Origin: Planctomycetota bacterium
Lineage (GTDB): Bacteria > Planctomycetota > Phycisphaerae > Phycisphaerales > UBA5793
DNA length: 64,000 nucleotides
Direction of reading: 5' to 3'
Assembly: GCA_963205185.1 (NCBI GenBank)
Contig: CAUJHZ010000037.1
Span: forward strand, 1 to 64,000
Program-made: the position numbers and the translations under genes
Notes under the pieces: model-generated
The model's database searches: none
Told to the model about the DNA's origin: nothing
The model's input: only the letters and a program-made list of their open reading frames with translations
Part shown: positions 1-64,000 of the stretch, in pieces
How positions within the stretch are numbered: the first letter of the stretch is position 1
Layout: each line of letters opens with the position of its first letter

Positions 1-1
1 A

Positions 2-133
2 ACCATCGCCTGGCTGCACCAGCACCGCCGACTCCGCATTCGCTATGAACGCACCGGCGAAATCCATCAGGCCTTCCTCTCCATCGGCTGCAGCCTCATC
101 TGCTTCAACAAACTCAAACCGCTATTGTGTTAG
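2..133 (+). CDS. IS5-family transposase, C-terminal end (cut by window edge)
   Basis: An open frame enters at the left edge and runs 43 residues to a TAG at 131-133. It reads TIAWLHQHRRLRIRYER, then a segment with HQAFLSIGCSLIC. This matches the last part of DDE transposases of the IS4/IS5 superfamily, where the 'ER-T-AWL-RRL-RYER' stretch contains and follows the catalytic Glu and the final hydrophobic helix has a conserved cysteine. Only the tail is in the window, so whether the element is intact cannot be judged. The bases just after the stop (133-145, GGGGCTCTAAG) could be the right terminal inverted repeat, but the other end is not visible. Confidence 0.72.
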   Translation, partial: TIAWLHQHRRLRIRYERTGEIHQAFLSIGCSLICFNKLKPLLC

Positions 134-254
134 GGGCTCTAAGACTTCGAGCCGCGGGTGTGTGTGGCTATCGTGGCGAGTGATCGCACGCCCATTCATC
201 GGTGCAGAATCAATTCGGAGTCGGCTGAGCAGCTTGGGCGGCATCAATCTCACG

Positions 255-722
255 ATGGAATTAGAATCGCCGCCATCTTGGTCGCGGGCGTCTTCGGTCA
301 TCATGCGCGAGTACTCGGATAGTTCCGCAACGAGCGACACGGCGACTCACATACGAGTATATGATGAGTATGCCGCCGGTTGGCCAATGCTGGCGACTTG
401 GCATGGGGTTAGGGACGACGACTCACGAAGGGCGCCAAGCGAGCGCATGCGACCTTTGGGGCCGGCGCTTACTATCCCTGGCCTTCCCGGGAGTGGAGTG
501 GATGTGGTCGATATTGGCATGCGTCCCATCTGGCGAGGCGCTTTTATCGATATTATGTTTTACGGAAGTCCAGTTGTCGTCGCAATATTTGTCATTAAGT
601 ACGTATGCAGGCGATACTACAGGTTGAGGCGCATGTGCGAGATCTGTGGATATCAGTTGCTGAATGAGCAGGCGAAGTGCTCGGAGTGCGGCAGCGTGTT
701 GCCCCAAGTATCCCACGAATAG
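255..722 (+). CDS. Membrane protein with C-terminal zinc ribbon, possibly 5'-truncated
   Basis: The frame gives a 155-residue protein from the ATG at 255. A hydrophobic segment lies near residues 97-118, followed by a basic stretch and a zinc ribbon with two CxxC pairs (CEIC at 128-131, CSEC at 142-145). The region before the membrane segment (EYAAGWPM, later RPIWRGAF) resembles planctomycetal proteins that usually also carry an N-terminal membrane helix. None is visible here. The frame stays open upstream to 45 but there it overlaps the transposase tail, so the start is uncertain and an insertion may have removed the 5' end. The function is unknown. Two other genes in the window (15063 and 17589, minus strand) have the same general architecture. 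Confidence 0.5.
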   Translation: MELESPPSWSRASSVIMREYSDSSATSDTATHIRVYDEYAAGWPMLATWHGVRDDDSRRAPSERMRPLGPALTIPGLPGSGVDVVDIGMRPIWRGAFIDIMFYGSPVVVAIFVIKYVCRRYYRLRRMCEICGYQLLNEQAKCSECGSVLPQVSHE

Positions 723-821
723 CACAAGGGGCGTGCGTGTGGCACGAGTGGTCTCCTGAGTACACTAGTGGATGTGGTGACAAGTCCGCATGCTGTACTG
801 CACTGTGCGGCTAGGGAAGCA

Positions 822-1120
822 AACGGGACAGGTACATTTGTTCTCGATCGCAGCGCCCTCGCTCGCGGCGGCCAGAGCGCCTAGAACGTTTCATCCCCCA
901 CACCGCTCGGCCCACGCCCGGCGGCTACGCCCGCGTTCGTCCTCAATCGCGGCGTCGAATGCAGAGCCACCCCCGCTGATGCGGGCTATCATGCGTTCGG
1001 TGAGCCGTGGGTGAAGCGGACCGCGGCAGCGCTCGGTCTGGAGCACACATTCCGGCCGCCCGGCCGGCCGCGAAAGGCGGTAACGGCATGAGCAGACCTG
1101 ATAAAACGTACCTGTCCCGT
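822..1120. repeat. MITE-like element with 13-bp terminal inverted repeats
   Basis: The 13-mer ACGGGACAGGTAC at 823-835 recurs in inverted orientation at 1108-1120, about 300 bp apart. The left half (822-1000) is similar to 1576-1755, so it is a dispersed repeat. No transposase lies between the ends. The 723-1175 interval holds no convincing gene: the short frames in it are GC-rich shadow reading. Confidence 0.5.
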
Positions 1121-1175
1121 GTTCTTGCCCTTATGACTTATCCGAACACGCCTGATCCACGCATCTGCAATACAC

Positions 1176-1508
1176 ATGGATGTGTCTGTGTCCAGTAAGC
1201 ACAACAAGTTGCGGCATCAGGCGATACTCTTCGTGATGTTGGGCGCCATTCTCATTATGGCCTTCTTATTGGCCCGCGATCCTTGGATCAAAGCAGCCCT
1301 CTTCAGCAGATTCACTACCTCAAACTTCCAAACTATTAGGCTTGGCATGCGCCTTCAACAAGTAAGGGCGATCCTCGGCGCGCCACACGATGTGACTAAT
1401 GGTCCGACTGGTGCTACTATATGGGTGTACTACGATGGCATTTCGCCAAATGCCTACTATCTCGAGATAATCGACAATACAGTTATCAAGGTTACGATCG
1501 AGGATTGA
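1176..1508 (+). CDS. Small membrane-anchored protein with SmpA/OmlA-like fold
   Basis: The protein is 110 residues. It has one hydrophobic segment near residues 15-33, then a soluble part with IRLGMRLQQVRAILGAP at about 54-70. That stretch resembles the start of the SmpA/OmlA (BamE-like) fold, in which a 'G-M-xx-V-xxxLG-P' helix turn is followed by beta strands, here WVYYDG and YYLEI-DN-VIKV. Such domains occur in small envelope proteins. No good Shine-Dalgarno precedes the ATG, and an internal ATG at 1236 cannot be excluded. The gene lies between two copies of a dispersed repeat and its base composition is lower in GC than its neighbours, which fits acquisition. The role is unknown; the fold assignment is tentative. 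Confidence 0.5.
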   Translation: MDVSVSSKHNKLRHQAILFVMLGAILIMAFLLARDPWIKAALFSRFTTSNFQTIRLGMRLQQVRAILGAPHDVTNGPTGATIWVYYDGISPNAYYLEIIDNTVIKVTIED

Positions 1509-1574
1509 GTAAGACAGTCACTACTTTAAGAGCACACCCCACCGGCTTGGCACGCAGCAAGTAGCCCGGGACGT

Positions 1575-1760
1575 AAACGGGACAGGTACGTTTGTTTGCT
1601 GGTTCCGAGCGGCCTCGCTCGCGGCCGGCAGCGCACTTGGAACGTCTCGCGCCTCGCGCACCGCTCGACCTGCGCCCGGCGGCTACGGCTGCTCCATCCT
1701 CAATCGCGGCGTCGAGTGTAGAGCCACCCCCGCTGATGCGGACCATCATGCGTTCAGGGC
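1575..1760. repeat. Second, partial copy of the 822-1120 repeat
   Basis: The copy starts with AAACGGGACAGGTACGTTTG at 1575-1594 and stays recognisably similar to 822-1000, including the shared run GAGCCACCCCCGCTGATGCG. No matching inverted right end is seen downstream, so this copy looks decayed. The 1509-2269 interval contains this repeat, the REP element at 2103-2160 and no credible gene. Frames there on both strands are GC-driven. Confidence 0.5.
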
Positions 1761-2102
1761 GTGTGTCGGAGAAGCACCGTGGCGCATCTGTTGTGCCGGG
1801 CGGTTCTTTCGCCCCTTCGGGGCTTTGATCGTGTTTCAATGGTCTCCACTGGTTGCGCTTCGCCGCGCGGCGCGGCGGCGCTGCACCCGTGGCTACGTTC
1901 TCCGACCCCGCCGGGGTCGAGAGCATCGAAGACTCGCTTCACGCCCCGGCCACTGACGTTCACGCCTTCGGCGAGGGGCGCGCAGGTCAGGTGGAACTTC
2001 GCAGCCGAGTTGTCAGGTTGCACCTGACCTGCGCATGCGCGGGACGGGTATTCCCGATGCATCATTGCCAACCAAACACCGATCGCACCCAGCTGCACGC
2101 TC

Positions 2103-2160
2103 GTGGATGCGTGCCCCTGCCTTCGCAGGGGCGGGCTCTGCGCAGGCATGACGGTGCGGG
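2103..2160. repeat. REP element (short palindromic repeat)
   Basis: A perfect 8-bp stem GCCCCTGC (2113-2120), loop CTTC, GCAGGGGC (2125-2132) is followed by GCGCAGGCATGACGG. This layout (palindrome with a CTTC loop next to an inverted 'CATGAC' block) is that of the classical REP sequences of many Gram-negative genomes. It differs in sequence from the REP-like arrays at 3520, 4094 and 16119. Confidence 0.55.
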
Positions 2161-2269
2161 GAATGCGCTGCTCGGGCGGCGAAGGCTGGTGGGTTGGCGA
2201 ATACCGCTTCCTCACAGGCGCGGCTCGTTCTCGGCCTTGCGGCCTCGTATGCGTGCGCGGCGTGGCTGG

Positions 2270-2974
2270 TCAGCTCTCCAACTTCTTGCGCAGGTAGTCG
2301 CTGGTGAGGTGTTTGACGAGGTCGATGGGTTCGCAGGAGTTGTCCGGGCCGTAGTCGATGTCGAGCGGGCCGATGGCTTTGGCGGCGCGGAGGGCGGCCT
2401 GGTTGAGTTTCCGGTTTCGCTTGCCGATGCCCAGCAGGGCCGTGCCCATTGCCTCGCGCACCCACATGTCCTCGTCGCGGATCGCTTTCTCGATCTGCGC
2501 GATGCGGGCGAGGCAGAAGGCGTCATCCATGCCCCTGGTGTTCTTCTTGGAGAGTTCGTAGAGCAGGCCGTAGCCGCAGCGGCGGCGGTCAACGTCGGGG
2601 CTTTCGATCCAGTCGCAGGCGAGTTGGAACGCGAACGAGGTCTTGGCGAGCGTGGCGCCGCAGGTGGCAAAGACATGGGCCAGCATGCCGCCGTGCAACT
2701 CTTCGACCTGCTGCTCGACCTGGTCGCGCGTGAGTTTCTTGGGTTCATCGATGAGCAGGGCGATGACCCTGGCGTCGTAGATGTCGCTCTGCCAGAGTTG
2801 CTGAGCCAGGTGGTGATCGCGGCCGATCTGCCTGGCGAGTTTGCGCAGCTGGGTCAGGCCGATGCCGAAGCTCTTGAGGCCGCGGGTCTTTTCGGCGGGC
2901 CTGGAATTCCAGTTGGCGATGCCGCGTTCGTTTTGATGCTCTTTGAGCAGGGCGAGGACTTGCGACTTGGTCAT
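2270..2974 (-). CDS. DNA alkylation repair protein, AlkD-like HEAT-repeat family
   Basis: The 234-residue all-helical protein matches the DNA alkylation repair enzyme family (PF08713): an N-terminal helical region (LLKEHQNERGIANW), then LWQSDIYDARVIALLIDEP, and CDWIESPDVDRRRCGYGLL in the middle. Members such as AlkD scan DNA with HEAT-like repeats and excise N3/N7-alkylated purines. Substrate and activity here are not proven, since many homologues are catalytically untested. I chose the ATG at 2974 because AGAGG lies 8 nt upstream; a GTG at 2983 is the alternative. The gene stands alone, upstream of the AhpD-like gene on the same strand but 90 bp away. Confidence 0.85.
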   Translation of the reverse strand: MTKSQVLALLKEHQNERGIANWNSRPAEKTRGLKSFGIGLTQLRKLARQIGRDHHLAQQLWQSDIYDARVIALLIDEPKKLTRDQVEQQVEELHGGMLAHVFATCGATLAKTSFAFQLACDWIESPDVDRRRCGYGLLYELSKKNTRGMDDAFCLARIAQIEKAIRDEDMWVREAMGTALLGIGKRNRKLNQAALRAAKAIGPLDIDYGPDNSCEPIDLVKHLTSDYLRKKLES

Positions 2975-3064
2975 AAGTAGCACCTCTGGATGGCTACGTC
3001 CTTCGGATGGTGTGCGAGACGCGGCGGACGCGTCTTTGTGTATCGGGCGGCGATTGCCGCGTGC

Positions 3065-3454
3065 TTACGCGTGCGGCTCGTTCGGGCCGGGCAACTTGCC
3101 GGCGGCGCGTTCGGCGAGGCATTCGTCGAGGGTCAGTCGTGCGTGGCGGAGGTGCGGGATGACGATCGAGCCGCCGACCACGAGCGCGATGTTCATCGCG
3201 TCTTCGATCTCGGCGTCGGACCAGCCGTGGATCACGGCCTGCTCGATGTGGTAGTCGATGCAGTCGTTGCAGCGCAGGACCATCGAGGCGACGAGGCCGA
3301 GCAGCTCCTTGGTCCGGCCGGGCAGGGCGCCGTCGCGATACGCGGCGGAGTCGAGGTTGAAAAAGCGCTTGATGCCGAGGTGATCGGTGGCGAGGACGCG
3401 CTGCTGACCGACGGCGCGGTCCTGGCGGAACTGTTCGATTGGGCGGTGCGGCAT
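3065..3454 (-). CDS. Carboxymuconolactone decarboxylase family protein (AhpD-like)
   Basis: The 129-residue protein has the AhpD/CMD core motif RCNDCIDYHIEQA, with redox cysteines at 62 and 65 and the conserved His at 69. It is preceded by GRTKELLGLVASMVL and followed by GWSDAEIEDAMNIALVVGG. Family members act as peroxidase-type disulfide reductases or as decarboxylases. The CxxC-xxx-H pattern favours a thiol redox role. The ATG at 3454 is supported by AAAGGA six bases upstream. The open frame continues upstream into the repeat array at 3520 and beyond, but that extension is repeat DNA and not part of the protein. Confidence 0.88.
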   Translation of the reverse strand: MPHRPIEQFRQDRAVGQQRVLATDHLGIKRFFNLDSAAYRDGALPGRTKELLGLVASMVLRCNDCIDYHIEQAVIHGWSDAEIEDAMNIALVVGGSIVIPHLRHARLTLDECLAERAAGKLPGPNEPHA

Positions 3455-3519
3455 GGTGGGTCCTTTGGCGCAAGTGTAAGGCGGATGGGCGCGGGCTGCG
3501 CGCGGCGGGATTGAGGGGG

Positions 3520-3950
3520 TGAGGAGGTGAGGGGGTGATTGAGTGAATGGGTGAACCAGACTGACGCGCGAGCGAAGAGTTCGAATCGGAGAGGGACTTC
3601 GTCCTCGCTGGCGCTTCGGTCTGGTTGGGCGCGCGGGGGTGAAGGGGTGATTGAGTGAACGGGTGAACCAGACTGACGCGCGAGCGAAGAGTTCGAATCG
3701 GAGAGGGACTTCGTCCTCGCTGGCGCTTCGGTCTGGTTGGGCGCGCGGGGGTGAAGAGGTGATGGGGTGATGGGTGAACCAGACTGACGCGCGAGCGAAG
3801 AGTTCGAATCGGAGAGGGACTTCGTCCTCGTTGGCGCTTCGGTCTGGTTGGGCGCGCGGGGGTGAAGGGCTGATTGAGTGAATGGGCGAACCAGACTGAC
3901 GCGCGAGCGAAGAGTTCGTTTGAAGGTTGAGTATCTCAAGTGAATTGATT
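3520..3950. repeat. Tandem REP-like array, about 3.4 units of 112 bp
   Basis: The marker GTGAACCAGACTGACGCGCG begins at 3551, 3663 and 3774, with a variant at 3886, giving a period of 111-112 bp. Each unit holds two arms in inverted orientation: CCAGACTGACGCGCGAGCGAAG and CTCGCTGGCGCTTCGGTCTGG. The last unit is truncated. The interval 3950-4093 is a C/G-rich stretch with CCCTCC and GGAGGG arms and no gene. Confidence 0.9.
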
Positions 3951-4093
3951 CTTCGAGCTCCCCCACCCCGGCCCTCCCCCGCAGAGCCGGAGGAGGGAGC
4001 GGTGCTGTCGCTGGCGCTCCCGCGGCGCCGGGTCTGCGCCGTTCGGCTTGGCTCAGGGTCTTGACGAAGCATTGACTCCGGCCTACGTCTCGC

Positions 4094-4315
4094 GTTCATC
4101 CTCGCTGGCGCGTCGGTTTGGTTGAATTGCGTTCGTCCTCGCTGGCGCGTCGGTCTGGTTGAATTGCGTTCATCCTCGCTGGCGCGTCGGTCTGGTTGAA
4201 TTGCGTTCATCCTCGCCGACGCGTCGGTCTGGTTGAATTGCGTTCGTCCTCGCCGGCGCGTCGGTCTGGTTGAATTGCGTTCATCCTCGCTGGCGCTTCG
4301 GTCTGGTTGGGCGCG
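4094..4315. repeat. Tandem array of six 37-bp REP half-units
   Basis: Six units start at 4094, 4131, 4168, 4205, 4242 and 4279, each reading roughly GTTCATCCTCGCTGGCGCGT followed by CGGTCTGGTTGAATTGC. They contain only one arm of the palindrome found in the 112-bp and 96-bp arrays. The last unit ends in GGTTGGGCGCGCGG, directly against the asd promoter region. Confidence 0.92.
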
Positions 4316-4320
4316 CGGCG

Positions 4321-4326
4321 TACCAT
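4321..4326 (+). promoter_or_regulatory. Candidate -10 element (TACCAT) of asd, near-leaderless
   Basis: TACCAT ends 6 nt before the asd ATG and no Shine-Dalgarno is present. No clear -35 is seen; the upstream bases belong to the 37-bp repeat array. Confidence 0.4.
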
Positions 4327-4332
4327 TGCGGC

Positions 4333-5382
4333 ATGAATGGGAATCAGTCGATTGCGGTGGTCGGGGCGACGGGGGCTGTCGGGCGCGAGATGCTTGACAT
4401 CCTCGCCGCCGAGGGCGTGGAGGCGGGCCGCGTGAAGGCGTTCGCCTCGCCGCGTTCGGCGGGGCAGCGGCTGCCGTATGGCCCGGGCGACCTCGCCGTT
4501 GAAGCGTTCGGCGGGGAGAGCCTCGAGGGCATCGACATCGCGCTGTTCTCGGCGGGCTCGGCGATCAGCAAGCAGTTCGGCCGGGCGGCGGCGGCGCGCG
4601 GCACGGTGATCATCGACAACTCGTCGGCGTTTCGCATGGATGCCGATGTGCCGCTCGTGGTGCCGGAGATCAATGCCGAAGCGCTGGATGGGGTTGCGAG
4701 TCAGCGCGGCGCAGTGATCGCCAATCCCAACTGTTCGACGATCATCACGCTGATGGCGGCGACGCCGATTCACCGGATGCTGGGCGTCAAGCGCATGGTC
4801 GTGAGCACCTACCAGGCGGTGAGCGGCGCGGGGGCCGCGGCGATGGAGGAACTCCGCCGCCAGGCGCAGCAGGTGCTCGATGGTGAGAAGCCGGTCTGCA
4901 AGGTGTTCGATCAGCCGTGCGCGTTCAACGTCTTCAGCCACAACACGACGATCGGCGAAGACGGGTACAACGTCGAAGAGACGAAGATGGTCAAGGAGAC
5001 CCACAAGATCTGGGGCGATGCGTCGGTGCGCGTCACGGCGACGTGCATTCGCGTACCGGTGTTCCGGGCGCACTGTGCGTCGATCAACCTGACGCTGGCG
5101 CAGCCGGTCGATAATCTCGATGCGGTGCGCGAAACCATCGGCGCGTTCGCGGGCGTGCGGGTCGTCGATGATCGCGCGGCGAATCGGTTTCCGACGCCGC
5201 TCGAAGCGTCAGGCAAGGATGATGTGCTCGTCGGCCGCCTGCGGCTGGATCCATCGCAGATCGACTCCCAGGGCCGCTGCTGGGGATTGAACCTGTTCGC
5301 ATCCGGCGATCAGCTGCGCAAGGGCGCAGCGCTGAATGCGGTGCAGATTGCGGACGTGCTGGGCGAGCGCGTGGGGGTTTGA
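4333..5382 (+). CDS. asd: Aspartate-semialdehyde dehydrogenase
   Basis: The enzyme reduces aspartyl phosphate to aspartate semialdehyde with NADPH, the branch point to lysine/diaminopimelate, threonine and methionine. The 349-residue protein has the N-terminal nucleotide-binding loop VVGATGAVGREML, the SSAFRMD region, the catalytic cysteine in NPNCSTI (Cys134), and the GAGAAAMEEL loop of the catalytic domain. Length and motifs fit the bacterial family closely. The ATG at 4333 aligns with the family start (NQSIAVVGATGAVG). There is no Shine-Dalgarno, but TACCAT sits 6 nt upstream, so the mRNA may be leaderless. The gene is monocistronic and convergent with the phosphoesterase gene downstream. 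Confidence 0.97.
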   Translation: MNGNQSIAVVGATGAVGREMLDILAAEGVEAGRVKAFASPRSAGQRLPYGPGDLAVEAFGGESLEGIDIALFSAGSAISKQFGRAAAARGTVIIDNSSAFRMDADVPLVVPEINAEALDGVASQRGAVIANPNCSTIITLMAATPIHRMLGVKRMVVSTYQAVSGAGAAAMEELRRQAQQVLDGEKPVCKVFDQPCAFNVFSHNTTIGEDGYNVEETKMVKETHKIWGDASVRVTATCIRVPVFRAHCASINLTLAQPVDNLDAVRETIGAFAGVRVVDDRAANRFPTPLEASGKDDVLVGRLRLDPSQIDSQGRCWGLNLFASGDQLRKGAALNAVQIADVLGERVGV

Positions 5383-5402
5383 AGTCGTCGAGTGCGGGTG
5401 CC

Positions 5403-5447
5403 GTGGTCCAGAGGTCGGGTCGCCGCGGCGACCGACCGGCGGGCCAC
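5403..5447. terminator. Nested hairpin between convergent asd and phosphoesterase genes
   Basis: An inner stem of GGTCGGGTCGC against GCGACCGACC (5413-5437, one bulged G, CGCG loop) is enclosed by GTGGTCC (5403-5409) pairing with GGGCCAC (5441-5447). There is no T-run on either strand. It probably acts as a bidirectional RNA 3'-end structure. Confidence 0.45.
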
Positions 5448-5541
5448 GACGACGCGCGATAGGCGTTCGAAGTGATTCATTGGTGTTTCGCGCGCTCGCG
5501 TGGCCTGCGCTCGCAGAGCCTCGCTTGACCACGGCACCGCG

Positions 5542-6360
5542 CTACCACCACTTGACGCACTTCATGCGGCGGGTGAAGGCGCCGGGCAGCGGGCCGCGCT
5601 TGAGGACGTAGAGCGGAAGTTGCGGCGGGCAGAAGAGGCGGACGTCGAAATAGGACTCGCCCAGGCCGCGGCTGATCGTGCCGATCGAGTCGCGGCAGCG
5701 AAGGATGCCGCTTGAGTAGCGCAGCGGGATGTTGGAGCTGTTGTGCAGCGGCAGGCCGAAGCGAACCTGCCCGCCGTGCGTGTGGCCGAGCAAGGCCCAC
5801 TGCACGTCGAGTTCAGCGCAGGTGATGAGAATGGAGGGCTCGTGGCCGAGCAGGATGCGATACGACCGGCCCTGCACGCCGGCGCGGCGTTCGAGATCGC
5901 GCGCGTCGAGGATCGTCTGCAGCAGATCGCACGGCGTGGAGGTGCCCAGGAGGGTGATGCCGAACTCGGCCAGCACGGCAGCGCGATGTTCGAGCCAGAC
6001 GACGCCTTCAATCTGCATGGCTTTGCGTTTGAAGGCTTCAGAGTCGTGGTTGCCGAAGCTGGCGTAGCAGCCGATGCGCGGGCGCAAGGCGCCGACGAGG
6101 TCGCGCATGACGTGCAGAGCGGCGGGCTCATCGCTGGGCCAGGTCATGTAATCGCCGGTCATGCAGACGAAGTCCGGCGTGATGCGGCTGCACATCCGGA
6201 TCACTCGGCGGAACCACGGCCGGTAGCGGCGGATGTGCAGGTCGCTGAGATGCAGGACGGTGCGGCCATCCATCTGCGGCGGCAGGTCGGGAAGGGTAAG
6301 TTCGATGCGCTCCGAGACGGGCGGCTCGGGTCGCGGCGGGGAGAGGCTGACGGCGGTCAT
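5542..6360 (-). CDS. Calcineurin-like metallophosphoesterase
   Basis: All five metal-binding motifs of the family are present in order in this 272-residue protein: SDLH (39-42), GDY (69-71), GNHD (103-106), GHEP (172-175) and GHTHGGQ (192-198). These coordinate a di-metal centre for phosphoester or pyrophosphate hydrolysis. The short N-terminal leader and the GHTHGGQ ending are typical of the YaeI-like branch, which includes membrane-associated and lipid A-related pyrophosphatases; the substrate cannot be read from sequence. The ATG at 6360 has no Shine-Dalgarno but a TACGAT hexamer 8 nt upstream. It is divergent from the HTH membrane protein gene. Confidence 0.93.
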   Translation of the reverse strand: MTAVSLSPPRPEPPVSERIELTLPDLPPQMDGRTVLHLSDLHIRRYRPWFRRVIRMCSRITPDFVCMTGDYMTWPSDEPAALHVMRDLVGALRPRIGCYASFGNHDSEAFKRKAMQIEGVVWLEHRAAVLAEFGITLLGTSTPCDLLQTILDARDLERRAGVQGRSYRILLGHEPSILITCAELDVQWALLGHTHGGQVRFGLPLHNSSNIPLRYSSGILRCRDSIGTISRGLGESYFDVRLFCPPQLPLYVLKRGPLPGAFTRRMKCVKWW

Positions 6361-6368
6361 CGCGGGTG

Positions 6369-6374
6369 ATCGTA
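6369..6374 (-). promoter_or_regulatory. Candidate -10 element (TACGAT) of the phosphoesterase gene
   Basis: TACGAT on the minus strand lies 8 nt before the ATG at 6360, with no ribosome binding site between. It fits a near-leaderless transcript. No -35 is evident. Confidence 0.38.
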
Positions 6375-6557
6375 CGCCCGGGGCCCGCCGGGTGGGGTGC
6401 CGGCAGCGGCCAGAGGAGCGGGCCCAAGTGTTGCCGCAACGCCGCCACGACGCTAGTCTTCTGTTTGCAGGGCGATACAGTCGCCCCGCGGCAGACGGCC
6501 GCTTTTTTGGCCCCTCGGTCGGGGCCGGCTTGGCGCGAAACCACGGAGGTTGTCACG

Positions 6558-7349
6558 ATGGCGAAGATGTTCTACACGCTCGACGAAGCCGCCGCCCGAC
6601 TGGGCAAGTCACCTGACGAAGTGACCAAGATGGCTGCGTCCGGACAGATCCAGGAGTTTCGCGATCGCGACAAACTGATGTTCAAGAAAGAGCAGATTGA
6701 TCTGCTCGCCGGCGATGACGACACCGCCGAGCCCATCGGCCTGGCCGACAGCGCCGACAACAAGGCTATTGAAGACAAGGAAGAGTCCGTGCTGGGGCTG
6801 ATGGATTCGAAAGAGTCCACCGGCATCTCGATCTTCGATTCGGATGATCTCGAGAAGGCCGATCCGAGCGCGGCGACGCAGGTGTCGGATTCGATTTCAC
6901 CGGCCGGCTTCAGCCTCGATCCGCACGCATCGGGCTCCGGGCTGCTCGATCTCACGCGCGAAGCGGATGACACGTCGCTGGGCGCGGTGCTGGATGACAT
7001 CAATTACCCGGGCGAAGAAGAGGCCGCGCAGTCGGGCGGGGCTTCGGGCCTGTTCGCTTCGCCGGCCGGGGAAGTGGCCGCGGCGCCGGGCGGGGCGATG
7101 GTCATGCCCGCCTCGGTCGAGTACTACGACGGCGCGGGCAGCGGCCTGGCCGTGGGTCTGGCGATCGGCTCGCTCATCTCGCTGGCGGTCAGCACGCTGG
7201 TGGTCTTCACCGCTCTGGTCGGCGACCAGACGGTCGCGGGCATCGCGCAGTCGATCGCCGGGAACCTGTGGATGTACGTGGGCATCTTCGCCGGCGTGAC
7301 GCTCATCGCGGGCATCATCGGCTGGTTTGTCGGCAAGACGTTCCAGTAA
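6558..7349 (+). CDS. Excisionase/MerR-like HTH protein with C-terminal membrane anchor
   Basis: The 263-residue protein starts with a winged-helix DNA-binding module of the excisionase type (YTLDEAAARLGKSPDEVTKMAASGQIQEFRD, about 6-36). A long acidic, low-complexity middle follows (about 52-190, rich in D, E, S and G). It ends with two hydrophobic segments near residues 197-223 and 238-259, the second closing with IIGWFVGKTFQ. The DNA-binding fold is therefore tethered to the membrane by its C-terminus, an arrangement seen in planctomycetes but of unknown role. The ATG at 6558 has a strong ACGGAGG eight bases upstream. It is followed 78 bp later by psd on the same strand. Confidence 0.75.
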   Translation: MAKMFYTLDEAAARLGKSPDEVTKMAASGQIQEFRDRDKLMFKKEQIDLLAGDDDTAEPIGLADSADNKAIEDKEESVLGLMDSKESTGISIFDSDDLEKADPSAATQVSDSISPAGFSLDPHASGSGLLDLTREADDTSLGAVLDDINYPGEEEAAQSGGASGLFASPAGEVAAAPGGAMVMPASVEYYDGAGSGLAVGLAIGSLISLAVSTLVVFTALVGDQTVAGIAQSIAGNLWMYVGIFAGVTLIAGIIGWFVGKTFQ

Positions 7350-7427
7350 GCGCGACGCGATCGCCCCTGGGCGAGATCTCGCGCGGCGTGCGCGAGTCGA
7401 TGCTGTGCATTGATGGAGTGCAGCGCG

Positions 7428-8105
7428 ATGCCGCTTGCGATGTACGGGTTGCGCGAATGGGGTGTGGCGCTGCTCATCGCCGCGGCGCTGTCGGTCGGCG
7501 CGTGGTGGATGGGCTGGGGCTGGCTGCTCATTCCCATCTGGCTGCTCTGGCTGGCCGTGGCCGCTTTTTTCCGGGACCCGATCCGCAGCGTGCCGACCGA
7601 CCTCGGGCCTGAAGTCTTTCTGTCGCCGGCAGACGGCACCATCTCCGCCATCGAGCGCGTGGATGAGCACGAGGCAACGGGCGGCGCGCCAGCCGTCATC
7701 ATCCGCATCTTCCTGAGCGTGCTCGATGTGCACATCAACCGCAGCCCGTGCGCGGCGACGGTCGTGCGCCAGCACCACCGGCCGGGGCGCTACCTCGATG
7801 CGCGGACTGCTGAGTCGGCGCGCGTGAACGAGTCGAATCTGATCATCCTCGATCGCGAGGGCGAGACGATCGGCGTGCGACAGGTCAGCGGCGCCGTCGC
7901 GCGGCGGATCGTATGCCCGCTGCAGGGCGGCCAGCGGCTCGAGCGCGGCGAACGCATCGGCATGATCAAGTTCGGCTCCACCACCGAACTCATTCTCCCC
8001 AAGCCGGACCAGGTCGAGGTGCGCGTACGGCTGGCTGAAAAGGTGCGCGGCGGGCTCACGGTGCTGGCGGCCTACACCACGGCGTATCGCGACGACGTGC
8101 TCTGA
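7428..8105 (+). CDS. psd: Phosphatidylserine decarboxylase (short, archaeal/proenzyme type)
   Basis: The enzyme converts phosphatidylserine to phosphatidylethanolamine at the membrane, using a pyruvoyl group made by self-cleavage. The 225-residue protein has an N-terminal hydrophobic anchor (about 12-48), FFRDPIRSVP, the SPADG strand, FLSVLDVHINRSP, and the cleavage site FGST at 183-186 with Ser184 as the pyruvoyl precursor. The short length and single-serine FGST site mark the psd-B type found in archaea and many bacteria. I chose the ATG at 7428 because GGAG lies nine bases upstream; ATG 7413 and TTG 7410 are alternatives. It ends 28 bp from the convergent gene. Confidence 0.93.
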   Translation: MPLAMYGLREWGVALLIAAALSVGAWWMGWGWLLIPIWLLWLAVAAFFRDPIRSVPTDLGPEVFLSPADGTISAIERVDEHEATGGAPAVIIRIFLSVLDVHINRSPCAATVVRQHHRPGRYLDARTAESARVNESNLIILDREGETIGVRQVSGAVARRIVCPLQGGQRLERGERIGMIKFGSTTELILPKPDQVEVRVRLAEKVRGGLTVLAAYTTAYRDDVL

Positions 8106-8133
8106 CGGCCCGAATCGACGCAACAACCACGCA

Positions 8134-9333
8134 TTACTTCAACGCGTGTTCCAGGTCATGCCAGAGGTCTTCGACATTCTCGATGCCGACGCTCAGGCGG
8201 CAGAGGTTGTCATCGATGCCCAGCGCCTTGCGCTTGTCGGGCGGCACGGACGCGTGGGTCATGATCGCGGGATGCTCGATGAGCGACTCGACGCCGCCGA
8301 GTGATTCGGCGAGCGAGAAGAGATGGACGCGTTCGAGGAAGCGGCGCGATTCGTTGATGCCGCCCTTGAGCCAGATGGTGATCATGCCGCCGCCCGCGGG
8401 CTCGCCGCTCAATCGCATCTGCCGGGCGGCCAGGTCGTGTTGCGGGTGTGAGGCGAGGCCGGGATAGACAATGCGCTCGACGTTCGGATGGGCTTCGAGC
8501 CGCCGGGCGATTTCGGCGGCGTTGCGGCAGTGGCGCTCCATGCGGACGGCGAGCGTCTTGATGCCGCGCAACACGAGGTAGCAGTCCATCGGGCCGAGGA
8601 CCGAGCCGATTGCGTTCTGCATGAAGCGCAGCCGCTCGGCCAGATCGGCGCGGTTGGTGACGAGGATCCCCCCCACTGCGTCGCTGTGCCCGCCGAGGTA
8701 CTTCGTCGCCGAGTGCATGGCGATGTCAAAGCCCAGTTCGATGGGCCGCTGGAGCATTGGCGAGGCGAACGTGTTGTCGCAGACCGTGATGAGATTGTGC
8801 CTGCGGCCGATCGCGGCGACGGCGGCGAGATCGACGAGCTTGAGCGTCGGGTTGGTCGGCGTCTCGACCCAGATGAGTTTGGTGCGATCGGTGATCGCGG
8901 CTTGGATGCGCGCCGGATCCGTCATGTCCACGTAGGAGACTTTGAGGCCCTGGCTGCGCTCGCGCACGCGCGTCATGAGGCGATACGAGCCGCCGTAGAG
9001 ATCATCCATGGCGATGACGTGGTCGCCGGCGTCGAGCAATTCGAGGCAGGTGCCCATCGAGGCCAGGCCCGATGCAAACGCGAAGCCGCCGCGCGTGACG
9101 TCTTTCTCGACGTTGCCGCCTTCGAGGCTGGCCATGCAGCGTTCGAGGGCGTAGCGCGTGGGGTTGTGCGATCGCGAGTATTCGAAGCCCTTGTGCACGC
9201 CGGGGCTCTGCTGCACGTAGGTGCTCGAAAAACTGACGGGCGGCATGACGGCCCCGGTATGCGGCTCAGGCGCCTGGCCGCCATGTATAACTCTTGTTTC
9301 GAAATGATTGTGCTGTTCGTTCGGCTGCGTCAC
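8134..9333 (-). CDS. Cystathionine gamma-synthase / gamma-lyase family PLP enzyme
   Basis: The 399-residue protein is a Cys/Met-metabolism PLP enzyme. It has the N-terminal HFETRVIHGGQ, the EYSRSHNPTR loop (51-60) that binds the phosphate of the neighbouring subunit's cofactor, ETPTNP, DNTFASP, and the PLP lysine in HSATKYLGGHSDAVGG (Lys211). Family members are cystathionine gamma-synthase (methionine synthesis) or gamma-lyase (cysteine from cystathionine). Sequence alone does not decide. The CBS-like gene 600 bp upstream on the same strand favours a reverse transsulfuration role. The start is GTG at 9333, with CAGGAG nine bases upstream; a TTG at 9366 lacks such support. Confidence 0.93.
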   Translation of the reverse strand: MTQPNEQHNHFETRVIHGGQAPEPHTGAVMPPVSFSSTYVQQSPGVHKGFEYSRSHNPTRYALERCMASLEGGNVEKDVTRGGFAFASGLASMGTCLELLDAGDHVIAMDDLYGGSYRLMTRVRERSQGLKVSYVDMTDPARIQAAITDRTKLIWVETPTNPTLKLVDLAAVAAIGRRHNLITVCDNTFASPMLQRPIELGFDIAMHSATKYLGGHSDAVGGILVTNRADLAERLRFMQNAIGSVLGPMDCYLVLRGIKTLAVRMERHCRNAAEIARRLEAHPNVERIVYPGLASHPQHDLAARQMRLSGEPAGGGMITIWLKGGINESRRFLERVHLFSLAESLGGVESLIEHPAIMTHASVPPDKRKALGIDDNLCRLSVGIENVEDLWHDLEHALK

Positions 9334-9354
9334 AGCGGGTGACTCCTGAAGAGG

Positions 9355-9400
9355 ACAAACCACCAAGACTCAAAGACTCAAAGACTCAAAGACACTCAAA
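9355..9400. repeat. A-rich direct repeats flanking the GxxExxY gene (left side)
   Basis: ACCACCAAGACTCAAAGACT and further AGACTCAA units lie just beyond the 3' end of the GxxExxY gene. On the other side, 9866-9896 reads CTTCTTGGTGTCTTGGGGCC then TTGGTGGTTCG, which is the inverted complement of the same theme. The pair looks like imperfect terminal inverted repeats of a small element. Confidence 0.5.
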
Positions 9401-9407
9401 GCGAAGA

Positions 9408-9803
9408 TCAACAGACAACTCTCTTGATGCCATCCTTGATCAATGCAACATTGAAATTGATCAACAAACCAAGCCTCCTGTCCATCAACTTCAAGTACGT
9501 CAACAGCTGGGCCACGTGCACTTCGGTAAACTTCTCAACCGTTTTCAATTCAATGATCAGACGATCTTCCACCAACAAATCGATACGCAGGCCAGAATCG
9601 ATGAGCAAATCATCGTACAAGACGGGTGCATGAACCTGGCGCTGGCAACTCAATCCTCGCTTCTCGATTTCGTAGGCCAAACAGACTTCATAGACCGATT
9701 CGAGCAGGCCGGGTCCCATTCTCGAATGCACCGCAAATGCCGCATCCACCACCGCACGAGCGACCTGGTCGACTTCCGGCGGAACAGGAACGCGGTCTGT
9801 CAT
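9408..9803 (-). CDS. GxxExxY protein (PDDEXK-like small nuclease-fold family)
   Basis: The 131-residue protein has the name-giving motif GPGLLESVYE (30-39), preceded by VVDAAFAVHSRM. It then shows the nuclease-like triad pattern IDLLVEDRLIIELKTVE (Asp75, Glu85, Lys87) and ends HVAQLLTYLKLMDRRLGLLINF. The family is placed in the PDDEXK superfamily and is extremely abundant in some genomes as solitary genes with no proven function. The ATG at 9803 has AAAGGA six bases upstream. It separates the gamma-synthase/lyase gene from the CBS-like gene and is flanked by inverted repeats, so it is probably a mobile insertion into the sulfur cluster. Confidence 0.92.
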   Translation of the reverse strand: MTDRVPVPPEVDQVARAVVDAAFAVHSRMGPGLLESVYEVCLAYEIEKRGLSCQRQVHAPVLYDDLLIDSGLRIDLLVEDRLIIELKTVEKFTEVHVAQLLTYLKLMDRRLGLLINFNVALIKDGIKRVVC

Positions 9804-9865
9804 CTTCCTTCCTTTCAACCAACGCTCTAGTCCTGATACACGGTCGCCGTGTCTCTACACTTCTT

Positions 9866-9896
9866 GGTGTCTTGGGGCCTTGGTGGTTCGTCTCTG
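9866..9896. repeat. Inverted partner of the 9355-9400 repeat (right side)
   Basis: CTTCTTGGTGTCTTGGGGCC followed by TTGGTGGTTCG is complementary in theme to CCACCAAGACTCAAAG at 9358-9373. It lies upstream of the GxxExxY start codon, closing a possible element of about 540 bp. Confidence 0.45.
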
Positions 9897-9931
9897 TATC
9901 CATCGCTGAGCAAACATGAACTCCCGACGCG

Positions 9932-11323
9932 TCATGACTGCAGCGCTTGTCTTCGGAGGTAGTTGAGCATGTCGATCTGGGTGATGAGGCCGTAGTACTG
10001 CTGGGCGTCGGCGATGAGGGCCACTTTGCTCGCGCGGAAAATCGGCACGAGCGAGCGGATGTCGGAGTGCGGCGGCAGGGTCTCGAGTCGCGTGACCATG
10101 AATTCTCCGACCGATCGTTTGAAATTCGCCGGATCGGTGTTCACCGCCAGCAGCAGGTCCGACTCGTCGATGATGCCCACGATCTGGCGGTCGCGGATCA
10201 CCGGCACCTGGCTGATGCCGTACAACTTCATGCGGCCGTGCGCGACGGCCAGCGTGTCGGTCGGCGAGACGGTGAAGTCTTCCTGGTCGAGGTGGCGGCG
10301 GGGAATCAGGTCGCGCAGATCGCCGTACTCCTCGCGCCGGATGAAGCCGTTCTCGATCATCCACGAGTCGGAGAACATCTTGTTGAGGTACTTGTTGCCC
10401 GTGTCGCACACGAGCACGCACACGCGCTTGGCGCTCTGCTGCGCGCGGCAGTACTTCAGCGCCCCGGCCAGCAGCGTGCCCGAGGACGAACCCGCGAACA
10501 CGCCCTCGGTCCGCAGCAGGTGGCGGGCCGCGTGGAACGCCTCGGCGTCGGTCACCTCGTAGGCATCGGTGACCAGATTCAAATCGAGAATCGACGGCAC
10601 AAAGTCTTCACCGATGCCTTCGACGAGCCACGAACCCGGCTCGATCATCTTGCCGGTCTTCACCAGCGGCGCGAGCACTGAGCCCTTCGGGTCCGCCAGC
10701 ACGATGTCGATCTTCGGGTTCTTTTCTTTGAGGTACTTTCCCGTGCCGGTGAGCGTGCCGCCCGAGCCGACACCGAACACGACGGCGTCGATGTCCCCTT
10801 CCATCTGCTCCCAGATCTCGGGGCCGGTGGTCTCGTAGTGCGCCTGGGCGTTGGCGGGATTGCCGAACTGGTTGACGTAGAAGCCGCCTTCTTCGTCGGC
10901 GATGCGCTGGGCGAGATCCTGGTAGTAGTCGGGATGCCCCTTGGCCACGTCGGATCGGGTCAGCACGACCTGCGCGCCGAGCGCCTTGAGATGATCGATC
11001 TTCTCCTGGCTCATCTTGTCGGGCATGACCACCTTGACCTTGTAGCCGCGCAGGCAGCCGACGAGGGCCAGGGCGATGCCGGTGTTTCCGGCGGTGGCTT
11101 CGATGATCAGGCCGCCGGGCTTGAGGCGGCCATCCTGCTCGGCCTGCTCGATCATGCGCCAGCCCATGCGGTCTTTGACGGAGCCGCCGGGGTTGGTGTA
11201 TTCGAGTTTGCCGAACAGGCGGCACGGCCCGGTGTCGAGGCGGCGGAACTCGAGCATGGGCGTGTTGCCGATCATCTCCAGAACATCGCCAAAGACCGGT
11301 GCGCGCTGCGTCTTGCTGCTCAT
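9932..11323 (-). CDS. Cystathionine beta-synthase / cysteine synthase with C-terminal CBS pair
   Basis: The 463-residue protein joins a fold-type II PLP enzyme (about 1-320) to two CBS domains (about 335-463). The catalytic part has NPGGSVKDRMG with the PLP lysine at 50, EATAGNTGIALA, GVGSGGTLTGTG for phosphate binding, and EGVFAGSSSGT. The C-terminal part shows two VPVIRDRQIVGIIDESDLL-like units. Such fusions condense serine or O-acetylserine with homocysteine or sulfide; the CBS pair usually senses S-adenosylmethionine or nucleotides. With the gene at 8134 it would make a transsulfuration pair. The ATG at 11323 has no Shine-Dalgarno but TACGAT six bases upstream. Confidence 0.92.
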   Translation of the reverse strand: MSSKTQRAPVFGDVLEMIGNTPMLEFRRLDTGPCRLFGKLEYTNPGGSVKDRMGWRMIEQAEQDGRLKPGGLIIEATAGNTGIALALVGCLRGYKVKVVMPDKMSQEKIDHLKALGAQVVLTRSDVAKGHPDYYQDLAQRIADEEGGFYVNQFGNPANAQAHYETTGPEIWEQMEGDIDAVVFGVGSGGTLTGTGKYLKEKNPKIDIVLADPKGSVLAPLVKTGKMIEPGSWLVEGIGEDFVPSILDLNLVTDAYEVTDAEAFHAARHLLRTEGVFAGSSSGTLLAGALKYCRAQQSAKRVCVLVCDTGNKYLNKMFSDSWMIENGFIRREEYGDLRDLIPRRHLDQEDFTVSPTDTLAVAHGRMKLYGISQVPVIRDRQIVGIIDESDLLLAVNTDPANFKRSVGEFMVTRLETLPPHSDIRSLVPIFRASKVALIADAQQYYGLITQIDMLNYLRRQALQS

Positions 11324-11329
11324 GGGAGC

Positions 11330-11335
11330 ATCGTA
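11330..11335 (-). promoter_or_regulatory. Candidate -10 element (TACGAT) of the CBS-like gene
   Basis: TACGAT on the minus strand is followed by GCTCCC and the ATG, giving a 6-nt gap and no ribosome binding site. This is the same arrangement as at asd. Confidence 0.4.
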
Positions 11336-11532
11336 GCGTTTCGGCCGGGGGTGGAGCGCCGCAAGCCGCCGCGCCCGTCGCCCGTGCCCCGTTTTCGAGG
11401 TGAGTTGCTCGATCGGCGGCGCCGGGCCTTGACAGATCGGACGAATTCCGGTAACTTGCACCGACGCTGCCGGGGGCCGCAACGCGTGTTGCCGCGCGCC
11501 GGAGGGCGGAGGCAAATATCAGGAGAGAGACC

Positions 11533-12411
11533 ATGAAATACCTGGCTCTGGCGACCGTAGCAATGGCCGCAATCACCTCGGCGACGCATGCGCAGATCGT
11601 CGAACTCGTCGCGGTCGATTCCAAGTGCATCTCATCGAGTAATGAGAACTGGAACGACAACCGCCTGCGCGCCTACTGGAACAACCGCTTCGTCGATGGA
11701 TTCCTGAAGTTCGACTTCAGCGAGATCCCCAGCGGGGCGCAGATCATCTCCATGACGCTGCGCACCTACCACGAGGAGGGCTTCAACAATCCGTTCAGCG
11801 ATCCGCAGGTTCAGCTCTACCGCGTTTCGGACGACTCCTGGTCGCGCGGCCCGACCAACAACCATCCCGGCCTCGGCGAGACGATCTCCGCAGTCTACAA
11901 CAACTTTCCTTCCGGCAGCCTCATCCCGTTTGACTGGGAGATCGACGTCGGCGCCGCGGACTGGTCGGCGGACATCGCCGACGGCTACCTCACGATCGTG
12001 ATGCGCAACATTCAGACGATCTACAGCTTCGTCTATTGGCACGGGTCTGACGCAACTCCCCAGCCGCCCGTGCTCACCGTCGAGTACTCGACTGAAGGCG
12101 TTTCGCTGCGCGTGACCGGCACGTGTCCCGGGCAGATCACCCTCAGTTGGAACGGGGCGACGGCCAATCGCCAGATGGGCATAGTCTTCTCCCGCTCGAC
12201 AGGTTCGTACGTGATTCCCGGCGGCCCGTGCGCCGGCACCCAATTGGGACTGGGCACGAACCAACTCCAGCTGGCGCGGACCATCGGCACCGGCTCGAAC
12301 GGAAGCGGACAGGTGAACGGCAACATCGGCACGGGCGCCTGCGGCGGCTACCTGCAGCTGGTCGTCGTCGACTCGCCGTGCGACACGAGCAACGTCGTGC
12401 AGTTGCCGTAG
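11533..12411 (+). CDS. Secreted protein with shared planctomycetal C-terminal domain
   Basis: A 292-residue exported protein. Residues 1-20 form a signal peptide (MKYLALATVAMAAITSATHA before Q). The middle (about 25-190) is a beta-rich domain with FVDGFLKFDFSEIPSGAQI and SMTLRTY, resembling the DNRLRE/CBM-like modules that report 'single-strand-per-line' folds in planctomycete proteins. From about 195 there is a separate domain: VTGTCPGQITLSWNGAT, PGGPCAGTQLGL, GTGACGGYLQLVVVDSPC, DTSNVVQLP. A related domain ends the convergent neighbour at 12499. Function is unknown; extracellular placement is likely. The start is supported by AGGAGAGAGACC before the ATG. Confidence 0.8.
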   Translation: MKYLALATVAMAAITSATHAQIVELVAVDSKCISSSNENWNDNRLRAYWNNRFVDGFLKFDFSEIPSGAQIISMTLRTYHEEGFNNPFSDPQVQLYRVSDDSWSRGPTNNHPGLGETISAVYNNFPSGSLIPFDWEIDVGAADWSADIADGYLTIVMRNIQTIYSFVYWHGSDATPQPPVLTVEYSTEGVSLRVTGTCPGQITLSWNGATANRQMGIVFSRSTGSYVIPGGPCAGTQLGLGTNQLQLARTIGTGSNGSGQVNGNIGTGACGGYLQLVVVDSPCDTSNVVQLP

Positions 12412-12447
12412 TGCTCAGCGCTTGAGTACCGGTTGGCTTCATCGAAA

Positions 12448-12475
12448 AAGGGACGGCTCATTCGAGCCGTCCCTT
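12448..12475. terminator. Bidirectional intrinsic terminator
   Basis: A perfect 12-bp stem AAGGGACGGCTC / GAGCCGTCCCTT has a 4-nt loop (ATTC). On the minus strand it is followed by TTTTTC, so it is a strong rho-independent terminator for the gene ending at 12499. It also sits 36 bp after the plus-strand stop at 12411. Confidence 0.85.
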
Positions 12476-12498
12476 GATGCTTCAAGATGCATGGGCGC

Positions 12499-13875
12499 TC
12501 ACGGATACGCAAAATCCACGCGATTACTCGTGCGGCACGAACTGTACTCGAGCGCCTGGTAGCGAATCGTGCGCCCGTGGGCCGCGGGCGAGGTGAAGCC
12601 CACGACGCTCGCGCGGCCGTTCGCGTCGGCAACCATGGTTGCACCGAGGCGTACGTTGTTCATGTCGAGAACCAGGCCTGGGCAGCCGGGAACATTGGTG
12701 GATCCCGCTCGCAGACTCCAGTAAAGGCGAATCGTGGCCCCGGGAGTCGCGCCGTAGACCGTGAAGCGGTTGTTGGCGCCGGCGATACCCGGATCGGGCC
12801 CGTAGAGCGGCAACTGCTTGACGGGCGGCGTGAGCAGGTGGCTGTCTGCGGAGGTGTCTTCGACCACAACCTGGCCCACTCCGTTGACGCCCTCGGCCGA
12901 GTCCATCGTCGGACTTCCGCCGGGCAGAAAACTGTTGATGTCCTGAATGATGTTGTTGGCGCCGACCCAGCGCACGGCTCGCGGCAAGGTGCGCGCTGAG
13001 ACGCCGCACATCTGGCCGAAGATGTTGATGTCCAGCGCAATGCTGTAGGAGTTCTGGAGGGTTCCGACGTCCATCATGACTCCGTTGGCCCACTTGAAGG
13101 CGCGGGTGACGGAATTGCCCGAGAGGTAGGAGTCGCCGCTGATCTCGCTGTTGTCGTTGATGGCCCAGGCGTGGCCGAACGTGCCGCCGAGCGAGCCGAG
13201 GTTCTGCACGCCGCCGTTTTCGAACTTGACCGGGTGGCGGACGAACGCGCCACCGGGGCCGTCGTCGGAGTAGCCGCACGCGACTCCGTAGTTGTTGATG
13301 TCATAGGCGTAGGAGTGGGTATCGCCGCCGGAGAGCACGCCCAGATCGACGATGCCGCCGCTGTTTGGCCACAACGTCGCATGTCGGATCGGGAATCCGT
13401 TGGGGTCAGTGCCGCCGGTTTCGGAATAACCGACGATGTCGCCATGTTCGTTGATGCCCAACGCGCCGCTCTGGTTGCCGCCAAGGTTGGCGAGTTGGAT
13501 GATGGTGGTGCCCACCCACTTTACGGCGCGGCGGTGGCCGGAAGAGTTGGTGGCAATGCCGCACACCGTGCCCGTGTTGTTGAGCGCCCAGGCTTCGCTG
13601 TCGCTGCCGCCGGGCAGCGTGCCGAGGTTGACGCTGCCGGTGCTGGCGGACCACTTGTAAGCCCGCATGTTGGAAAAGCCGCTCGTGAAGGAGCGGCCGA
13701 CGACCTGGCCGAGTTCGTTGACGTCGGCGACGTAGGTTTCCGCTCCGCCCAGCGAGGGAATCTGGGTGCGGATGTAGTTCTGCGCGAGGCTCGGGGCGGC
13801 AACCGCGATTGAAGCGATTGCCGACGCCACCGCCAGACGCGCACGGCTGATGAACTGGAAGCATCTCTCTCTCAT
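12499..13875 (-). CDS. Secreted HAF-repeat protein with shared C-terminal domain
   Basis: The 458-residue protein begins MRERCFQFISRARLAVA and continues into a hydrophobic signal peptide ending SLAQ. Residues about 35-350 are HAF-type repeats of roughly 45 residues, each with a 'LGTLPGG.S.AWALNNTGTVCG'-like unit: VNLGTLPGGSDSEAW, ANLGGNQSGALGINEHGDIVG, DLGVLSGGDTHSYAYDIN, NLGSLGGTFGHAWAINDN. These fold as beta-propeller-like extracellular repeats. The last ~95 residues form a domain with VYGATPGATIRLYWS, PGCPGLVLDM and SSCRTSNRVDF, related to the C-terminus of the 11533 protein. The ATG at 13875 has AGAGGAG ten bases upstream. Confidence 0.85.
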   Translation of the reverse strand: MRERCFQFISRARLAVASAIASIAVAAPSLAQNYIRTQIPSLGGAETYVADVNELGQVVGRSFTSGFSNMRAYKWSASTGSVNLGTLPGGSDSEAWALNNTGTVCGIATNSSGHRRAVKWVGTTIIQLANLGGNQSGALGINEHGDIVGYSETGGTDPNGFPIRHATLWPNSGGIVDLGVLSGGDTHSYAYDINNYGVACGYSDDGPGGAFVRHPVKFENGGVQNLGSLGGTFGHAWAINDNSEISGDSYLSGNSVTRAFKWANGVMMDVGTLQNSYSIALDINIFGQMCGVSARTLPRAVRWVGANNIIQDINSFLPGGSPTMDSAEGVNGVGQVVVEDTSADSHLLTPPVKQLPLYGPDPGIAGANNRFTVYGATPGATIRLYWSLRAGSTNVPGCPGLVLDMNNVRLGATMVADANGRASVVGFTSPAAHGRTIRYQALEYSSCRTSNRVDFAYP

Positions 13876-14038
13876 GATCTGTCTACTCCTCTTTTCAATG
13901 GATCCTGCGCGCAGCTGACGCGCTGCGCGACCGTCAAGATTTGTTCGGATTGGACCGGCGCCGGCCAGGGCCATGAGCACTCTAGCCCCGCCGCCACCGG
14001 CGGCGACGCGTGCGGCGGCGGCGCCCGATCAGGCTCGC

Positions 14039-14413
14039 TCAGTGTTCATCGCTCCTGCCGCGATCATCTTCATCCGACCAGGCTGGCTCGATGGTCGCCG
14101 TCATCGACCCCTTGCAGCGAGCCAGGAGGATGTCGGCCCCGTAGCCGAGGATCTGATCGCGCTTGAATTCAGCCCGCTCCTTGTGGCAGGTGTCGCAGAT
14201 AACGCGGCCTTGCGTATCCACCTGCTGGGCCATGCGGAAACTCTCTTCGAAGCCCTTGATGAACAGATGCTGGAGCATGCGCATGACGTAGATGTACGTG
14301 TGATCGTCGTCGTCGTGCAGCACGACGTGCCACAGCGGCGGCTGCTTGACCTGCCGCCGGGCCTCTGCAGCGCTGCGCGTTTCGGTTCGTTCCATGGTCG
14401 CCGTCTCACCCAT
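14039..14413 (-). CDS. clpS: ATP-dependent Clp protease adaptor ClpS
   Basis: ClpS binds N-degron substrates and hands them to ClpAP/ClpCP. The 124-residue protein has a flexible N-terminus (1-26) and then the ClpS core: PPLWHVVLHDDDDHTYIYVMRMLQ, with the acidic 'D-DDDHT-Y-V' loop that forms the N-degron pocket. A longer C-terminal part follows, with CDTCHKERAEFKRDQI, a CxxC not found in the minimal E. coli protein. The start at 14413 is supported by TACATT six bases upstream (near-leaderless). An internal ATG at 14395 would also leave the core intact. It is monocistronic. Confidence 0.92.
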   Translation of the reverse strand: MGETATMERTETRSAAEARRQVKQPPLWHVVLHDDDDHTYIYVMRMLQHLFIKGFEESFRMAQQVDTQGRVICDTCHKERAEFKRDQILGYGADILLARCKGSMTATIEPAWSDEDDRGRSDEH

Positions 14414-14419
14414 ATCTGG

Positions 14420-14425
14420 AATGTA
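14420..14425 (-). promoter_or_regulatory. Candidate -10 element (TACATT) of clpS
   Basis: TACATT, then CCAGAT, then the ATG at 14413. No Shine-Dalgarno lies in the six-base gap. Confidence 0.38.
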
Positions 14426-14522
14426 CCAGATTGGACCTCGCGGTGCAAGAGGTTTGTGAGCAAGTTGCGCCAAATTCTCCCGCTTTCCCGCCTGCTCCGG
14501 CGGTGCCGGCTGCCAAGTGGGC

Positions 14523-14924
14523 TCAGTCGGGGCGGGATCGCTCGGCGGAGTCCTGAATCAGATCGACGAGTCGTGGGTCACTGGCGGACTGAAGGTCGGC
14601 GATGGGCACGAAGCGTTTCGACTTGCCGCCGCCCTGCAGCAGCCCGTGCGGGTCGGCCAGATCGGCGCCGAGGATGAAGCCGAGCGTGACCTTGCCGCGC
14701 TTGACGTCGATCATGCAGATGTTGCCGCCGATGGAGCCGAAGGGCGCCTCGGCATGAAAGTAGGACAGGGCGCCGAACTTGATCGCCTCGGCCGCCTGCG
14801 GAGCCGCGCGCAGCACGACCTGGCGCAGATGCCGGACCAGGCGGCGCGTCTGTACGGTTTCCAGAAGCAGGTGGTCGCGGAGCTGGTCGGCGCTGAGGCG
14901 CGGCGGCGGCATGATGCTTCTCAT
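14523..14924 (-). CDS. DUF1801 domain protein
   Basis: The 133-residue protein matches the DUF1801 (YdhG-like) family: an N-terminal helical part with LRQVVLRAAPQAAEAIKFGALSYF, then APFGSIGGNICMIDVKRGKVTLGFILGA and a DP-GLLQGGGKSKRFV segment. The fold is SCP/frataxin-like and its function is undefined; members are often found near stress or redox genes. Starts at ATG 14924 or 14912 are possible. TATGAT lies 17 nt upstream of the first on the minus strand and may be its -10 element. Confidence 0.82.
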   Translation of the reverse strand: MRSIMPPPRLSADQLRDHLLLETVQTRRLVRHLRQVVLRAAPQAAEAIKFGALSYFHAEAPFGSIGGNICMIDVKRGKVTLGFILGADLADPHGLLQGGGKSKRFVPIADLQSASDPRLVDLIQDSAERSRPD

Positions 14925-15062
14925 TGAGCGATGGTCATCGCATCATACGACCCGCGGCTTCCGTTCAACGCGCGGCGCGGCAGGCTCGGACCATGATCAC
15001 GACGCCGATCACCGCCAGCGCCAGTCCGCCGGCCATCGACCCACGGGAAGGACTGCTCGATC

Positions 15063-15527
15063 TTACTGCCTGTCGCCAGATTTCACCGGAGAATCCTCGA
15101 TTTCGAACGCCACCGTTCCCCGGCTCTCGCCGCATTCAGGGCAACGGTCGACTGTGTCGTCCAGGCCGCGCAGCTCGTAGCCGCAACCCAGGCAGACGTC
15201 GTAACCGGCGTCGCGCATCGCCATTCGAACCGGTCGAGCGTAGAGCGAGCGATACATCCACGCACACCACGGCCAGAAAAGGACGACGACTGCCGCGTGG
15301 GCAGCCGCCCTTGCCACGTCGTTTCGCTGCAACCCCGCCCAGGCGAGCGAGGGTTCGATGAGGGCAAACGCCGCGAGAAAAGGCGCAGCGATGACTGCCG
15401 TACGCGCCCAGAACGCTGAAGCAGGGACGTACTTTGAGTGCGCCACATTGGAAAGCCGAAACTGCTCCCGCCGCGAGATGTGGTACTGCGGATCGGTGAA
15501 GTTGCCCAAGAGCCAGCGGAGGTTCAT
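15063..15527 (-). CDS. Membrane protein with C-terminal zinc ribbon
   Basis: A 154-residue protein with two hydrophobic segments (about 43-65 and 75-92). The C-terminal zinc ribbon has CLGC near 113 and CPEC near 131, spaced as C-G-Y-E-L-R-G-L and then C-P-E-C-G, the pattern typical of small planctomycete membrane proteins of unknown function. The N-terminus (NLRWLLGNFTDPQYHISRRE) is cytoplasmic and charged. There is no Shine-Dalgarno at the ATG, but TAGACT lies six bases upstream. No operon partner is visible. Confidence 0.78.
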   Translation of the reverse strand: MNLRWLLGNFTDPQYHISRREQFRLSNVAHSKYVPASAFWARTAVIAAPFLAAFALIEPSLAWAGLQRNDVARAAAHAAVVVLFWPWCAWMYRSLYARPVRMAMRDAGYDVCLGCGYELRGLDDTVDRCPECGESRGTVAFEIEDSPVKSGDRQ

Positions 15528-15533
15528 CGATCG

Positions 15534-15539
15534 AGTCTA
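15534..15539 (-). promoter_or_regulatory. Candidate -10 element (TAGACT) of the 15063 gene
   Basis: TAGACT, then CGATCG, then the ATG at 15527: again a 6-nt gap without a ribosome binding site. Confidence 0.35.
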
Positions 15540-15628
15540 CGCGGCAGGGACCAGAGCGACGCGAGCGAGGATCCATAGAAGTGGCACGAGGACCGGCCCT
15601 CTAAAGTGCCGCGTTCTTTTCCTCGCCG

Positions 15629-15634
15629 TACCAT
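15629..15634 (+). promoter_or_regulatory. Candidate -10 element (TACCAT) of the RAYT gene
   Basis: TACCAT is followed by GGGCT and the ATG at 15640. It is identical to the asd hexamer and at nearly the same distance from the start. Confidence 0.35.
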
Positions 15635-15639
15635 GGGCT

Positions 15640-16095
15640 ATGGCTGCCCCACTGGCATACTTCATTTCCTGGACGACCAAGGGCTCCTGGCTTCATGGTG
15701 ATGAACGGGGCTTTGTTGATCGCGACAAGCGGGGTATTCAGCCACCCGACCGACTCCGCAACGAACAGGAGTTTCTGGCGCTCCGCGATGAAGTCGTCAC
15801 GCTCAAGCGCGCACAGCGCGGCGTAGTCGAATCAACAATCCGAGCACATTGCGGCATTCGGAATTGGAGCCTGCTGGCGGTTAATGCGAGGACGAACCAC
15901 GTCCACGTGGTCGTACAGGCGCCGAGCGTGGCTCCGGAAGCGGTCATGGAGCAATTCAAGGCCTGGTGTTCCCGACGGCTGAATGAGATGGCCGGGCACT
16001 CTCGAAAATGGTGGACGCCTCACGGATCGACTCGGTGGCTCAACGACAAAGCGAGTCTGGAAGCGGCAGTTGAGTACGTGCTCAATCGCCAGTAG
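15640..16095 (+). CDS. REP-associated tyrosine transposase (Y1/IS200-like HUH family)
   Basis: RAYT proteins cut and mobilise REP palindromes as single strands. The 151-residue protein starts APLAYFISWTTKGSWLHGDERGFVDRD, the classic N-terminus of this family. It has the HUH metal site in NHVHVVV (His87, His89) and the single catalytic tyrosine in VEYVLNRQ (Tyr146). Between them lie ARTNHV and PEAVMEQFKAWCSRRLNEM, the substrate-contacting helix. Both catalytic motifs are intact, so the enzyme may be active. The stop codon is 24 bp from a tandem array of six 96-bp palindromic units, presumably its substrate. An in-frame extension upstream to 15358 lacks family similarity and overlaps the opposite-strand gene. 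Confidence 0.93.
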   Translation: MAAPLAYFISWTTKGSWLHGDERGFVDRDKRGIQPPDRLRNEQEFLALRDEVVTLKRAQRGVVESTIRAHCGIRNWSLLAVNARTNHVHVVVQAPSVAPEAVMEQFKAWCSRRLNEMAGHSRKWWTPHGSTRWLNDKASLEAAVEYVLNRQ

Positions 16096-16118
16096 GACGC
16101 CTGAAATTCACGATCTCG

Positions 16119-16630
16119 ATCTTCGTCGCTGGCGCGTCGGGCTGGCGTCGGCCGTCCCGAGATATCGAAACCAGACTGACGCGCGAGCGAAGAGAGTGAA
16201 TTCGCGATGGCCTGTTCGTCCTCGCTGGCGCGTCGGTCTGGCGTCGGCCGTCCCGAGACATCGAAACCAAACTGACGCGCGAGCGAAGAGAGTGAATTTG
16301 CGATGGCATGTTCGTCCTCGCTGGCGCGTCGGGCTGGCGTCGGCCGTCCCGAGATATCGAAACCAGACTGACGCGCGAGCGAAGAGAGTGAATTTGCGAT
16401 GGCACGCTCGACCTCGCTGGCGCGTCGGTCTGGCGTCCGCCGTCCCGAGATATCGAAACCAGACTGACGCGCGAGCGAAGAGGAGGAGTTTGCGATGGTA
16501 CGCTCGGCCTCGCTGGCGCGTCGGGCTGGCGTCGGCCGTCCCGAGATATCGAAACCAGACTGACGCGCGAGCGAAGAGGAGGAATTTGCGATGGCCTGTT
16601 CGTCCTCGCTGGCGCGTCGGGCTGGTTGAG
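16119..16630. repeat. Tandem array of six 96-bp REP units next to the RAYT gene
   Basis: The marker GGCGCGTCGG recurs with exact 96-bp spacing (CGTCGG at 16135, 16231, 16327, 16423, 16519, 16615). Each unit has arm 1 CTCGCTGGCGCGTCGGTCTGG and, 30-odd bases later, arm 2 CCAGACTGACGCGCGAGCGAAG, which is nearly its reverse complement, so each unit can fold into a long hairpin. The loop side carries GCCGTCCCGAGATATCGAAA. 96 is a multiple of three, so frames on both strands stay open through the array. These frames are not genes. Confidence 0.95.
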
Positions 16631-16691
16631 CCCTTCAAGCGCGTGGTGGCAGACCGGGCACTTGGAGCTTGACAAGTCCAAGAGTCTCGAC

Positions 16692-17063
16692 TCAAATCGC
16701 CGTAGCATGCCGCGGCTGGTAGAGGCCGATGTGGCCGCGGCTGGGGAGGATGAGGCTGGTGCAGTCGCCCCACTCGGCGTGCTGGACTTGCGTCAACTCG
16801 ACGCCCTTGCTCTTGAGTTCCGCCATCATCGCCGCGAGGTCATCGCACATGAGGTAGAGCACCGCGCCCATCATCGGCTGCTCCGCGTGCTCCTGCACGA
16901 AGTTACCCTCTGAAGGGTGCACGCCGAGTTCGGCAGGCGGCAACGCAAAGATGAGCCAGCCCCCGCCGGCATCGACGCCGCGCAGGTTGAGAACATCGCG
17001 AAGAAACGCACGGTCTGCCTCAGCGTCCTTCGAGTAGAGCAGGAAATGAGCGCCGTTGATCAT
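16692..17063 (-). CDS. VOC (glyoxalase/bleomycin resistance) family protein
   Basis: The 123-residue protein has the paired beta-alpha-beta-beta-beta modules of the vicinal oxygen chelate fold: NGAHFLLYSKDAEADRAFLRDVLNL at the N-terminus, GWLIFALPPAELGVHP, then GAVLYLMCDDLAAMMAELKSKGVEL and GHIGLYQPRH at the end. Candidate metal ligands are His6, Glu45 or His48, and a C-terminal Glu/His, but the set is not clearly complete. The substrate is unknown. The ATG at 17063 has GGAG upstream (CGGAGCCACCC). It precedes the REP array on the opposite strand. Confidence 0.85.
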   Translation of the reverse strand: MINGAHFLLYSKDAEADRAFLRDVLNLRGVDAGGGWLIFALPPAELGVHPSEGNFVQEHAEQPMMGAVLYLMCDDLAAMMAELKSKGVELTQVQHAEWGDCTSLILPSRGHIGLYQPRHATAI

Positions 17064-17087
17064 GGGTGGCTCCGATGAGAGACTGAG

Positions 17088-17531
17088 TTAGCGGTCGGGA
17101 CCGCTGTGGCCCAGCTCCAGGTGCTCGCGAATCATTTCATTCGGGTCCGCGCCGTTCCAAAGCACGGGGAAGGTGCTTCCATCCGGCCGTGTAACTGGTG
17201 ATACATCGGACGGCCGTGCCGGATCAAAGCTCCAGTCGACACGGATCATTTTCCGCAGGGATTCTTTGTAATCCTGCTCGGCGGAATGTGGACCTCGGAG
17301 CACGAGTTGTGACGCGGGCGACGTGTCAAGGACGGTGAAGAGATCGTCCCAGGATGTCGGCCAGTGATTGTCGTGGGTGCGAAGGTACTCGACCAAGAGT
17401 GTGCCTGTGTCCCACGCAGCGTATGCCTCCGGGAGGCGTCGCAGCGAGTACACCACCCTGATGCCAATCCAGACGGCGACCGCGAGCGCGGCGGCTGAGG
17501 TGGCGAGGATGATCTTGCGGCGGCGGGTCAC
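17088..17531 (-). CDS. Hypothetical exported/anchored protein
   Basis: A 147-residue protein with one N-terminal hydrophobic segment (about 7-26: IILATSAAALAVAVWIGIRVVY) and a soluble remainder containing LVEYLRTHDNHWPTSWDDL and VDWSFDPARPSDV. The 'HWPTSWDDL' stretch resembles short peptides seen in planctomycetal pseudopilin-like or anchored proteins, but no family can be named. The start is GTG at 17531; TACGCT lies six bases upstream and there is no Shine-Dalgarno. It is 24 bp from the VOC gene downstream and may be transcribed with it. Confidence 0.7.
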   Translation of the reverse strand: MTRRRKIILATSAAALAVAVWIGIRVVYSLRRLPEAYAAWDTGTLLVEYLRTHDNHWPTSWDDLFTVLDTSPASQLVLRGPHSAEQDYKESLRKMIRVDWSFDPARPSDVSPVTRPDGSTFPVLWNGADPNEMIREHLELGHSGPDR

Positions 17532-17537
17532 TGCACA

Positions 17538-17543
17538 AGCGTA
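17538..17543 (-). promoter_or_regulatory. Candidate -10 element (TACGCT) of the 17088 gene
   Basis: TACGCT, then TGTGCA, then the GTG start at 17531: a 6-nt gap with no ribosome binding site. Confidence 0.33.
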
Positions 17544-17588
17544 GTTCAGGAATGGCGAACGGTTTGCGGTGCTATTCCATGGAGTACG

Positions 17589-17936
17589 TCAAACAAGCCG
17601 GGCGCCGCAGCCAGAACAACCCGTCGCGCCGGAACGGATCCGCATGCGGCGAGGCTTGAAGTTTCCGGTTCCGAGTTTCCAAAGCGAGCGGCCACAATGC
17701 GGGCACTTCACCATCGGCCTGCATAACAGTTGGGTGAGGGCAAAGGCCACCGTCAGAGAGATGCCGAAGATCGTTGCGATCGTGGCGAGCGGCGGGATGG
17801 CGGCCAGCCCAATGACGAGTAGCACAGCCGGTAGCGATACCATCATCGTGACGATGGATCGAATCTGCGCTGCGCGAACGAGTTGTTGCAGCAGGTCGAC
17901 TCTCCAGATCACACCTTCAGGAGGCGGCGACTTCAC
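17589..17936 (-). CDS. Membrane protein with zinc ribbon, last gene of the zeta cassette
   Basis: A 115-residue protein with two hydrophobic segments (about 29-46 and 48-68) followed by a zinc ribbon, CPHC near 78 and CSGC near 107. The spacing between the CxxC pairs is longer than in the 15063 and 255 proteins. The start is GTG at 17936, and its first bases overlap the stop of the preceding 65-residue gene (GTGA, 4-bp overlap), so translation is likely coupled. Function is unknown. Its position at the end of a tightly packed hutU, zeta, small-protein run suggests co-expression with the toxin-like kinase. Confidence 0.72.
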   Translation of the reverse strand: MKSPPPEGVIWRVDLLQQLVRAAQIRSIVTMMVSLPAVLLVIGLAAIPPLATIATIFGISLTVAFALTQLLCRPMVKCPHCGRSLWKLGTGNFKPRRMRIRSGATGCSGCGARLV

Positions 17937-18130
17937 CCCTGCTCCAGCGCCTTGCGAATCTCCTCAGGGCTGAGAATCCTGACACCGCCGTTCTGATCCG
18001 ACACCGCGACGGACTCGCCGAGGAGCATGTGGCGGCGCAGGGCGGCGCGGACGGCGTTGCGCATCGCCTGTTGCAGGGCGAACGCATCCACCTCGCGTTT
18101 CGTTTCATTTTCGCCTGATTCCTGAATCAT
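17933..18130 (-). CDS. Small 65-residue protein downstream of zeta toxin, possible antitoxin
   Basis: The short protein is helix-rich and charged: VDAFALQQAMRNAVRAALRRHMLLG, then a beta hairpin VAVSDQNGGVRIL and SPEEIRKAL. The 'V...NGG.V..LSPEEI' ending resembles small proteins commonly found beside zeta/P-loop toxin genes, including ones annotated as possible antitoxins, though it is not a classical epsilon antitoxin. The ATG at 18130 begins one base after the zeta stop. The 3' end overlaps the next gene by four bases. It is best explained as the partner of the zeta-like kinase. Confidence 0.7.
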   Translation of the reverse strand: MIQESGENETKREVDAFALQQAMRNAVRAALRRHMLLGESVAVSDQNGGVRILSPEEIRKALEQG

Positions 18131-18131
18131 C

Positions 18132-18709
18132 TCACGTGCCCTCAATCCGCTTCCACACTTCCGCCATCTCGACGTGAAGCTGGCCAGCCATCGAGCCGTA
18201 GGCGACAAGGTTGGGGCCTGCGGCGCCCGTGTTATCATAGACAAACCACTGATCGGCCAGCGGGATATACAGGTCGAGGAGGTTTTGGACGCTTCGCGCG
18301 TATCTGCGGCGAATCGTCTCAACTGGGATGGAATGCCCTCCCGCCTGTACCCGCCGCGCAACTCGTTGCACGGCCGTTTCGGTTGAATCCACCCAGATGT
18401 AGGCGATGTGCAGGCGGTATCCGCTGCTGCGCATGTTCTTGATCCATGGCACGAGCGAACGGCTGGCAAGGGTTGATTCAAAGGCGAACGACTCGCGCTT
18501 GGCAGCGAGGAGTTGAATCCGCTCAAGCATGATCCTCGATGCCCCGAATGCTTGTGACAGCGGGTCGAGATCCGAAAGTCCCCGAGCGATCACGTCTGCA
18601 TTGACAAATGTGCTGATGCCAAACTGCTGAGGGAGGACTGCCGGCGCAACCGTCGTTTTTCCCGCACCGTTCGGTCCGCCAATCACGACGATTGTCGGAC
18701 TGGGGTCCA

Positions 18710-18710
<1 letters not shown>
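18132..18710 (-). CDS. Zeta toxin-like P-loop kinase
   Basis: Zeta toxins phosphorylate UDP-N-acetylglucosamine to block wall synthesis. The 192-residue protein has the P-loop GGPNGAGKTT (11-20), NADVIARGL, the conserved SFAFESTLASRS, and ARRVQAGGHSIPVETIRRRY, a stretch typical of chromosomal zeta-family proteins of about 190-200 residues. Whether it is a toxin or a metabolic kinase cannot be decided here. The ATG at 18710 shares its A with the hutU stop (TGATG), so it is translationally coupled to hutU. The 65-residue partner follows after one base. An upstream in-frame ATG at 18749 lies inside hutU and has no family similarity. Confidence 0.85.
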
Positions 18711-20368
<1,658 letters not shown>

Positions 20369-20610
20369 GAGGTCCTCCCCTGTTCGATCATACAGGCCGG
20401 GATGGCGGCCGACACCCTCCTCTACTGTGTTCGAAGATCGGCGGGAATCAAGCCTGAGCGGGAAGAATCGGGCTCCAGGGCCCCTGCCGATCTCTCCCCG
20501 GCCGCCCCACGCCCGGCTGGCCGCGTTGCCCCCTGCCCGGAGCGGGAATATCATCCCGGATAAGAATCGCAAGACGGTAACACTGGAAAAAGAGACGAGG
20601 ACAAACTTCG

Positions 20611-20880
20611 ATGGCCATTGCTCCCGCCGCAAAAACCAAGGTCATTTCCGACCACGGGCGACACGATAAGGACACCGGATCGCCGGAAGTCCAGATTGCC
20701 GTGCTCACCGCCCGCGTGACGGATCTGACCGAGCACCTCAAGAACCACCGCCAGGATCACCACAGCCGCCGCGGCCTTCTCATGATGGTCGGCAAGCGAA
20801 ACCGGCTCCTGCGCTACCTCTCGCGCACCGATCGCGACGGGTATCTGAAACTCATCGAAAGACTGGGCCTGCGCAAGTAG
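20611..20880 (+). CDS. rpsO: 30S ribosomal protein S15
   Basis: S15 binds the central domain of 16S rRNA and helps assemble the platform of the small subunit. The 89-residue protein has the expected length and the conserved [50 protein letters not shown] and the basic C-terminus. The ATG at 20611 has AGGA nine bases upstream. In many bacteria rpsO is followed by pnp, as here after 280 bp. The 240-bp divergent gap to hutU includes a small CGGGA/TCCCG hairpin near 20541 and no other gene. Confidence 0.97.
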
Positions 20881-20964
20881 CCGGGAGCGTTTCTCTGGTG
20901 CGCATCCGGCTGCTTCGACTTTTCTCGCCTTCGCTGCGGCAGTCCACTCCGGGCTGTGCGGTTC

Positions 20965-21030
20965 TGCACCGTTTCGGTGCACACTGCAGCAAGGTGATCG
21001 ATCTGTCGGTTCATCGCAGTTGGCGATGAA
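20965..21030 (+). promoter_or_regulatory. Two hairpins in the rpsO-pnp intergenic region
   Basis: TGCACCG-TTT-CGGTGCA at 20965-20981 (7-bp stem) and TTCATCGC-AGTTG-GCGATGAA at 21010-21030 (8-bp stem, 5-nt loop). Neither has a T-run. In E. coli the pnp leader forms a stem cut by RNase III that lets PNPase repress itself; these hairpins are in the right place for a similar control, but this is inference. Confidence 0.5.
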
Positions 21031-21160
21031 GTCGGACGCTCAGGCCCGTTGACAGACACTGGCCAGCCAGTTGAACGCTCGTCGGAGGTGATCGTGGATC
21101 GATCGCCGCTCCGGCGCCGCACATTGGCAGGCCGACCCAAGAAGGGACAGCAAATACATC

Positions 21161-23308
21161 ATGGCACTTATTCGAGTCGAACGTGAAATCGGCGGCCGCA
21201 CACTCACCCTGGAGACAGGCCGCATCGCCCGGCAGGCGAACGCGGCGGTGCTCGCGACGTACGGCGGCACGACCGTGCTGGCGACCGTCGTCCGCGCCCC
21301 GGCCCGCCCCGGTCTGGACTTCTTCCCCCTGTCCGTCGATTACCGCGAGAAGACCCCAGCCGCCGGCAAGTTTCCCGGCGGTTTTCGAAAGCGCGAAGGC
21401 GCGCCAAACGAAAAAGAGATCCTCACCATGCGGATGATCGACCGGCCGATCCGCCCGCTCTTCCCGGATGGCTTCGTCGAAGAGGTGCAGATCCAGTGCT
21501 GGGTGATGAGCCATGACACGCTCAACGACTCGGACGTCCTGGCCGGCACGGCCGCATCCGCCGCCCTGGCCATCAGCAACTGCCCGTTCGAAGGGCCGAT
21601 CGCCACGGTGCGCGTCGGTCGCATCGACGACCAGTTTGTCATCAACCCGACGAGTGCGCAGCTCGAGTATTCGGATATCGATCTCGTTCTTTCCGGCCAC
21701 AAGGATGGCATGAACATGATCGAAGTCGGCGCGGCTGAAGTGCCCGATGCCGACGTCATCGCCGCGATGAGGTTCGGCTACGAACACATCAAGGACATCC
21801 TCGGGCTCATCGGCGAACTCGCCGAGAAGGCCGGCCAACCGAAGGTCCTCGGCGACCTCGTCGTCGTGCCCGATGAGATCATGGAACTCGTCAAGCGCGA
21901 ACTCGGCAACCAGATGAGCGAGGCCAGGCAGATCCCCTGCAAACAGGAGCGTGCCGATCGCGTAGCGGCGATTGCCGAAGAGTTCATGGCGGCCCATTGC
22001 GCTGCGCCGGCCGGAAGCAGTTACAGCGACTACGTCGCCCACGCTCTGAAGGTCTCGCAGTGCAAAGAAGCGATCCGCCAGCTCGAGAAAAAGACGGCGC
22101 GCCGCCTGCTGGCTAAGAAGGGCATTCGGGCTGACGGCCGCGATCTCAGGCAGATTCGCACGCTTGAAATGGAAGTGGGAATCTTCCAGCGGACGCACGG
22201 CTCGGCGTTCTTCCAGCGCGGCGAAACGCAGTCGCTCGTGTCGTGCACACTGGGAACAACGCGGGACGAGCAGATCATCGACGGCCTGCTTCCCGAGTAT
22301 TCGAAGAAGTTTGTGCTGCACTACAACTTCCCGCCCTTCTGCACGGGCGAGGCGAAGCGCATCATGGGACCCGGCCGGCGCGAAATCGGCCACGGCGCGC
22401 TGGCCGAGCGCAGCCTCGTCGGCGTACTGCCGGATCCGGAAGACTTCCCCTACACCATCCGCGTCGTGTCCGATATCACCGAGTCCAACGGCTCATCTTC
22501 GATGGCTTCGGTTTGCGGCGGAACGCTGGCCCTGATGGATGCAGGCGTGCCGATCAAGAATCCGGTTGCGGGTATCTCGATCGGCCGCGTCACCGACGAA
22601 GACACCGGCGAAGAGACCTACATCACCGACATCATCGGCGAGGAAGACTTCTTCGGCGACATGGACTTCAAGATCTGCGGCACGCACGAAGGGATTACGG
22701 GCATCCAGCTCGATCTCAAGGCGCGCGGTCTCAACTTCGAGCAGATCACGCAGATTTTCGCGCAGGCGCACGAAGGCCGGATGTTCCTCCTCGATGAGAT
22801 GCGCAAGGTTATCGCCGAGCCGCGCGCCGACATCAGCGCCTTTGCGCCGCGCATCATCACGCTGCGCATCAGTCCGGACAACATCGGCAAACTCATCGGC
22901 CCGGGCGGCAAGACCATCCGCGCCATCCAGGAGCGCACCGGCGCGACCATCGACGTCGAAGACGACGGCACCGTCATGATCGCCACGGCCAACGGCGAAG
23001 CGGCGGCGCAGGCCAAGGCCGAGGTCGAAGCCCTCACCGCCGAGGTCAAGGTCGGCACCGTCTACACCGGCAAGGTCGTCGCCGTGAAGGATTTCGGCTG
23101 CTTCGTCGAGATCGCGCCCGGCACCGACGGCATGTGCCACGTCTCCGAACTCGCCGAAGGGTTCGTCAAGAACGTGGGAGACGTGGTCAAACTCGGCGAC
23201 ACGATCAAGGTGAAAGTCATCTCGATCGACGACCAGGGCCGCATCAAGTTGAGCCGCAAAGCCGTCCTCAAGGACGAAGCCAAGCAGGAGCAGCCGGCCG
23301 CGTCGTAA
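21161..23308 (+). CDS. pnp: Polyribonucleotide nucleotidyltransferase (PNPase)
   Basis: PNPase degrades RNA 3'-5' with phosphate and can add tails. At 715 residues it shows the standard order: first RNase PH-like domain (about 1-235, with FFPLSVDYREKTPAAGKFPGG), helical domain, second RNase PH-like domain (about 310-540, with GEAKRIMGPGRREIGHGALAERS and SDITESNGSSSMASVCGG), KH domain with the GPGG loop (NIGKLIGPGGKTI, about 570), and S1 domain (GTVYTGKVVAVKDFGCFVEI to the end). The ATG at 21161 is preceded by AAGGGA at a rather long distance (13 nt). It follows rpsO, the usual gene order, and ends against a strong hairpin. Confidence 0.98.
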   Translation: MALIRVEREIGGRTLTLETGRIARQANAAVLATYGGTTVLATVVRAPARPGLDFFPLSVDYREKTPAAGKFPGGFRKREGAPNEKEILTMRMIDRPIRPLFPDGFVEEVQIQCWVMSHDTLNDSDVLAGTAASAALAISNCPFEGPIATVRVGRIDDQFVINPTSAQLEYSDIDLVLSGHKDGMNMIEVGAAEVPDADVIAAMRFGYEHIKDILGLIGELAEKAGQPKVLGDLVVVPDEIMELVKRELGNQMSEARQIPCKQERADRVAAIAEEFMAAHCAAPAGSSYSDYVAHALKVSQCKEAIRQLEKKTARRLLAKKGIRADGRDLRQIRTLEMEVGIFQRTHGSAFFQRGETQSLVSCTLGTTRDEQIIDGLLPEYSKKFVLHYNFPPFCTGEAKRIMGPGRREIGHGALAERSLVGVLPDPEDFPYTIRVVSDITESNGSSSMASVCGGTLALMDAGVPIKNPVAGISIGRVTDEDTGEETYITDIIGEEDFFGDMDFKICGTHEGITGIQLDLKARGLNFEQITQIFAQAHEGRMFLLDEMRKVIAEPRADISAFAPRIITLRISPDNIGKLIGPGGKTIRAIQERTGATIDVEDDGTVMIATANGEAAAQAKAEVEALTAEVKVGTVYTGKVVAVKDFGCFVEIAPGTDGMCHVSELAEGFVKNVGDVVKLGDTIKVKVISIDDQGRIKLSRKAVLKDEAKQEQPAAS

Positions 23309-23336
23309 ACAGCTCTCGTCTGAATGTGAGATTCTG

Positions 23337-23364
23337 GCGGCCGTGCCCGGAGGGGCGCGGCCGC
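23337..23364. terminator. Bidirectional hairpin between pnp and the PagL-like gene
   Basis: A 12-bp stem, GCGGCCGTGCCC (23337-23348) against GGGCGCGGCCGC (23353-23364) with one T-G wobble and a GGAG loop. It sits 28 bp after pnp and 20 bp after the convergent gene's stop. No long T-run follows. Confidence 0.65.
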
Positions 23365-23384
23365 TTGTCGTACGGGTTCAGGGC

Positions 23385-24029
23385 TCAGTTTCCCCACGGA
23401 AACGAAATGCCGACATAGCCCATGACCGAATCGCGGCCGGGGTTATTGCGCTCGCCTTGAGTGCGCGCGTTGGAGATGTGGTGCCAGCGCACGCCGGTCA
23501 TGAGGCGGGCGCCGCCGTCGCCCAGCGCGAAGGTTGCACCAAGCCCGACCTGAGGCGTGAAGTTGTACTCGGTGCCCTCCTCGGGCACGTCGGTGTCCGC
23601 GTAGAGCACGCCCGCCCCGGCGTCCGTGTAGAGCGACCACGACTGGCGGTTGAGGAAGTGCCAGCGCAGGAGGGCGTTGAAATTGCCGCCCCAGGCGCTG
23701 TCGAACTGATCGAAATAGAACATGCCGAGTTCGAGATTGACGCTGAGGTCGCGGGCGAAGAAGTACTCGGCGGTGAAGTGCAGGTTGTAGTGCTCGGCGT
23801 TTTCGAGATCGGAGGCGGCGCCGCCGTAGAACCCCCACCGCCAGGTCTCAGGCTCGCCGAAGATTGCGACGCGTGCAGCGGGAGCCAGCGGCTCGGTTGC
23901 GTCTGATGCTGGCGCATCCGGCTGCGTCACGGGGCGACCGCCGGTCAAGAGCCAGTCGAAGTCGTTGTCAGCGCGCGCGGCGGATGCGGTGAGAGCGGCG
24001 ATCAACAGGCAGGTACAGCAACGCATCAT
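23385..24029 (-). CDS. PagL-like lipid A 3-O-deacylase / acyloxyacyl hydrolase
   Basis: A 214-residue outer-membrane-type protein. It starts with a signal peptide (MMRCCTCLLIAALTASAARA), then a short Pro/Ala linker (PVTQPDAPASDATEPLAPA). A series of amphipathic beta strands follows with aromatic girdles (FYGGAASDLENAEHYNLHF, YFFARDLSVNLELGMFYFD). Near the end GVRWHHISNARTQGERNNPGRD carries the His184-x-Ser186 pair and NPG loop of PagL (PF09411), where His-Ser-Glu removes the 3-O acyl chain of lipid A in the outer membrane. The closing VMGYVGISFPW is a typical last strand. The family call is good; the substrate is inferred. Confidence 0.75.
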   Translation of the reverse strand: MMRCCTCLLIAALTASAARADNDFDWLLTGGRPVTQPDAPASDATEPLAPAARVAIFGEPETWRWGFYGGAASDLENAEHYNLHFTAEYFFARDLSVNLELGMFYFDQFDSAWGGNFNALLRWHFLNRQSWSLYTDAGAGVLYADTDVPEEGTEYNFTPQVGLGATFALGDGGARLMTGVRWHHISNARTQGERNNPGRDSVMGYVGISFPWGN

Positions 24030-24167
24030 GTTCGGTCTCTCCAGTGGCCCGCAGGCAAGCGGGCGCAGAGGATATGCGCGCCAAGCCGCGCTGCGAGCCA
24101 AAAGCAAACCGGCGACTCGCATGGCGAGCCGCCGGGAGTTGGTGCGTGCAGATGCGTTGAGCGCCGA

Positions 24168-24788
24168 TCAGCGCTTCTTGATGATGCCCTGGGTCGAAAG
24201 GAAGTCCACGAGCGCAATGACTTCGTCATCAAGCGACATCTCAGCGGTATTCAGAACGAGTTCGGCCTTCTCGGGCGCTTCGTAGGGATCGTCGATGCCG
24301 GTGAAGCCCTTGATCTCGCCGGCGCGGGCCTTCTTGTACAGTCCCTTGGGATCGCGCGCTTCGGCGACCTCAAGCGGCGTCTCGACGTAGACCTCGAAGA
24401 ACTTCATGCCGCCCTTCTCGCAGGCCTCGCGGGCGGTCTGGCGATCGCGGAGGTACGGGCTGATGAAGCTGGTCAGCGTGATGATGCCTGCGTCGGCAAA
24501 GAGCTTGGCGACCTCGCCGATGCGGCGGATGTTCTCGGCGCGATCCTCGGCGCTGAACCCGAGGTTCTTGTTGAGGCCGAAGCGGATGTTGTCGCCGTCG
24601 AGGCGGTAGCAGTGATGGCCGAGGTTGACCAGGGCCGACTCGAGTGCGCACGCGATGGTGGACTTGCCCGAACCCGAGAGGCCGGTGAACCAGAGGACGC
24701 ACCCCTTCTGCCCCAGCGCCTTCCAGCGCTCGTCGCGGCTGACTTCGCCCTCGTGCCAGTGAATGTTCGTCGCCTTCTGCTGCGTCAT
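24168..24788 (-). CDS. cysC: Adenylyl-sulfate kinase
   Basis: The enzyme phosphorylates adenosine 5'-phosphosulfate to PAPS for sulfate assimilation or sulfation. The 206-residue protein has the P-loop GLSGSGKST (36-44), [19 protein letters not shown] (the APS-binding region), [28 protein letters not shown] and [25 protein letters not shown]. Length and motifs are standard for free-standing CysC. The ATG at 24788 is preceded by GAGGGG. The sulfurylase genes cysD and cysN are not in the window, so it is either orphan or coupled elsewhere. Confidence 0.97.
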
Positions 24789-24903
24789 GGTCCCCTCGCT
24801 GTGAATTGGCTTTTGATCGGGAATTCGTGGACGGCAAGGGTAGGCGCGGCGGGGAAGTCCGGACAGCGGGCCCGGGTCGGCGTGCGGCCTGCCGGGGGCG
24901 AAA

Positions 24904-25254
24904 TCAGGTCTCCTCCGCAATGCCCTCGACCCGGTCCCGATGCACTCTGAGCATCCGGAAACGGCCGATGTTGTCTCGGATCCAGGGCCAATGGCGCGAG
25001 AGAATGTCGTGGAATTCACGCAGCCGCACATTGCCGAAGCAGACATGCACTACCCGCGGCGGCGGCGGTGAAAACGCAGCCAGATCCGAGAAGTCCGCAT
25101 CCTTTGAGACGATGACGAGGTCTCGGTCACGCGCGAAATCCCATATCTGTCGGTCAGTCCACTGCTCATCCAGGTCCCGCACGTGCAGGAAGTCCGGCCC
25201 TTGCCAGAGCGCAAAGTGATAGGGGAGATTGGCGTCGATCACGAACTGGGCCAT
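24904..25254 (-). CDS. DUF5615 PIN-like protein (probable toxin)
   Basis: The 116-residue protein has the PIN-like acidic pattern: [11 protein letters not shown] (Asp7) at the N-terminus, [35 protein letters not shown] (with the SKDADF motif of DUF5615) and VVHVCFGN. The family is related to VapC-type ribonucleases. It follows a DUF433 gene by four bases on the same strand, the usual antitoxin-then-toxin order. The ATG at 25254 starts the conserved QFVIDANLP. The target RNA is unknown. Confidence 0.88.
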
Positions 25255-25258
25255 CGCG

Positions 25259-25504
25259 CTAAGCCGGATACCTGACCACGTAATGGCGTTTCATCAGTTC
25301 AGCGGCGGCTGCGAGGCAGGCGCGGATGTCTTCCATCTCGAGAGACGGATACTCGCGCAGCACATCGTCTGGCGAGTCACCGGCGCTCAAGAACTCGAGC
25401 ACTGTCTGGACGGCGATTCGCTTCCCTCGAATTGTCGGACGCCCATTGCAGATCTCTGGATCGATGACAATCCGGTTCGGCCACGAATCAGGCACGGCAA
25501 CCAT
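25259..25504 (-). CDS. DUF433 protein (probable antitoxin)
   Basis: The 81-residue protein matches DUF433: RIVIDPEICNGRPTIRGKRIAVQTVLEFLSAGDSPDDVLREYPSLEMEDIRACLAAAAE. The 'P-I-C-G-P-I-GTRI' start and the helix-turn-helix-like second half are diagnostic. DUF433 genes are commonly paired with DUF5615 as type II toxin-antitoxin modules. The ATG at 25504 has AGGAG eight bases upstream; a TTG at 25510 is rejected. It is the first gene of the pair. Confidence 0.9.
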   Translation of the reverse strand: MVAVPDSWPNRIVIDPEICNGRPTIRGKRIAVQTVLEFLSAGDSPDDVLREYPSLEMEDIRACLAAAAELMKRHYVVRYPA

Positions 25505-25571
25505 GTCCAAATCTCCTGCTCACGTGATCGATGGATGGTAGCCCCGGTCCCCCGCAACACCTCAGCCTCAC

Positions 25572-27482
25572 TCACTCAAGCGGCTCCGCCTCGATCCGGC
25601 TGACACGGTCGCTTTCGAAGTGGATGGTGAACTGAACGCCGCCGAAGCCGTGGTCAAAGCGGTAGATGAGCGGCGCTTCGGGGGACTCGTTGCCGGGCGC
25701 GGCGCCTCGATTCGGTTCGCCAAGCACCTCCAGTACACGCAGGCGAGACGTGCCTGGCGGCGGGAATCGCGCAAAGACTCGCTTTGCTGCAGCAATCGCC
25801 TCGCCGCTCGACCAGTGCGATGATCCGCCCTCGCGGTCGGGGAGCGTCTGCCGCATCAGGCGCCGATCTTCCTCGAAGCCGGGATACAACTCAAGGGCGG
25901 CCGGCGCCCAGCCCGCAGAATCCGCCGCATTCGGCAGTTCGATCGACAGAGTCAGTTCGTCAGGCGGCAGCGCCCAGACGACGAGGCGGCGACATTGCAC
26001 ATGCCCTTCCCAGCCGCGTAACGTGATACTCCCGCGCGCCAGGCTCTGCGTCTCCATCGTCCCGAGATGGATGCCGTTGAGTGAGAATGAGACTTCCCCG
26101 GGCGACACGTCGATCAGGTAGTGTTGGAAGCGATGGCTCGGGATTGGGTAGATGACATTGGGAACCCACCCGCCCTCGACGTGCAGCCCGTCGCTGTGGC
26201 CGAAGTACAGGCGCGTGCCGCCAAATTCAAACGCGGTGCCTTTGAGCAGGTCGCTCCACAGTTCGGCCTCGATCTGGTAGTGCTCAATGCCCGGCGGCGG
26301 GAACTCCTCGCGCGTCTCGATAAAGCCGGCACGGTTGGCGACGAGGGTCGCCTGCCCGTCCTGGATGGCCAGATGCGCCCACGACCCGCTGCCTTCGCGG
26401 CCGTGGCCACCGCGGAATCGCAGGCGCTCCGCCACCCATTCGGTGCTGGGCGGATCGCCGGAGTCGAAAACGAAGAGCGGCCGACTCAGCATGCGCTCCT
26501 CGATCTTCAGCCGCGTCATCCCGCTGACGGCGGGATAGACCTGCCGATAGATTTCATCAGCGTGGAGCATGAGGCGCCGCTGCGCGAGGCCGCAGTGCTG
26601 CGCCGCCAGTTCGCGCCACTGATCCGCAGCGGCGAGGCGCGCGGCCGGCGGCTGATCGTGGACCTGTGAATCGAGATCGCTCCGTGCCGCTGCCGCCAGC
26701 ACTTCATCGGTGTCACCGGCAAGCAGGGCAAGCCCCGCGCGCCACTGCCCTTTCGTGAGGCACAGGTACCGGCCGAGCGCCAGGCGGGCCTCCCCGTCGA
26801 GGGGTTGCTGCGCCAGGCGCAGCGCCGCCCGCTGCGCTTCGAGGGCGGAGGCCGTCCATTGGGCGACCACGTCGCCCCATCGGCTCGCTCTCTGCTGGAG
26901 CGATTCATCGCCGCTAAACGACGCAGCCCGCACCGCCGACGGCAGGAGGCGCTCGGCCAGTTCGATCCGGTCTGCGAGCAGCGACTCTTCGATCAGTTGC
27001 GCGGCCCGATCGAATTCCCTGGCGAACGCTTCGGGGTCACCGACCGATCCGGCCACGCACGCTTCGAACACTTCAACGTTCAAACCCAGAGCATCCACTC
27101 GATATGATCGCGCGAGATCGCCAATGACTTCGCGCGCCAAATCAAACTCCCTCGCCTCTATGCACTGCGCGTACGCCATTCGCAACAGGACGTATTTCGC
27201 GGTCGGATCATCGGTTGTCCCGCGCGCCAAGTCTTGCAGATCGCGGCACACGGAGGCCTGGTCGGGCGATTGAAGATCAAGACGACCTGTAAGAAGCCGC
27301 CTCACCTCAGCCTCCGCAGCGCCTTGATCCTCAAGCGTCGGTGGCGCCGGCAGGCGCCAGGATTGGGCGACCCGAGTTCTCGGGGGTAGACCGGTTTCGA
27401 TATCCACGGGTTGGGCCGGGGCGGCTGCGGCGGCTCCGCACACTACGATAACGACCGAGAGCATTCTGCAACGTAATCCCAC
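25572..27482 (-). CDS. Exported hypothetical protein with LamG-like domain
   Basis: A 636-residue protein with a signal peptide (VGLRCRMLSVVIVVCGAAAAAPAQ). The first half (about 60-330) is helical, with repeated pairs of helices (EAFAREFDRAAQLIEESLLADRIELAERLL). From about 350 to 510 it becomes beta-rich: WVAERLRFRGG, WAHLAIQDGQATLVANRAGFIE, IEAELWSDLLKGTAFEFGGTRLYFG and VSFSLNGIHLGTM, in the manner of LamG/DUF1080-type sugar-binding sandwich domains. No catalytic motif is recognised. I chose GTG 27482 because GGAGG sits seven bases upstream and a clean signal peptide follows; GTG 27539 is the longer alternative. Envelope location is likely; function unknown. Confidence 0.72.
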   Translation of the reverse strand: MGLRCRMLSVVIVVCGAAAAAPAQPVDIETGLPPRTRVAQSWRLPAPPTLEDQGAAEAEVRRLLTGRLDLQSPDQASVCRDLQDLARGTTDDPTAKYVLLRMAYAQCIEAREFDLAREVIGDLARSYRVDALGLNVEVFEACVAGSVGDPEAFAREFDRAAQLIEESLLADRIELAERLLPSAVRAASFSGDESLQQRASRWGDVVAQWTASALEAQRAALRLAQQPLDGEARLALGRYLCLTKGQWRAGLALLAGDTDEVLAAAARSDLDSQVHDQPPAARLAAADQWRELAAQHCGLAQRRLMLHADEIYRQVYPAVSGMTRLKIEERMLSRPLFVFDSGDPPSTEWVAERLRFRGGHGREGSGSWAHLAIQDGQATLVANRAGFIETREEFPPPGIEHYQIEAELWSDLLKGTAFEFGGTRLYFGHSDGLHVEGGWVPNVIYPIPSHRFQHYLIDVSPGEVSFSLNGIHLGTMETQSLARGSITLRGWEGHVQCRRLVVWALPPDELTLSIELPNAADSAGWAPAALELYPGFEEDRRLMRQTLPDREGGSSHWSSGEAIAAAKRVFARFPPPGTSRLRVLEVLGEPNRGAAPGNESPEAPLIYRFDHGFGGVQFTIHFESDRVSRIEAEPLE

Positions 27483-27625
27483 GATCAATCCTCCGTATCC
27501 GAGGATCTGCAATCGCCCGATAGGCAGAGCATGCGCCACAGGCGATGCGAGATCCTCTCCTGGCCTAACGGTCGCTGGCGCCTCTCAATAGGCAATCTTT
27601 TCGATGCCGTGACCGCTGGGACGCG

Positions 27626-28501
27626 CTACTGGGACGCGCGCAGGCGGATCGTCACCGGCGTGTAGGGCTCGGGCATCGCCTGCGTGTTGGCTTCCCATTC
27701 GGGGGCCATCACGGCTTCCTCGTCGGGCAGAACCTCGCACCAGCCGAGCAGTTCATCGCCGAACGTCACGAGCCCAGCGATGGAGCCGGTGCGGTCGGCG
27801 AGGTAGCCGACTTTGCCGGTGTAGTCGGCTTTCATCGCGGAGCCGCCGAAGATCCACGGCCCGTCGGGCAGCAGTTCGTGCGTGTGATAGTCGCGCACCC
27901 ATTGTCGGATCGGCACTTCACGCTGCTGCCCCGCCTTGTCGGTCCATTCAACGGTGATGTCCACCTTCGCTCCCGTCGGCGGCTCGACGATCCACTTCCT
28001 TCCCTCTGGATCATCCGGGTCGATCTTCCACCAGCCGGGCCGGCCCGGTTCGAGGCCGATGAGCAGCAGAGCCGCGTGGATGTGGCTCGGGGTCGCCTCG
28101 GTGATGAGCACCGATTCGTGCACGCGCTTGCCCACGAGGCAGATGATCTGCTCAAGCCAGCCCTCGTTGATGCCGCTGTAGCCCTCAATCTCGACGATTC
28201 TGTTGTTGAGGTCGATCTTGAGGTGCGGCCAATCCACCTCGGCATAGCGCGGCGGCTGGGGACCGGCCGGCGCCGACGCGGCCGCCGCAGATTCGCTCGG
28301 CGTTGGCGCGGCCGCGGGCTCGGCAGGCTCGAGCGGTTCGAGGGGCGGCGCCACGTTCGCCTGCACCGGCGCGGCGGTATCCGCGGGAGTCGCCTCTGTT
28401 TGGATTTGATGTGAATCTCGTGGCGCCGTCTTCTGCTCCGCGCAGCCGCACAGCGCCAGCAACGAGAGGACAAGGCAGAGGATCGTGCTGCGGCTGGGCA
28501 T
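27626..28501 (-). CDS. Lipoprotein with YdjY domain
   Basis: A 291-residue lipoprotein: signal sequence MPSRSTILCLVLSLLAL followed by the lipobox C-G-C with the acylated cysteine at 20, then a Pro/Ala/Glu linker (about 40-85). The rest (VDWPHLKIDLNNRIVEIEGY, GKRVHESVLITEATPSHIHAALLLIGLEPG) is the YdjY domain common in planctomycetes. Position suggests a periplasmic or outer-membrane protein. It starts six bases after the upstream PTS EIIA gene, so the two are probably co-transcribed. Its role is unknown. Confidence 0.83.
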   Translation of the reverse strand: MPSRSTILCLVLSLLALCGCAEQKTAPRDSHQIQTEATPADTAAPVQANVAPPLEPLEPAEPAAAPTPSESAAAASAPAGPQPPRYAEVDWPHLKIDLNNRIVEIEGYSGINEGWLEQIICLVGKRVHESVLITEATPSHIHAALLLIGLEPGRPGWWKIDPDDPEGRKWIVEPPTGAKVDITVEWTDKAGQQREVPIRQWVRDYHTHELLPDGPWIFGGSAMKADYTGKVGYLADRTGSIAGLVTFGDELLGWCEVLPDEEAVMAPEWEANTQAMPEPYTPVTIRLRASQ

Positions 28502-28507
28502 GACGCC

Positions 28508-28978
28508 TCACGTCTGCGCTGCGGAGGTTTCGTACTGCTCGAACAGCCGGTAGATCTCCTCGGCGCTGTTGGCGTTGTACACCGCTTCGCGGAAATCGTC
28601 CTGCGTCATGAGCCGGCTGATGCGCGCCAGCGCCTGAATGTGGCGGCTGGTCTGGTCCGGTGGGCTCACGAGCAGCACGACGAGGCGCACCGGTTGGCGG
28701 TCGATGCTGTGGAAATCGATGGGCAGCGCGGGCTTGCCGATGGCGAGCATGAGATCATCGCACACATCAGACTTGCCGTGCGGAATGGCCAGGCCCTGGC
28801 CGATGCCGGTCGTTCGCGTCTGCTCGCGGCTCCAGACCGCCTCTTTGAGGGCCGCGGGGTTTGAGATGGAATTGGCGCCGGACAGCAGATCGACCATTTC
28901 ATCGATCACTGCCTTTTTCTCCGCGTGGTCAAGCGGGACCTTGATGCATTCCAGTTTGAGAATGTCGAGAAGATTCAT
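28508..28978 (-). CDS. PTS EIIA (PtsN/fructose-type) protein
   Basis: The 156-residue protein matches the EIIA-2 fold of the PEP-sugar phosphotransferase system: MNLLDILKLECIKVPL, TTGIGQGLAIPHGKSD with the phosphorylated His67, IDRQPVRLVVLLVSPPDQTSRHIQALARISRLM. Such stand-alone EIIA proteins often regulate rather than transport (the PtsN type). No EIIB or EIIC gene is nearby. The ATG at 28978 lacks a clear ribosome binding site; an in-frame ATG 9 nt upstream is possible. It is followed after six bases by the YdjY lipoprotein gene. Confidence 0.9.
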   Translation of the reverse strand: MNLLDILKLECIKVPLDHAEKKAVIDEMVDLLSGANSISNPAALKEAVWSREQTRTTGIGQGLAIPHGKSDVCDDLMLAIGKPALPIDFHSIDRQPVRLVVLLVSPPDQTSRHIQALARISRLMTQDDFREAVYNANSAEEIYRLFEQYETSAAQT

Positions 28979-29049
28979 CGTGAACACGCGCCTCGTCTGT
29001 GCGTGCGGCCCATTGCGTTGAGCAATCGGGCCGCTTCCACTATCTTATG

Positions 29050-30417
29050 CTAGCCAAGCAACGCGAGGTAGCCGCCGTCTCGATAGCGGGCGGGCGGCTC
29101 GCCGGGCAAACCGGCCGGCATCGCTGAAAACTCGGTAACCACCCTTGTGCGATGCCAGCGATTGATCCAGTCGCGCTGGGCCTCATTCTCCTGCGGCTCC
29201 AGGCTGCAGGTGCTGTAGGCAATCAGCCCGCCGTCGCGGCGCAGCGCCAGGTGATCCGCCACGATCTGCTTCTGCAGCGCGACCAGCGAATCGAGATGGG
29301 TCCCGTCCACGCGATACTTCGCCTCGATGCGCCGGGCGAGCGTGCCGGAATTGGAACACGGCACATCGAGCAGGAGCAGATCGGCCTTGCCGTAGTAGTC
29401 GATCAACTGCTCCCGCGGGACGACCTTCACGCGCGCCGAGCCCGCGAAGCGCTCGGCCAGCATGGCGAAGCGCCGCCGATCGGTGTCCGTGGCGATGATC
29501 GTCGCCTCCGGCCAGACCTGCGCGAGCTGGGCCGTTTTGGTTCCCGAGCCGGCGCACACATCGGCGATGAGTTGCAGCGGCCCGGTCGCCTCGCGGATGC
29601 GCTGCACGACCTCGTATGAGGTCGCATCCTGCACGCGCGCCTGCGGATGTTCCGCCAGCCACGCGACAAGATCGGCATGAGACCCCGACCAGACCGCGAC
29701 GCCTGGACTCTCGTGTGCCGTGAGATGCGCATCAGATTCCGCTTGCTCGCGCGGCACGTTCACGATCAGCGTCGGCGCGATGGCGAGGTTGTGCAGCGCC
29801 AACCGTTCGAGCTGCCCCGGCGAGTATCGCCTGCTCCAGCGCTGGATGAGTTCAGGCGGATGGCTCGTCTGCACGGCGAGGCGTTCGAGTGGATCGTCAG
29901 GCAGGACAGCATCATTGAGGCGGCGCCAGCGCCCATCTGACAGCGGCAGTGCGTGCACGTCGGGCGCCGGCGGCGCCTCGTCGATGTCGCCACGCAACTC
30001 GATCATGCGGCGGAGGACGGCGTTGGCCAGCCCGCCCGCCTTGGCGCGCACCCGCCGCTTCGTCCACGCCACTGTTTCGTTGACCACGGCATAGTCGGGC
30101 TGCTGGTCCAGAAAGAAGAGCTGCGCAGCGCCTGCCAGCAGCGCCGCCTGGAGGTTCACTTCGTTCTCGCGCAGCGGCCGGTTGAGCCGGGCGTTGAGAA
30201 GCCATTCGAGGGTGAGCCAGCGGCGCACCGTCTCGCCGCAGATCGCCTGGGCCAGGCGGGCATCGCGCTCGTCGAGCCCCGCGGTCGAAAGAGGGCGCAA
30301 ATCGAGATCAGGCCAGCGCCGGATCTGCTCGGCGATGAACCGCATCGCCGCGTTCCGCGCACCCGGCGCCTCGACCGCTTCAGAGGTATCAAATGCAGGA
30401 TTCACGCCCGGGAGCAT
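29050..30417 (-). CDS. rsmB: 16S rRNA (cytosine-C5) methyltransferase, RsmB type
   Basis: RsmB methylates C967 (E. coli numbering) of 16S rRNA. The 455-residue protein has an N-terminal NusB-like helical domain (about 20-150) and a C-terminal SAM-dependent methyltransferase domain with DVCAGSGTKTAQ (287-298), the DVPCSNSG motif with Cys354 and the catalytic YSTCSLEPQEN with Cys404. The NusB-like extension distinguishes it from RsmF/NSUN proteins. The start at 30417 (MLPGVNPAF) is chosen over 30435. It ends 71 bp before the PTS EIIA gene and may head the same transcript. Confidence 0.93.
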   Translation of the reverse strand: MLPGVNPAFDTSEAVEAPGARNAAMRFIAEQIRRWPDLDLRPLSTAGLDERDARLAQAICGETVRRWLTLEWLLNARLNRPLRENEVNLQAALLAGAAQLFFLDQQPDYAVVNETVAWTKRRVRAKAGGLANAVLRRMIELRGDIDEAPPAPDVHALPLSDGRWRRLNDAVLPDDPLERLAVQTSHPPELIQRWSRRYSPGQLERLALHNLAIAPTLIVNVPREQAESDAHLTAHESPGVAVWSGSHADLVAWLAEHPQARVQDATSYEVVQRIREATGPLQLIADVCAGSGTKTAQLAQVWPEATIIATDTDRRRFAMLAERFAGSARVKVVPREQLIDYYGKADLLLLDVPCSNSGTLARRIEAKYRVDGTHLDSLVALQKQIVADHLALRRDGGLIAYSTCSLEPQENEAQRDWINRWHRTRVVTEFSAMPAGLPGEPPARYRDGGYLALLG

Positions 30418-30469
30418 AGGCGGCGCGCCGCGCACATCTGCTGCGACTTTGCCTTGCCGGCGCGTCCGA

Positions 30470-31765
30470 TCAGTCGTGGCGCAGCGCCACGATCGGGTCC
30501 TGGCTGGCGGCGACGTTGGCGGGATACAGGCCGAAGATCAACCCCACGCCGCATGCCACGATGAAACTCACCGCAATCGACCACCCGGTCACCTGCGTCG
30601 GGAACTGCTCGGGCAGCAGCGCCCCCAGCGCCATGGCCCCGAACACACCGACGAAAATGCCGATGAACCCGCCGAAGAGCGAGAGCACGCCCGTCTCGAC
30701 GAGGAACTGCCAGGTGATGTGGCCGCGCGTGGCGCCAAGGGCCCGGCGGATGCCGATCTCGCGCGTGCGCTCGGTGACCGAAGCGAGCATGATATTCATG
30801 ATGCCCGTTCCGCCGACCACCAGCGCGATGGCGGCGATGAACAGCATGACGCGGCTCCAGATGCGCGCTGTGCGCTTGGCCATCTCCTGCAGTTCGTAGG
30901 GGATGATGACGGTCACATCCTCTTCCTTGCGCAGGCCGACGTCGATGATCCGCTCGGCCATGTGCCCGCCGCGCGATACGGACTCGATCGTCGGCATGCC
31001 GATGTAGATCTCGCTCAGCTCGACGTTGGTGATGTCGCGGCTGCCGGCGCTGCGTCGCATGATCATGTCGCCGAACTTCGCTTCGGCCGTTGACAGCGGA
31101 ATGTGCACATCCATGTTCAGATCGCGCCCGACAAGAGCGCTGCCCGCGCCACCCGCCAACCCGATGGGCGAGAGCACCCCCACAACGGTAAAGATCTGGT
31201 CATCGACCCGCAGGCTCTTTCCCAGCGGCTCTTCGAGCGGAAACAGTTGCAGCGCCACCGTGCGGCCGATGACGCACACGGACGCGTCGTTCTCGAGATC
31301 GAGCCAGGTGAGGTAACGGCCCTGGGCGACGGGCAGGCTCGCGCAGCGCGGCAGATCGGGCGTCGTGCCAAAGGTCTGGCTCGACATCTGCCGCGAGCCG
31401 CGCGTCACCATCGCCCCGCAGGACTTGAGCGGGACGATTTCCTCGGCCTTGTTCTCGAATTGGGCCCGGAGCCGGCGGTAGTCCTGCCTGGTCAGGCCGT
31501 AGGAGAGCACGAAATCGCCCTGGCCGCTGCTGCCGCCGGCCATGCTCGCCTGCTGGGCGGGCTTGACCGAGCGGAGAATGACGTTGCGGGCCCCAAGAAC
31601 CTCGAATTGCTTCAGGGCGTTCTGCTTGGACCCCTCGGTGATGGCCATCATGACGATGACTGACGCGATGCCCAGCACGATTCCGAACGCTGTGAGCAGC
31701 GAGCGCAACATGTGCAGCCGCAGATTCTTGAGGCCCAGCCGGATTGTCTCGAGAAGAAATGTCAT
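30470..31765 (-). CDS. MacB/FtsX-family ABC transporter permease
   Basis: The 431-residue protein has one N-terminal membrane segment (about 18-42, RSLLTAFGIVLGIASVIVMM), a large periplasmic MacB-core domain (about 45-300, LGARNVILRSVKP, QFENKAEEIVPL), and three C-terminal segments with the FtsX motif (GTGIMNIMLASVTERTREIGIRRALGATRGHI). This is the single-chain MacB/LolC-like layout. MacB-type permeases export peptides, macrolides or lipoproteins with an ATPase; no cognate ATPase is adjacent. The start at 31765 has a TATAAT on the minus strand 21 nt upstream and no obvious Shine-Dalgarno. Confidence 0.92.
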   Translation of the reverse strand: MTFLLETIRLGLKNLRLHMLRSLLTAFGIVLGIASVIVMMAITEGSKQNALKQFEVLGARNVILRSVKPAQQASMAGGSSGQGDFVLSYGLTRQDYRRLRAQFENKAEEIVPLKSCGAMVTRGSRQMSSQTFGTTPDLPRCASLPVAQGRYLTWLDLENDASVCVIGRTVALQLFPLEEPLGKSLRVDDQIFTVVGVLSPIGLAGGAGSALVGRDLNMDVHIPLSTAEAKFGDMIMRRSAGSRDITNVELSEIYIGMPTIESVSRGGHMAERIIDVGLRKEEDVTVIIPYELQEMAKRTARIWSRVMLFIAAIALVVGGTGIMNIMLASVTERTREIGIRRALGATRGHITWQFLVETGVLSLFGGFIGIFVGVFGAMALGALLPEQFPTQVTGWSIAVSFIVACGVGLIFGLYPANVAASQDPIVALRHD

Positions 31766-31786
31766 CGTGCAGCCTGACGCAAAGCG

Positions 31787-31794
31787 ATTATACT
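31787..31794. promoter_or_regulatory. Overlapping divergent -10 elements
   Basis: ATTATACT gives TATACT on the plus strand (31789-31794, 17 nt before the GTG at 31811) and TATAAT on the minus strand (31792 to 31787) for the permease gene. The two hexamers share four base pairs, so polymerase binding on one side should exclude the other. Confidence 0.45.
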
Positions 31795-31810
31795 CGCGAG
31801 GAGCAATCCG

Positions 31811-32101
31811 GTGGCTGATGTCGAGATCGAACGAGAGCGGGAAGTGGAATCGGGCTGGGAATTCGACGTCCGCGTGAACGCGGGTAGCGGAGCCGATCCG
31901 GCTCGATTCGCGTTGACGCTCTCATGGGCGGACTACGACCACTGGTCGAGCGGCACCGAGCCTCCGAGCGACATCGCGCGGCAGGTCATCGAATTCGTCG
32001 TCGCGCGCCGAACTATCGAGCATCTGCCGCCGCGCTTCGATGCGGCAACCGTGCGCCGCTGGCTGCCCGAGATTGATGCTGCATTGACGCGCGGCCGCTG
32101 A
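31811..32101 (+). CDS. Small conserved hypothetical protein
   Basis: A 96-residue acidic protein (MADVEIEREREVESGWEF; DVRVNAGSGADPARFALTLSWADYDHWSSGTEPPSDIARQV... then FDAATVRRWLPEIDAAL). It has a beta-rich start and a helical end. No family can be named. It begins with GTG at 31811, with GAGGAG seven bases upstream and TATACT 17 bases upstream. It is divergent from the permease gene and convergent with the 32107 gene. Codon use is like that of its neighbours. Confidence 0.65.
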   Translation: MADVEIEREREVESGWEFDVRVNAGSGADPARFALTLSWADYDHWSSGTEPPSDIARQVIEFVVARRTIEHLPPRFDAATVRRWLPEIDAALTRGR

Positions 32102-32106
32102 CGGGT

Positions 32107-32820
32107 TCAGAATCCGCCGCTGCGCATGCGGTCGAGCCCCTCTGGAAACGGGTACGTCGGGAAGACACCCGTAGGCGCGCATTCCCACATGCCCAGCGAG
32201 GGATACACGTCGCCCCGGTAGCCCGACTCGAACATGATCCGCAGCACGCGCTCGAAGCTCGGCTCGGCGCCGTCTGAGCCGACCAGCCGGTTCGACTTGG
32301 CCCCAAGAAAACTCACCGAGGCGCAGGGCATGCGGTCGCGGCGACTCTCGAGCATCTCTGACAGTTTCTTGAAGCCGCGCTCGAGCATCGAAAGCGTGAA
32401 GTGCTCGCGCGACGGGGGACGAAGCAGGGCAAACACCTCGAGCGCGTCGAAGTCGTACTTCATCACCAGGATTTCGTCGCCTTCGAGCGAGCGAGCAAAC
32501 GCCTGGGCGTGATGGGTGATGGACTTTTCGTTCCACTGGCACCCGGGCAGGAGGCGGGCCAGTTGCGAGATGATGCCCTGTGCGTTGTCGCGGGCGTTGA
32601 CGCCGCACACCAGCGTGCGGTACTTGTGGGCCAGCAGGTCAGAGAGCAGGTGTTGCCCCCATTGGATGCGAATGCGGTGGCGCCCGGGCGTGGCTTGGCG
32701 CGGATCGCCGCACGGCAGCAGGATGATGCGGTTGGCCAGTTCATCGGCCTGCATCAGCAGGCCGACCTCTTCGTCGTAGATTCGGGGCTTGTCGCTCTTG
32801 CCGGTTACCACGTTGGCCAT
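32107..32820 (-). CDS. Conserved hypothetical protein
   Basis: A 237-residue soluble protein without signal or membrane segments. Notable stretches are GRHRIRIQWGQHLLSDLLAHKYRTLVCGVNARDNAQGII, LEGDEILVMKYDFDALEVFALLRPP and a C-terminal SYRGDVYPSLGMWECAPTGVFPTYPFPEGL. The ending suggests a defined binding site with conserved Trp, Cys and Tyr residues. I do not recognise the family. The ATG at 32820 has AGGAGG five bases upstream. It ends five bases from the convergent small gene and is divergent from the MlaF-like gene. Confidence 0.75.
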   Translation of the reverse strand: MANVVTGKSDKPRIYDEEVGLLMQADELANRIILLPCGDPRQATPGRHRIRIQWGQHLLSDLLAHKYRTLVCGVNARDNAQGIISQLARLLPGCQWNEKSITHHAQAFARSLEGDEILVMKYDFDALEVFALLRPPSREHFTLSMLERGFKKLSEMLESRRDRMPCASVSFLGAKSNRLVGSDGAEPSFERVLRIMFESGYRGDVYPSLGMWECAPTGVFPTYPFPEGLDRMRSGGF

Positions 32821-32970
32821 GCGATCCTCCTGTCCGGGTCGCGCCCTCCGTCAAAATCGCGGTGCGGCGGCCGTGCGTGAGTGTAGCGCCACTGAAGATC
32901 GCGTCGGCTCAGCAACCAGACATCAGGGCGGATTTCGGGATCGCTGCCGCTGGCGTCTCCCCCGCCGCGG

Positions 32971-32976
32971 TATGAT
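32971..32976 (+). promoter_or_regulatory. Candidate -10 element (TATGAT) of the MlaF-like gene
   Basis: TATGAT is followed by CGTCCGCCC and the ATG at 32986 (9-nt gap). No Shine-Dalgarno is present in the gap. Confidence 0.4.
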
Positions 32977-32985
32977 CGTCCGCCC

Positions 32986-33834
32986 ATGAAGCCCGAACGC
33001 ACCGTCGAAATACGGATCGAGGACCTGCACAAGTCGTTCGACGAGCACCCCGTGCTCCAGGGCATCGATCTGACGGTGCAGCGCAGCGATCTGCTGGCCA
33101 TCGTCGGCGGCTCGGGCTGCGGCAAAACAGTCCTGCTCAAGCACATCCTCCGCCAGTTGACACCCGACCGCGGCCGCGTGCTCGTGGCGGATCACGCGCG
33201 GCCGGACCAGGCGCTGGTCGATCTGGCGACGCTGACCGAAGAGGAGATGGACGAACTGCGCCTGCACTGGGCCGTGGTCTTCCAGCGCAACGCGCTCTTT
33301 TCAGGCAGCGTGTTCGAGAACATCGCCCTGTGGTTCCGCGAGGTCAAGGGCATGTCCGACGCGGAGGTCCGCCCGATCGCGATCGAAGTGCTCGAATCGG
33401 TGGGTTTCACCGACGTGCAGCGGCTCCTTGAGAAAGATCGGGATGAACTCTCCGGCGGCATGGCCAAGCGCGTGGCGGTAGCCCGCGCCCTGTCCATGGA
33501 CCCGGCGCTGATGTTCTACGACGAGCCGACGACGGGCCTCGACCCCGTACATGCCGCACAGATACACCGGCTGATCCACGACACGCATCACCGGCTGAGC
33601 CGCTCGGGTGAACCACGAACGACGGTCATCATTACGCACGACAAGGACCTGCTGCACCGTCTTGAGCCGCGGATCGTGATGCTGCACGAGGGGCGCATCT
33701 TTTTCGATGGCTCGTTCAGCGAATTCGAGCAGTCGGACTCGCCGATCATCAGGCCCTATTTCGACGTCATGCCGATCCTGCACGAGCGGCACCCGGACGC
33801 CGCATCCGGGTGGACCATTCCCGGGATGGAATAA
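32986..33834 (+). CDS. ABC transporter ATP-binding protein, MlaF-like
   Basis: The 282-residue ATPase has Walker A GGSGCGKT (41-48), Q-loop VVFQRNALFSGSVFENI, signature LSGGM (155-159), Walker B LMFYDE (175-180) with the following PTTGLDP, and the switch His in IITHD. The LSGGM signature, FQ-ALF-S loop and GLDP-spacing are those of Mla-type lipid transport ATPases (MKL/MlaF), which power retrograde phospholipid transport with an MlaE permease and MCE protein. Neither partner is adjacent, so the assignment is by similarity. The ATG at 32986 lacks a ribosome binding site. The next gene, rpsB, starts 316 bp downstream. Confidence 0.9.
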   Translation: MKPERTVEIRIEDLHKSFDEHPVLQGIDLTVQRSDLLAIVGGSGCGKTVLLKHILRQLTPDRGRVLVADHARPDQALVDLATLTEEEMDELRLHWAVVFQRNALFSGSVFENIALWFREVKGMSDAEVRPIAIEVLESVGFTDVQRLLEKDRDELSGGMAKRVAVARALSMDPALMFYDEPTTGLDPVHAAQIHRLIHDTHHRLSRSGEPRTTVIITHDKDLLHRLEPRIVMLHEGRIFFDGSFSEFEQSDSPIIRPYFDVMPILHERHPDAASGWTIPGME

Positions 33835-34150
33835 TTCCAGGTTTGTTAGGTGCGGCATCGGCCCCGGTTTACCACCCGAGCCGAGGTGGCGGGGCGTCGT
33901 GAGATTGAACGGCAATGACGTGCGGGATAAACTCCCCTCTCTGCCGTGGTCAGCGGTGGAGACCCCGGCCGTGGTGAGGCATGGTGGCGACCGGGGACGA
34001 AACAGGTTCGAGGTCTCCTTTCTCCCACCGGATCAGACCCGAGTTCCACCCCCCAAGCGCCCTTTGCGCGGGATTCCCTTTGTGCTCCGCTTGAGCCGAG
34101 GGCTGGCCAGTCATCCGCCGGTGCCGCTGTGCTCGAAGGAGCATTCTGTC
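33835..34150 (+). promoter_or_regulatory. rpsB leader region
   Basis: A 316-bp gap without a gene. It contains complementary blocks such as CCCCGG (33963-33968) and CCGGGG (33991-33996) and ends in GAAGGAG nine bases before the rpsB ATG. In many bacteria rpsB has a structured leader bound by S2; this could be one, but I see no specific consensus. No clear promoter is found. Confidence 0.4.
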
Positions 34151-35035
34151 ATGGCTGAGACCACATCAAAATCCCTCGTAACCGACCTCATCGAGGCGGG
34201 AATCCACTTCGGCCAGCGCAGCGCCAACTGGAACCCGCGCATGTCGCCGTACATCTACGGCAAGCGCAACAACATCCACATCATCGACATCAAGGAGACC
34301 GTCAAGGGGCTGCTTTTGGCCAAGAAGTTCATCGCCAAGACGGTGGCCTCGGGCAAGGACGTGTGCTTCGTCGGCACCAAGCGGCAGGCCCGCGACGTGC
34401 TCCGCGAGCGCGTCGGCGATGTGAAGATGCACTGGGTCATCGAGCGCTGGCTGGGCGGCACGCTGACGAACTTCCGCACGATCCGCTCGCGGCTCAAGCG
34501 GCTCGAAGAACTCGAACACATCGAGCAGAGCGGCGACATCGCCAACTACTCCAAGAAGATGGAAAGCCAGTTGCGCCGCGAGCGCAAGAAGATCCTTCGC
34601 AACCTCGAAGGCATCCGCAACATGTCCAAACTGCCCGGCGCGATGGTTGTCATCGACGTGAAGCGCGAGATGAACGCGATCATGGAGGCCAAGAAACTCG
34701 GCATCCCCACGATCTGCCTCATCGATACCGACGGCGACCCGGACATGGCCGACATCCCCATTCCCGGCAACGACGATTCGATGCGCTCCATCGACGTGAT
34801 CATCCGCGAGCTGTGCGCGGCGGTGGTGGAAGGCAAGAACCAGCGGGTGGTCGCCCAGCAGAGCGAAGAGGACGCCCGGGGGGCAGCCGGCGAAGGCGGC
34901 TCAGCCGCCACGCCCCGCCGCAGCCGGCGGGCCATGTTCCTCAAGGACGAAGCGACTCCCCCGCCGACCGAAGGCTCCGATGAACACGGCGCCGAGGCGA
35001 CGGCGTCCGTCGGGCCGAACCAGTCTCCGGCCTGA
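34151..35035 (+). CDS. rpsB: 30S ribosomal protein S2
   Basis: S2 binds 16S rRNA late in assembly and is needed for translation initiation of leadered mRNAs. The 294-residue protein has the conserved LIEAGIHFGQRSANWNPRMSPYIYGKRNNIHIIDI, VGTKRQARDVL, RWLGGTLTNFRTI and IPTICLIDTDGDPD-ADIPIPGNDD. The C-terminal ~65 residues after REL-AAVVEGKNQ (QSEEDARGAAGEGG onward) are a low-complexity extension longer than the E. coli tail. The ATG at 34151 has GAAGGAG nine bases upstream. It is followed by tsf after 142 bp, the standard pair. Confidence 0.97.
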   Translation: MAETTSKSLVTDLIEAGIHFGQRSANWNPRMSPYIYGKRNNIHIIDIKETVKGLLLAKKFIAKTVASGKDVCFVGTKRQARDVLRERVGDVKMHWVIERWLGGTLTNFRTIRSRLKRLEELEHIEQSGDIANYSKKMESQLRRERKKILRNLEGIRNMSKLPGAMVVIDVKREMNAIMEAKKLGIPTICLIDTDGDPDMADIPIPGNDDSMRSIDVIIRELCAAVVEGKNQRVVAQQSEEDARGAAGEGGSAATPRRSRRAMFLKDEATPPPTEGSDEHGAEATASVGPNQSPA

Positions 35036-35116
35036 GCGCGTCGCACAGATATCGGCGCCGACAGCCGGTCGCGCCCGCGTCCGGCCAGAATGGGATAGCG
35101 AGTGAATCAAGATCGA

Positions 35117-35145
35117 CTGGCGGCGCCAGGTCCGAGCGCCGCCAG
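35117..35145 (+). promoter_or_regulatory. Strong intercistronic hairpin between rpsB and tsf
   Basis: A perfect 10-bp stem, CTGGCGGCGC (35117-35126) and GCGCCGCCAG (35136-35145), with loop CAGGTCCGA. No T-run follows, so it is likely an attenuator or an RNA-stability element that lets rpsB and tsf be expressed at different levels, as in other bacteria. Confidence 0.55.
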
Positions 35146-35177
35146 CACCGGACCGAATCACAAGAAGGGATGATGGC

Positions 35178-35990
35178 ATGTCAGCCAACGTGAGTGCAAA
35201 GGATGTGATGGCCCTGCGGCAGCGCACGGGTCTGGGCATGATGGACTGCAAAGAGGCCCTCATGGAAAACGATGGCGACATGGAGAAGGCCATCGAGTGG
35301 CTCCGCGCCAAACTCAAGGGCAAGATGGACGAGCGGGCGGACCGCGCCATGGCCCAGGGACGACTCGCGATCGCCACCGCGCCCGACCGCAAGAGCGTCG
35401 CCATCGTCGAGATCAACGTTGAGACTGACTTCACGGCCCGCAACGAGATGGTCGAAAAGGCCGCCGACGACATCGCCGCGCTCGTGCTCCAGGGCCCGGC
35501 GGGCGAGGCGAGCGCCAGTGACAAGATCGCTCCGATTATCGACAACATCCGCATTACCACGGGTGAGAACACGGTGTTCAAGCGCGGCCTGAAACTGCAG
35601 GCCCCCTGCTGCGGCTCGTACCTGCACTTCGACAATCAGAAGGCCGCGGTCATTACATTCGATGGCGAGGTCGATGCCGAAACCGCCAAGGGCATCTGCA
35701 TGCACATCGTCAGCCACAAGCCTGAGCCGCAGGGCATTTCCGACGCGGACGTGCCTGCTGATCTCATCGCCCGGCAGCGTGAATTGGCCAAGGCTGAGGC
35801 GATGGAGTCCGGCAAGCCCGCAGAGATCGCCGAGAAAATGGTCGAGGGCAAAATCCGTAAGTTCGTCGGCGAGATCACCTTGCTCAACCAGAAGTACGTG
35901 AAAGATCCCGAGGGCAAGAAAAACGTCAAGGACGTGCTGCCCAAGGGCGTCAACGTGACGCGATTCCTGCGCTTCGAAGTCGGGCGCTGA
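35178..35990 (+). CDS. tsf: Elongation factor Ts
   Basis: EF-Ts exchanges GDP for GTP on EF-Tu. The 270-residue protein has the N-terminal UBA-like domain (VMALRQRTGLGMMDCKEALMENDGDMEKAIEWLR), the signature VEINVETDFTARNEMV, the two core half-domains (AVITFDGEVDAETAKGICMHI, ASHKPEPQ) and the dimerisation/coiled-coil region ending VNVTRFLRFEVGR. The ATG at 35178 is preceded by AAGGGATGATGGC. It is shorter than E. coli EF-Ts but within the bacterial range. It pairs with rpsB. Confidence 0.97.
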   Translation: MSANVSAKDVMALRQRTGLGMMDCKEALMENDGDMEKAIEWLRAKLKGKMDERADRAMAQGRLAIATAPDRKSVAIVEINVETDFTARNEMVEKAADDIAALVLQGPAGEASASDKIAPIIDNIRITTGENTVFKRGLKLQAPCCGSYLHFDNQKAAVITFDGEVDAETAKGICMHIVSHKPEPQGISDADVPADLIARQRELAKAEAMESGKPAEIAEKMVEGKIRKFVGEITLLNQKYVKDPEGKKNVKDVLPKGVNVTRFLRFEVGR

Positions 35991-36011
35991 GACCACTGCT
36001 TGATCGTAACG

Positions 36012-36057
36012 GAGCCGGCGTCGAATCAGGCCGCGAGGTCCGCATCGACGCCGGCTC
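36012..36057. terminator. Terminator-like hairpin overlapping the 3' end of the phosphatase gene
   Basis: A 13-bp perfect inverted repeat, GAGCCGGCGTCGA (36012-36024) and TCGACGCCGGCTC (36045-36057), with a 20-nt loop. The right arm lies inside the coding end of the opposite-strand phosphatase (stop at 36026-36028). It probably terminates the rpsB-tsf operon on the plus strand. Confidence 0.6.
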
Positions 36058-37321
36058 TTGCGCGCGCCCGTCGGGCGCGGACCGGGGTCTGCACGGCCGC
36101 TGGCGCGTCGGACTGGACGATGATCGCCGTCAGGTCGTCGATCTGGTGCAGCGAGCCGGACTGGTCATCAACGAGCACGCCGAGCTGTGCGACGCTCTCA
36201 TCGACGCTGCGGTTTCCGCCGCAGATCTGCGTCATGCAGTCGAGATAGCGGTCGGTCGGCAGGCGGCGCTGGCGGCGGGCGGCGCCCGCTTCGGGAAAGG
36301 CGGTCTCGAATCCATCGGTAAAGAGCACGAGCCGCTCGCCGGGGCGCAGGGTGAGCGAAGTTTCGCTGAAGGTGGCGTCGGGAAAGACACCGAGCAGGCC
36401 GCCGTCGGTCTCGAGGCCGATCGAGTCGCCGTCTTCCTTGATAAGCCGCGGCGGCGGATGGCCGGCGCCGGCGATCGTGACCTTGTGCGTGCGCGTATCA
36501 ATGATGCCGTACACGGCGGTGGCGAAGCGTCCGCCGGCGCTCTGAAGGCGAAGCATTTCTTCGTTGAGCCGGGCCAGCACTTCACCGGGCGAGACGATGC
36601 GGTAATCGACGTCGCTGACGACCTTGAGCGTCAGGCAGCGCGAGATGACCATGGTAAGCAGGGCTGCGGGGACACCGTGCCCCACCGCGTCGGCCAGGAA
36701 GAAGCCGATGGTGTGCTCGTCGAGCCGCCGCACGTCGTACATGTCGCCGCTCACGTAGCCGGCCGGCCGGTAGAACACGCCGAAGCGCACGTCGTCGAGT
36801 TCGGGCAATGAACGAGGCAGGAACTCGCGCTGAATCATCGACGCGAGTTGCATTTCGTCGTGAATGCGCGAGACTTCGCTCTCGAGGCCGGTCTGGCAGC
36901 GCCGGGCGATGCGCAGTTCCTCGGCGCAGCGATCGATGGTGATCTGGCGCCGCAGCAGCGTGTCGAGTCGAATCGCAACGCTCGCCGCGGTCTCATCCAG
37001 TTCGCACACCAGCGCCTGGCCGGGCGTGAGGTGGTTGCTCAGCGCACGGCGGTTTCGCGTGAGGATGATCGTGGGCACGCGCTGCTCGTCGAGCAGGTCG
37101 AGCAACCGGTATGTCGCCGCCCCAATCTGCTCCGAGCCCAGCAGCAGCACGCAGGCGTCCAGGGCCGCGCCGTCGAGAAGCACGATCGCCTGTTCGATGC
37201 TCGCCTGCCCGGCGCTGGGCGCGTGCTCACCGGGCCAGGCCGCAAGCATGCCGCCGACCCACGGTTCGAGCAGTGCGGGCTCGTGATCAAAGCCGACGAA
37301 ATGCACGTGGTGTGTGGCCAT
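36026..37321 (-). CDS. SpoIIE-family serine phosphatase with receiver-like N-terminus
   Basis: The 431-residue protein has an N-terminal region (1-120) that folds like a response-regulator receiver but lacks the usual Asp set, a coiled-coil linker (about 125-165, with EELRIARRCQTGLESEVSRIHDEMQLASMI), and a C-terminal PP2C/SpoIIE domain: PAGYVSGDMYDV, FLADAVGHGVPAALLTM, IAGAGHPPP and LVLFTDGF for metal binding. Such proteins usually act in partner-switching control of sigma factors. The domain ends near IIVQSDAPAAV; the last ~20 residues (TPVRARRARARAGVDADLAA) are an Arg/Ala tail that coincides with a REP half-site and a terminator hairpin. The start at 37321 (MATHHVHFVG) is chosen. Confidence 0.9.
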   Translation of the reverse strand: MATHHVHFVGFDHEPALLEPWVGGMLAAWPGEHAPSAGQASIEQAIVLLDGAALDACVLLLGSEQIGAATYRLLDLLDEQRVPTIILTRNRRALSNHLTPGQALVCELDETAASVAIRLDTLLRRQITIDRCAEELRIARRCQTGLESEVSRIHDEMQLASMIQREFLPRSLPELDDVRFGVFYRPAGYVSGDMYDVRRLDEHTIGFFLADAVGHGVPAALLTMVISRCLTLKVVSDVDYRIVSPGEVLARLNEEMLRLQSAGGRFATAVYGIIDTRTHKVTIAGAGHPPPRLIKEDGDSIGLETDGGLLGVFPDATFSETSLTLRPGERLVLFTDGFETAFPEAGAARRQRRLPTDRYLDCMTQICGGNRSVDESVAQLGVLVDDQSGSLHQIDDLTAIIVQSDAPAAVQTPVRARRARARAGVDADLAA

Positions 37322-37377
37322 AATCCGCAACCCGCCGGCTTGAGCGCAGCCGGGGGTCCGGAAAAAAGGCCGCACTC

Positions 37378-37911
37378 TCAGCGATCATCGGCCGACTCGG
37401 CCAGTTCCTTGAGACGATCGAGGTCGAGTTCCAGCTGCTGGCCCCGGCGCAGGCCGAGTTCGGCCATCCGACCGGCCCGGAGTTCGATCGCGTACCGCGC
37501 GCGGCCCTTGCTGGGGTAGGAATCCGCCCTCAGGCGCTGCTCGTACTGCTGCTGGCTCTCGCCGGGCTGCCGGAGCGGCTGGGCCTTCATTGTGTAGGTC
37601 GAAACAATGAACCCCGTGCGATCGACGTACATGATGTCGATGTCGACGAGACAGTCGAGCATCCAGAAGTTGCGTTCTTCATCGCGCGAGAAGATAAAGA
37701 TCATTCCGCCGTCGTCGGGAATCGACTCGCGCCCGCCGAGACCGCGCTTCTGGTCAGCCTGGGTGATGGCGGTGTCGAGGGTGAACCACTCGCCGCCGAG
37801 CTTGGCCGTAAAAGTATCGGTAGACTCGTCATCGCAGCCTCTCAGGCCGGCCAGACCGACGAGGAGGATCGCCACCATGGGCAGGTACGCGAACCGGGAT
37901 ACCGCTTTCAT
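37378..37911 (-). CDS. DUF192 protein
   Basis: A 177-residue exported protein with an N-terminal hydrophobic segment (about 7-23) that ends in L-R-G-C at 26; the lipobox is imperfect because of the Arg, so acylation is uncertain. The rest is DUF192: FTAKLGGEWFTLDTAITQADQKRGLGGRESIPDDGGMIFIF, FWMLDCLVDIDIMYVDRTGFIV and AIELRAGRMAELGLRRGQ. DUF192 proteins are small beta-barrels of unknown role. The ATG at 37911 overlaps the stop of gluQRS (ATGA), so they are translationally coupled. It ends 57 bp from the PP2C gene. Confidence 0.9.
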   Translation of the reverse strand: MKAVSRFAYLPMVAILLVGLAGLRGCDDESTDTFTAKLGGEWFTLDTAITQADQKRGLGGRESIPDDGGMIFIFSRDEERNFWMLDCLVDIDIMYVDRTGFIVSTYTMKAQPLRQPGESQQQYEQRLRADSYPSKGRARYAIELRAGRMAELGLRRGQQLELDLDRLKELAESADDR

Positions 37912-38846
37912 GCTTCGCAGAGCCATTGGTCGTCCTCTTGCGTAAAGGTCATCTTTCCCCGTGGAAGAGTAGACAGCCCGAAGCCGTCGCGGAACTCGTT
38001 CAGGGACATCGGCTCGCGGCGGGGCTGAACTCCGCTCCAGAAGGCCATCAGGCCGATGAGGCGTTCCGGTGTCGCGCCCCGGCTCCGATAGTACTCGATG
38101 CGCGTGTCGCCGTGGCGCTTGGCCAGTCGGCGACCGTCGGGCCCCACCACCAGAGGCAGGTGCGTATAGCGAGGCCGCGGCCTCAGATTAAGAGCCTCGA
38201 GGAGCATGATCTGCCGGGCCGCGGAATCGAGCAGATCGTCGCCCCGCACGACGTCGGTCACCCCTTGGCGCGCATCATCGACGACGACGGCCAGTTGATA
38301 CGCGGGTTGCCCGCGCCGGGTCCACACGACAAAGTCGCCGCACTGCTCCGCCGGGCACCGTTCCACGCGGCCCGCAAACCCGTCATCGAAGACGATGGTG
38401 CGACCATCGACGGCAAATCGCCAGTTCGTCTGCACGTCGTCGAAACGCTCAGGACGATCCTTCGGCCGCAGCGAGGGGGGGAAACAGACTTCGCCTTCCG
38501 AGCCATGCGGCGCCGACGCCGCCGCCTCGATTTCCGAACGCGAGAGTTCGCAGGGATACACGAGCTGCATCTGGGCCAGATCGCGCATGGCGGCGACGTA
38601 CGGATCGAGATCGGCCGACTGGATGCGCACGGGTCCATCCCAGTCGATGCCGACCCAGTGCAGCGTGTCGAGGACGCCCTGAGCAGCGCCAGGCCGGATC
38701 CGCGGCCCGTCGAGGTCTTCGATGCGCATCTCGATGCGCCAGCCGTCGCAGCGCGCCAGCGCCCAGTTGATCAGAAAAGTGCGAAGGTTTCCCAGGTGCA
38801 GGGCGCCGGTCGGCGAAGGGGCGAGTCGGGTGATTCTGCTTGACAT
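37908..38846 (-). CDS. gluQRS: Glutamyl-Q tRNA(Asp) synthetase
   Basis: This GluRS-derived enzyme glutamylates the queuosine of tRNA-Asp. The 312-residue protein has RLAPSPTGALHLGN (HIGH-like motif HLGN at 17-20), RIEDLDGPR, FVVWTRRGQPAYQLAVVVDDARQGVTDVVRGDDLL and the KMSKS-equivalent LAKRHGD. It is shorter than GluRS because the anticodon-binding domain is missing. The zinc site seen in the E. coli enzyme is only partly kept (YPCELSRS with a single Cys, later RVERCPAEQC). The ATG at 38846 (MSSRITRLAP) has GAGAG upstream. It overlaps the DUF192 gene by 4 bp. Confidence 0.95.
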   Translation of the reverse strand: MSSRITRLAPSPTGALHLGNLRTFLINWALARCDGWRIEMRIEDLDGPRIRPGAAQGVLDTLHWVGIDWDGPVRIQSADLDPYVAAMRDLAQMQLVYPCELSRSEIEAAASAPHGSEGEVCFPPSLRPKDRPERFDDVQTNWRFAVDGRTIVFDDGFAGRVERCPAEQCGDFVVWTRRGQPAYQLAVVVDDARQGVTDVVRGDDLLDSAARQIMLLEALNLRPRPRYTHLPLVVGPDGRRLAKRHGDTRIEYYRSRGATPERLIGLMAFWSGVQPRREPMSLNEFRDGFGLSTLPRGKMTFTQEDDQWLCEA

Positions 38847-38899
38847 CTCTGGTTTCTCTCGCAAGATCATACTGGAGGGATAAAGATCGGAGCATCCTC

Positions 38900-39181
38900 A
38901 TGAACAAACTCTCATCTCCGGAGATCGAGGCCCGGCTCGACAAGTCATCCGACTGGTCCGCCCTCGGCGACACGATCAGCCGGACGTTTGAATTCAAGAA
39001 CTTCATCGAAGCGATGGAATTCGTCAACCGGGTGGCCGAGCACGCCGAGGAGGTCCAGCATCACCCGGACATCCTCGTGCGCTGGAACCGGGTTACGCTC
39101 ACGCTGAGCACGCATGACGCAGGCGGCGTGACGGAGAAGGACCTGGTCTTCGCCCAGGCCGCCGACGCGTTGCGCCGCTGA
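38900..39181 (+). CDS. 4a-hydroxytetrahydrobiopterin dehydratase (pterin carbinolamine dehydratase)
   Basis: The 93-residue protein has the family motif EEVQHHPDI (HHPDI at 54-58), with flanking AMEFVNRVAEHAE and RWNRVTLTLSTHDAGGVTEKDLVFA. The enzyme recycles pterin cofactor for aromatic amino acid hydroxylase, though in bacteria without a hydroxylase it may have other pterin roles. Length and motif are standard. The ATG at 38900 has GGAG upstream. It is divergent from gluQRS with a 53-bp shared promoter region and ends 50 bp before a strong hairpin. Confidence 0.95.
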   Translation: MNKLSSPEIEARLDKSSDWSALGDTISRTFEFKNFIEAMEFVNRVAEHAEEVQHHPDILVRWNRVTLTLSTHDAGGVTEKDLVFAQAADALRR

Positions 39182-39231
39182 GCGCGACGGAAACCTCAGT
39201 CGACACGGGGCATACACCGCACCAATTGACA

Positions 39232-39263
39232 AGCAGGCCGACCCATGAACGGGTCGGCCTGCT
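39232..39263. terminator. Bidirectional hairpin terminator
   Basis: AGCAGGCCGACCC (39232-39244) and GGGTCGGCCTGCT (39251-39263) form a perfect 13-bp stem with a 6-nt loop. It lies between the dehydratase stop (39181) and the convergent giant gene (39298). T-runs are absent on both sides. Confidence 0.75.
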
Positions 39264-39297
39264 GAATGTGAGTGCGCCGAACTGATCGGCCCGTGGC

Positions 39298-42200
39298 TCA
39301 GGTGTCCACGTCGAAGATCAGCTGGAGGAGATCGGTCTCGTTCTCCATGCCGAAGAACCAGGAATCGGTGAGAGCCGTGGCCGTGCCGTACGGATCGTTC
39401 GGATCGCCGATGAACTCATGCGGGTTCTCGGGACCGACACTCGTATCCATAATGCCGAACGGCCCGAACGGGCTTGCACTCTGGGCGTGACGCAAACCAA
39501 GCGTGTGAGCCGCCTCGTGCGCCACGACGTTGGCCAGAGCCAGCGAGAGCGTGTCGGTGTCGCCTGCCCCGACGAGCGAAGCGAAGGTCGGCACAAACAC
39601 GATCGCCTCGTCGTTCTTGCCCTGGTTCTGCGGATCGAGCGTGCTGGCGATGCCGTAAAGACCCGGCTCGTAATCGTTGGCCAGGAAGACCGTGGTGAAG
39701 TCTTCGCCGACGAAATCGGCAGGATCGATGCTAACGTGCACCGTGATGCCGGCGTCGTCGTAGAGGTCAGTGACGATCTCGATGATCTCCGAGAGAATCT
39801 GCGCTTCGAGGCCGTCAAACCCGATTCCGCTCAGGTCGAACGCGTGCAGCGTCGTGCCATCGCGTCCATACCACTCGGCAAAGCCGCCGTTGGTCTCGAT
39901 GAGAATGTTGAGTTCCTCGGGTGTCGCCCGGCGATCGCCCTGCGTGCTGGTGTCGACAGTGACGAGCAACTCGTAGTTCGTCTCGATGTTGCCCTGAATC
40001 ATGATGGCATAGGTGCCGGCTTCAGGGATACGGAACGAATAGGTGATGTCGCCAGCGTTGTCGTAGAAGCCCTCGGAGTCCGGCGTGCCGGGCGCGCCCA
40101 TGAGCAGGCCGTCCACCACACCCGTCGTTTCCGTGGTCTGGAAGACGCCGACTTCGTATCGACCGCCGAGATTGCCGCCAACCTGCGAAAGTCGCAGCGT
40201 GACGGTCAACATCATGCCTTCTTCGAGCTGGGTGGTGACGGTGTTGTCGGCCAGCCGGACGCTGCTGATGTCGTACACGTCCGCGTCGCCGAAGAGTTCC
40301 GTCGGGACGCCGTTCTCGTCGAAGCCGATGAACCCTTCGGTGACCAGTTGCTCACCATCGACGAGATCGAGCGTGGTGCCCATGTTGAAGCCGGTGTCAC
40401 CGTCGTTGAAGACCATGACGTTCAGCTCGTAGTTGCCGATGTCGTTGCTGATCTCGTTGGGGCTGATCGCGCGAACGATCAGCGGCGGGGTAAAGACGCC
40501 ACCGTTGTTGCTGATGTCGATGAGTTCGTCGAGTCCCGGAGGTCCGCCCAGGCTCGTGCCGGCGACCATGATGTAGTAGGTGCCTCCGGTGGTTTCGAAG
40601 TAGCCCTCTTCCAGCGTGGCCTGGCTCTGAGCGACGGTGCCGCCGCCGACAAGTTGGCCCATCGAGTTGCGGAGCGTGACGGAGCCGACAAACGCCGATC
40701 CAGGCACGAAGTCCGAAAGCGTGGCGCGGAGGATGTCACCGGCCGCCAACGTGACGGCGAAGAGGTCAACGTCGAAACGCTCTGGGAAGTAGAACGATTC
40801 CGTGTCGGGATGATCGCCGATGCGTCCCAGGAACGAGATCTCGTGGTTCTTCGTGCCCGTGCCGTTGACGAGATCGTCAAGCAGCAGCGACATGGAAGTC
40901 GGATCCATGAACTCCACGTCGTTGGGCGTGAGCGGATCTCCGTCCGGATCCCAGGTGCCCGCCGTCGTGCGATCGCCGGCATCGCCAACGAGGAAGTTCT
41001 TGTAGTACGTGTCGCCGGTGATGCCGTCCCGGTTGGCGTCGAGATGAATACCCGTGACGCTCTGGATGGCGGTGCCGTCGATGACGAGCGTGTAGACACC
41101 CGGGTTCGCCTGCGAGAACGAGCGGTTGAAGCGGATGGTCGCCCGCTTCTGCTCGCGGTCGTAGGAGATGGTGTAATCGTCGTTGGGCGTCGGCTTGACT
41201 CCCATCGGATCGACCGGGTTCTCGAACCGGATGGCCGACTCGGCCAGCGGATTGTTCGGATCGAGAAGAATCGTCGAGATGTCGATCTCTTCGTTGAAGT
41301 AGATGTCGATGAGCAGCGTGTCGGCTTCGAGCCGCGTGCGGATGTTCTGAACCACCAAGGGCAGCGGCGTGGAGTTCACCACCCGCGTGTTGACGTTGCC
41401 CTGCTGGATGAATTCCTCGCCGCCGACGCGAACCTGCATGACCTGAGCGCTCGCCGTGAACGCCCAGTTCTGGCTGTTGAAGTTCGAACCGACGACGCCG
41501 CCGAGCACTTCGGCCCGTTCGAGGAGGCCAAAGCCGATCGAGCCGATGTCATCGCCTGTACCGTAGAAACGGTCCTGTCCCCGCGCCACGCCAGCCGCGA
41601 CGCTGGATCGGATGACCGAGCCGTTGACGCGAATGCTCTGCAGCGTGCCGCCGGTGAGGCGATCCGCCGCCGTGCCCGAGCCGCCGTAGCGGCCATCGGA
41701 CCCGAGAGCGAAACCAGCGAGGATGTCCGAATCGACCAGGTCGCCGGAGATGTTGATGTTGCTGATCAGTTCGCCGGCGGAGATGTAGGTGACGTTGCGG
41801 ATGGTGGCCGCGTTGATCGCACGGATCTCGCCCAGCGTGGAGATGGACGCCTGGTCCATAACCGCCCCTGTCGAGTTGTTGTTGATCGTGCCGATCGAAT
41901 CGCGTCCCCAGATGACGCCGCTGAACGTGCCGTTGCGGACGTTGACGGTGTTGATCTCTTCGCTGAAGATCGTGCCGCCGAAGGCGCCGCTGTCGTCAAA
42001 GGTGTTCAGGACGGTCACCATGAACCGGCCTGCGGTCACCGCATCGACGACGATGCGCGAAGCCTCGCCGCCCACGGCGATGGTGCCGCTGGTGTTGACG
42101 GTGCGAAGGGTGAGCGTGTTCACCGAGCCGTCGATCGTGATGCCATCTGTGCCGTCGATGTTGCCTTCGACGGTCAGGTTGCCCAGATCGGCGTCGTCGG

Positions 42201-45200
42201 CGAAGCGGATCTGCACGCTGTCGAGATCGACGCGCCCGTTGCCGGTGGCGGAGGTCACCTGGATATCGACGTTGGTGCGGGAGTCGGTGCCGTTGAACAC
42301 GAGCCCGGTCAGGTTGCCGCTGGTGCCGCCGGCGAGCGTGTAAATGCCCGTTCCCGAGCCGCGCATCGACAGGGTGATCTGGTCGCCGTCGGTGTCGGTG
42401 AAGACCACATCCGTGCCCTGGTCGAACGAGGTGCCGCCGGGCAGGGTGAGAGCCGCCTGGTCGAGTTCGGTCACGACCATGTTGGCGCCGGGGCTGCCGG
42501 GCGTGCGCTCGGTGCCGTCCACCACGACATTGCTGATCGTTGTATCGGCCAGAACGCGATTCGTGCCTGATGCAGCGCCGTCCACGCGGACGTTGCTGAT
42601 GTTGCTCAGTCCGGGCGTGAGGTCGGTGTCAGCGTCAAGCGTGGCGTAACTGCCGTCGGCGCCGCCGATGATGCCGGCCGCGATGACGACGTTGTTGATC
42701 GTGCCGCGAATGTTGATGTTCTCGACGTTGCCGCTCGAGAACGTGTCGGCATTGGCGGCAGCGCCGCCGAGGGCGAAGTCGTCGCCGAGCGATTCGAGGC
42801 CGCCGAGGATGTGCGTGGCGTCCGCATTGCCGTCAATGGTGACGCGCGACACGCCGCGGCCGGCGCCGATGACCGAGCCGGTGGCGTTGCCGCGGATCGT
42901 GAGATTATCAAGTTCCCAACGGGCGCGGATGACCGAGCCGGTGGCATCGCCGTCGATGTCGAGACGATCGATGTCGGCATCGCTGGTGATGCGGCCGGCA
43001 GCGCTGGAGACGCGCATGGTCCGGATGCCTTCGTCAGCATGGACGGTGCCGGACACGTTGCCGACGATGCTCAGGTTGTCGATCGTGCCGTTGCGGGCGA
43101 GGATTTCGCCGTTGAAATCGCCGCCGATGTCGAGCCGGCGAATGGCGTCGGTGTACGCGGCGATGTTGCCGGTGAGGCCGCTGTCGATGTCGATCGTGGC
43201 AATGCTGCCGCGCGCGGTGATTTCGCTTCCGTCGGCCACGGCGGCGAGACGGAAGGTGCGAGTGATGGACCCTTCGACGATGATGGCGCCGTCGAAGGTG
43301 CCGTTGCGCACGTCGAGCATGCCGAAGTCGCCATGCACCTTGAGCGACTCGTCATCGAAACCGCTGAGGTTGCGGCCGACGATGACGCGATCGAGGTCGC
43401 GATCGATATCGAGGTCAAGGATCAGATCGCGGCCCGACTGGAGCTTGCGGACAAAGCCGTCGCCCGAGAACGTCTCGATGCGACCGATGATGTCGCCTTC
43501 GCGGGTGCGGAGGTTGCGGATTTCACCCGACACGCGGATGTCGCCGGTGATGCTGCCGCGGGCGTCCATGAGGTCGAGGCGGCCGTCGGGGCCGTCGATG
43601 GTGAAATCGATCCGCGTGATGTCGCTGTTGCGCGAGCGGAACTGCTTCACCGGACCGGCGACGTTGAACGTCACGCGGGTGATGTCCTCTGAAGCGTTGA
43701 AGGTCCGGACCGCGCCCGCGGTGAACGAGGAGCGGACGACGCGAGCCCGGGCATCGACGGTGCGCAGTTCCTCGTCCACGTCGATGTCCGTGCCGTCGAT
43801 CGAATTGGCGCGGAGGAAGCGCAGGTTTCCGATGATGTCAACAATGAGATCCTTGATGTCGCCGCGCCGGCCCTGCGTCTCGATGCGCGTCGCATCGCCG
43901 ACGACGGTGATGAGATTGACAGCGCCTTCATCGACGTAGGTGTAGACGAACTCGTCGGCGCGAACGGTGTTGAGGTTGCCATCGACGCGCAGCCGGTTCG
44001 AATCCCAGATGCCGTTCTTGATGTTGATCTGGTTGACGTTGATGCCGGCGATGCTGCTGTTGATGATGTCGCCGCCGTTGACCATGATGCGGCCGATATC
44101 AGCCTGCGGGCTCCCGCCCACGTCGTCGGCATCCGGATCGGCGGAAGTGAAGTGCGAATCGAGGTGGTTGGTGGTGATGCGCGAGCCGATGATCGACGAG
44201 CCCTGAGTCGCGTTGATTCGGTCGATGCCGCTGGCGCCCACGATGTCGCCGAGGATGTTGTGGCCCTCGCCGCGGATTTCGACGCGCCCGATGACCCCGG
44301 CCGCGCCGATGATGCCGGCGGTGAACGGACCATCCCATGTGTCAACCAGGCCGTCGCCGAGGTCGATGCGCGTAATCGAACCGGCGGTGTAGACGGAGCC
44401 CTCGATGCCGTGGAATTCGCCGAACGGCGTCTGGTTGTCGGCGTTGGCCGTCACGCGAACGAGATCGACTTCGGAGTAGATGTCGACGATCGTGCCGTCG
44501 ACGCGCACGAGTCCGACGGAAGTCAAGCCGCTCGAGGCGCGGACCGCCAGGCCGTTGAGCCACATGTCGAATGGCGCGCCCGCTCCGGCCGGCTCGGCGC
44601 CGCCGCCGCCGGACAGCAGCAGCGGATCGCCCACCTCTCCGGCGTCGCCCAGCGTCACGTCGTAGCGCGGGCCAAGCAGCGAACGGGCGACTTCGGTGGA
44701 CGAGAAGGTCTTGCCGAGATTGCCTTCGATGATCACGCGATCGATGCCGTCGCTGTCGATGGCGACGATGTCGCCGCTGGTGCGGTTCTCGATCGAATTG
44801 ATGCCGCCGAACGTGCGGATCATGTACACGTCGGTGCGTCCCGAGCCGTCGAGGATGACGCGGCTTCCGCCGTCGCCGACGACGACGATGTCGCCGATTT
44901 CGACGTTGCCCGAGTTATTGGTGATGGTCAGGTTTCCGCCGCCGCCGAGGGTGGCCTCGATGCGAACGGTGGCCACGCCGACTGAACTTGCCACGGCATG
45001 CGTTTTGACAAATGCGGCCGAGTTGCCCGAAACCTTGATCGTGAAGATGGCGCCGGAGTCGTCCACGATGGTGAGCGGCGAGTTCGACGTGACGACGGCA
45101 ACCGCGTTCTCAACGCCGTTGCCCCAGATGAACGGAGCGCGGAAGAAGCGGACGTTGCCGCCCAGGCCGTTTTCGATCAGCGCCTGTCCATCAATGACGC

Positions 45201-47904
45201 CTGCATCGCCGACGACGGCAGCAAGATCAAAGCCTTCGGCGACAATCGCGCCGGCTTCAATGAGGTCGATGCGCTCGCCGGCGCCGACGTTGACGCGCAG
45301 CCCGATATTGGGATCGGGGTCGGCGAGAATGCGCGACTCGGCGCGAATGGTGCCGATGGATCCGCCCGCCTGCAGGTACGTGAGGCCGGTAGTGGTTCCG
45401 TCGGCCGTCATGATGCCGCCGATATCGCCAAACCCGTAGGTCAGTTCGCCAAAGCCGATGCCACCCGTCGAACGGGCGTGAATCAGGCCGATGTCGCCGC
45501 GCGCGTTGACGAGCAGGTTGCCGATCGAGCCGCCGGCGAAACCATCGCCTCCCTGCTGGGCGTTGCGGCCGTAACCGGCAAGAAGTTCGCCGATGTGCTC
45601 TTCGGCGGCGAAGATCGTGCCGAACAACACGCGAGTTCCGTCTTCGCGCACCGTTCCGGCGATGAAGCCGCCAGAGGTGATGTTCCAGATGCTGGCGCCG
45701 GATTGGATGAGCAGATTGCCAATGTAGGGGGCATCGCCGTCGGGATCGGGTCCGACGTCTTGGCCGATGCGGATGGTGCCGATGCTGCCGACCTGGGTGA
45801 TGATGGCCGAGCCATCGGTTGCGCGGTAGGTCAGCGCGCCGCCGGCGCGGACTTCGCCCAGCGAAACCGGCGCGGCGTCAGAGATGGTCAGCGCGTAGCC
45901 CTGGCCAGGACCGCTGAAGCCGGCCGTATTGTCGATGACGATGTACAGAACGCCCGCCTGCGTCGGCGTGTAGTAGATGTCGCCCCTCGTGCCGTCGGTG
46001 CCGCGTGACGCGACGATATTGCCTTCGGCGTCCTGCAACGTCATCAGCGTCACGGCCGTGAGCTGAATGCGAATGCGACGGGTAGCGTCAACGGCGATGG
46101 CGTAGTAATCGATGTCATCGCCGCCATCGCCCTCGTCGTGCTGATCGTCGTCGGGCTCGGTGCCAAGCACGCCCTGAACGACGGTCAGCCCGGTCTCACG
46201 ACCGGCGTATTGCGCGGAACCGAGTGTGTCGTTGAGCAGATAGTTCGCCTGCTCTTCGTTCTCGGGATCAAGCGTGTAGATGGAGACCGCCTCCGCAAAC
46301 GCGTTGGCGTAATCCTCTTCGTCGGCATTGAACAGGTCCGTCTCGTTCTCCACCACGACCTTGTCGGACCGCAGGAAGGGCTTGTCCACGATTGACTCGG
46401 GCGCGAAGTCGCCTTCGACGGTGATGGTCGTTGAGTTGTTGCGACCGGTCACGAACGAGCCGAGCACGCGACCGACGGTCAGCGCCGCGCGGGTGTCGGA
46501 TGGGTTGCCGTCGACTTCGATGTAACTCGCATCGCCGACGACGTTGAAGAAATCGACGTCGCCGTCAACGAACATCTTGCCGCCGAAGAAGCCGACCTGC
46601 AACTGTTCGAGCGCGCCGCTGAGGCGCGTCACGCCGAACAGCGCTCCATCGATGTAGATGCGGCCCATCGTCTCGTTGAGGCTCGGATCCTCCTGGATGA
46701 TGCCCTCAGTCGAGCGGTCGTAACTCTGGTAGCCGGGCGGGAGAAACGCGAGGATGTTCAACTCCGGCTGGTTGACGGTCCAGTTGGCGTTCGTGGGATT
46801 GCCGATGATGATCGAGCCCATGCCCGGCGCTTGGTAGACCGATCCGTCAGAGTTCATGGCAACGCCGATGCGGTCATACTCGGGCAGCGCGAAGGGCGTG
46901 GCGACCTGGAAGTCGCCTTCGAAGTCTTCCATGATGAAGAAGACAAGTTTGGTCGTCGCGGTCGCGCCGCTGATGATGATGCGGCCAATGCCGTTGTTGA
47001 AGTCCGCCTTGCCGTCGTTGGCGTAGAGGTTTTCAACGCCGGTCCAGCCGGTGCGGCGCTCGATGAGGTGCGGCTCGAAGTCCATCGTGTCGGGCGCGCT
47101 CCAGGGGTCGGAGGCGACCATGTTCACCCAGGCGTCATCGGCGGTGCCGAGCTGGCGGTCGTCCGTGCCAGCGCCGGGATGGACCATGCCAAACGCCAAA
47201 GGCAGGCGCGAGTCATCCTCGGTCTCGTAGAACCCGTCCATGCCGACATCCCAGTATCCGGTTTCCGGAATGACGAGCGTGAAGTTCTCGGGCACGTTCT
47301 CCGTGTCCCACTCGGGCACCGGTTCGGCGTCCTCGTCCCAGTCGATCTGGCGCACGGGGTGGAAGATGCCATCGGGAATCCACACGCCGGGCAGGAAGTT
47401 GCCCATGCTGTCGGTGGCGACGCGCCAGCCGGGCATGTAACCCGTGTCGAGGCCGAAGAAGGATTCGGATTCATCGTCGTCCGAGCCCCAGTACTCATCA
47501 GCGGTCTCCTCGGGGCCGATGCGCATCGAGACTTCGACTTCCGTGCTGTACGTGCCGTCCGTCTGGAGCCCGGTCCAGGGGAAGAGCGGATGCCCATCAA
47601 GATCGAGGATCGTGACCGTCGGATGCGCCGCAACATTGTCATCAAGCAGGAAGATGCCCAGACGGACCGAGCGTTCTTCGACCGTGCTGGCGTCCAGTTG
47701 CATGGCAGCGCCGTACCACGCGGGCATCGCGACCCAGCCGAAGAAGCTGTTGGTCTGCCCCATGTCGAGATCGGGGTTGGCCACGAGCGTCGTCAGCAGT
47801 TTGCGCGGCTCGAGTGGCTGGAACACCGGTGTACTGGCCACGGAAGCGGCGCTGGCACGACGGGTGGGACGGGCGAACGGGCGACGGTTCTTGCGCTGTT
47901 TCAT
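39298..47904 (-). CDS. Giant LEPR-XLL surface protein with beta-solenoid and C-terminal metzincin protease
   Basis: A 2868-residue protein. The N-terminus has no classic signal peptide but the planctomycetal LEPR-XLL motif (FQPLEPRKLL, LEPRKLL at 31-37). Residues about 40-600 are large beta-rich domains. Bacterial pre-peptidase (PPC)-like modules appear near 630-740 and 2290-2400. The middle (about 780-1800) is a right-handed solenoid of roughly 20-residue turns (for instance GNLNTVRADEF, IDIDGDATGSVIRA, LTIRGNATGSVIGAG). An Ig-like module lies near 2150. The last 200 residues are a zinc metalloprotease: HEAAHTLGLRH (2796-2806) with three His ligands and a Met-turn GIMDTS, the metzincin signature. 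Start ATG 47904 has AAGGA eight bases upstream. Probably exported and attached to the cell surface or released; substrate unknown. Confidence 0.9.
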   Translation of the reverse strand: MKQRKNRRPFARPTRRASAASVASTPVFQPLEPRKLLTTLVANPDLDMGQTNSFFGWVAMPAWYGAAMQLDASTVEERSVRLGIFLLDDNVAAHPTVTILDLDGHPLFPWTGLQTDGTYSTEVEVSMRIGPEETADEYWGSDDDESESFFGLDTGYMPGWRVATDSMGNFLPGVWIPDGIFHPVRQIDWDEDAEPVPEWDTENVPENFTLVIPETGYWDVGMDGFYETEDDSRLPLAFGMVHPGAGTDDRQLGTADDAWVNMVASDPWSAPDTMDFEPHLIERRTGWTGVENLYANDGKADFNNGIGRIIISGATATTKLVFFIMEDFEGDFQVATPFALPEYDRIGVAMNSDGSVYQAPGMGSIIIGNPTNANWTVNQPELNILAFLPPGYQSYDRSTEGIIQEDPSLNETMGRIYIDGALFGVTRLSGALEQLQVGFFGGKMFVDGDVDFFNVVGDASYIEVDGNPSDTRAALTVGRVLGSFVTGRNNSTTITVEGDFAPESIVDKPFLRSDKVVVENETDLFNADEEDYANAFAEAVSIYTLDPENEEQANYLLNDTLGSAQYAGRETGLTVVQGVLGTEPDDDQHDEGDGGDDIDYYAIAVDATRRIRIQLTAVTLMTLQDAEGNIVASRGTDGTRGDIYYTPTQAGVLYIVIDNTAGFSGPGQGYALTISDAAPVSLGEVRAGGALTYRATDGSAIITQVGSIGTIRIGQDVGPDPDGDAPYIGNLLIQSGASIWNITSGGFIAGTVREDGTRVLFGTIFAAEEHIGELLAGYGRNAQQGGDGFAGGSIGNLLVNARGDIGLIHARSTGGIGFGELTYGFGDIGGIMTADGTTTGLTYLQAGGSIGTIRAESRILADPDPNIGLRVNVGAGERIDLIEAGAIVAEGFDLAAVVGDAGVIDGQALIENGLGGNVRFFRAPFIWGNGVENAVAVVTSNSPLTIVDDSGAIFTIKVSGNSAAFVKTHAVASSVGVATVRIEATLGGGGNLTITNNSGNVEIGDIVVVGDGGSRVILDGSGRTDVYMIRTFGGINSIENRTSGDIVAIDSDGIDRVIIEGNLGKTFSSTEVARSLLGPRYDVTLGDAGEVGDPLLLSGGGGAEPAGAGAPFDMWLNGLAVRASSGLTSVGLVRVDGTIVDIYSEVDLVRVTANADNQTPFGEFHGIEGSVYTAGSITRIDLGDGLVDTWDGPFTAGIIGAAGVIGRVEIRGEGHNILGDIVGASGIDRINATQGSSIIGSRITTNHLDSHFTSADPDADDVGGSPQADIGRIMVNGGDIINSSIAGINVNQINIKNGIWDSNRLRVDGNLNTVRADEFVYTYVDEGAVNLITVVGDATRIETQGRRGDIKDLIVDIIGNLRFLRANSIDGTDIDVDEELRTVDARARVVRSSFTAGAVRTFNASEDITRVTFNVAGPVKQFRSRNSDITRIDFTIDGPDGRLDLMDARGSITGDIRVSGEIRNLRTREGDIIGRIETFSGDGFVRKLQSGRDLILDLDIDRDLDRVIVGRNLSGFDDESLKVHGDFGMLDVRNGTFDGAIIVEGSITRTFRLAAVADGSEITARGSIATIDIDSGLTGNIAAYTDAIRRLDIGGDFNGEILARNGTIDNLSIVGNVSGTVHADEGIRTMRVSSAAGRITSDADIDRLDIDGDATGSVIRARWELDNLTIRGNATGSVIGAGRGVSRVTIDGNADATHILGGLESLGDDFALGGAAANADTFSSGNVENINIRGTINNVVIAAGIIGGADGSYATLDADTDLTPGLSNISNVRVDGAASGTNRVLADTTISNVVVDGTERTPGSPGANMVVTELDQAALTLPGGTSFDQGTDVVFTDTDGDQITLSMRGSGTGIYTLAGGTSGNLTGLVFNGTDSRTNVDIQVTSATGNGRVDLDSVQIRFADDADLGNLTVEGNIDGTDGITIDGSVNTLTLRTVNTSGTIAVGGEASRIVVDAVTAGRFMVTVLNTFDDSGAFGGTIFSEEINTVNVRNGTFSGVIWGRDSIGTINNNSTGAVMDQASISTLGEIRAINAATIRNVTYISAGELISNINISGDLVDSDILAGFALGSDGRYGGSGTAADRLTGGTLQSIRVNGSVIRSSVAAGVARGQDRFYGTGDDIGSIGFGLLERAEVLGGVVGSNFNSQNWAFTASAQVMQVRVGGEEFIQQGNVNTRVVNSTPLPLVVQNIRTRLEADTLLIDIYFNEEIDISTILLDPNNPLAESAIRFENPVDPMGVKPTPNDDYTISYDREQKRATIRFNRSFSQANPGVYTLVIDGTAIQSVTGIHLDANRDGITGDTYYKNFLVGDAGDRTTAGTWDPDGDPLTPNDVEFMDPTSMSLLLDDLVNGTGTKNHEISFLGRIGDHPDTESFYFPERFDVDLFAVTLAAGDILRATLSDFVPGSAFVGSVTLRNSMGQLVGGGTVAQSQATLEEGYFETTGGTYYIMVAGTSLGGPPGLDELIDISNNGGVFTPPLIVRAISPNEISNDIGNYELNVMVFNDGDTGFNMGTTLDLVDGEQLVTEGFIGFDENGVPTELFGDADVYDISSVRLADNTVTTQLEEGMMLTVTLRLSQVGGNLGGRYEVGVFQTTETTGVVDGLLMGAPGTPDSEGFYDNAGDITYSFRIPEAGTYAIMIQGNIETNYELLVTVDTSTQGDRRATPEELNILIETNGGFAEWYGRDGTTLHAFDLSGIGFDGLEAQILSEIIEIVTDLYDDAGITVHVSIDPADFVGEDFTTVFLANDYEPGLYGIASTLDPQNQGKNDEAIVFVPTFASLVGAGDTDTLSLALANVVAHEAAHTLGLRHAQSASPFGPFGIMDTSVGPENPHEFIGDPNDPYGTATALTDSWFFGMENETDLLQLIFDVDT

Positions 47905-48440
47905 CTCGCCATTCCTTTGCGGACTTGCGACAGGCGATTCAGGTGCGTGCGGGGTGTTGCGCCCCGCGGCGAATCGCCATGCTGGGTTTGCGGCGAGGCA
48001 GCGCCTCGCCGAGTGGGTGGGACGACTGGTGAGCGAACGAAATCGGTGCCGAAGCGATCGAGCGATTCGCAGCATGTGCCGGCTGGAATGATCTCATCTT
48101 GCGTCAGCATCCTCACACGGTGCGCGGCTCGGTTCGAGCCAGCGGCCGGGTACATTAGCCAAACTTGGCGCGCCTCGCTACTGGAGAGCAACTGAAGCTG
48201 ACCAGCGGAGTTGCGTCGGGTGGCGCTTTGGCCCGCGCCTCGGGGCGCCTCGCCGAAGGGTGGGCCCGGCGAGCGGTCGATCTGTTCCGCGGCGGTTCGG
48301 CGGCGCCGGGCTGCGATCGGCAATGATCGCGCGGATCGAACGGTGATTGTCCATACGCCGAACATGGGCAAGCGGTTCCCCCATCTTCCGGGTGAAACAA
48401 GGTATTGGAGTCAGGCGGACGGTACAATGCCGGAGCGACT
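47905..48440. other. Gene-free interval before the tRNA
   Basis: A 536-bp interval without a supported gene. It holds the leader of the giant gene and, at 48423-48428, a TACAAT hexamer 12 bp before the tRNA, which may be its -10 element. Short frames on both strands are GC shadow. Confidence 0.6.
48423..48428 (+). promoter_or_regulatory. Candidate -10 element (TACAAT) for tRNA-Leu
   Basis: TACAAT ends 12 bp before the tRNA 5' end. A -35 at the expected distance is not convincing. Confidence 0.35.
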
Positions 48441-48527
48441 GGGCTTGTGGCGGAATCGGCAGACGCAGCGGACTTAAAATCCGCGTCCCCATTGCGGGGA
48501 GTGTGGGTTCGAATCCCACCGAGCCCA
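48441..48527 (+). tRNA. tRNA-Leu (UAA)
   Basis: An 87-nt class II tRNA. The acceptor stem GGGCTTG pairs with CGAGCCC (one G-T). The anticodon stem GCGGA/TCCGC encloses loop CTTAAAA with anticodon TAA (48475-48477). A long variable arm (CCCC-ATTG-CGGGG) identifies a leucine tRNA, and the T-loop is GTTCGAATC. The 3' CCA is not encoded (discriminator A at 48527, then TTT). Confidence 0.96.
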
Positions 48528-48561
48528 TTTGACTGGCACTAGCCGGTCGTTGTGTGTCCCT

Positions 48562-48592
48562 GGTTCACCGCGTGGGAGGTGAACCTTCACCT
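48562..48592 (+). promoter_or_regulatory. Two mutually exclusive hairpins downstream of tRNA-Leu
   Basis: GGTTCACC (48562-48569) pairs with GGTGAACC (48578-48585). Alternatively AGGTGAA (48577-48583) pairs with TTCACCT (48586-48592) around a CC loop. The same GGTGAA block is used in both. It could form the 3' end of the tRNA transcript, or an overlapping pair of structures. Confidence 0.45.
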
Positions 48593-48647
48593 GTTACTAC
48601 CCCTTCAATATACAGGCTTGCCCACCAATCGCCAACCCCGGCTGGTG

Positions 48648-48673
48648 AAAAAATCACATTTTGATGATTTTTT
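48648..48673. terminator. AT-rich hairpin at the end of the RND operon
   Basis: AAAAAATCA (48648-48656) and TGATTTTTT (48665-48673) form a 9-bp stem with an 8-nt loop. On the minus strand it follows the stop of the RND gene at 48683 and ends in a T-run. It is weak in GC but the T-run is present in both directions. Confidence 0.5.
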
Positions 48674-48682
48674 CTGGACCTG

Positions 48683-51600
48683 TCACGCCGGCTCCGCCGC
48701 CCCCGCAGCCTCCGCCCCGCCCGTCCAGAGCCACCGCAGCGCCCAGCGGACGTCGCTGCCGATGAGCATGATGCTCGGCAGCACGATGAGCACCACGGCC
48801 GTGGCGCTGATGAGCCCGCAGCTGATCGTGATGGCCATCGGGATGAGGAACCTCGCCTGGAAGGACTGCTCGAGCATCAGCGGCGACAGCCCCAGCACCG
48901 TCGTGAGGGTGGTGAGCACGATCGGCCGCAGGCGGCGGCGTCCGGCTTCGACCAGGGCGGGCCGGATGTCCATCCCGCTTCGCCGGAGTTCGTTGTAGAA
49001 CTCGATGTAGATGAGCGAATCGTTGACCACGATGCCCGTGAGCGCCACGAAGCCGATCAGCGAGAGGATCATCATCTTGAATCCCAGCAGCCAGTGGCCC
49101 CAGATCATCCCGATCATCGCGAACGGAATCGCGAGCATGACTGCCAGGGGCTGGAAATAACTGCCAAACAGCCAGGCGAGAATGACGTAGATCATCACGC
49201 AGGCGATGAGAAAGCCGTACTTGATGCCGGCGAGCGACTTGTTCGTCTCCAGCTGGCGGCCGCGCGGCTCGATGTGGACGCCGGGGTACCTGGCCTCGAT
49301 TTCTGAAATGACGGGCATCATCGCCGCCACCACGCGCTCGGGGTTATTCACGGCCGTATCGACGTCGGCCAGCACCGTCACCGCCCGCTTGCGGTTGAGC
49401 CGGTTGATCGTCGCGTAACTCGATCCCTCGCTCAGTTCGGCCACTTCGATGAGAGGCACGCTGCGGCCGTCGGCAGTGAACACGTACTGGTTCTCGAGCT
49501 GGGCGAGGCTTCGGCGCGTCGGCTCGTCGAGCATGACGCGCACATCGACGTCTTCCTCGTTGGCCGAGAAGGTGTGCGGCTCAAAGCCGAAGAGATAGCC
49601 CCGCACCTGCCGCGCGACGAGTTCGGGCGTCAGGCCGAGCGTGGTTGCGCCGTCGCGCAGGCGGATCTGCAGCTCGCGCTGGCCGCTGTCGGAGTCGTCG
49701 CTGATGTCCACGACGCCGGCGAACTGGCCCAGCGCCTCTTCGATCTCCCCCACTGCTGCAAGGATCTTGCCCTCGTCGTCGCCGGTGGTCACCAGGTTGA
49801 GCGAAGGGCCGCCGGGTCCGCCCTGCACTTCCTCGTAACGGAGGGAGCGCACGCCGGGCACCGGCCCGACGTCCCGCCGCACCGCCGCGATGATCTCCTG
49901 ACTGGTGCGCTCGCGCTGCTCGACGGGCGTGAGTTCGACGAAGATCTGCGCCAGGTGCGTCTGAGGCCCGCCCGGCGTGAAGTCGTTCAGATCGACACGC
50001 TGCCCGGCGAGCGAAGTCACGATGCTGATCTCCGGCTGCTTGGCGCACGCCGCCTCGATGCGGCGGACCACTGCGTCGGTTCCTTCGATCGACGTGCCCA
50101 CGGGCATGGCGAGATCGACAACAAAAGTTTCGCTGTCGGTGCCTTCGAAGAAGGTGAAATCGACGCGGCCGCCGATCAGCATGCCGATGGAGACGAGCCA
50201 GATCGCGATGGCCGACGACGTCGTGACGTAGCGGTGCGAAATCGTCCAGTCGAGCACGCGACCGAAGATCGGAATGACGCGTTCGAAGATGAGCCGGTTG
50301 CGCCAGGCTTCATAGGCGCGCAGCGCACGCGCGCCGAGCCACGGCCGCTTGTGGCGCTCCACGCGCGCCAGGCTGTGCCCCATGTGGGCCGGGAGGATGA
50401 TGATCGCTTCGAGCAGCGAGACGCTCAGCGCGCAGGTGACGACGACCGGCAACGCGCCGAGGAAGTCGCCGATCTGTCCCTCGATGAGCGCCAGGGGGAG
50501 GAACGCGGCGATGGTGGTGGTAACCGTGGCGACGACGGGCCAGGCGACTTCACGCGTGCCGCGCACCGCGGCCAGCAGGGCGGGCTCGCCCGACTCGTAG
50601 CGCGCGGTGATGTTTTCGGCGACGACGATCGCGTCGTCGGTCAGCAGGCCGAGCACGATGATGAGCCCGAACATGGTGAGCAGATTGAGCGTCACGCCGA
50701 TCGCCGCCATGAACGCCAGCGTGCCCAGCACCGCGAGGATGAGGCCGAGCATCACCCACACGGCCACGCGCAGATTCAGAAACAGCAGCAGCGTGAGGAA
50801 GACCAGCATCGCGCCCCACTTGGCGTTGCGCGTCAGCAGTTCGAGCCGGCCCTCGATGAACCGGGCCAGATCGCTGAAAAGAATGAGTTCGCCCGGCAGC
50901 GGCTGCGTGTGCGAGGCGCCCAGTTCGTATGCCTGCAGGCGAACGCTTTTGCGCGGCGTGGGTGGAGCAGGCGGCGCGCCGTGCTCGGCGCCGCTGGCTG
51001 CTTGCTTCTCGTGCTCGGCCAGCTGTTTCTCGTAGCCGCTCTGCATCATGGCGTTCATGACCGCGTTCCAGCGGTCGGACCAGCGCGGCTCGAAGGCCCG
51101 CTTGCCGCTGCGACCGGCGACGTAGGCGCGCACGGCCTCGGCCACTTTCACGGCATCGCCTTCGCCGACGTTGAACGCGGTCAGCGTCACCACCGGCTTG
51201 CCGTTGAGGCGCGTGCGGATCTCGACGTCCTCGAATCCTTCGGTCACGCTGGCGACGTCGCGCAGCCGCACTACGCCTCCGCTCGCGTCGGTCTTGATGA
51301 TGATGTCGCGCACCGCCGCGGCGCGCTCCTCGATTCCGAGGGTGCGGATGCGGATGTTCTGCGCCGCCGTGCGGACCGTGCCGCCGGGCACTTCCTTCAT
51401 CCACTCGCGCACTCGATCGGCAACTGCGGTCAGGCTGAGTCGATACTTCTGCAGCGCGGCGGGCTGCACTTCAACGCTGATCTCATCCGCGCGGATGCCG
51501 CCGAGAATCACGTTGCCCATTCCCGGCAGCGACTTGATGTCATCCTTGATCTCGCGGATGGCCCGCTTGAGATCCGCTTCGTCCGATTCTCCCGCCAGGC

Positions 51601-52057
51601 CGATCTGGATGACCTGCAGTTTGGGATCGAACTTGGTCGTGCGCAGACGCTCGGCTTCCTCGGGCAGGTCCGTGAGCGAATTGAGCGCCGACTCCACCGT
51701 CCGGACGGCCTCGTCAATGTCGCGGATGTCCCGGCGGAACTCGACGACGACGGTGCCGAGTCCCTCGACTGCGGTGCTGTTGATCTCGACCACTTCATCG
51801 AGTTCAGCGACCTTGTCTTCGATCTTGAGAATCAGCCCTTCCTCGATTTCCTGCGGACTGGCGCCGGGATAGGCGGCGGTGATCGCAGCGAGACGAGGGC
51901 GCACTTCGGGAAAGAACTCGCGGCGCAGCGTCGAGCCGTAGATGATCCCGAGCAGCATGATCGCGATGTAGAGCAGATTCGCCGGCACCGGCTGGCGCAC
52001 GCCGAAGTTGGTCGGCGTCAGCTTGTCAGGACTCGGATCGATCTCGGGGTGGGCCAT
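48683..52057 (-). CDS. RND multidrug/solute efflux transporter, HAE-1-like
   Basis: The 1124-residue inner-membrane pump has the RND layout: N-terminal membrane segment (ANLLYIAIMLLGIIYG), a periplasmic porter domain (PGASPQEIEEGL), a membrane block with LLTDDAIVVAENITARYE, which holds the two proton-relay aspartates, then a second half with FFEGTDSETFVVDLAMPVGTSIEG and the closing membrane helices (GFVALTGIVVNDSLIYIEF). It is longer than AcrB because of a loop rich in Pro/Ala (about 335-375, PPAPPTPRKS). The start ATG is 52057. It follows the adaptor gene after 11 bp. No TolC gene is in the window. Confidence 0.95.
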   Translation of the reverse strand: MAHPEIDPSPDKLTPTNFGVRQPVPANLLYIAIMLLGIIYGSTLRREFFPEVRPRLAAITAAYPGASPQEIEEGLILKIEDKVAELDEVVEINSTAVEGLGTVVVEFRRDIRDIDEAVRTVESALNSLTDLPEEAERLRTTKFDPKLQVIQIGLAGESDEADLKRAIREIKDDIKSLPGMGNVILGGIRADEISVEVQPAALQKYRLSLTAVADRVREWMKEVPGGTVRTAAQNIRIRTLGIEERAAAVRDIIIKTDASGGVVRLRDVASVTEGFEDVEIRTRLNGKPVVTLTAFNVGEGDAVKVAEAVRAYVAGRSGKRAFEPRWSDRWNAVMNAMMQSGYEKQLAEHEKQAASGAEHGAPPAPPTPRKSVRLQAYELGASHTQPLPGELILFSDLARFIEGRLELLTRNAKWGAMLVFLTLLLFLNLRVAVWVMLGLILAVLGTLAFMAAIGVTLNLLTMFGLIIVLGLLTDDAIVVAENITARYESGEPALLAAVRGTREVAWPVVATVTTTIAAFLPLALIEGQIGDFLGALPVVVTCALSVSLLEAIIILPAHMGHSLARVERHKRPWLGARALRAYEAWRNRLIFERVIPIFGRVLDWTISHRYVTTSSAIAIWLVSIGMLIGGRVDFTFFEGTDSETFVVDLAMPVGTSIEGTDAVVRRIEAACAKQPEISIVTSLAGQRVDLNDFTPGGPQTHLAQIFVELTPVEQRERTSQEIIAAVRRDVGPVPGVRSLRYEEVQGGPGGPSLNLVTTGDDEGKILAAVGEIEEALGQFAGVVDISDDSDSGQRELQIRLRDGATTLGLTPELVARQVRGYLFGFEPHTFSANEEDVDVRVMLDEPTRRSLAQLENQYVFTADGRSVPLIEVAELSEGSSYATINRLNRKRAVTVLADVDTAVNNPERVVAAMMPVISEIEARYPGVHIEPRGRQLETNKSLAGIKYGFLIACVMIYVILAWLFGSYFQPLAVMLAIPFAMIGMIWGHWLLGFKMMILSLIGFVALTGIVVNDSLIYIEFYNELRRSGMDIRPALVEAGRRRLRPIVLTTLTTVLGLSPLMLEQSFQARFLIPMAITISCGLISATAVVLIVLPSIMLIGSDVRWALRWLWTGGAEAAGAAEPA

Positions 52058-52068
52058 CGCGGTGTGCT

Positions 52069-53412
52069 TCAGTTGTCGGCCGGCACCGATGCGGGATCGT
52101 CGCCGGAGCGGGAGAGGCGGCCGTCGTCGTTCGCTTCGGACGACCTGACTTTTTCGCCGGGCCTGATTTCATCGACGTTGGAGAGGATGATGCGATCGCC
52201 GCGCTGCAGGCCGGACTCGGCCGCAAGCACGACCCACTCCTGTTCGCTTGGATGCAGTTGCGCAAATGCCTGGCGCATGTGATAGGCGACGTTGACCCGG
52301 CGGCGGGCAGCAACGCCATGCTCATCAACCATCACCGCATCGCCGGTCAGCGCGCGGCGGGGCACCACGAAGCGCTCGACCGGGGCCGAGGTCACCGTCG
52401 CGTGCACAAACCTCCCCGGCATGAGCAGCATTTCAGCGTCCGGCGCCTGCGCCACTTCGGCGAACGCCGTCAACGTGCGCGTGGATGCATCCGCCTCGGG
52501 CGCGAGCCGCTCAATGCGCCCGCTCCAGCACCAGCCCATCGTGTCGGACTCGAGCAGCACCGGGTCGCCGACCCTCACCGACGCCTGCGCCGATTGCGGC
52601 AGCGCCAGCGGCACGCGGATGAGTTCGAGGTTGACAACCCGGGCAATTACGGTCCCGGCTGCGACGCGTTCGCCCTGCTGCGCGCTGACGAACTGCAGGG
52701 CGCCGTCGATAGGGCTGCCGATGGTGCAGCGCTGCACGTCGCGCAGGGCCATGGCGGCGCGGTTTCGCTCGAGTTTGAGCGATGCTTCAAGGTCGCTGCG
52801 TCGCGGAGCGATCTTGTCCACTTCTTCCTCCAATTGACGGACGATGCGCAGCGCTGCGGTGTACTCGCGCCGGCGGCGATCGACTTCGATCGGGCTTCCA
52901 GCGCCGTTCTCCACGGCTTCGCGCGTTCTGTCGTATTCGGTTTGAGCCACGGCGAGTTCTTCACGGGCGAGCGCCAGCTGATCCGTCCAGTTTTTCTGTT
53001 CGACGTCGAGCATCTGAAGCTGCGACTCGAAGCGCGCCGCGTTCTGCTCGGCGATGTCGTGCTGCGCGAGGTAGTCGCGGTCGTCGATGACGAGAAGCGT
53101 CTGGCCCTTGTGCACGGCTCGTCCCGGTTCGATGGCCTGCGGCCGATCGACGACCAGCCCCGAGATTTCAGAGGCGACTTCGGCGACGTAGCGCGCCTCG
53201 GCGGTGCCGAAGCCTTGCCACAATCGCGCCGCCGGAACCGGCTGCGCCACCATCACCTCGACCAGACGGCTGTCGGCGCCGGCCTCCGAACGGGGAACCT
53301 GCGGCCGCGTCGCCTTGAAATACTGGAACACGCCCGCGCCCAGGATGAGAATGACCACGCTGACCACGCCGCGAGTGGTGTACGCGATGATCCTGGACCA
53401 CTTTTTCTGCAT
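52069..53412 (-). CDS. RND efflux periplasmic adaptor (membrane fusion protein)
   Basis: The 447-residue adaptor joins the RND pump to an outer-membrane channel. It has an N-terminal membrane anchor (about 8-28, IIAYTTRGVVSVVILILGAGVFQYF), a lipoyl-like segment (SEISGLVVDRP, GQTLLVIDDRDYL), a long coiled-coil hairpin (about 90-200, ENGAGSPIEVDRRRREYTAALRIVRQLEEEVDKI), and beta-barrel and membrane-proximal domains ending ESGLQRGDRIILSNVDEIRPGEKV. ATG 53412 (MQKKWSRII) is chosen. It is the first gene of the operon and the pump follows directly. Confidence 0.92.
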   Translation of the reverse strand: MQKKWSRIIAYTTRGVVSVVILILGAGVFQYFKATRPQVPRSEAGADSRLVEVMVAQPVPAARLWQGFGTAEARYVAEVASEISGLVVDRPQAIEPGRAVHKGQTLLVIDDRDYLAQHDIAEQNAARFESQLQMLDVEQKNWTDQLALAREELAVAQTEYDRTREAVENGAGSPIEVDRRRREYTAALRIVRQLEEEVDKIAPRRSDLEASLKLERNRAAMALRDVQRCTIGSPIDGALQFVSAQQGERVAAGTVIARVVNLELIRVPLALPQSAQASVRVGDPVLLESDTMGWCWSGRIERLAPEADASTRTLTAFAEVAQAPDAEMLLMPGRFVHATVTSAPVERFVVPRRALTGDAVMVDEHGVAARRRVNVAYHMRQAFAQLHPSEQEWVVLAAESGLQRGDRIILSNVDEIRPGEKVRSSEANDDGRLSRSGDDPASVPADN

Positions 53413-53534
53413 CGGGTGCACTCGGTGGAGACTCACTCGTCCGCGCCGTCGGCGTGGATCAGAGGATAGGCGATAGTGGAGGCTCGACTCCGTTCAAAGG
53501 CGAACCGCCCGATCGTCAATAGCGCGATTCAGGT

Positions 53535-54386
53535 TCAGTCCGCAGGCGGCGGCGCGGCGGTAAGTTGGAACTGATCGGGCCGCTCCGGATGCCGCGCAAC
53601 GGACACCAGGGCCGGCCCCGGTTCGTGGTCGATGGCGAGTCGCCAACCCAGCTCGGCGCACCGCGTGAGCAGGCGGCGCTTGGTGAGGAGGTTTTCGTAG
53701 GGCAGCACGTCGTACGACATGTTGTACGCCAGACCCACGTGCGCCGCCGTGGGCATCATGTCGCCCGGGAAGATGACCGTGCCGGATGCATCACTGAACA
53801 CCAGGCCCTGCTGCCCCCAGGTGTGGCCGACGGTGGGCACGGCGCGGATGCCCGGGATCACTTCGCATTCGCCGTCGAGCAGCGTTACGCGATCGGCGAC
53901 GGGATCGAAGTTCTCGCGCAAGTAGGTGCGCGTCATCGTCGATTTGTTCGCGAGGGCGTCTTGCCACTCGGTGCGCTGCACGTAGATCTTCGCGTTGGGA
54001 AACGAAGGCTGGGGCGGCGCGCCGGGAGACTCGATGTGGGTGAGGCCGCCAGCGTGATCAAAATGCAGGTGGGTGACGATCACCGCGTCGATTTCGCCAC
54101 GGTCCACGCCGATTTCCGCGAGCGCATCGCCGATCCAGCGCGATTCGAGGGCGAACATGTCGCGCCCCTTGGCGTCAAACTTGTTGCCGTAGCCGGTCTC
54201 GATGAGCACCCGCCGCGTGCCGTCGCTTAGCAGCAGGCAATTGGTCTGCAGGGTGATGCGGTTGAGGTCATCCGGCGGGGACAGGCGGGCCCAGAGCACG
54301 CGCGGGATGATGCCGAACATCGTGCCTCCGTCGAGGCGGAATGAGCCGGCCCGCAGCAGACGCCATTTCCAGATGCACTCGGCCAT
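53535..54386 (-). CDS. MBL-fold metallo-hydrolase
   Basis: A 283-residue protein of the metallo-beta-lactamase fold with the metal motif HLHFDH (106-111), further ligands at GHTWGQQG (His in PTVGHTWG) and MMPTAAHVG, and the final RLAIDHEPG. The N-terminus (FRLDGGTMFGIIPRVLWARLSPPDDLNRITLQTNCLLL) is typical of the lactonase/phosphodiesterase-like branch, as is the LVFSDASGTVIFPGDMM strand. The substrate is not clear; quorum-sensing lactonases and alkyl-sulfatase-like enzymes share this layout. ATG 54386 has GGAGGGG upstream. It is divergent from the pyruvate oxidoreductase gene. Confidence 0.93.
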   Translation of the reverse strand: MAECIWKWRLLRAGSFRLDGGTMFGIIPRVLWARLSPPDDLNRITLQTNCLLLSDGTRRVLIETGYGNKFDAKGRDMFALESRWIGDALAEIGVDRGEIDAVIVTHLHFDHAGGLTHIESPGAPPQPSFPNAKIYVQRTEWQDALANKSTMTRTYLRENFDPVADRVTLLDGECEVIPGIRAVPTVGHTWGQQGLVFSDASGTVIFPGDMMPTAAHVGLAYNMSYDVLPYENLLTKRRLLTRCAELGWRLAIDHEPGPALVSVARHPERPDQFQLTAAPPPAD

Positions 54387-54543
54387 GGCCCCTCCAGCCC
54401 GTGGCGCGGCGGTCGGCCGCGCAATCCTGCCCAGTGTAGCCGGTTACGAGGTCCCCGGGACTCGCGGCGGCTGTGTGCGGGGGTCGGGGAAACGGCCCTG
54501 ATTGGCAATTGTGGAGATGATTGTACGCCAAAACAGGATAACG

Positions 54544-58190
<3,647 letters not shown>

Positions 58191-58194
<4 letters not shown>

Positions 58195-59198
58195 ACGTCG
58201 ATCTGAGCACCCGCTACCTCGGCCTGACGCTGCGCAACCCGCTCATCGCGTCCGCCTGTCCGCTCAATCAGGATCCCGAGTTCCTCTTGCGCCTGGAAAA
58301 CGCGGGAGCGGCTGCGGCCGTCTTTCCGTCGCTCTTTGAAGAGCAGATCGAGTTCCAGCAGCAGCAGATCTTCGGGCTCTATGAATACGGCACCGAATCA
58401 TTCGCCGAGTCGTTGTCGTACTTTCCCGAACTGGAAGATTACAACGTCGGGCCCACCGAGTACCTCCGCCGGCTGCGCGCGGCACGCGAGGCCGTGCGCT
58501 TCCCGCTCATCGGCAGCCTCAACGGCATGACGGTCGGCGGGTGGATCCACTTCGCCCGGCTCATCGAAGACACCGGCGTCGATGCGCTCGAACTCAATGT
58601 CTACTTCGTTCCGAGTGATCCGCGGCACAGCGGCGAGGACGTCGAGAAGCGCTACCTCGATCTCGTCGCGGCGGTGCGCAAGGCGGTGCGCATCCCGCTG
58701 GCCGTCAAGATCGGGCCGTACTTCACCTCGTTCGGCAACTTCGCGCGGCGACTGGCCGATGCCGGCGCCGATGGACTGACGATCTTCAATCGCTACATCC
58801 AGCCCGACATCGATCTCGAAACGCTCGACTTCTTCCCCAACTTCTCGCTGAGCGAGTCGTACGAGTCGCGCCTGAGCATGACGTGGATCGCCATGCTGCG
58901 CGGGCGCGTTGGAGCCTATCTCGCCGCGACCAGCGGCATTCATGATGTCGAAGACCTCGTGAAGATGCTGCTTGTGGGGGCGGACGCGGCAATGCTCGCC
59001 TCGGCCGTGTATCGACACGGTCCGGAGCATTTCACGCGCCTCGAAAGGGGCCTGCACGACTGGCTCGTCGCCAAGGACTACACCTCGGTCCAGCAGATGA
59101 AAGGAAGCCTCTCGCGCGAGAACTGCCCCAACCCCGAAGCGTTCGAACGGGTGAACTACATGCGCTCGCTCGTGGCGTTCTCGGGCCGGCCGATCTGA
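58191..59198 (+). CDS. Dihydroorotate dehydrogenase-like protein (PFOR-linked)
   Basis: The 335-residue TIM-barrel protein resembles the FMN-binding dihydroorotate dehydrogenase family: LSTRYLGLTLRNPLIASACP, FPLIGSLNGMTVGGWIHFARLIEDTGVDALELNVYF, IPLAVKIGPYFTSF, FARRLADAGADGLTIFNRYIQPDIDLET, and GVEDLVKMLLVGADAAMLASAVYRHGPEH. The catalytic cysteine of class 1 enzymes is not clearly present (NVYFV-PSDP loop). It overlaps the nifJ-type gene by 4 bp. This pairing is common, and the protein probably supports pyruvate:ferredoxin metabolism rather than pyrimidine synthesis. Confidence 0.9.
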
Positions 59199-59244
59199 AC
59201 AGGCGGGAGGCAGGCGCCGGCGGATGCTCGAGACACAGCGATGG

Positions 59245-59250
59245 TACAAT
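59245..59250 (+). promoter_or_regulatory. Candidate -10 element (TACAAT) of the 59270 VOC gene
   Basis: TACAAT sits within GATGGTACAATGGACCATC, a nearly perfect palindrome (59240-59258), so an operator overlapping the -10 is possible. The start codon follows 19 nt later with its own GGAGG site. Confidence 0.35.
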
Positions 59251-59269
59251 GGACCATCGGAGGTGCGTC

Positions 59270-59641
59270 ATGCTTCGAACCGGCATTGCGACCGTATACG
59301 TGTCTGACATGGATCGAGCCGTGCGGTTCTACACCGAGACGCTCGGACTCAATCTCACGCGCCGCATCGGCAGCGAATGGGCCGAAGTCGACGCCGGCGG
59401 CGGGTTCGGCATCGGACTGCATCCACACGGCGGCGACCAGCACACGCCCCCGCCGGGCGCCAGCGGTTCGATCTCAATCGGCTTTGAAGTTGATGAGCCG
59501 CTGGACAGCGTCGTCGAGAAACTCAAGTCGCGCGGCGTCAGGTTCCACGGCCCGATCGTCAACGACGATCCGGTGCGCCTCGCGTTCTTCGGCGATCCGG
59601 ACGGGAACGCGCTGTACCTGTGCGAGACGAAGCACGGGTAG
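59270..59641 (+). CDS. VOC (glyoxalase) family protein
   Basis: The 123-residue protein has two VOC modules: IATVYVSDMDRAVRFYTETLGLNLTRRIGSEWAEVDAGGGFGIGLHP and SISIGFEVDEPLDSVVEKLKSRGVRFHGPIVN, ending FFGDPDGNALYLCETK. The last segment gives the classic Glu metal ligand (in LCETK). Members degrade toxic aldehydes, resist drugs or act as extradiol enzymes; the role here is open. The ATG at 59270 has CGGAGG seven bases upstream. It is convergent with the pdhC-like gene. Confidence 0.9.
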   Translation: MLRTGIATVYVSDMDRAVRFYTETLGLNLTRRIGSEWAEVDAGGGFGIGLHPHGGDQHTPPPGASGSISIGFEVDEPLDSVVEKLKSRGVRFHGPIVNDDPVRLAFFGDPDGNALYLCETKHG

Positions 59642-59682
59642 GTTCAGGCGCCCCGCGTGCGGTTTGCGTCCATCGTCCCCGA

Positions 59683-61071
59683 TCATCGACCTGCAGGTTC
59701 GAGCAGGATCTCCGGGTTCTCGAGGAACTGCACCACGGCGTTGAGCATCTTGGCGCCGTAAGCGCCGTCGACCACGCGATGGTCGCACGACAGGCTCAGC
59801 GGCATCTCCTTGCCGACGAAGATCCCGCCGTTGCGCGCCAGGACGGCTTCGCGGGCCCGGCCGGCCGCGAGAATCGCCACCTCGGGGTAGTTGATGATCG
59901 GCGTGGCGAACGCGCCGCCGTAACTGCCCACGTTGCTGATGGTGATCGTGCCGCCCTTGAGCTGGTCGAGTCCGATGGTGCGGCTCTTGCATTTGCTCGC
60001 CAGGTCGTTGATCGCCCGGCCCAGCGGCAGGATGCCCATGCGATCGGCGCCGGGAATGACCGGCACCATCAGGCCGTGGTCCGTGTCCACTGCCACGCCC
60101 ATGTTGATCACGCCTTTGATGTAGATCTCCCGCTTCTCATCATCGACGATCGCGTTGAGTTGCGGGAACTGCTTGAGCGCCCGGCACATCGCCTGGATGA
60201 TGAAGGGAAGGAAGCTCACCTTCTCGCCTGATGCGTGCGCCTGCTGGCGGCGGACGCGATCGAGCGCCGTTACGTCCGCCGCATCCATCACCGTGAAATG
60301 CACCGCGGTCTTGACGGAACGGTCGAGCGACTCGGCGATCTTGCGGCGGATGCCGGTGAACGGAATCGTCTGGGCCGTGCCGCTCGCATCCACCTGGACC
60401 GGCGGATACGAAATCGGCTGCGAGACCGCGGCGATCGCCCCCCCGCCGCTCGCGGCTTCGCGCGCCTTTGGCGCCGGCGCCTTGGCGGCGCGTCCACCAC
60501 TCTGTGCCGCGCGCTCGACATCGGAAGCAGTCACGCGGCCGCCGCGCCCCGTGCCCTGGATGGTGTTGATGTCGATTCCCTTGTCCTTGGCGAGGCGCCG
60601 CACCGCGGGGGTGGCCATCACCTTGCCGCCGCCGCCAAGCGTCGGCAGGCCTTCCATCGAGCCGACGACGGTGCCGGCGTCTTCGCGCTCGGCCTGCTCC
60701 GCGGCTTCGACGCCGCCGCTCGTGCGCGCCGCACCACCCGGCTGCGGCTTGCCATCTGCCTTCGCCTCGACGTGCTGATCCGCCCGCGGAGCTGCGCCGT
60801 TGCCCTTGACCACCTTGCCGCTCTGCGTGGCGCCGCTGAACGTCACGATCGGCTTGCCCACGTGGGCGATCTGGCCGACGTCGCCGTGCAGCGCTTCGAC
60901 CTTGCCGGCATACGGGCTGGGCACTTCGACGAGCGCCTTATCCGTCTCCATCTCGGCGAGCACCTGCATTTCCTCCACCTTGTCGCCGACGCTCACCTTC
61001 CAGGAGATGATCTCCGCTTCGTGAACGCCTTCGCCAAGATCGGGCAGGATGAAATCAACCGTGTCGCTCAT
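59683..61071 (-). CDS. Dihydrolipoamide acyltransferase (E2), lipoyl-dependent
   Basis: The 462-residue E2 subunit transfers acyl groups from E1-bound intermediates to CoA. It has one lipoyl domain (KVSVGDKVEEMQVLAEMETDKALVEVPSPYAG, Lys45 lipoylated), a flexible Ala/Gly/Pro linker (about 85-145), the E1/E3-binding domain (VRRLAKDKGIDINTIQGTGRGGRVTASDVE, about 150-185) and the catalytic domain with DHRVVDG (Asp430, His431) near the end. The pyruvate-type name is inferred from context and partner. It follows the E1-beta gene by 48 bp on the same strand. Confidence 0.93.
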   Translation of the reverse strand: MSDTVDFILPDLGEGVHEAEIISWKVSVGDKVEEMQVLAEMETDKALVEVPSPYAGKVEALHGDVGQIAHVGKPIVTFSGATQSGKVVKGNGAAPRADQHVEAKADGKPQPGGAARTSGGVEAAEQAEREDAGTVVGSMEGLPTLGGGGKVMATPAVRRLAKDKGIDINTIQGTGRGGRVTASDVERAAQSGGRAAKAPAPKAREAASGGGAIAAVSQPISYPPVQVDASGTAQTIPFTGIRRKIAESLDRSVKTAVHFTVMDAADVTALDRVRRQQAHASGEKVSFLPFIIQAMCRALKQFPQLNAIVDDEKREIYIKGVINMGVAVDTDHGLMVPVIPGADRMGILPLGRAINDLASKCKSRTIGLDQLKGGTITISNVGSYGGAFATPIINYPEVAILAAGRAREAVLARNGGIFVGKEMPLSLSCDHRVVDGAYGAKMLNAVVQFLENPEILLEPAGR

Positions 61072-61119
61072 GTCCTTCTCTTTCCAGCACCGCGGCCGGG
61101 CAGCGCGCCCCGCGGCGAA

Positions 61120-62088
61120 TCAATACGCCATGATCTGCCCGATCGCTTCGACGATGCGCGGCGTATCGGGCAGGTAGTCGAGTTCGAGTTTGTAGTACGG
61201 CATCACAGTGTCAAACCCCGTCACGCGCTGCACCGGCGCTTCGAGATATTCAAAGCAGTGCTCCTGCACCAGCGTGGCGATCTCCGCGCCCAGGCCCGCC
61301 GTGCGCGGCGCTTCGTGCACCACCACGCAACGCCCGGTCTTGCTCACCGACTGCCGGATCGCGTCCACATCCAGAGGATAGAGCGTGCGCAGATCGATGA
61401 GTTCGACGCTCAGATCGACTTCATCCAGTGCGTTGATGCACTGCACCACCGAAGCGCCCCACGAAATGACCGTTACGTCCGTGCCCTCCTCGATCACCTT
61501 CGCCTGGCCGATGGGGATCGTGTACGGCTCTTCGGGCACCTCTTCGCGGAATGCGCGGTAGATGCGCTTGGGCTCGAAGAAGATCACCGGGTCAGGGTCG
61601 CGAATCGCGGAGATGAGCAGACCCTTGGCGTCGTACGCCGACGAAGGCATGACGACCTTGAGCCCCGGTGTGTGAACGTACACGGCTTCGGGCGAGTCGC
61701 TGTGCAGCTCGGGCGCGTGAATGCCGCCGCCCACGGGCACGCGCACGGTCAGCGGCACGGTGAAGCGGCCGCGCGTTCGCGTGCGGAAGCGGGCGGCGTG
61801 GGTCACCAGCTGGTCATAGGCGGGGCCGAGGAAGCCCTCGAACTGAATCTCGGGAACGGGCTTGAGGCCAGCCATGGCCAGGCCGATCGCGCTGCCGATG
61901 ATGCCCGACTCGGCCAGCGGGGTGTCCACCACGCGCTTGGGGCCGAACTGCTTGAAGAGGCCGTCGGTGGCGCGGAAGACGCCGCCGTTGATGCCGATGT
62001 CCTCGCCGAGGAGGATGACATCCTCATCGGCCTCCATCTCCTGCCGGAGGGCTTCGGTAATCGCCTGGATCAGAAACAGGTTCGCCAT
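61120..62088 (-). CDS. 2-oxoacid (pyruvate) dehydrogenase E1 beta subunit
   Basis: The 322-residue protein matches E1-beta subunits of pyruvate/branched-chain dehydrogenases: [92 protein letters not shown] and [27 protein letters not shown]. It needs an E1-alpha partner to bind thiamine diphosphate. The ATG at 62088 (MANLFLIQA) is chosen; the upstream frame is not conserved. No alpha subunit gene is adjacent in the 650-bp upstream gap or elsewhere in this window. Confidence 0.92.
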   Translation of the reverse strand: [322 protein letters not shown]

Positions 62089-62191
62089 GAGTGCCTTTCG
62101 AGTGAGCCACGAGCGCGATGCAGCAGTCGCCTGCCGGCCAATCATTGGAAACGGCGGCGGTCAGGTCGAATGCGGGGAGACCTGAAATGGA

Positions 62192-62256
62192 GAAGGCATC
62201 AAAGGCATCGAGGCATCAAGGCATCGAGGCATTCAGGCATCGAGGCTGAGGCATCG
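62192..62256. repeat. Short tandem repeat of AGGCATCGA type
   Basis: Seven degenerate copies of a 9-10 bp unit (AAGGCATC, AGGCATCG, AGGCATCAAG, AGGCATTC, and similar) between the E1-beta gene and the dcd leader. Confidence 0.7.
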
Positions 62257-62739
62257 TGGGGCGGGGCTGTCAGCCGGCGGTGACGATTGGCCGGCCCGGT
62301 GCACCTCCCGCGACGCACCCGACCCCAACATGTCGTAGCCGGCCCCAGCCTGGCTTTGCGCAAACGACATCGTTCGCCAATCTATCCACAACAACTCCGG
62401 AGCGATTTTGCGGCACTGCGATTCTGTAAACATGGGCGGATTCTGCGCTTAGCAATCCGGTTCCTTTCCCGTGAAGAAAATGGTCAGAAAAATACGACAT
62501 TTTGTGAGTTCTGATGTTGCCGCCCCAACATCTTGTTGTATCCTATCCCTTGGCCGCAATGGTTGGCGAAGGCGTGCACGGCCCCGGTGGGACTGGGGCG
62601 CACAAAAGCCCGAACCAGCCACTCGCGACTGACAATTCCCGAACACCAGCAGGCGCTTCACCGCCCGTCGCAGCCGGTTCAGACCGGCCGGGCTGTCGCA
62701 CCCGCTGAAAAACGGCCACCGCCTCGAAAGGCCTCTGCA
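62257..62739 (+). promoter_or_regulatory. dcd upstream region with a palindrome and candidate promoter
   Basis: A 480-bp gap without a supported gene. GATGTTG (62513-62519) and CAACATC (62526-62532) form a 7+6+7 palindrome. TTGCCG at 62518 and TATCCT at about 62540 could be -35 and -10 elements, so the palindrome would overlap the promoter as an operator does. Low confidence. Confidence 0.35.
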
Positions 62740-63312
62740 ATGCCCGTCCTCTCCGACTCCCAGATCCGACGCCTCATCGACATCAAGCCCTTCGAAGAGA
62801 ACATCAAGCGCCAGGGCACCGTGTCCTACGGCGTCTCGTCCTACGGCTACGACGTGCGCGTCGGCTCGGTCTTCAAGATCTTCACCAACGTCACGCCGCA
62901 CGGCGGGCAGGCGATTGTCGATCCCAAGCGCTTCACGGACGACTTCTTCGTTACCGTGGACACCAAGGCCACGGGCAAAGACCACATCATCATCCCGCCC
63001 AACTCCTTCTGCCTGGCCGAGACGGTCGAGTGGTTCAGCGTGCCGCGCGATGTGCTGGTCATCTGCGTAGGCAAGAGCACCTACGCCCGCTGCGGCCTGA
63101 TCGTGAACGTGACGCCGCTCGAACCCGAATGGCGCGGCAAGGTGACGCTGGAAATCTCCAACACCACCCCCCTGCCCGCCAAGGTTTACGCCAACGAAGG
63201 CATCGCCCAGATGATCTTCCTCAAAGCGGATGAAGTCTGCGAGAAGAGTTACGCAGACAAGAGCGGCAAGTACCAGGACCAGGGCGGGTTGACGTTGCCG
63301 AAAGTAGATTGA
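62740..63312 (+). CDS. dcd: dCTP deaminase
   Basis: Dcd deaminates dCTP to dUTP for thymidylate synthesis. The 190-residue protein is close to the family: [20 protein letters not shown], the [12 protein letters not shown] strand, [36 protein letters not shown], and [37 protein letters not shown], which holds the catalytic Glu and the phosphate-binding loop. The ATG at 62740 has AAAGG upstream (GAAAGGCCTCTGCA). Longer in-frame extensions to 62533 are not conserved. It stands alone. Confidence 0.97.
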
Positions 63313-63553
63313 GAGGAAAGGGACTAGCAGCCCATGGAAGAACTCGTTTTGCGGCATCACAAACCGTGTTTCCGGTAACGCCACGGGGGATGAATCTGCT
63401 CCGAATGATGTTTTTCAACGGGCTGCTAGACACTTGGAATGAGTACGAAGTGAGCCGAACAGGAGGTGATATCCCAGAATCGTAATCGACGTCGAGAGCA
63501 ACGGTTGACCACAAACACCATTTAGTTCAGTTGCGCGTTGCGAAAGGAGTCCT

Positions 63554-63913
63554 GTGACGCCGGACGCACGCGGGGAAAAAAGAGGAGTAGCGAAATGTCA
63601 TACCTTTCGAAGCATCACGACCACCGAACTCGTAATTGGAGCACTCAACGTGAACGTAAACACAAAGAACATACATGATCGCTTTGAGGCATTCTGCACT
63701 GAGTGTTCCATCCCGATTGACGAATTCAAGTGGGGATGGCTGCTGCTCGAATCCGACATCAGGACCTTTGAAGAGCACGAGCGCCAATACGGCGAGGGCA
63801 AGACCCGGCGGCCATCTTGGGGAAGACAGGCATTTGGTCATGTCATCAAACGAGTACAAGAACTCAAGCGACGTGAGCGCGAGGAGCTCAACCGATTGTT
63901 CGGTGAGGACTAA
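63554..63913 (+). CDS. Hypothetical protein
   Basis: A 119-residue protein beginning with GTG at 63554, four bases after AAAGGAG. It has a charged N-terminus (MTPDARGEKRG), an aromatic middle (IDEFKWGWLLLESDIRTFEEHERQYGEGK) and a helical, strongly charged end (FGHVIKRVQELKRREREELNRLF). It is lower in GC than the surrounding genes, which points to recent arrival. No family is recognised. The 63313-63553 interval before it and the last 87 bp after it hold no gene. Confidence 0.5.
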   Translation: MTPDARGEKRGVAKCHTFRSITTTELVIGALNVNVNTKNIHDRFEAFCTECSIPIDEFKWGWLLLESDIRTFEEHERQYGEGKTRRPSWGRQAFGHVIKRVQELKRREREELNRLFGED

Positions 63914-64000
63914 CCGGTCTGACTTCACGCGTCCTAGCAAACTGCTTGGCGACCTGATGAATAAGCTCGAAGTGCGATGTGGACAGGCTGCGCTTGAGGC

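Follow-up and report, generated by a model that had tools for sequence, protein, structure and literature searches.

The window, by which we mean the whole 64-kb stretch of DNA analysed here, carries at 15640-16095 on the forward strand a gene for a single-tyrosine HUH transposase of class-3 type (RAYT/TnpA_Y1). The gene encodes 151 amino acids plus a stop codon, and its product matches the PF01797 family with an E-value of 1.3e-8. The HUH motif reads N86-H87-V88-H89 (NHVH), with the codons for His87-Val88-His89 at 15898-15906 (+), and the catalytic Tyr146, encoded at 16075-16077 (+), opens the motif Y146-VLNR-Q151 (YVLNRQ, of the form Y----Q). Between these two motifs, the residues W125-T126 (the W[TA] motif) precede the sequence HGSTR. 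In an alignment with ten homologues, H87 and H89 are invariant, Y146 and Q151 are nearly invariant, and W125 is invariant as well. The AlphaFold2 model of the protein (mean pLDDT 88.3) has its best structural matches among the IS200/IS605 transposases (Z 13-14.6), and its comparison with the TnpA_REP structure 4ER8 gave a Z of 9.4. The length, the family match and the alignment bear out the original prediction of an intact RAYT with His-x-His at positions 87/89 and Tyr146; judged from the sequence, this copy may still be active today, with chances that we put as about even. Three paralogues encoded in the same genome are 35-47% identical to the window protein, the nearest being 47% identical. 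Directly upstream of the second paralogue (G000:C25:102518-102976; loci L032 and L111), a REP variant of its own (GCAGCGCAAGCAAGGACA) is repeated in short tandem copies, and a more distant RAYT of the genus (loci L034, L050 and L055) is flanked by a different palindrome (CACGATTCGCAGAGCCTCATCGTG and variants).

Directly downstream of the RAYT gene lies a head-to-tail array with a period of 96 bp (16126-16625; 5.2 copies, 93% matches and no indels according to Tandem Repeats Finder). The array opens with a lone A arm, after which come five B-A dimers, so that five units plus the lone arm hold six arms of type A and five of type B. Each arm by itself corresponds to a REP, and two arms in a pair correspond to a REPIN-like dimer. 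The first A arm, recognized by arm search and unit alignment, is a REP with a GCCA loop at 16126-16145, in the minus REP orientation, and is separated from the stop codon by 30 bp (16096-16125). Dimer 1 (16171-16241), characterized by DNA folding, contains a B arm with the loop GCGA, a 31-nt spacer and an A arm with the loop GCCA, and the unit alignment places dimers 2 to 5 at 16267-16337, 16363-16433, 16459-16529 and 16555-16625. The loop, GCCA versus GCGA, is the main difference between the A and B arms. The fold of dimer 1 has an energy of -24.4 kcal/mol versus -12.1 kcal/mol for shuffled sequences (z -5.0), the paired arms forming the long hairpin that had been predicted for each unit. The five units differ from each other at 4-12 of 96 bases (mean pairwise identity 92.4%), with 1.0 difference per 40 nt in the arms versus 6.3 per 56 nt in the spacers. 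Thus, the description of the array as six exact units located 24 bp from the gene has to be revised both in the number and identity of units and in the distance. In addition, the original prediction missed a degenerate REP upstream of the gene, which was found by direct reading at about 15551-15571 (+) and has the foot CAGA and a 2-nt deletion. Its position and orientation match those of intact REPs at the corresponding loci of sister species (L118 and L119), and the window RAYT gene is therefore bracketed by inverted REPs.

The arm, read as 5'-CCAGACCGACGCGCCAGCGAGG-3', consists of the foot CAGA followed by CC, GA, a one-base bulge, GC, the loop GCCA, GC, GA and GG. The hairpin of a single arm is weak by nearest-neighbour DNA energies, which may under-credit tandem G-A pairs. 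Tandem G-A pairs combined with a GNNA loop would resemble stable DNA hairpins. Two further arrays in the window share the same 20-bp arms, as was originally noted for the repeats near 3520 and 4094. The array at 3526-3918 repeats with a period of 112 bp (3.5 copies, 95% matches; fold z -5.1) and is built of B-A dimers that belong to the REP family of the 96-bp array. The array at 4092-4309 contains six single arms with a period of 37 bp, all in the minus REP orientation; arm-to-arm hairpins are impossible there because only one orientation is present, and its fold is not strong (z -1.6). A genome-wide search for the 20-mer arm with at most 2 mismatches, a check suggested with the original prediction, identified 36 copies in the 4.55-Mb genome versus 0 copies for the reversed control, and the arm copies are hence not due to chance. 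Copies beyond the window reside on contigs C20, C27, C43, C62 and C76, which removes the possibility that the arms are confined to the window. Inverted REPs paired across a short spacer occur as dispersed dimers on C62 and C76, and seven more such dimers were found in the genome of a sister species (G002), where about 29-35 bp separate the arms and six of the seven combine unlike loops.

The window locus is very likely a REPtron of TnpA_Y1 class 3. The passages of Quentin et al. 2018 (PMC6006769) used here describe this class as found mainly in Planctomycetes and also in Acidobacteria and Proteobacteria, and they call for experimental work; such RAYT-REP pairs are thus already described in the planctomycetes, where the original prediction had considered them little described. 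According to the same passages, class 3 shares with the window RAYT the motifs NHVH, W[TA] and Y----Q, has a profile of about 155 aa (151 aa in the window protein) and, as in the window, has several atypical hairpins on the flanks of its genes and further copies elsewhere in the genome; the 5' foot of these hairpins is CnGA, and that of the window REP is CAGA. Taken alone, the locus adds one more member to a described and barely studied group. Beyond what those passages report for class 3, the hairpin is resolved here (GA / GNNA / GA), a tandem 96-bp amplification is added, and relatives of the enzyme are found in frame within essential genes, of which these passages make no mention. The GTAG-type class 2, represented by E. 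coli TnpA_REP (4ER8), is similar to the window locus in having a single-tyrosine HUH enzyme between inverted REPs and a similar fold, as predicted for the window protein. In contrast to class 2, the window REP has the foot CAGA and no GTAG/GTGG foot, and the window protein has the motif YVLNRQ and no motif of the Y--NP type. On the foot, the Y motif and a score of 24.6 bits with the NCBIfam model NF047646 REP_Tyr_transpos, far below its cut-off of 80, a class-2 identity was rejected. The REPINs of Bertels and Rainey 2011 (PMC3116915) are likewise RAYT-linked dispersed units in which a short spacer separates two inverted REPs; unlike them, the units described here occur in tens of copies only, are mostly heterodimers and have another type of REP hairpin.

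To characterize the hairpin beyond the window, 149 distinct homologues from its order, class and phylum were analysed. Their REPs follow one common plan, namely stem 1, GA, an optional base, a 2-bp stem 2, GNNA, stem 2', GA and stem 1', in which the letters vary. The full pattern was found 225 times in the 115 kb of sequence within 400 bp of the 149 genes (1.95 per kb) versus 14 times in 380 kb at distances of 2.5-4.5 kb (0.037 per kb), a 53-fold enrichment of near over far flanks, and shuffled flanks yielded 0.014 per kb. At least one strict hairpin is present at 91 of the 149 loci, and the other 58 have no match. When pairing was not required, both stems were nevertheless paired in 49% of the near skeleton matches versus 2% of the far ones. 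At both stem-2 positions and at all three stem-1 positions of the form without a bulge, pairing exceeded that in 1000 column shuffles, i.e. the stems covary. The feet of the REPs point outward from the gene, both upstream (70:29) and downstream (72:30), and the same holds for genes residing in frame within other genes (30:3 and 32:9). REP distance correlates with protein distance (Mantel r 0.50, p<=0.0005, 89 loci), both for the 58 free-standing loci (r 0.28, p<=0.0005) and for the 31 in-frame loci (r 0.37, p<=0.005). The foot is CAGA in the window REP family and often CGAG, CTAG or CAAG at other loci, the register depending on the assumed start of the stem. The hairpin and the class-3 RAYT are therefore associated, the stems covary, and the REP co-diverges with the protein. 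As originally predicted, the RAYT would be paired with its own REP-like substrate, a pairing well supported by the enrichment and the co-divergence, and recognition of the cognate REP by the enzyme is probable on these comparative grounds.

In the genomes of two sister species, G004 and G002, the RAYT gene shares both its neighbours and its orientation with the window gene and is collinear with it, which indicates vertical inheritance. The G004 orthologue encodes an intact protein with 79% identity. The G002 orthologue is broken: its N-terminus is lost and NHVH is changed to NHVD, the second His being replaced by Asp. A disabled transposase in related strains, which the original prediction had named as evidence against itself, is thus found in one of these two species and not in the other; the decay in G002 implies that the enzyme is dispensable. 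At both loci, REPs of the window family flank the gene on both sides and the 96-bp array is absent, so the amplification is particular to the species of the window. This agrees with the recent amplification proposed originally. Since the 25-bp spacer between dimers has been copied along with the arms, tandem duplication explains the array better than repeated insertion by serial transposition. Each of the five genomes examined from the genus contains arms (31, 38, 42, 13 and 12 copies), and the same search detected none in the other genus of the family. No orthologue of the window RAYT was found in G003 or G005, yet these genomes contain 42 and 12 arm copies, respectively; the repeat and the gene do not strictly co-occur, and the expectation that genomes lacking the orthologue would lose the arms is ruled out. 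In G003, many arm copies represent the variant CGGCCTGG, a pattern that a REP subfamily diverging alongside another enzyme would produce.

Relatives of the window RAYT were also identified inside the reading frames of large enzymes. In the window's own genome, a class-3 paralogue of the window RAYT (G000:C23:43319-43777) lies within the gene for valyl-tRNA synthetase (ValRS), whose open frame spans 1271 aa (L084, 3038-6850). This frame scores 776.7 bits with TIGR00422 (cut-off 612.1), the match being split into two pieces around the insert, and the class-I signatures HLGH and KMSKS as well as the C-terminal arm are readable. It is the only ValRS over the cut-off in this genome, which is 97.4% complete, and the RAYT that it carries is catalytically intact. 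A class-3 RAYT occupies this ValRS site in 17 of 400 genomes of the order. In three other genomes, one of them from the same genus (loci L132, L134 and L148), the same site holds a RAYT of class-2 type (DHVH, Y-L-NPV), which represents independent use of one site. In relatives that lack the insert, a loop whose length varies occupies this position, in some cases apparently with REP-derived sequence. The class-wide sample added a second ValRS insertion site, three sites in alanyl-tRNA synthetase (AlaRS; L291, L284, L286, L294, L296 and L282), including a single AlaRS frame of 1686 aa with two RAYTs (L291, 3280-8337, minus strand), and HmaB-type DUF1156 methylases carrying an in-frame RAYT (L287, L289 and L295). 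The phylum-wide sample added a BREX PglX with an in-frame RAYT (L302) in a single-contig genome (G968, 100% complete). Both the HmaB-type methylase and PglX are defence-related methylases. In total, the confirmed insertions comprise 35 of class 3 in genes for ValRS, AlaRS and HmaB-type methylases, a further one in BREX PglX, and three of class 2 in ValRS. At L106 (3622-5016), the end of a gene that by eye resembles one for a CMP-sugar cytidylyltransferase is fused in frame with a RAYT.

The H-x-H motif and the Tyr are kept in 35 of 35 in-frame class-3 copies, and dN/dS ranges from 0.07 to 0.30 between the close pairs for which it could be computed, with dS near saturation. The interrupted ValRS is the only one in ten other genomes checked, among them G003, where it is split across contigs, and G002, where the insert is of class 2; the interrupted AlaRS is the only one in seven genomes checked. 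The linkers that connect the transposase to its host protein are REPs read in frame: ACGAGCCGCGACCGTGAGGGAGCG is translated as TSRDREGA and its reverse strand as PLPHGRGS. The ValRS copies formed one clade in a first tree (95/87) and were not kept together in a larger quick tree, which was poorly resolved. An AlphaFold2 model of the ValRS-RAYT chimera built from three sequences (pLDDT 34.8) was unusable for placing the domain on ValRS. Palindromes within coding genes, including those for tRNA synthetases in some species, were described previously (Di Nocera et al. 2013, PMC3733652). In those intragenic REPs and Rickettsia palindromic elements the palindrome is inserted alone, whereas here a whole catalytic transposase is inserted and the REPs serve as its translated linkers. 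Our search, which covered few subscription journals, found no paper describing RAYTs within tRNA synthetases or fusions of aminoacyl-tRNA synthetases with transposases.

Taken together, these data are explained best, and we think with good probability, by a class-3 REPtron with a REP-spreading enzyme, an array grown by tandem duplication and relatives residing in frame. The REPtron pairs a single-tyrosine HUH transposase, inherited vertically, with inverted copies of its REP on either side. The REP is the arm of 20-27 nt: on one strand, the foot (CAGA here) is followed by a GC stem, GA and a 2-bp stem, then by the GNNA tetraloop and the matching halves. A REPIN-like dimer contains two such REPs, feet outward, usually one with the GCCA loop and one with the GCGA loop. 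The enzyme most likely binds the foot and the hairpin of a single-stranded REP, Tyr146 would cut beside the REP as in TnpA_REP, and REPs or dimers would spread at a low rate; for the window pair, binding, cleavage and mobility are all inferred. The growth of the 96-bp array was probably recent and confined to the window's species, with tandem duplication between direct repeats as its mechanism. In the in-frame relatives, translation presumably yields the transposase as an internal domain of the host protein, which would protect it from loss: only a precise excision could remove it, which may be why such copies are kept. It is fairly likely that class-3 and some class-2 RAYTs persist in this way as in-frame domains of single-copy essential or large enzymes, with REP-encoded linkers (SRDREGA, PLPHGRGS) and catalytic residues under purifying selection, tied to the host like an intein without splicing.

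An ordinary insertion sequence of the IS200/IS605 type, whose ends resemble the repeats by chance and whose repeated transposition left the array as debris, would account for the closest solved folds, for the weak match to the NCBIfam IS200 model and for a gene lying between inverted REPs as an IS lies between its ends. However, that match (NF033573, 34.3 bits) is below the curated cut-off of 55, the locus holds a single copy in each genome and is collinear across three species, no near-identical copies are present elsewhere in the genome, the three paralogues being too divergent (35-47% identity), and the repeats greatly outnumber the gene, all of which makes this explanation quite improbable. 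We consider it very improbable that the REP arrays are independent of the enzyme, acting as terminators, mRNA stabilisers or binding sites next to a bystander RAYT. The location of the array between convergent genes, a common place for REPs, and the persistence of arms in other genomes without an orthologue and beside a broken enzyme would fit such independence, but against it stand the hairpin's 53-fold enrichment next to the 149 homologues, its fixed orientation around the gene, the covariation of its stems and its co-divergence with the protein. As to the in-frame copies, most carriers are metagenome-assembled genomes, and assembly artefacts or dying pseudogene insertions that are open by chance could be suspected. 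This is extremely improbable given the 35 distinct loci in several host genes with intact H-x-H and Tyr, the dN/dS values well below 1, the existence of single-contig carriers (G032 for ValRS and the complete G968 for PglX) and the fact that the interrupted ValRS or AlaRS is the sole copy in the genomes checked.

For a class-3 REPtron, the present analysis provides the group with a defined REP hairpin, backed by covariation and co-divergence, and thus with a directly testable substrate for class-3 enzymes. The in-frame result weighs more than the window locus, as an intact transposase inside the only ValRS or AlaRS of a genome would represent an unexpected route of persistence. REPs can serve as tolerated protein linkers, and the long-term maintenance of RAYTs becomes a testable question. 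For annotators, the insertions are a warning that tRNA synthetase frames of about 1000-1700 aa can owe their length to a transposase carried within.

Elsewhere in the window, a tRNA was the sole match in an Rfam search of the 64 kb. A Zeta-toxin-like kinase is encoded near the RAYT gene at 18132-18749 on the reverse strand (PF06414, E-value 9.5e-12), and a short tandem repeat with the 8-bp unit AGGCATCG is located at 62194-62256.
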